Source of the DNA: Thermoplasmata archaeon
GTDB lineage: Archaea; Thermoplasmatota; Thermoplasmata; GCA-020350865
DNA length: 18,021 nt
Direction: 5' to 3'
Assembly (NCBI GenBank): GCA_020351895.1
Contig: CP070672.1
Location: 3,934,564-3,952,584, forward strand
The notes beneath the pieces are model-generated. The model did no database searches. It saw only the letters and a program-made list of their open reading frames with translations, and had not been told where the DNA came from. How positions within the stretch are numbered: the first letter of the stretch is position 1; every line of letters begins with the position of its first letter. A program made the position numbers and the translations under genes. This document shows, in pieces, positions 1-18,021 of this stretch.

Positions 1-940
1 AGGCCAGGTATCCATATTCTGTTGCCGCAAAAAAGGCAGCAAGGCCTATACTTGTTCCAATGAATGCCACCATCAAAACCAGACCCAGGGTCCAAAAAGG
101 CTCCGAGATTTTGGGAACCCTGACCTTTGTCAGCAAAGTCTGGCTGGACTTGGAGCCAATATCTCCTGATGAAGAAACCACGACCTCAACTTTATAATCT
201 CCGACTTGGGCGTCTTTCGGAATCTGTTGCTCAACATAGAAGGTATCTGTTTCTTGGGGTCCTAAGATCAGCTCTGAATCACTTTGTGCAACTGTCCAAC
301 CCTTTTCTTTTAGTGCCTCATCCCCGATCAGGTTGATGAAGAATGTGTCTGGTACCGTGGCCACATTTGTTACAGTGAAGGTGTGAGTGATCGTTTCCTC
401 GGGAAGTACCAATCGCTCAAGAGAGCTGGTTATCACTTTCACCCTGTTTAAAATGAGCTCTATAGGAAAGGTAATCCGTTCTGAGGAAGTGGGGGAGGAT
501 GACCAATCGATATCCCCATAATTTCTGCTCTCAGCACTTGCCCAGACATATATGTCGTACGTTTTTTGCTCGGATGCTGAATTCGGTGTTATCTCGCCCT
601 CAAATTCATCAAAGGCATCGGTACCAAGGGTTACGGTCACCGATTCAGGTGAGATGGACGTTACCCATCCCTCTGGGGCATGAATGCCAAAATAAACAGT
701 AACCGGTTGAATTGAATCAGTGGAAATAGAGTAGTTACCTGTTAAGGAGATTGTAATATCCTTGTAAACGGTAAAATCCGCAATTTGATATCCTTGATCT
801 ACAGCGATAGAAATATCTGTTTCCTGCCCAGCCACAGGGATCGCCAAACCCAAGGCTAAGAAAACCATCCAAAAAAGGACCGTGATGGTGAATATCATAC
901 GTTTTCTTGATTTTCCAAGGTTTTTCTTGAAAACCGACAT
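1..940 (-). CDS. secreted/membrane protein with NEW3-like domain, 3' end cut by window edge
   Basis: An open frame runs on the minus strand from an ATG at 940 off the left edge, with about 313 codons visible and no stop. The N-terminus is basic (KKNLGKSRKR) and is followed by a hydrophobic segment ending VAGQE, which looks like a signal peptide or signal anchor. Residues about 40-285 are beta-rich and Thr/Ser/Val-rich. The part around TFTVTNVATVPDTFFINL and ILGPQETDTFYV resembles the NEW3/CARDB-like extracellular beta-sandwich domains (COG1470 type). A second membrane segment (FWTLGLVLMVAFIGTSIGLA) precedes the visible end FAATEYGYLA. In archaeal proteins of this layout, a TM followed by TE(F/Y)G often leads into a cytoplasmic winged-helix domain. 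That part would lie outside the window, so a sensor-regulator role is only inference. Start support is GAGG 9 nt upstream and a TTTATAAG box at 977-984. Confidence 0.8.
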   Translation of the reverse strand, partial: MSVFKKNLGKSRKRMIFTITVLFWMVFLALGLAIPVAGQETDISIAVDQGYQIADFTVYKDITISLTGNYSISTDSIQPVTVYFGIHAPEGWVTSISPESVTVTLGTDAFDEFEGEITPNSASEQKTYDIYVWASAESRNYGDIDWSSSPTSSERITFPIELILNRVKVITSSLERLVLPEETITHTFTVTNVATVPDTFFINLIGDEALKEKGWTVAQSDSELILGPQETDTFYVEQQIPKDAQVGDYKVEVVVSSSGDIGSKSSQTLLTKVRVPKISEPFWTLGLVLMVAFIGTSIGLAAFFAATEYGYLA

Positions 941-976
941 TTAGGGCATCCTCGTAGAATATATAGGAATTTATTG

Positions 977-984
977 CTTATAAA
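977..984 (-). promoter_or_regulatory. TATA box for the left-edge gene
   Basis: On the minus strand this reads TTTATAAG, a good archaeal TATA element. It lies about 40 nt before the ATG at 940, which predicts a transcription start near 953 and a leader of about a dozen nucleotides that contains the GAGG ribosome-binding site. Confidence 0.5.
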
Positions 985-994
985 CAAATTGGTA

Positions 995-1094
995 TGGTAG
1001 TTTGACTGTTTGACCCCAAAAAAACGAGGTTCTGGTGGTAGTTTAGCCCGATATTTTAATAAATTATACCTGGTTCTATTATAGCAGTTTTGCC
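995..1094. repeat. three spaced short direct repeats between divergent genes
   Basis: TGGTAGTTT occurs exactly at 995-1003 and 1036-1044, and a degenerate copy (TAGCAGTTTTGCCC) lies at 1082-1094. TTTGAC is also doubled at 1001-1013. The 243-bp region 941-1183 between the two divergent membrane-protein genes has no gene of its own. The repeats could be regulator sites or chance. Confidence 0.25.
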
Positions 1095-1146
1095 CTTATA
1101 AGATGGAGTTTTTCGGAAAATCCAGAGAGAAATTGACGGCAAAAAT

Positions 1147-1156
1147 GTTTTAAACC
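1147..1156 (+). promoter_or_regulatory. candidate TATA box for the gene at 1184
   Basis: GTTTTAAACC is centred about 33 nt before the ATG at 1184. There is no convincing Shine-Dalgarno sequence in front of that ATG (only AGGTT), so a leaderless or near-leaderless mRNA is likely. Confidence 0.3.
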
Positions 1157-1183
1157 ATCAACGTATTTATCGCTAGGTTAAAC

Positions 1184-2488
1184 ATGTCGAAAAAGATGAT
1201 ATTGGCTTCGCTCACCATTCTTTTAGCATTTTTTGGATTGATGATACCAGCCTTTACCCAGGCCGACATCGGAACCACGGGTGGTACCACGGATTTGAAG
1301 TCCGACATGGAGATGATGTCAGGGATACCAGTTCATGGAGGAGGGCACTTCACATGGAAGGTGAGTGGCCCTGCCGCCAATGAGCTTCGAGCCGCCATTA
1401 TTCTCAATTGGGATACACCTTCTGGCCAGCAGCCTCCTGACGGACTACTGCAGAAGGCGGAAGTTGACAGGTACCTGCAGGCCTTGGAATACTATCTTGA
1501 GCATAGTGACCTGCAATATCAAGGAGCCATCTTAAGAAGCTTCGCTCTTCTTAATAAGGACTCAACTAGGGATACAAAGGGTTTGATAGGTACATCCAAT
1601 GCCTCAACAGGTGATATCGAGATAAGATTCTACTACGATGCCTGGATACCCACTGGAGATCAGGAGATCGTTCTTTCGGACACCATTATCGCAGATGCCA
1701 TATATGTTCCTGTAAACGAGACATTCAGAGGAACCTACAAGGTGGAACATTGGGAGTACATGATTAACATAGGTAATTTCGAAGGTATGGATATCGGCAA
1801 AGGCGATTACCTGCTGATAAGAACCCCCTTTGGCGAGATTTATCGTTACAGCGCAACATTCAAGGCTGATTCGAATCCAAATGAGAAATTGAATTACGAA
1901 GAATTCAGCTGGGTAGAATGCCCCTTGGTTCTCTTTGTTATGATCGTGATATTTGGATACTTAGTGGTCACCATGCCTGGTAGATTTAGAAGGCATGACG
2001 TTATGAAGATCGTGAAGTTGCACACGTTAATGAAAATATTGTTTTTGATATTGATATTGCTCTACTTCTTTGCTGGTTTCGGCGGAATTTTTGTCAGCGG
2101 GATCTATCTTTGGTTGATGAGCGTTGCCTTTCTTTTCGTCAGCATAGTTTTATCCAAGACCATGTACGAGAATGCGGCGAGAGTCACAACCATGCCAAAG
2201 AAACCAGAGCCCACGGCAGCAGATGAGGGCCAATTGGCAGGAACCGAAGAAGCCGAGTCTGAGATGGAGGAAGAGAGGAAAGATGTGCAGTGTGCAACAT
2301 GCGGGGAGATTTTCAAAATGGACAAGAAGTTCAGGGTGTCCTCTGCTCCGTGTCCTGCATGCGGTAGCATAGGCGCCGTGGATTTGGGAGTTGGGGAAGA
2401 GGAACCACTTCCTGGTGACTTGGAGCCTCCGCCTGAGCCTCCACCGACACCTCCACCACCGTCTTTGGATGAAGATGAGGATCTATAA
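1184..2488 (+). CDS. membrane protein with extracellular domain and C-terminal zinc ribbon
   Basis: The protein has 434 residues and I do not recognise a named family. Residues 1-27 form a signal peptide (MSKKMILASL...). Residues about 28-240 form an extracytoplasmic domain rich in beta strands. Three membrane segments follow at about 244-265, 282-304 and 307-327. The cytoplasmic tail has an acidic linker, then a four-cysteine zinc ribbon (C370, C373, C390, C393; CATC...CPAC), and ends in a Pro-rich, acidic stretch (PPPEPPPTPPPP then DEDEDL). It is transcribed divergently from the left-edge secreted protein, so the two may be functionally linked. The ATG at 1184 begins the signal peptide directly, which supports this start. 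Confidence 0.85.
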   Translation: MSKKMILASLTILLAFFGLMIPAFTQADIGTTGGTTDLKSDMEMMSGIPVHGGGHFTWKVSGPAANELRAAIILNWDTPSGQQPPDGLLQKAEVDRYLQALEYYLEHSDLQYQGAILRSFALLNKDSTRDTKGLIGTSNASTGDIEIRFYYDAWIPTGDQEIVLSDTIIADAIYVPVNETFRGTYKVEHWEYMINIGNFEGMDIGKGDYLLIRTPFGEIYRYSATFKADSNPNEKLNYEEFSWVECPLVLFVMIVIFGYLVVTMPGRFRRHDVMKIVKLHTLMKILFLILILLYFFAGFGGIFVSGIYLWLMSVAFLFVSIVLSKTMYENAARVTTMPKKPEPTAADEGQLAGTEEAESEMEEERKDVQCATCGEIFKMDKKFRVSSAPCPACGSIGAVDLGVGEEEPLPGDLEPPPEPPPTPPPPSLDEDEDL

Positions 2489-2498
2489 GGCAGGTAGG

Positions 2499-2699
2499 AT
2501 CAATGTGCTTTCCCCCTTCACCTGTTCCCCCTTCTCCCACCCAAAAATCAGATATGCGGATGAGATTCAATGCATTTTTTCCCTCTACCTGTTCCCCCTC
2601 CACCCACCCAAAAAATAATATTCGAGATGATAAGGATGCCTTTTTCCCTCTCCATCCATATCCCCTCTGCCCGCCCTTTCTTTTTGTCCTGAGGAAGAA
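2499..2699. repeat. three imperfect tandem ~66-bp C-rich repeats
   Basis: The gene-free stretch 2489-2867 contains three consecutive degenerate units, about 2499-2562, 2563-2630 and 2631-2699. Each has the order (A)T(C)AATG/GATGC, a T/C-rich run (TTTCCC...), CCTGTTCCCCCT or a variant, CCACCCA/CCGCCC, then an A/T-rich part and a GATGA/GAAGA end. The + strand is strongly pyrimidine-rich. Small frames cross it, but their products are just repeat translations (FPPSP, FFPST, FFPLH) and I do not call them genes. It may act as a transcription-termination region after the gene ending at 2488, or be a remnant of a repeat family. Confidence 0.6.
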
Positions 2700-2740
2700 T
2701 ATGTTACTCTATCAATAATATCAGCACTAAAATCCAATAA

Positions 2741-2748
2741 TATTTATA
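2741..2748 (+). promoter_or_regulatory. TATA box upstream of top6B
   Basis: TATTTATA follows an A/T-rich stretch about 120 nt before the top6B ATG. A second candidate (ATTATAC) lies at 2761-2767. Either would give a leader of roughly 75-95 nt carrying the GGAG site at 2854-2857, unlike the leaderless genes elsewhere in the window. Confidence 0.4.
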
Positions 2749-2867
2749 ACCTAATACCACATTATACCCCCGAACTGGATGGGATATTATCCAAAAATTC
2801 TATCATACCATATTCAAATGGAATGCTGAGATTAAGATGATCAAACCGTGATAGGAGAGTGGGTATT

Positions 2868-4907
2868 ATGACGAGGTCCATTGCTGAGGAACTGGCAAAG
2901 AAGCAGAAGGAAATCTCTGTCTCCGAATTCTTTGAGAGAAACAAGCAGATTTTGGGATTTGACACCTTAACCCGGTCCCTTCTTACCGCCGTGAAAGAGG
3001 GTGTTGACAATTCCCTTGATGCCTGCGAGGAGGCCAATATTCTGCCCGAGATTTCTATCGAGATTAACCAGGTTTCTAGAAATGAGTATCAGATAATAAT
3101 GGAGGACAATGGACCTGGAATCGTGAAAAAGCAGATACCCCATATCTTTGGCAGGTTATTGTATGGCTCAAGATTCCACGCCATCAGGCAGTCAAGGGGG
3201 CAGCAGGGAATTGGCATTTCGGCTGCTGTGATGTACGGCCAGCTCACCACAGGCAAACCCACCCTGGTGCGCTCCAAGACCAAAAGGGAGGATGTGGCCC
3301 ATGAAATAACCCTGATGATGGATACAAAGAGAAACAGACCCGAGGTGCTTAAACAGGATTTTGTGATCTGGGAGCGAAAGGATCACGGAACAAAAGTGGA
3401 GATAAGCCTGAAAGGGAAGTACGTGAAGGCCAAGCAGTCAGTATATGAATATCTGAAAGGCACTGCGATTGTGAATCCCCATGCCCAAATCACGTTCATG
3501 GAGCCAGACGGTACAAAGACCGAATTTAAAAGGGTTACAGAGAAGATGCCTCCTTCAACAAAGGAGATCAAACCACATCCTGAGGGAATAGAGCTCGGAA
3601 TACTCATGAAGATGGCAAAGGCATCAAAAGCTAAGCGAATGACCTCTTTTCTGACCCAGGATTTCTCGAGAATAAGCTCCAGAGTCGCCAAGGAAATCTG
3701 CGAAAAGGCTGCAATCGAGCCCACAATGAAACCCTCGAGATTGAAGCTGGATGGTGCCAATAGAATAATAGAGGCGATAAAACAGGTGAGGATCATGGCC
3801 CCTCCAACAGACTGCCTCTCACCTATAGGCGAGCTTCTCATAAAAAAGGGATTGAAGAATGTAATGGAAGATGTGAGGCCTGATTTTTACGCCCCTCCTG
3901 TTACCAGGGAGCCCTCTGTATATTCAGGCAATCCCTTTCAGGTTGAGGTGGGAATCGTGCATGGAGGTGATCTTACATCGGATGGACAGGTTAAGATTCT
4001 CAGATTTGCAAATCGTGTTCCATTATTGTACCAACAAGGTGGTTGCACATCTACCGCGGCAATTGAAAACGTGGACTGGCGAAGATACGGTTTGGAGCAG
4101 AGGGGAGGAAAGGGCATACCATTCGGCCCTGCAATAATCCTGGTTCATGTTGCCTCCACAAAAATCCCTTTCACATCAGAAGCGAAGGAGGCCATTGCAG
4201 ATATTCCCGAAATCAGGGAGGAGATAGAAAGGGCACTTCGGGCCTGTGCACGAAGACTGCAGATCCATATTAAGAAGAAGGTGAGAAAGAAGAAGACCAG
4301 GGAGAAGTTCGATATAGTCCAGATTATACTGCCCAAGATAGCAGAGAAATCGGCAAAAATTGTTGGCAAACCAGAACCGAATCTGGCACCAATTATAACC
4401 AAGATAATGAATGTGGTGTGGATAGATGATGCAGTTGAGTTTGTGAAAAAGAAGCATCATATAACCATAAGCGTTTACAACTACACGCCATCAAGGAAGA
4501 AGTTCAACCTCTACGCAGTGGTTCCTTCTGGAAGCATTGAGGAAAAGAGCATAAACCCAAAACCTAGCAGAATAAGAAAGAGCGGTAAGATCAGATGGGA
4601 GTTAAAATCAATTCCTTCAACGGAAAAACTGGAAATCACATTCAGCCTGAAAGGCCTGGATGAGGATGACTTTGATGAGGCCGAAATCTATGTTTCCGGT
4701 ATCAATCCTGTTCAGGTTATCGGGGCCGAGCCTCTACCAGGGGATTGGGACCTGGACGAGGAGATAGAGGAACCAACCACACTTGATGACTTCGTAGGAG
4801 AGGAAGACGAAAGAGAGGAGGAAGGCGAGGAGGAGGAAATTATCGAGGAGAATGCTGAGGAGGAGGGCGGCATTGAATCCGAAGGAAAGGCGGCGGAGGC
4901 CGCCTAG
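2868..4907 (+). CDS. top6B: DNA topoisomerase VI subunit B
   Basis: This is the ATPase subunit of the type IIB topoisomerase that, with subunit A, makes ATP-dependent double-strand passages and relaxes or decatenates DNA. The GHKL ATPase fold is clear: N box E44-GVDNSLDA, G1 box D80-NGPGI, and G2 box [10 protein letters not shown] ending near residue 119. The H2TH and transducer regions follow, including the ATP-sensing segment [16 protein letters not shown]-terminal beta-rich extension (from about [12 protein letters not shown]) resembles the Ig-like domain of long Top6B versions. The protein ends in about 50 very acidic residues. I chose the ATG at 2868 (679 residues) rather than the GTG at 2859, because AGGAG at 2853-2857 is 10 nt from the ATG but touches the GTG. 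top6A follows after 13 nt. Confidence 0.96.
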
Positions 4908-4920
4908 GAGGTGAATAAAA

Positions 4921-6015
4921 ATGACAGAAGCAAGGTACGAAAGCGCGCAAAAGGAACTTGAGGACATCGCAAAGGACATCTATCTACAGATGAACAAGGG
5001 AAAGATACCAAGCATGAAGATACCGGTAAGAACCAAGGGCAACATCAAATTCTCGAGAAAAAACAGTGTATGGAAGCTTGGAAAATCCATGGGCCAAAGA
5101 AGTGCCAAGAAATTAAACGGCGCCTACATGCTTCTTAGAACCCTGCATATGATGGAGTTCATAGAGGATATGATCAACCAAAAGAAGTCCTCCACCCTTA
5201 GGGAGATGTACTATATTTCAGAGGGCTGGGAGCATGCCAAGTTCTCAACCCAAAACGAATCAAATAAGCTGGCTGAAGATTTGGAGGCCATCACAGGCTG
5301 TATGCGGGAGGATTTCAAGTTGAGACCTGAGGAAGACGGTGCCAGGGTCATTGGCGACATCACAATAGAGGAGATGAACAGGAAGGGGGAAAAGAAGAAG
5401 ATCAACTGCAGGGATGATGTAGGGGATTCAGGATACGGTATACCATACAATGTGGAAAAGGACAAGTTGAAGATCAAATCCGTGGGAGTGGATTTCATAA
5501 TAGCCATAGAAACAGGTGGTATGTTCGACAGGCTGGTTGAAAATGGATTCGATGAGACTTCAAATGCTTTACTCGTTCATCTGAAAGGACAGCCAGCAAG
5601 AAGCACAAGACGATTCATCAAACGCCTAAATGAGGAGCATGATGTTCCATTGGCAGTTTTCACAGATGGAGATCCCTGGTCTTTCAGAATATTTGCCAGC
5701 CTGGCCTTCGGTGCCATAAAGACCGCATACATATCGGAATATCTGGCAACCCCAACTGCCGAGTATGTTGGGATCACTGCCTCTGATATACTCAATTACG
5801 AGCTTCCCACAGACAAGCTCAGCGATCAGGATGCAAGCGCTCTTAGGGCAGAGCTCTCTGATCCGAGATTCAAGGGCCAGTTCTGGAAGAATGAAATCGA
5901 GCTCATGCTCCAGATAAACAAGAAGGCCGAGCAGCAAGCCTTGGCCAAGTACGGTCTCGACTTTGTCACAGATAAATACCTGCCCGATAAACTCGGCGAA
6001 CTTGGATTGATGTAA
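4921..6015 (+). CDS. top6A: DNA topoisomerase VI subunit A (Spo11-like)
   Basis: This is the DNA-cleaving subunit of topoisomerase VI, homologous to Spo11, with 364 residues as usual for the family. The winged-helix (CAP-like) domain carries the catalytic region STLREMYYIS. The tyrosine pair is Y97-Y98, and the second should form the phosphotyrosyl DNA bond by analogy with Spo11. The Toprim metal-binding residues are E197 (IAIETGGMF) and D249/D251 (FTDGDPW). The ribosome-binding site GGAGGTGA overlaps the top6B stop codon, so the two subunits are probably translationally coupled, consistent with an A2B2 complex made in equal amounts. Confidence 0.97.
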   Translation: MTEARYESAQKELEDIAKDIYLQMNKGKIPSMKIPVRTKGNIKFSRKNSVWKLGKSMGQRSAKKLNGAYMLLRTLHMMEFIEDMINQKKSSTLREMYYISEGWEHAKFSTQNESNKLAEDLEAITGCMREDFKLRPEEDGARVIGDITIEEMNRKGEKKKINCRDDVGDSGYGIPYNVEKDKLKIKSVGVDFIIAIETGGMFDRLVENGFDETSNALLVHLKGQPARSTRRFIKRLNEEHDVPLAVFTDGDPWSFRIFASLAFGAIKTAYISEYLATPTAEYVGITASDILNYELPTDKLSDQDASALRAELSDPRFKGQFWKNEIELMLQINKKAEQQALAKYGLDFVTDKYLPDKLGELGLM

Positions 6016-6045
6016 ACGTTCTGCATTTATCAATCGGAGTGTAAA

Positions 6046-6813
6046 ATGAAATTCATAGGTATAGACCTTTCCTGGAAGGTCTCCCCTGAAAAACCCGAAA
6101 GAACCGCGGCCGTGGTTCTCAATGAAGAGGGTATGGTAGAAAATAACACCCTTATTACAACAAATGAAGACATAGTCGATTTTGTAAAAAACTACATTGA
6201 TTACGGTACGATCATAGGAGTTGATGCTCCGCTTGTGATACCCTTCGGTGTTAAACAGAGAGATTGCGAACGACTGCTTTTAAGGTGCAAGATTGCGGTT
6301 TTCCCTGGAAATAGGAGATGGTTCATTTCAGCATTTGGAGGGGTGAGGGGCGAGATTTTGGTGAATGAATTTAAGAAAATAAACGTCCTGCTGAAAGATA
6401 ATATTCGTCCAAAGGAGGAGGCAAACACACTTTTTGAGGTATACCCATATTCCTCGTGGAAGGTGCTCTTTAAAAAGGAGGCTGTGCCAAAGTATAAAAA
6501 CACCACAAGAAGTAAAAAGATAGAGGGCTTAAATAGGCTCAAAGGGAAATTAATGGAATCAATCCTCCCCATAAAATTGAGTTTTAAAAGAGACATTCCC
6601 CAATTGTTTGATGTGGATCGTACAGAGTTGAGCAATAAGGCCCTAGATCAACAAGGTGATCTTTTGGATGCACTAATTGCAGCCTATACTGTCCTGGTTT
6701 ATTGGCATTATGGGGACAGAAAGTGTGTTGTACTTGGGGATTTGAAGGAGGGCTTTATCCTCACTTTAGCCAATGATTGTATGAAAAAATTGGCCAAAAA
6801 AGGTAAATATTAA
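6046..6813 (+). CDS. DUF429-family predicted RNase H-fold nuclease
   Basis: The protein has 255 residues and the DUF429 (COG2410-like) pattern of an RNase H-type fold. It has an opening beta strand with Asp (FIGIDLSW, D7), a second acidic strand (IIGVDAPL, D60), an R-x-C-E motif (R72-DCE) and a conserved FEVYPYSSW segment. The C-terminal helix carries GDLLDALIAAY (D205, D208). These acidic residues are consistent with a two-metal nuclease centre, but the substrate of the family is not known. It follows top6A by 30 nt with its own CGGAG at 6035-6039, so it may be read from the top6 transcript. A link to topoisomerase function is only suggested by position. Confidence 0.8.
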   Translation: MKFIGIDLSWKVSPEKPERTAAVVLNEEGMVENNTLITTNEDIVDFVKNYIDYGTIIGVDAPLVIPFGVKQRDCERLLLRCKIAVFPGNRRWFISAFGGVRGEILVNEFKKINVLLKDNIRPKEEANTLFEVYPYSSWKVLFKKEAVPKYKNTTRSKKIEGLNRLKGKLMESILPIKLSFKRDIPQLFDVDRTELSNKALDQQGDLLDALIAAYTVLVYWHYGDRKCVVLGDLKEGFILTLANDCMKKLAKKGKY

Positions 6814-6830
6814 GAATATTATGGACAATA

Positions 6831-6846
6831 CCTCATAGATCTGAGG
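6831..6846. repeat. short inverted repeat after the DUF429 gene
   Basis: CCTCA - 6-nt loop - TGAGG forms a perfect 5-bp stem 18 nt after the stop at 6813. There is no long T run behind it, so a terminator role is doubtful. Confidence 0.25.
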
Positions 6847-6905
6847 CATTGGCACAGGGAATACAAGGTGAAGTTGGTAACCTTAATCATCAGAGGGTGC
6901 ATATC

Positions 6906-7823
6906 GTGGCAGAACATGAAAAACTATTGGGCTTGAAAATTGTGGCCATAATCATAATTGCCTTGGGCATTGTTCTTTTTTTAGGGGCTTTATACACGGT
7001 TGTCACCCGTTCAGATGCGATAATCGATAACGTCCGGATTTTTTCTTTATTGGACGTTATGGTTGCAGCCGATGTATTGGCGGCAGTAGCTGGCCTTTTC
7101 TTTTTTGTGGGATTTGGCATGTGGTTCCTTCGGGGCTGGGCAAAATCCATACTGCTGGTTCTCTCAATGCTGAGTATCGTTCTGTACCCTTTAACTGGCC
7201 TCCTTCTTATATCCTCGGTGGCGGAAAATGAGTGGGAGGTGGAAACATCGGAGATCGTAAGCGCAATCTTCACTGTTTTGGGAATAATCCTTTCCATGTT
7301 CTTTCTATGGTATCTATCACGTCCAAAGGTGGTTTTGGCCTTTGAGGCGCGGGAGATGAGCCTTACCAAGAAGAAGATCCGCGCTTTGGAAGAGAAAATC
7401 GAGCTTGGTAGACAGCAGTGCAATGCTGGAGAGATAACCAAGGCCGAGCTTTCAAAACTGAGGTCGGATTGCCTGGCTGAAGAAAGACTTCTTAGGGCAA
7501 AAATCAGACATTACGAGAAGGTTCGATTGGGAAGGGAGAGGAAAATCAAGGAAACGGCCTTAAAAAAGAAGGAGGCAAAGGAAGAGAAGTTGGCCAAAGA
7601 GGAGGAAAAAAGGTCGGAAAAGGAGGAGAAGAAGGCGGAGCGGAAGGCTGAAAAGGAAGAAAAGAAAGAGGCTAAAGAAAAGAAAGAGGAAAAAACCGAA
7701 GAAAAGGAGGAAACAAAGAAAAAGAAGGACAAAGAGCCAAAAAAAGACAAAGCCGGGCAAACAGATAAGAAAAAGAGGGTCAAATCCGCCTCAAAAAAGG
7801 AACCTAAAGAAGGGGAAGCATAG
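6906..7823 (+). CDS. four-TM membrane protein with long Lys/Glu-rich tail
   Basis: I do not recognise the family. With the GTG start at 6906 the protein has 305 residues. Four membrane segments are visible, beginning near LKIVAIIIIALG, VAADVLAAVAGLF, SILLVLSMLSIVLY and EIVSAIFTVLGII. A soluble helical part with a SHOCT-like short motif follows (IELGRQQCNAGEITKAELSKL). The last 100 or so residues are almost entirely Lys, Glu, Arg and Ala, giving a homopurine DNA strand. I prefer GTG 6906, which has GAGGG at 6894-6898, about 8 nt upstream. The in-frame TTG at 6849 would add 19 non-hydrophobic residues and has no ribosome-binding site. The tail probably forms a single long charged helix, and its partner is unknown. 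Confidence 0.75.
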   Translation: MAEHEKLLGLKIVAIIIIALGIVLFLGALYTVVTRSDAIIDNVRIFSLLDVMVAADVLAAVAGLFFFVGFGMWFLRGWAKSILLVLSMLSIVLYPLTGLLLISSVAENEWEVETSEIVSAIFTVLGIILSMFFLWYLSRPKVVLAFEAREMSLTKKKIRALEEKIELGRQQCNAGEITKAELSKLRSDCLAEERLLRAKIRHYEKVRLGRERKIKETALKKKEAKEEKLAKEEEKRSEKEEKKAERKAEKEEKKEAKEKKEEKTEEKEETKKKKDKEPKKDKAGQTDKKKRVKSASKKEPKEGEA

Positions 7824-7874
7824 GAGTCAAGATAGAAGAATATGTGAAAATTTAAATCACTGATATCCTAAAGC

Positions 7875-7886
7875 TTAAATATAAAA
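7875..7886 (+). promoter_or_regulatory. TATA box for the zinc-ribbon membrane protein
   Basis: TTAAATATAAAA is centred about 25 nt before the ATG at 7905 and no Shine-Dalgarno is present near that ATG. This points to a leaderless mRNA starting at or next to the ATG. Confidence 0.5.
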
Positions 7887-7904
7887 ATGTAGGTCTATAT
7901 TTGT

Positions 7905-9074
7905 ATGGCGGACCTGAACATAAGAGACATGATTTTATTATTGGTTGTTGTAGCTTTCACGATCATTATATTATTTATGGTTTTGAGAATCATGCTGAAG
8001 CTGCGAAAAGGTGAAGATAAGAAAATGAGGAAGGACACCAGGGTTTTAGAGGCCATATCCACTTCGGATGAATCGGACGATGTTTTCAATAGCATCACTG
8101 CAACAAGAAGAATAGCATCCGATCTTAAAAGAAGGGGCATTGACATTAGCAAGGCAGAGGCCCTGATTAGCCAGGCCAGTACCTTTTACAGGGATGGATT
8201 GGAGAATAAGGCCAGATTAACAATAGATGAGGCCAAAGAACTCCTATTTCGCCTGAAGAAGGATTGGGACGAAAAGACAGGATTTGATGTCGTACCTTCT
8301 AGCCCTTCGAGTGAGGAAGGGCATCCAGTCAAACAGGCAGTTGATTTATTTGAAAAGGGTAAGCCCACCACTGATGAGGTGGTAAAACCTGATAAGGAGC
8401 TTCCAGAGCTTTCCAAAGCAATGGAAAAAAAGCCTGATAACTATCTGCCCTCGAAATTCACCATATCCTTGGCAGACACTGCCTGCGAGAATGTCAGGAT
8501 TTCAGGTGTAGATGCCAAGGAGGCTCGCAGACTGCTTTCAGAGGCAAAAGTCTGTTTTGAAAGGGAAGATTATGACGAGGCCTTCAGACTCGCTTTATGC
8601 TCAAAAAAAGAGGCAGAAGCCATTTTGGGAGGTGCCACATCCTTGGGAGGGGAGAGAGACTCGATTTCAGATTTGGCTTTGCAACCTGTGGAACCAGAAG
8701 AGCCCAAAATATGCTCAATTTGTGGTGAGAGTAAGGTACCTTACATATGCATCGAGGTAAAGGATGGAGAGGAAGCCACATGCAGGGAATGTTATGAAAA
8801 GACCATGAAAAAGGCGACAAAACCGGCGGCCGAATTACTCCCACCACCACCTCCTCCCCCACCCATGGGAATAGAAGAGGGAATAAAGCCGGAGGAAAAA
8901 GAGGAGGAAAAGAATTACTGTCCCAATTGCGGTGCCAGGGTAAAAAGTGAGGATGTTTTCTGCGGAAAGTGCGGGAAACCTGTGAAAGAAGAGCTCAAAT
9001 GCGTGGGTTGCGGAACCAAGGTTGAACCTGGGGATATGTTCTGCAGAAAATGTGGTGCCAGGTTGGTCACCTAG
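7905..9074 (+). CDS. membrane-anchored helical-repeat protein with treble-clef-like site and double zinc ribbon
   Basis: The protein has 389 residues and no named family that I recognise. One N-terminal membrane helix (residues about 9-31) anchors a cytoplasmic body. Two helical-hairpin segments resembling TPR-like units are visible: SKAEALISQASTFYRDG.. near 80-110 and AKEARRLLSEAKVCFERED.. near 205-240. A first four-Cys site follows (C270, C273, C293, C296; CSIC...CREC), then a run of eight prolines. The C-terminal double zinc ribbon has C339/C342/C353/C356 and C366/C369/C380/C383. Such ribbons usually mediate protein or nucleic-acid contacts. It ends 11 nt from the end of the convergent JAMM gene, so it is not in that operon. 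A role as adaptor or ligase for the neighbouring conjugation system is conceivable, but the sequence does not show it. Confidence 0.82.
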   Translation: MADLNIRDMILLLVVVAFTIIILFMVLRIMLKLRKGEDKKMRKDTRVLEAISTSDESDDVFNSITATRRIASDLKRRGIDISKAEALISQASTFYRDGLENKARLTIDEAKELLFRLKKDWDEKTGFDVVPSSPSSEEGHPVKQAVDLFEKGKPTTDEVVKPDKELPELSKAMEKKPDNYLPSKFTISLADTACENVRISGVDAKEARRLLSEAKVCFEREDYDEAFRLALCSKKEAEAILGGATSLGGERDSISDLALQPVEPEEPKICSICGESKVPYICIEVKDGEEATCRECYEKTMKKATKPAAELLPPPPPPPPMGIEEGIKPEEKEEEKNYCPNCGARVKSEDVFCGKCGKPVKEELKCVGCGTKVEPGDMFCRKCGARLVT

Positions 9075-9085
9075 ATTCCTTACCG

Positions 9086-10132
9086 CTATCTTTTCTTTAT
9101 GGTCATCCTTCTCTTTGGCCTTGTATAAACCTTCATTGGGATGCTGCTAATTTCATGGAATTTTGTGGAAACCCTACCTAAATGTACCTCCAATTCCCTT
9201 ATTTTTTGAGATAAATGCCTTTCAATCTCAGAGTAGTTTACGTCGTTCCAGGTCAGATATACGATATAATCGGCTATTTCATTTTTTATGGATTCCAAAG
9301 CGGAGCCTAAATCGATATATCCTTTTGGAACGTAGATGGTGGGTGTAAGATTCAGAACCGCTTTTATCTTTACGGAATCATTAATAGGAGAGATTCTGAA
9401 GAAATTCCCCCTTGAATCACCTGTGTTTCCGTCAAGACCTCCTTCAAAAGGAAGAATGCGCAACACGTTGCCAACTGGTCCCTGTTGAATTTCCACGTCA
9501 CTTTCTCCCACTTTCTCATTTATTTCCTTTATCAACTTATCCTCTATGGTCCTGATCATTCTCGTCAAACCCAGTTGTTTATCAAAGTCCTTTTCAAAGG
9601 TCAGGTGAATCTTAGAATTTATGGGGCGCATATAATCCTTGAAATCGATGTTGCTCACGAGGTTTTCCTTGATTTTCTTGGGTTTTTTGCGATACATTAC
9701 ATAGCAGGATATATTGTCGATATCCGTGACAATGGAAACATAATTTTTCATCCTGCTGGATCTGCTTCTTAACATGGCATCATCGGTTCCGCTGTGAAAA
9801 AGTTCTGAAACCCCGAAGAGCTTTCTGAATTCTCCTGACTCTTGATGCATCTTGAAGGGATGGGAGTGATAAAGGCCAACTATACCTACATTCCTGGGAA
9901 ACCTACTTGCCAGCTCTGCCTCCTCAGTGGGGTCCGATTCTGCAGTATATCTTGATTGTTTTTTATACCTGGTACATGCCACTGCATCGCAGATATAAAC
10001 CGTGTCATCTGAAGAGAAACCGGTAAGCCATCCCAGGACCTCATACCCGTGCTCTCTGGCGCCACTAAGTGCATGTTCTATTATGCTTCTCTTCAAATCA
10101 CGTTTCATTACAACATCGGTTTGCCCAGCCAT
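9086..10132 (-). CDS. JAMM/MPN metalloprotease of the UFM1-like cassette
   Basis: This is a 348-residue protein with an N-terminal MPN/JAB domain and a complete JAMM zinc site: E31 (YEVLGWL), H89-S-H91-P and S114-G-T-D117. JAMM enzymes cut isopeptide or peptide bonds after the terminal glycine of ubiquitin-like proteins. The loop between H91 and D117 is about 15 residues longer than in typical JAMM proteins. The C-terminal half (about 165-348) is unfamiliar. It has a predicted coiled or helical part, a Gly/Asp-rich loop (EGGLDGNTGDSRG), beta strands and a basic end (RPKRRMTIKKR). It is the last gene of the cassette, 15 nt after the E1 stop, with GGAG 7 nt before its ATG. The likely job is trimming the Ser-Cys tail of the modifier and/or deconjugation; this is inference from catalytic type and context. 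Confidence 0.88.
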   Translation of the reverse strand: MAGQTDVVMKRDLKRSIIEHALSGAREHGYEVLGWLTGFSSDDTVYICDAVACTRYKKQSRYTAESDPTEEAELASRFPRNVGIVGLYHSHPFKMHQESGEFRKLFGVSELFHSGTDDAMLRSRSSRMKNYVSIVTDIDNISCYVMYRKKPKKIKENLVSNIDFKDYMRPINSKIHLTFEKDFDKQLGLTRMIRTIEDKLIKEINEKVGESDVEIQQGPVGNVLRILPFEGGLDGNTGDSRGNFFRISPINDSVKIKAVLNLTPTIYVPKGYIDLGSALESIKNEIADYIVYLTWNDVNYSEIERHLSQKIRELEVHLGRVSTKFHEISSIPMKVYTRPKRRMTIKKR

Positions 10133-10147
10133 ATTAATTCTCCGAAA

Positions 10148-11086
10148 TCATGTCATGGAATCGAACTTCTTTGCCGCTTCTTCTATCTCCTTGAGCTTCT
10201 TTTCGTCCAAATGCATATTAACCTCACCGCAAACTGGACAGTTTGGGTCAATTTCTCTATGATATCTCTCGATCTCCCCTTTGATGCCGTTGTACATCAA
10301 AAACCCGGCAACCTCCCCGAAATTCAAAAGATATTTGAAGGCTTCCTGGCATTGAAGGGCGGCTATTATTGCCATGGTTGTGGGTAAAGAGGTCATGTGG
10401 CAGATACCGGTTACCCTGTCCTTCCCAGGCTCATTGATGTTCAAGTAGAACTCCATATCCTCCTTCTTTTCTTTAGATTCCTCCACTTGCGCCTCTGGTC
10501 TTTTTATTACCATTCCCAGGGCCATTCGATGGCACCTGTAGCAGGCTGTTTTTCCTGGGATGATCACCTGAACACTTCCCCTTATTCCGTCAAGGCTTGC
10601 ACCGCCGTCTATAAAGGTCTTTTTCTTCTCAACACATTTTGCGTTCATAAACAGCCTGACGCCGAAGGTGTCCACACATCCGAATACCACATCACATTTT
10701 TCGATTTCCTCAATAAAAGTCTTATATCCATCACCTGTGGTGATATCGAATGGATAGACGACGATATCCACATCAAGATTGATATCGGATAGGTAATCCT
10801 TCAATGCATCCACCTTATTCATCCCAATCTGGCTTGGTTTGTAAATCAACCTGTTCATATTGGCCATTTCCAGTTTATCGTAATCGAACAAAACCAGTCT
10901 TCCTATACCAACTCTGGCAAGAATCTCAGCCACTGTTGCACCAAGACCTCCGACTCCCACCACCAAAGCACTTTTTGAGCGAAGCTTTGAGAAATCAGCG
11001 AATTCAAACAGTGCTAATCGTTGATACCTTTCGTCCATTCCAGCCAACCCTTTTGTTTCAGATGAAATATCACGCTCTGGAGCCAA
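10148..11086 (-). CDS. uba5-like: UBA5-like E1 activating enzyme
   Basis: This is an E1/ThiF-fold adenylating enzyme of 312 residues. It should adenylate the C-terminal glycine of the modifier and then hold it as a thioester. The nucleotide loop is G44-VGGLG. The stretch LFDYDKLEMANMNRL (about 66-80) is nearly that of human UBA5 as I remember it. Structural zinc ligands are C182/C185 and C283/C286, the same two-pair layout as UBA5. C229, in TGICHMTSLPTTM, matches the UBA5 catalytic cysteine region (GVC-x3-SLPTTM), followed by YLLNFG (UBA5: FLLNFG). The crossover region before C229 holds a charged insertion (VEESKEKKED). The protein stops 26 residues after the last zinc ligand, so it lacks the long UBA5 tail that binds UFM1 and UFC1. 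The start is TTG 11086 with a strong SD inside the E2 gene; ATG 11038 is the alternative. Confidence 0.93.
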   Translation of the reverse strand: MAPERDISSETKGLAGMDERYQRLALFEFADFSKLRSKSALVVGVGGLGATVAEILARVGIGRLVLFDYDKLEMANMNRLIYKPSQIGMNKVDALKDYLSDINLDVDIVVYPFDITTGDGYKTFIEEIEKCDVVFGCVDTFGVRLFMNAKCVEKKKTFIDGGASLDGIRGSVQVIIPGKTACYRCHRMALGMVIKRPEAQVEESKEKKEDMEFYLNINEPGKDRVTGICHMTSLPTTMAIIAALQCQEAFKYLLNFGEVAGFLMYNGIKGEIERYHREIDPNCPVCGEVNMHLDEKKLKEIEEAAKKFDSMT

Positions 11087-11517
11087 TAGGATACCTCCCT
11101 TTTCAGATACAGGGCAAGACTACAGTGCTCGTTCCACCAGTAGTTCTGCTCCATATGCATGTCGCAGATTCGAAGGCCAAGGATATTGTCATCCAGCTTC
11201 CTGTCGGTGTAGCGCATGAGTTCCGGTACCCTTGCCGCAGGAGGTGTGTATGGATAGGAATCTTTAAACACCAATTCTATGAGATAAGTTCTTCCCTCTG
11301 CGCTTACAGTTCCCTCCCATCGGAGTGCATCATCGCCTATTGGCCTTATGGCGAACCAGCGCTGCTCTTCCTCACTTTTTTCCATGTAATCCACATACTG
11401 AATGTATTTTAAAAGTGCGTACTTCTCCTCCTTGACCCTAAGGGGCCATTTCTCTTCCTTAGGAGAAGCAACAGTGGAGCATTGTAAAAAGTAAAATAGG
11501 TCTGGTTCCTGCTTCAA
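11014..11517 (-). CDS. ufc1-like: UFC1-like E2 conjugating enzyme
   Basis: This E2 has 167 residues, the same length as human UFC1 as I remember it. It should accept the activated modifier from the E1 by transthiolation. Visible UFC1 landmarks, in order, are: a Trp and basic N-terminal helix (W24...R-V-KEEKYALLKYI); WF (54-55) and RW-x-G (67-70); YPYTPPA (89-95) with VPEL (97-100); G114-x-x-I-C118 as the catalytic region; and a WWN segment, SLALYL, WL and QKGW at the end. UFC1 has GGKIC116, PLWARN, LA, WL and QKG at matching places. There is no HPN motif, again as in UFC1. C132 is a second, less likely active Cys. The start is a TTG at 11517; no ATG or GTG lies in frame between the upstream TAA and this codon. 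The 3' end overlaps the E1 gene by 73 nt. Confidence 0.9.
   Translation of the reverse strand: MKQEPDLFYFLQCSTVASPKEEKWPLRVKEEKYALLKYIQYVDYMEKSEEEQRWFAIRPIGDDALRWEGTVSAEGRTYLIELVFKDSYPYTPPAARVPELMRYTDRKLDDNILGLRICDMHMEQNYWWNEHCSLALYLKREVSYWLQSVIFHLKQKGWLEWTKGIND
11093..11100 (-). promoter_or_regulatory. ribosome-binding site for the E1, embedded in the E2 gene
   Basis: On the minus strand AGGGAGGT lies 6 nt before the TTG at 11086. It is the best Shine-Dalgarno match in the cassette and decides in favour of TTG 11086 over ATG 11038 as the E1 start. In the E2 frame the same bases encode part of KREVS. Confidence 0.6.
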
Positions 11518-11530
11518 AGCATCACGTCTT

Positions 11531-11545
11531 GTTATGTTTTATGTT
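11531..11545 (-). promoter_or_regulatory. possible internal promoter before the E2 gene
   Basis: On the minus strand AACATAAAACATAAC is centred about 20-25 nt before the TTG start of the E2, in the 107-nt gap after the modifier gene. It could give a leaderless E2-E1-JAMM transcript separate from the modifier mRNA. The match to the archaeal TATA consensus is modest. Confidence 0.25.
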
Positions 11546-11624
11546 CACAAAGCTCACGGAAAGAATCATCCCATATCATTATGCCGATGAAAGTTCTGAT
11601 GAATACGAATTCCTTTGCGCGGAA

Positions 11625-11888
11625 TCAACAGGAACCCACAACAGAAGGATCTATGACATGTATATTGGTTCCCTGCTCGATTACCTTTTCCACAGTTCCA
11701 CCGGTAATGGGTGTGCCTGCAGGATATGTGGCGCTTAAGATACCAGGATCTTTACCCTGTTTTTTTGCTGCCAGGACCAAAGCCTCCTGGAAGAGCATCT
11801 CCTTTGGAACCTGTACTGTGACAACTGGCTTTTCCGGATCGCTTATGAAGGTAAAACGAAGAGCAACTTTGTTGTCCATTCTAACCAT
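11625..11888 (-). CDS. ufm1-like: UFM1-like ubiquitin-fold modifier precursor
   Basis: This is an 87-residue beta-grasp modifier precursor. Human UFM1 is 85 residues. From memory the two align almost without gaps: KV-x(6)-SDP-x-x-P near residues 7-21 (UFM1 KV-x(6)-SDP-x-x-P), VP at 27-28, F33, AA at 40-41, G58, I61, G73, and the C-terminus V84-G85-S86-C87 (UFM1 precursor ends V82-G83-S84-C85). In eukaryotes a protease removes Ser-Cys to expose the reactive glycine, and the same step is predicted here. It has a single tail glycine rather than the di-glycine of ubiquitin or SAMPs. It is the first gene of the cassette, with GGGAGTGA 5 nt before the ATG. A second in-frame ATG at 11879 is possible. 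Confidence 0.9.
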   Translation of the reverse strand: MVRMDNKVALRFTFISDPEKPVVTVQVPKEMLFQEALVLAAKKQGKDPGILSATYPAGTPITGGTVEKVIEQGTNIHVIDPSVVGSC

Positions 11889-11896
11889 CTTCTCAC

Positions 11897-11909
11897 TCCC
11901 TTTGAGGGA
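11897..11909 (-). promoter_or_regulatory. hairpin over the modifier's ribosome-binding site
   Basis: The leader can form UCCCU-CAA-AGGGA, a 5-bp stem with a 3-nt loop. Its 3' arm contains the GGGA of the Shine-Dalgarno GGGAGTGA. It could modulate translation but is short and may be chance. Confidence 0.25.
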
Positions 11910-11924
11910 ATGATTGCGTTGAGA

Positions 11925-11934
11925 TTATATATTT
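11925..11934 (-). promoter_or_regulatory. TATA box for the UFM1-like cassette
   Basis: On the minus strand AAATATATAA lies about 41 nt before the modifier ATG, predicting a start near 11904 and a leader of about 15 nt with the GGGAGTGA site. It is the only strong TATA element on this strand in the 221-bp divergent region 11889-12109. Confidence 0.5.
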
Positions 11935-12066
11935 GTTGCGGTGTTATTTTTGATTTTTTAAAGAATAATGTGGGTTGTTAGAGTTCCTTTTTATCCAAAT
12001 AGGATGTTGAAAACATGCCCTATTTCTCGGCTTTTCCTTATTATCAGTTTCGACATTATAATCCCA

Positions 12067-12078
12067 AAAATTTATTAT
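12067..12078 (+). promoter_or_regulatory. TATA box for the V4R gene
   Basis: AAATTTATTATG is centred about 37 nt before the ATG at 12110. It overlaps the upstream in-frame ATG at 12077, which argues that translation starts at 12110 instead. Confidence 0.4.
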
Positions 12079-12109
12079 GGTCCTTTTCTTTTCTATTTTT
12101 GGTACGATA

Positions 12110-12517
12110 ATGCGGCACGTTAAAATTTCTCAAAGAGAGCTTAAAAACGTGGCAAAGCTCTATGAAAGCGTGATGTCAAATGCCAGCCACGGTCTTTTTT
12201 TTAGGGAGGGTAGTGCCTTTGGTGTTGAGATAGCTGCCTTGGCCATGAAGGATAGGGGTAACTTCTTTGACATAGCGGCAGGTGAGTTGAAGGAGCGTGG
12301 ATGGGTAGAGGAGATCACTTTCGATGGCAAGACCATAACCGCCAAGGGATCAATAGAGGCCTCGAAGGGTGAAGAGCCCACCTGCCACAGGTTAAGAGGC
12401 ATACTTAGGCAACTTTACGAGGCCTACGATAACGAAAAGATATACTGTTCTGAGAAGAAATGTGTGAGTGTGGGCGATGAGGTTTGCGTATTCAACATCG
12501 AGCCCATAGATCAATGA
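12110..12517 (+). CDS. V4R-domain protein
   Basis: This small cytoplasmic protein has 135 residues from the ATG at 12110. The pattern of an N-terminal helix, SNASHGLFFREGSAFGVE (small-ligand fold opening), a central helix-strand region and the end YCSEKKCVSVGDEVCVFNI matches the V4R (4-vinyl reductase-like) domain, whose C-terminal signature is C-x(n)-G-x-x-x-C-x-F. V4R domains bind small hydrophobic ligands or act as sensory modules. Their Cys residues may bind metal. No catalytic or DNA-binding domain is fused, so the role is open. It is divergent from the UFM1-like cassette and shares a 221-bp intergenic region with it. Confidence 0.7.
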   Translation: MRHVKISQRELKNVAKLYESVMSNASHGLFFREGSAFGVEIAALAMKDRGNFFDIAAGELKERGWVEEITFDGKTITAKGSIEASKGEEPTCHRLRGILRQLYEAYDNEKIYCSEKKCVSVGDEVCVFNIEPIDQ

Positions 12518-12518
12518 G

Positions 12519-12540
12519 GTTTTTTCTCCATTCTTTTTTT
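12519..12540 (+). terminator. T-rich terminator after the V4R gene
   Basis: GGTTTTTTCTCC followed by ATTCTTTTTTT lies directly after the stop codon. Archaeal transcription commonly ends at such T runs without a hairpin. Confidence 0.45.
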
Positions 12541-12547
12541 ACAGACA

Positions 12548-12558
12548 TAATAAATTTA
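12548..12558 (+). promoter_or_regulatory. TATA box for trmG10
   Basis: TAATAAATTTA is centred about 31 nt before the ATG at 12584 and no ribosome-binding site is present, consistent with a leaderless mRNA. Confidence 0.4.
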
Positions 12559-12583
12559 AGCCATAACTCACTTGACCGAATAT

Positions 12584-13600
12584 ATGATTTCAGAAAATAA
12601 ATTCATATTTGAGCTATCTGGTGAGCATGAAAGCCTTCCAGGTGCCGAGGTAATCGCCTGTCTTGAGGCACAAGATGTAAAATACAGAATCCATGAGGAG
12701 GATTCTGGTGTCCTAGTCTTGACGGCTATTGAAATGGACATCAATGAAATGAAGAAGCGATTGGCACTGACCCATTATATCGATTCCCATGTCCACTCTT
12801 GTGGGGCAAATGAAATAACTTCTTTTAAAAAGGCATTGGAAATCAAAGAAGGTAGCTTTGCCGTTCGTGCTAGGAGGATAAAAAGGTATCATGAATTTCT
12901 AGATTTAATGAAGATTCAGGAGATCGTGGCTGAGAATGTGATCGGCGAAAACACTGTAGATCTTATGGATCCTGATACCGAAATAAGGGCGATAATTTCC
13001 GGAAGATGCCATATAGGAATAAAACTGGTTAGAATCCATAGAGCAGATTACGAATCCAGAAAGGTCCAATTTAGGCCCTACTTTTCCCCTGTATCCCTTC
13101 ATCCCAGATTGGCCAGGACATTGGTGAACCTATCCAGGGTGAAAAAAGATCAGAATCTCCTTGACCCATTCTGCGGAACCGGTGGAGTGCTCATAGAGGC
13201 CGGATTGATAGGTGCAAGGCCATTGGGTAGTGACATAGATGAAAGGATGGTTTCTGGTTGTAAAGAAAACCTGTCCAGCCTAGGGGTAGAAAATGTTGAG
13301 CTTTTTAAGGCCGATATAAGCGAGGTAAAAAACGTGGTTGGGGAAGTGGATGCCATAGCAACTGATCCACCATATGGAAGGGCTGCCTCTACAAATCGGG
13401 AGGAGATCTTTAGCCTGTACGAACGGACCTTTGGGAGTTTTAATGAGATTATAAGGCCAGGAGGTTATGTATCTGTACTTTTACCTGATATGGAACTTAT
13501 TCGTTTAGGAGAGAAGTACCTGAGTCTAAAAGAATCCTATTCAATGAAAGTTCACAGATCCCTCACAAGGCATTTTTGTGTTTATAAGAAAGGAAAGTAG
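12584..13600 (+). CDS. trmG10: tRNA (guanine(10)-N2)-methyltransferase, Trm-G10 type
   Basis: This archaeal enzyme methylates the exocyclic amine of G10 in tRNA using S-adenosylmethionine. The N-terminal half is a THUMP-type tRNA-binding region, ending near HIGIKLVRIHRADYESRKVQ. The C-terminal Rossmann methyltransferase has the SAM loop D194-PFCGTGG and the amino-methylase motif D261-PPYGRA, followed by RPGGYVSVLLPD. The length of 338 residues fits the family. The ATG at 12584 is preferred over the TTG at 12572 because the TATA box spacing fits a leaderless ATG and the TTG has no ribosome-binding site. A small zinc-ribbon gene converges on it from the other strand. Confidence 0.9.
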   Translation: MISENKFIFELSGEHESLPGAEVIACLEAQDVKYRIHEEDSGVLVLTAIEMDINEMKKRLALTHYIDSHVHSCGANEITSFKKALEIKEGSFAVRARRIKRYHEFLDLMKIQEIVAENVIGENTVDLMDPDTEIRAIISGRCHIGIKLVRIHRADYESRKVQFRPYFSPVSLHPRLARTLVNLSRVKKDQNLLDPFCGTGGVLIEAGLIGARPLGSDIDERMVSGCKENLSSLGVENVELFKADISEVKNVVGEVDAIATDPPYGRAASTNREEIFSLYERTFGSFNEIIRPGGYVSVLLPDMELIRLGEKYLSLKESYSMKVHRSLTRHFCVYKKGK

Positions 13601-13633
13601 GGCATGACCAACTCACAAATTCAATGGGTATTT

Positions 13634-13834
13634 TTATTCTTTATCTTCCTTTAGTGCCCTTAGAAACTCTTTATACTCCTTCTCAGTATCAAAAATAATT
13701 GGAAGACCTCGATGATTGCAGTTATCACATACATAGGTGACAAGGCCGTCTGTATAACCTGGCAGCACGCCGTCACTGATTGTGCCGCTTCTTATTTTTC
13801 TGCTACCACAAGATATGCATGCCTCAATTTTCAG
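13634..13834 (-). CDS. small zinc-ribbon protein with non-standard start
   Basis: A frame on the minus strand encodes a 66-residue protein with two CxxC pairs (EACISCGSRK and YVCDNCNHRG), spaced as in rubredoxin-like zinc ribbons. A helical, charged C-terminus follows (PIIFDTEKEYKEF then LRALKEDKE). The coding look is strong, but after the in-frame TAA at 13850-13852 there is no ATG, GTG or TTG before the first cysteine pair. The given start is the CTG at 13832-13834. An ATT at 13826-13828 is another option. The internal GTG would delete the first CxxC. It converges with trmG10, 33 nt away. Function unknown; it could also be a gene that has lost its start codon. Confidence 0.6.
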   Translation of the reverse strand: MKIEACISCGSRKIRSGTISDGVLPGYTDGLVTYVCDNCNHRGLPIIFDTEKEYKEFLRALKEDKE

Positions 13835-13944
13835 GTAATCAACCCTATTTTAGTTGGGTTTTACATATTACAATGATATTATTTTACATTATTGGCGGTG
13901 GGTGATGATTGAATCCAAAATCTTCCTGGATAAACACACAAAAA

Positions 13945-13954
13945 CACTTAAAAT
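13945..13954 (+). promoter_or_regulatory. TATA box for the zinc-ribbon protein at 13978
   Basis: CACTTAAAAT is centred about 28 nt before the GTG at 13978. No ribosome-binding site is visible, so the transcript is probably leaderless with a GTG start. Confidence 0.4.
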
Positions 13955-13977
13955 GAAGCAATGCATTCAATACCTTC

Positions 13978-15042
13978 GTGGTCAAACAATTCGAATGCGA
14001 GAACTGCGGGGCACATTTGGAATTCGATCCCAAAAGACAGGAGCTTAAATGCGAATTCTGCGGATCATCTAAGGTAATCGAGGTGGAACATAAGGCAGTG
14101 GAAGAACATGACTTTTTTTCCGCTCCAACCTCACTGGGATGGGACACCAAGGTAACCACCATCGAGTGTGAAAACTGTGGTGCCACAACAAGTGTGGGAG
14201 AGAAGGTTGCCGGTGATTGTGCATTCTGTGGATCATCATATGTTAAAGAAATACCCGCTCATCCAGACATCATTCGCCCCGAGACCCTGGTGCCTTTTCA
14301 AGTGGGCAAGGATAAGGCGAAGGACCTGTACTACACATGGATTGCTAAGGGTTTCTTCAGACCCTCGAAGCTTAAAAGACTCGCCAGATTGGAGCTGCTC
14401 AAAGGCATTTATACCCCCTTCTGGACCTACGATTGTGCAACGCATTCCAATTGGACCGCTGATAGCGGTTATTACTACTATGAAACTGAATCCTACACCG
14501 CCTACGAAAACGGGAAAAGAGTCACAAAAACCAGGCGGGTAAGAAAGGTACGATGGGTTCCTTCTTCCGGTGCAAGAAACGATTTTTATAACGATGAGCT
14601 CATCGTCGCTTCAAAGGGTTTAGACTATCATTTGGTTTTCAAAATCTATCCCTTTCATTTGAATCAGTTGATCCCATATAAATCTGAGTATTTGAGCGGA
14701 TGGCTTGCTGAGGAGTATGCAATTGATGTTCGCCAGGGATGGGAAATCGCCAAGGATAATGTCAAAGCAGACCAGCGCTCCAAATGCGCTCAAGATGTTC
14801 CTGGTGATACACATCGTTTTCTCAGGGTAAATACCACTTTCAGTAATATAACATATAAACATGTTCTTCTACCGATATGGGTGGCCTCATATCAATACAA
14901 AAAAAAGACCTATCATTTCTTGATAAACGGGCAGACTGGAGAGGTGCAAGGTTATGCACCCATTTCATGGATTAAGGTAGGTGCTGTTGCAGCTGCCGTT
15001 ATAGGGATTATCTCAGGAATCGTCTACTTCTTCATATTGTGA
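13978..15042 (+). CDS. tail-anchored protein with two N-terminal zinc ribbons
   Basis: The protein has 354 residues. Two TFIIB/PriA-like zinc ribbons open it (C7/C10/C25/C28 and C64/C67/C81/C84). The middle part (about 100-320) is a conserved-looking soluble domain with aromatic motifs (YTPFWTYDC, YYYYETESYTAY, LLPIWVASYQY). The last 22 residues form one hydrophobic helix (VGAVAAAVIGIISGIVYFFIL), so it is probably anchored with the ribbons in the cytoplasm. Proteins of this layout are often annotated in databases as TFIIB-type zinc-ribbon or PriA-like by the ribbon alone. No helicase motifs are present, so I reject a helicase call. The function is unknown. GTG 13978 gives an N-terminus that begins just before the first CxxC. 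Confidence 0.8.
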   Translation: MVKQFECENCGAHLEFDPKRQELKCEFCGSSKVIEVEHKAVEEHDFFSAPTSLGWDTKVTTIECENCGATTSVGEKVAGDCAFCGSSYVKEIPAHPDIIRPETLVPFQVGKDKAKDLYYTWIAKGFFRPSKLKRLARLELLKGIYTPFWTYDCATHSNWTADSGYYYYETESYTAYENGKRVTKTRRVRKVRWVPSSGARNDFYNDELIVASKGLDYHLVFKIYPFHLNQLIPYKSEYLSGWLAEEYAIDVRQGWEIAKDNVKADQRSKCAQDVPGDTHRFLRVNTTFSNITYKHVLLPIWVASYQYKKKTYHFLINGQTGEVQGYAPISWIKVGAVAAAVIGIISGIVYFFIL

Positions 15043-15128
15043 ATTACCAATCACTAACTTATTAATACCTAATCGATATCAGGGTATAATGTTGGACTCC
15101 TTGCAAACAGACATATCAAGGTGATACA

Positions 15129-17606
15129 ATGGAAAATCATAGGTTCGAAACAGAGTTTGCAGGTAAGAAAGTGATCATAGAATCAGGTCGATTGGCACTT
15201 CAGGCATCGGCATCCGTCACCGTCCAAATGGGCGGTACAGTGGTCCTTGCAACTGTAATGATGTCGAATGAGGCAAGGGAGGTGGACTTCCTTCCGCTTA
15301 TGGTGGATTATGAAGAAAGGTACTTTGCAGCGGGAAGGATAAAGGGTCCCAGGTTCTCAAAGCGTGAGGGTAAACCATCTGCCGAGGCTATGCTCATTGG
15401 AAGAATGATAGACCGGGGCCTTAGACCGCAATTTCCCCAGGATATGCGAAATGATATACAGATAATCTGTCTCCCCTTAAGCCTGGATTATGAGAACAAG
15501 CCAGATATCGCCGCAATTTTGGCTGCTGCAACGGCAATTCATATCTCAGAAATACCCTTTGACGGACCCATAGCCGGAGTCCGGATCTCCCTGGCTAACG
15601 GTCATTATTTGGTGAATCCCACTGCAGATGAGTTGGAATTCTCGGATTTAAATCTCGTGGTCATGGGTGATGGTGATAGGATCACCATGGTTGACTGCGA
15701 TGCCAATGAGGTTCCTGATGAGGATGTGGCGAGGGCTTTTAAAATTGCCATGGAGACAATGGGTCCCATGGCAAGCTTCATGGAGGATATCAGGAATAAG
15801 ATTGGAAAGCCAAAGGCTACAGGGGATCAGTTGATCTTGAAAGGCGAAATCAACCCAGAGGATAAGGAGATAATAGAAGATATCAAGAAGGCTGCTCTTT
15901 CACATCTTGATGAGTATCTCTTCAACACCCCCATAGGATCAAAGGGTGAAAGAAAGGCCATCCTTCACAATTTGGAGGATATACTGGTGGAGGAGTTCAA
16001 GGCTAAACTCGTCACCCCTGAGAGGGATGAGGAAGCCGCCAAGGAACATGTAAAAGGGCTTCTGGGAGGATTTTTTTGGGATTTCATCGAGGAGCAGGTG
16101 ACCCTGGCAATTCTGGAACGGGATTTGCGGGTAGATGGTAGGAAACTGGATCAATTGAGACCATTGTCTTCGGAAGTGGGTGTTCTGCCGAGAACCCACG
16201 GTAGTGGACTCTTTTCAAGAGGAGAGACCCAGATACTTTCTGTCTTGACTCTGGGTGCACCCTTCGATGAGCTTTCAATAGAAACCATGGAGAACGACGG
16301 TGTTCGTAAATATTTCCACCACTACAACTTTCTACCCTATTGTGTGGGCGAGGTAAAGCCGATTCGGGGCGCCGGAAGGCGGGAGATCGGTCACGGAGCC
16401 TTGGCAGAGAAGGCGTTGGGGCCGGTTCTTCCCACGGAAGAGGATTTTCCATACACCATCAGGGTGGTAAGCGAGGTCATGGCTTCCAATGGCTCCTCAT
16501 CAATGGCTGCGACATGCGGCTCCTCTCTAGCACTGATGGATGCTGGCGTGCCCATAAAAAAACATGTGGCAGGCATAGGAATGGGTCTTGCTTCCAACGG
16601 CAAGAAATGGAAGATAGTCACGGATTTACAGGATCTTGAGGACGGAAAAGGAGGCATGGATTTTAAATTCACATCCACAAGAGACGGCATAACCGCAATC
16701 CAGATGGAGACAAAAACCCGCGGTCTATCATATGAAATAATTTCCGCTACATTCCCGCAAATGCGTAAAGCAATATACCAAATCTTGGATAGCATGGAGC
16801 AGGCCATTTTGGTACCCAGAGAGGAACTATCACCCTATGCACCAAGGATCATCAGCTTCATGGTGGATCCTCAGAAGATCGGGGACATTATCGGACCTGG
16901 CGGCAAGATCATACGGGCGATTACAGATGAGCTTGATTTGAAGATAGACATAAACGACGACGGTCTAGTCCTCATTACAACAACAGATGTCGAAAAGGGC
17001 AAACAGGCAGAGGACATGATACGAGACATCGTTCGTGTTGTGGAGGTTGGAGATATATTCGACGAGGCCGAGGTCGTGAAGATCATGCCCTTCGGAGCCT
17101 TCGTCAACTTGACATCGGGTACAGATGGAATGCTTCATGTGTCCGAGCTCGAATGGGGAAGGGTGGAGAAGGTGACAGATCGTGTGAATCTCGGAGACAA
17201 GGTCAGGGTGAAAGTCATAAAAATCGATAATGGGAAGGTGGATGTCTCCATGAAGGCCCTCCTCCCGAAACCCAAGGGATATGTGGACTCAAGACGAGGT
17301 GGAAGAAGGGGTTATAAGAAAAGTGCTGGAAGAGGCGGCGCAAGAGGAGGTATGAAGCGTGAGCCAAATATGAACGTGGGGGATATTTTTGACGAGGCTG
17401 AGGTTGTAAATATCATGTCCTTTGGTGCGTTCGTCAGATTGACTCCAGATACTGACGGATTGCTTCATATCTCGGAGATCGAATGGGGTCGAGTGGAGAA
17501 GGTAACAGACAGATTGAGACTTGGAGACAAAGTGAAGGTGAAAGTCATAAGGATCGAGCGTGGAAAGGTGAATGTCTCAATGAAGGCCCTGCTTCCCAAA
17601 CCATAA
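15129..17606 (+). CDS. pnp: bacterial-type polynucleotide phosphorylase with two S1 domains
   Basis: PNPase degrades RNA 3'-5' using phosphate, releasing nucleoside diphosphates. This protein has 825 residues; bacterial PNPases are near 700. The order is RNase PH 1 (about 10-140), helical domain (about 210-320) and RNase PH 2 (about 335-545). RNase PH 2 holds RTHGSGLFSRGETQ, the phosphate-binding NGSSSMAATCGSSLALMDAG and metal-binding D505/D511 in EDGKGGMDFK. Then come KH with IGPGGK (near 584-589), S1 (640-715), a 34-residue Arg/Gly/Lys linker and a second S1 (750-825). The second S1 is the reason for the extra length. AAGGTGAT precedes the ATG by a few bases. The organism is archaeal by all other genes, and archaea normally use the exosome, so acquisition from bacteria is likely. 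Confidence 0.96.
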   Translation: MENHRFETEFAGKKVIIESGRLALQASASVTVQMGGTVVLATVMMSNEAREVDFLPLMVDYEERYFAAGRIKGPRFSKREGKPSAEAMLIGRMIDRGLRPQFPQDMRNDIQIICLPLSLDYENKPDIAAILAAATAIHISEIPFDGPIAGVRISLANGHYLVNPTADELEFSDLNLVVMGDGDRITMVDCDANEVPDEDVARAFKIAMETMGPMASFMEDIRNKIGKPKATGDQLILKGEINPEDKEIIEDIKKAALSHLDEYLFNTPIGSKGERKAILHNLEDILVEEFKAKLVTPERDEEAAKEHVKGLLGGFFWDFIEEQVTLAILERDLRVDGRKLDQLRPLSSEVGVLPRTHGSGLFSRGETQILSVLTLGAPFDELSIETMENDGVRKYFHHYNFLPYCVGEVKPIRGAGRREIGHGALAEKALGPVLPTEEDFPYTIRVVSEVMASNGSSSMAATCGSSLALMDAGVPIKKHVAGIGMGLASNGKKWKIVTDLQDLEDGKGGMDFKFTSTRDGITAIQMETKTRGLSYEIISATFPQMRKAIYQILDSMEQAILVPREELSPYAPRIISFMVDPQKIGDIIGPGGKIIRAITDELDLKIDINDDGLVLITTTDVEKGKQAEDMIRDIVRVVEVGDIFDEAEVVKIMPFGAFVNLTSGTDGMLHVSELEWGRVEKVTDRVNLGDKVRVKVIKIDNGKVDVSMKALLPKPKGYVDSRRGGRRGYKKSAGRGGARGGMKREPNMNVGDIFDEAEVVNIMSFGAFVRLTPDTDGLLHISEIEWGRVEKVTDRLRLGDKVKVKVIRIERGKVNVSMKALLPKP
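17046..17603 (+). repeat. duplicated S1-domain coding segment in pnp
   Basis: The 228-nt segments 17046-17273 and 17376-17603 each encode 76 residues, from VGDIFDEAEVV to ALLPKP. By eye 61 of 76 residues are identical and no gaps are needed. Third positions have diverged noticeably, so the duplication is not brand new. The 102-nt linker between them encodes RRGGRRGYKK and RGGARGG stretches. Confidence 0.9.
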
Positions 17607-17732
17607 GGTGAAAATGGAAAAAACCGCGATTATGGGAATAAGTCAAAAGGATTGAGAATATTAGAACCCGTATTTTTGTGAACCGTCAAATCGTTTGGAC
17701 CCACATGACGCAATCCAAAAAAGAACCGCAAT

Positions 17733-17741
17733 CAACATATA
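17733..17741 (+). promoter_or_regulatory. candidate TATA box for nob1
   Basis: CAACATATA is centred about 27 nt before the ATG at 17764, with no ribosome-binding site between, again suggesting a leaderless mRNA. The 157-bp gap 17607-17763 shows nothing else that I can support. Confidence 0.35.
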
Positions 17742-17763
17742 GCATCCCTTCCATCCCAAAACC

Positions 17764-18021
17764 ATGAAGTTCGTGTTGGACACCTCTGCCATTCTCTCAG
17801 GGAAGGATTTCTCAGCAGAAAACGAGCTTTATTCATCACCTAAAATTTTAGAGGAACTGAAACACGGAAAGATGAGAAGGAGATTGGACTATCTCATAGA
17901 GTCCGGATTGAGGGTGGTTACACCTTCCCATGAAACTGTAGAGAGAGTTAAAAAATGCGCCTTTGATACCGGAGATATGGCCAGGGTTTCAGAGGCCGAT
18001 ATCGAGGTTCTAAGCCTTGCC
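17764..18021 (+). CDS. nob1: Nob1-like PIN-domain endonuclease, 3' end cut by window edge
   Basis: Eighty-six residues are visible with no stop before the right edge. The opening KFVLDTSAILSGKDF (D6) is the first acidic strand of a PIN nuclease. KILEELKHGKMRRRLDYLIESG (E30/E31), VVTPSHETVERV and DMARVSEADIEVLSLA (D79) follow the Nob1 pattern, whose family cleaves the 3' end of 16S/18S rRNA precursor. The family's C-terminal zinc ribbon would lie outside the window. A VapC-type toxin is the main alternative, but the S-x-AD-x-E-V-L-x-LA ending and absence of an antitoxin gene upstream favour Nob1. Confidence 0.8.
   Translation, partial: MKFVLDTSAILSGKDFSAENELYSSPKILEELKHGKMRRRLDYLIESGLRVVTPSHETVERVKKCAFDTGDMARVSEADIEVLSLA

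Follow-up and report, generated by a model that had tools for sequence, protein, structure and literature searches.

The operon of Caldiarchaeum subterraneum encodes ubiquitin, an E1, an E2, a small RING protein and Rpn11, and in bacteria the compact Bil and Bub operons bring together Ubl, E2, E1 and JAMM parts. The eukaryotic UFM1 system comprises UFM1, UBA5, UFC1, UFSP1/2 and UFL1-DDRGK1-CDK5RAP3. UFM1, in the relevant passages of two surveys, is confined to eukaryotes (PMC4327156, PMC10183829), and the corresponding part of the later survey (2023) says the same of UFC1. UBA5-like E1 domains, as described in part of a further report, occur in archaea and bacteria (PMC11354881); thus, such an E1 alone is not new. 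The passage of a 2022 Nature Communications article that mentions "Asgard archaeal UFM1" does so solely for sequences that might serve as an outgroup for Vps22/36 (PMC9192718), and we suspect that UFL1-like winged-helix proteins are meant. Our search of the literature on archaeal UFM1, UFC1, UBA5 and UFMylation, which took in no preprints and few subscription journals, found no recognised report.

We analyzed a window of 18,021 nt, the whole stretch of DNA considered here, from a Thermoplasmata archaeon (GCA_020351895.1, CP070672.1, positions 3,934,564 to 3,952,584, forward strand). From gene content, gene order, homology, conserved catalytic residues and the predicted folds of the modifier and the JAMM protein, we conclude that it very probably encodes a cassette of a modifier with a predicted UFM1 fold, a UBA5-type E1, an E2 of the UFC1 family and a protein with the JAMM motif, which is predicted to attach the modifier through Val-Gly to protein lysines and to remove it again. 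The cassette shares with the Caldiarchaeum operon the archaeal set of Ubl, E2, E1 and JAMM genes but differs in its UFM1-, UFC1- and UBA5-type parts and its VG end in place of a diglycine, and where that operon has a RING protein the cassette instead adjoins a zinc-ribbon protein. It differs from the Bil and Bub operons in its E1 and modifier families, which are distinct by score. A prokaryotic modifier-E1-E2 set of UFM1 type reopens the origin of UFMylation. Since attachment and removal of a UFM1-like tag are the likely work of the cassette, it would give the UFM1 pathway a testable prokaryotic relative.

Gene layout and distribution of the cassette

The original prediction described consecutive minus-strand genes for a modifier, an E2, an E1 and a JAMM protease, and all four ORFs were found, spanning positions 9086 to 11888. 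It also cited gene overlaps, TTG starts and ribosome-binding sites. In mechanically called longest ORFs, the window and 18/18 related loci have an E1 frame that opens ahead of the E2 stop, and TTG is the start codon of both E2 and E1 of the window. Ribosome-binding sites precede the modifier start (GGGAGTGAG), the E1 TTG (GGGAGG) and the JAMM start (GGAG), but no clear site was found upstream of the E2 start. Eukaryotic contamination of the metagenome bin is almost inconceivable: besides these ribosome-binding sites, the same contig encodes topoisomerase VI A and B, and the cassette recurs in 18 archaeal records, whose contigs range from 3.7 kb to 5.2 Mb.

The same gene order recurs in 18 archaeal genome loci, with the E1 present in all 18, the modifier in 17 and the JAMM gene in 16; therefore, the cassette is more than a chance arrangement. 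Of the two loci without a JAMM gene, L001 has a 100-N gap inside E1 and L010 reaches a contig end. The JAMM genes of L009 and L018 are cut by contig ends, and L004 has E2, E1 and JAMM genes without a modifier. The carriers are Thermoplasmata and MAGs titled Euryarchaeota or Methanomassiliicoccales, and their occurrence is sporadic (6 of the 389 genomes of the phylum). Thus, the cassette is archaeal, as predicted, but is not limited to one archaeon.

The E2, E1 and modifier compared with UFC1, UBA5 and UFM1

The E2 (positions 11014 to 11517, minus strand; 167 aa) had been likened to UFC1, and the profile searches agree. It scored 38.6 bits against the Pfam UFC1 cut-off of 25 but 17.9 bits with UQ_con, below the cut-off of 27. 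When a profile built from 21 E2 relatives was run against the PDB, the best 26 sequences were UFC1, and 84 of 93 relatives bear a precomputed UFC1 label. We found the VPEL and G-x-x-I-C strings that had been noted, the latter as GLRIC, and the HPN motif was absent from the window E2 and from all 93 relatives. Like UFC1, which also lacks HPN, the cassette E2 has T-x-A-x-P...W-x-x-R...EE in its N-terminal region. The cysteine of GLRIC, Cys118 (11164 to 11166, minus strand), is the predicted active-site cysteine; it aligns with the cysteine of UFC1 GGKIC and is present in 20 of the 21 rows of the E2 alignment, the remaining row lacking that stretch. The TAK sequence of UFC1 is not exactly matched, TDRK with a longer loop lying near its position. 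Among 20 genomes, an E2 passed the UFC1 cut-off in 19, always at the cassette.

We then compared the E1 (10148 to 11086, minus strand; 312 aa from the TTG, with an alternative ATG at 11036 to 11038) with known activating enzymes. It is, like UBA5, a single-domain E1 and holds the nucleotide motif GVGGLG and two CxxC pairs. Searching the PDB with phmmer gave UBA5 at 6e-50 and MoeB at 1e-22, with BubCD and Cap2 lower in the match list. Both strings named in the original prediction, C-x(3)-SLPTTM (as C229-HMT-SLPTTM) and ANMNRL, are present. Cys229 (10400 to 10402, minus strand), the predicted thioester cysteine, aligns with the cysteine of GVCAASLPTTM in UBA5; the combination of this cysteine and SLPTTM occurs in 20/20 readable cassette E1s and 0/22 paralogs. 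In a tree with a single eukaryotic UBA5 (human), whose long branch drew a warning from the program, that protein and the 20 cassette E1s formed a group (support 100/98) that excluded 16 MoeB-like proteins, 6 further paralogs and the 3 canonical E1s, a placement that bears out the tree check proposed for this protein. By sequence, the cassette E1 and E2 belong with the enzymes of the human UFM1 system. The likeness of the E1 to UBA5 stops short of the C-terminal tail. The UFM1- and UFC1-binding sequences of UBA5 reach residue 404 according to the section concerned of a review (PMC10952357). Only 26 residues separate the last CxxC of the cassette E1 from its end; thus, there is no room in it for such a tail.

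Assigning the modifier (11625 to 11888, minus strand; 87 aa) was less direct. Pfam Ufm1 gave E=0.054 and 13.9 bits, below the cut-off of 27, and E<=1 in 7 of 33 family members (best E 0.041). Across 20 genomes this model gave 13 weak matches, one of them at a cassette. A profile of the 33-row alignment (the window modifier and 32 of the 45 relatives found) had no PDB match at E<=10. Therefore, we moved the assignment to fold and shuffle tests. With the predicted model of the modifier, UFM1 chains filled the top 15 rows in Foldseek and the top 11 in VIA-align, if 1j0g and 1l7y, which carry old hypothetical-protein names, are taken as UFM1. Two UFM1 entries, 6izg (rank 42 in Foldseek) and 1wxs (rank 31 in VIA-align), sat amid unrelated folds, and the fold list also held a bacterial Ubl, presumably Bil. 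Against human UFM1 the window modifier gave a shuffle z of 11.4; z was <=3 for 9 of the 33 modifiers. The modifier is thus predicted to share the UFM1 fold, and the claimed resemblance to UFM1 holds for fold and C-terminal end but not at the Pfam cut-off.

The Val-Gly-Ser-Cys end that had been pointed out is present (VVGSC before the stop), but only its first half is conserved. Val-Gly is invariant in 33/33 aligned modifiers and 22 of these stop exactly there, whereas the residues after it vary among relatives and the SC of the window modifier is not conserved. The codons of Val84, Gly85 and Ser86 (11631 to 11639, minus strand) would mark the mature end and the cleavage point. A valine preceding the C-terminal glycine is called unique to UFM1 in section 7 of a review (FEBS J 2023, PMC10952357). 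Thus, the modifier has a UFM1-like predicted fold and a VG end in common with the eukaryotic system.

These results bear on two other readings. One is that the modifier is a sulfur carrier of the ThiS, MoaD or SAMP kind and the E1 its MoeB-type activator. The window E1 does match MoeB, ThiF and SAMP-E1 models, and a desampylase model matches the JAMM protein, each below its cut-off. Against this stand the UFC1-family E2 between modifier and E1, an end in VG rather than GG, a predicted modifier fold nearest to UFM1, and the separate MoeB-like genes carried by related genomes, and we regard a sulfur carrier as very improbable. The other is that the cassette belongs with prokaryotic ubiquitin-like systems such as those of Caldiarchaeum, Bil and Bub, and owes its UFM1 likeness to convergence or to ancestry common to all E1/E2 systems. 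This is improbable, although less so than a sulfur carrier: three core proteins point separately to their UFM1-pathway counterparts, and 13 of 20 related genomes own separate ubiquitin-type sets with UQ_con E2s, whose putative modifiers showed no likeness to UFM1. The E1 tree, the fold ranking of the modifier and the Pfam UFC1 match all favor the UFM1-type reading that had been proposed.

The JAMM protein and the proposed conjugation cycle

The fourth gene (9086 to 10132, minus strand) encodes a 348-aa JAMM/MPN protein that passes the Pfam JAB cut-off and has a second, C-terminal domain in its predicted model. Its HSHP...SxTD motif (H89, H91, S114 and D117) lies at 9782 to 9868 and the Glu31 codon at 10040 to 10042. 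All five residues are invariant in 15/15 JAMM proteins; we assign their metal-binding and catalytic roles from family knowledge. The best sequence match of the JAMM domain is the Caldiarchaeum subterraneum Rpn11 homologue, and BubCD appears in the fold list.

In one of two fold comparisons, the predicted model aligned along its length only with residues 11 to 324 of C. elegans UfSP, the non-catalytic half of that UFM1 protease, at 6% identity and an rmsd of 4.7 to 5.5. On this alignment, the archaeal protein would share with C. elegans UfSP and human UFSP2-ODR4 an MPN domain placed ahead of a second one, but the archaeal MPN domain retains the metal-site residues and is not joined to a C78 cysteine-protease domain. 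The 50 Foldseek matches listed included Rpn11, CSN5, AMSH and other MPN proteins but not UfSP, and ODR4 was absent from the matches listed in both fold comparisons. A Pfam search of the protein found neither C78 nor a link to UfSP, and UfSP2_N gave three weak matches in 20 genomes, none at the cassette, and matched 2 control genomes as well. The two-domain body may, on the predicted model, be ancestral to the MPN domain and N-terminal domain that UFSP2 and ODR4 keep in non-catalytic form, a reading weakened by the absence of UfSP from the listed Foldseek matches.

We propose the following cycle. The JAMM protein would trim the tail where there is one (SC here) and expose Gly85. The E1 would adenylate Gly85 and then hold it as a thioester on Cys229, within the adenylation domain as in UBA5. 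The modifier would pass to Cys118 of the E2, and the E2 would transfer it to lysines of targets, a step in which the convergent zinc-ribbon protein may act as a guide; the JAMM protein would later free it. The archaeal operon has a JAMM gene where the eukaryotic system has the cysteine protease UFSP, and the JAMM protein would take the place of that enzyme.

Possible origin of the system and candidate further components

We tentatively suggest, at somewhat less than even confidence, that UFMylation is a prokaryotic invention, that the system ancestral to the eukaryotic pathway survives in the cassette and that its active JAMM protein represents the original UFM1 protease. Once eukaryotes had recruited a cysteine protease, the metal site of the JAMM protein would have been lost, and its remains would be the dead MPN domain and the N-terminal domain of UFSP2 and ODR4. 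The puzzle of these inactive metalloprotease-like domains becomes a testable hypothesis of descent. A cassette that conjugates as proposed could also have come to archaea from a eukaryote, and it would then be silent on the origin of UFMylation. Its patchy spread fits such a transfer, and so does the tree, in which the cassette E1s alone had 43/79 support and the placement of UBA5 outside or inside them was not settled. The relatives are diverse, however (20 aligned E2s are 54 to 84% identical to the window E2), and operonic, and a transfer would require the gain of a JAMM protein with an intact metal site and the loss of the UBA5 tail. Therefore, we consider a eukaryotic source unlikely.

The cassette offers a minimal system, with no UBA5 tail and no recognisable UFL1. 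Its genes lie in one operon, unlike those of the eukaryotic system. UFL1 was matched in 0/20 related genomes by a search of unproven sensitivity. DDRGK was weak in 6/20 genomes and above cut-off in none, and 5 of 14 control genomes matched too; Peptidase C78 was found in 0/20, the 14 control genomes being equally silent. We also considered uL24 (RPL26) as a target. Its C-terminal tail had 0 to 7 lysines at 20 loci of cassette genomes and 0 to 29 at 29 loci of genomes without a cassette match, where a fixed last 30 residues were counted in the 7 loci in which the motif was not found. Since the tails in cassette genomes are not enriched in lysine, an RPL26-like target is without support.

Convergent to the cassette lies a conserved gene (7905 to 9074, plus strand) whose product has three Cys-pair modules, matched by Pfam zinc ribbons, behind an N-terminal hydrophobic segment. 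Of the 14 loci that could be read, 13, including the window, have a member of its family directly downstream of the cassette. By position, the protein is a candidate E3 or adaptor. In the genome of the window, its N terminus resembles a membrane anchor.

Gene set and host contig

The original prediction had read four consecutive minus-strand genes as a modifier, an E2, an E1 and a JAMM protease. We found all four at 9086-11888, encoding a modifier of 87 aa, an E2 of 167 aa, an E1 of 312 aa and a JAMM protein of 348 aa. The proposed ribosome-binding sites held in part: Shine-Dalgarno-like sequences lie upstream of the modifier, E1 and JAMM starts, and the E2 start has no clear one. The contig is archaeal, and topoisomerase VI A and B are encoded on it together with the cassette. 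It also encodes a polynucleotide phosphorylase (15129-17606, plus strand) that scores 876 bits, over the cut-off of 525, and contains two S1 stretches; archaea generally depend on the exosome. The nearest relatives in the genome collection are the loci L001 and L002, from MAGs titled Methanomassiliicoccales archaeon and Thermoplasmata archaeon. At L001, the closest of all, a run of 100 N (8217-8316), probably a scaffold gap, lies inside the E1 gene, and the JAMM gene is therefore unreadable.

The activating and conjugating enzymes

When the window E1 was compared with the PDB, the top five distinct sequences were all UBA5 (best, 6.2e-50), followed by MoeB at 1.2e-22. The NCBIfam models for MoeB, ThiF and the SAMP E1 matched it as well, all under their cut-offs. 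Over the columns of human UBA5, the 21 cassette E1s are 34-43% identical to that protein, compared with 24-29.5% for 22 paralogs of related genomes. The cysteine followed by SLPTTM occurs in all 20 cassette E1s readable in that region and in none of the 22 paralogs. A 46-row tree placed human UBA5 and 20 cassette E1s together (support 100/98), apart from the 16 MoeB-like proteins (99/99) and the canonical E1s. The predicted resemblance to UBA5 was supported. Whether UBA5 falls outside or inside the cassette group is ambiguous (43/79); its branch is long, and the program warned that such branches can mislead. Many of the E1s carry the JGI label "ubiquitin-like modifier-activating enzyme 5." UBA5 is described in a review (PMC10952357) as having a tail that binds UFM1 and UFC1. 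The window E1 ends 26 residues past its second CxxC; thus, there is no room for such a tail. At L004, the E1 extends about 68 residues past the portion aligned with the window E1.

The E2 had been described as UFC1-like without HPN, and both parts stood. The window E2 scored 38.6 bits against Pfam UFC1 (cut-off, 25) and 17.9 bits against UQ_con, below the cut-off of 27. Among 93 relatives drawn from 5.8 billion proteins, none has HPN, 90 match G-x-[RK]-[ILV]-C-DMHM, and 84 bear a precomputed UFC1 label; where a source names them, the name is hypothetical protein. A 21-row profile matched 29 distinct PDB sequences, of which 26 are UFC1 (7.5e-9 to 3.4e-7), many being variants of the human protein; the other three are not UFC1 and start at 0.052. 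UFC1 was over cut-off in 19 of 20 genomes, every time at the cassette. Near their N termini, cassette E2s and UFC1 have T-x-A-x-P-x(4-5)-W-x-x-R-x-x-E-E in common. UFC1 carries a TAK motif, as reported in PMC10952357, which the cassette E2 does not match exactly; it has a TDRK stretch at that place, with a longer loop to the cysteine. One relative (P0093) lacks the central segment that carries the catalytic cysteine; it may reflect an assembly error or be an inactive E2.

Distribution and relation to the UFM1 system

Scanning a genome collection of 84,980 species with two peptide patterns, which miss relatives without those peptides, yielded 18 loci that were confirmed; the record titles assign every one to archaea. 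The cassette E2 is present in 6 of 389 sampled genomes of the phylum. The locus L004 has the E2, E1 and JAMM genes (6709-9393), and the modifier is absent from it and from the rest of that MAG.

The cassette shares its E1 and E2 families with the UFM1 system, and the predicted fold and the end of the modifier suggest that this part is shared too. Of the features tested, two set it apart from that system: the modifier's score against Pfam Ufm1 is below cut-off, and the tail of UBA5 is absent from the E1. Its operon also includes a JAMM gene, whereas the eukaryotic counterpart has a cysteine protease. From its parts, we infer that the cassette works like a UFM1 conjugation system. Grau-Bove et al. 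(PMC4327156) give Ufm1 as absent from archaea and bacteria, and a 2024 review (PMC11354881) reports UBA5-like domains in prokaryotes. Searches of a library of published papers turned up no account of a UFM1-UFC1-UBA5 set in archaea.

Neighboring gene and ubiquitin-type sets

Directly downstream of the cassette lies a convergent gene for a zinc-ribbon protein (7905-9074). Relatives occupy the equivalent place in 13 of 14 readable loci, including the window, the exception being L003; L001 and L005 are unreadable there because of N runs, and L009, L010 and L018 because they end. By eye, three Cys-pair modules can be made out in the conserved core, and Pfam assigns zinc ribbons. The versions from the window, L002 and L004 are longer, with a hydrophobic segment at the start. 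Its position makes it a candidate E3 or adaptor.

UQ_con E2s were also over cut-off in 13 of the 20 cassette genomes. Separate ubiquitin-type sets were found in four cassette genomes (L061-L064, in G001, G005, G017 and G003, respectively). In all four regions, an E1 lies close to short ORFs whose products end in GG followed by a few more residues, and Pfam confirmed a UQ_con E2 and a JAB protein in two. In one of these sets (L054, G005), the best PDB matches of the E1 are canonical ubiquitin E1s. Therefore, UFM1-type and ubiquitin-type systems seem to operate side by side in these archaea. Next to E2-like and E1-like ORFs, L064 also has a 356-aa ORF (2811-3881) that opens with Cys pairs resembling those of zinc fingers and whose end resembles a ubiquitin-type modifier, closing in PDPEGGI. 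In some cassette genomes (regions L076-L080), ribosomal uL24 has a long acidic C-terminal tail, with no link to the cassette seen.
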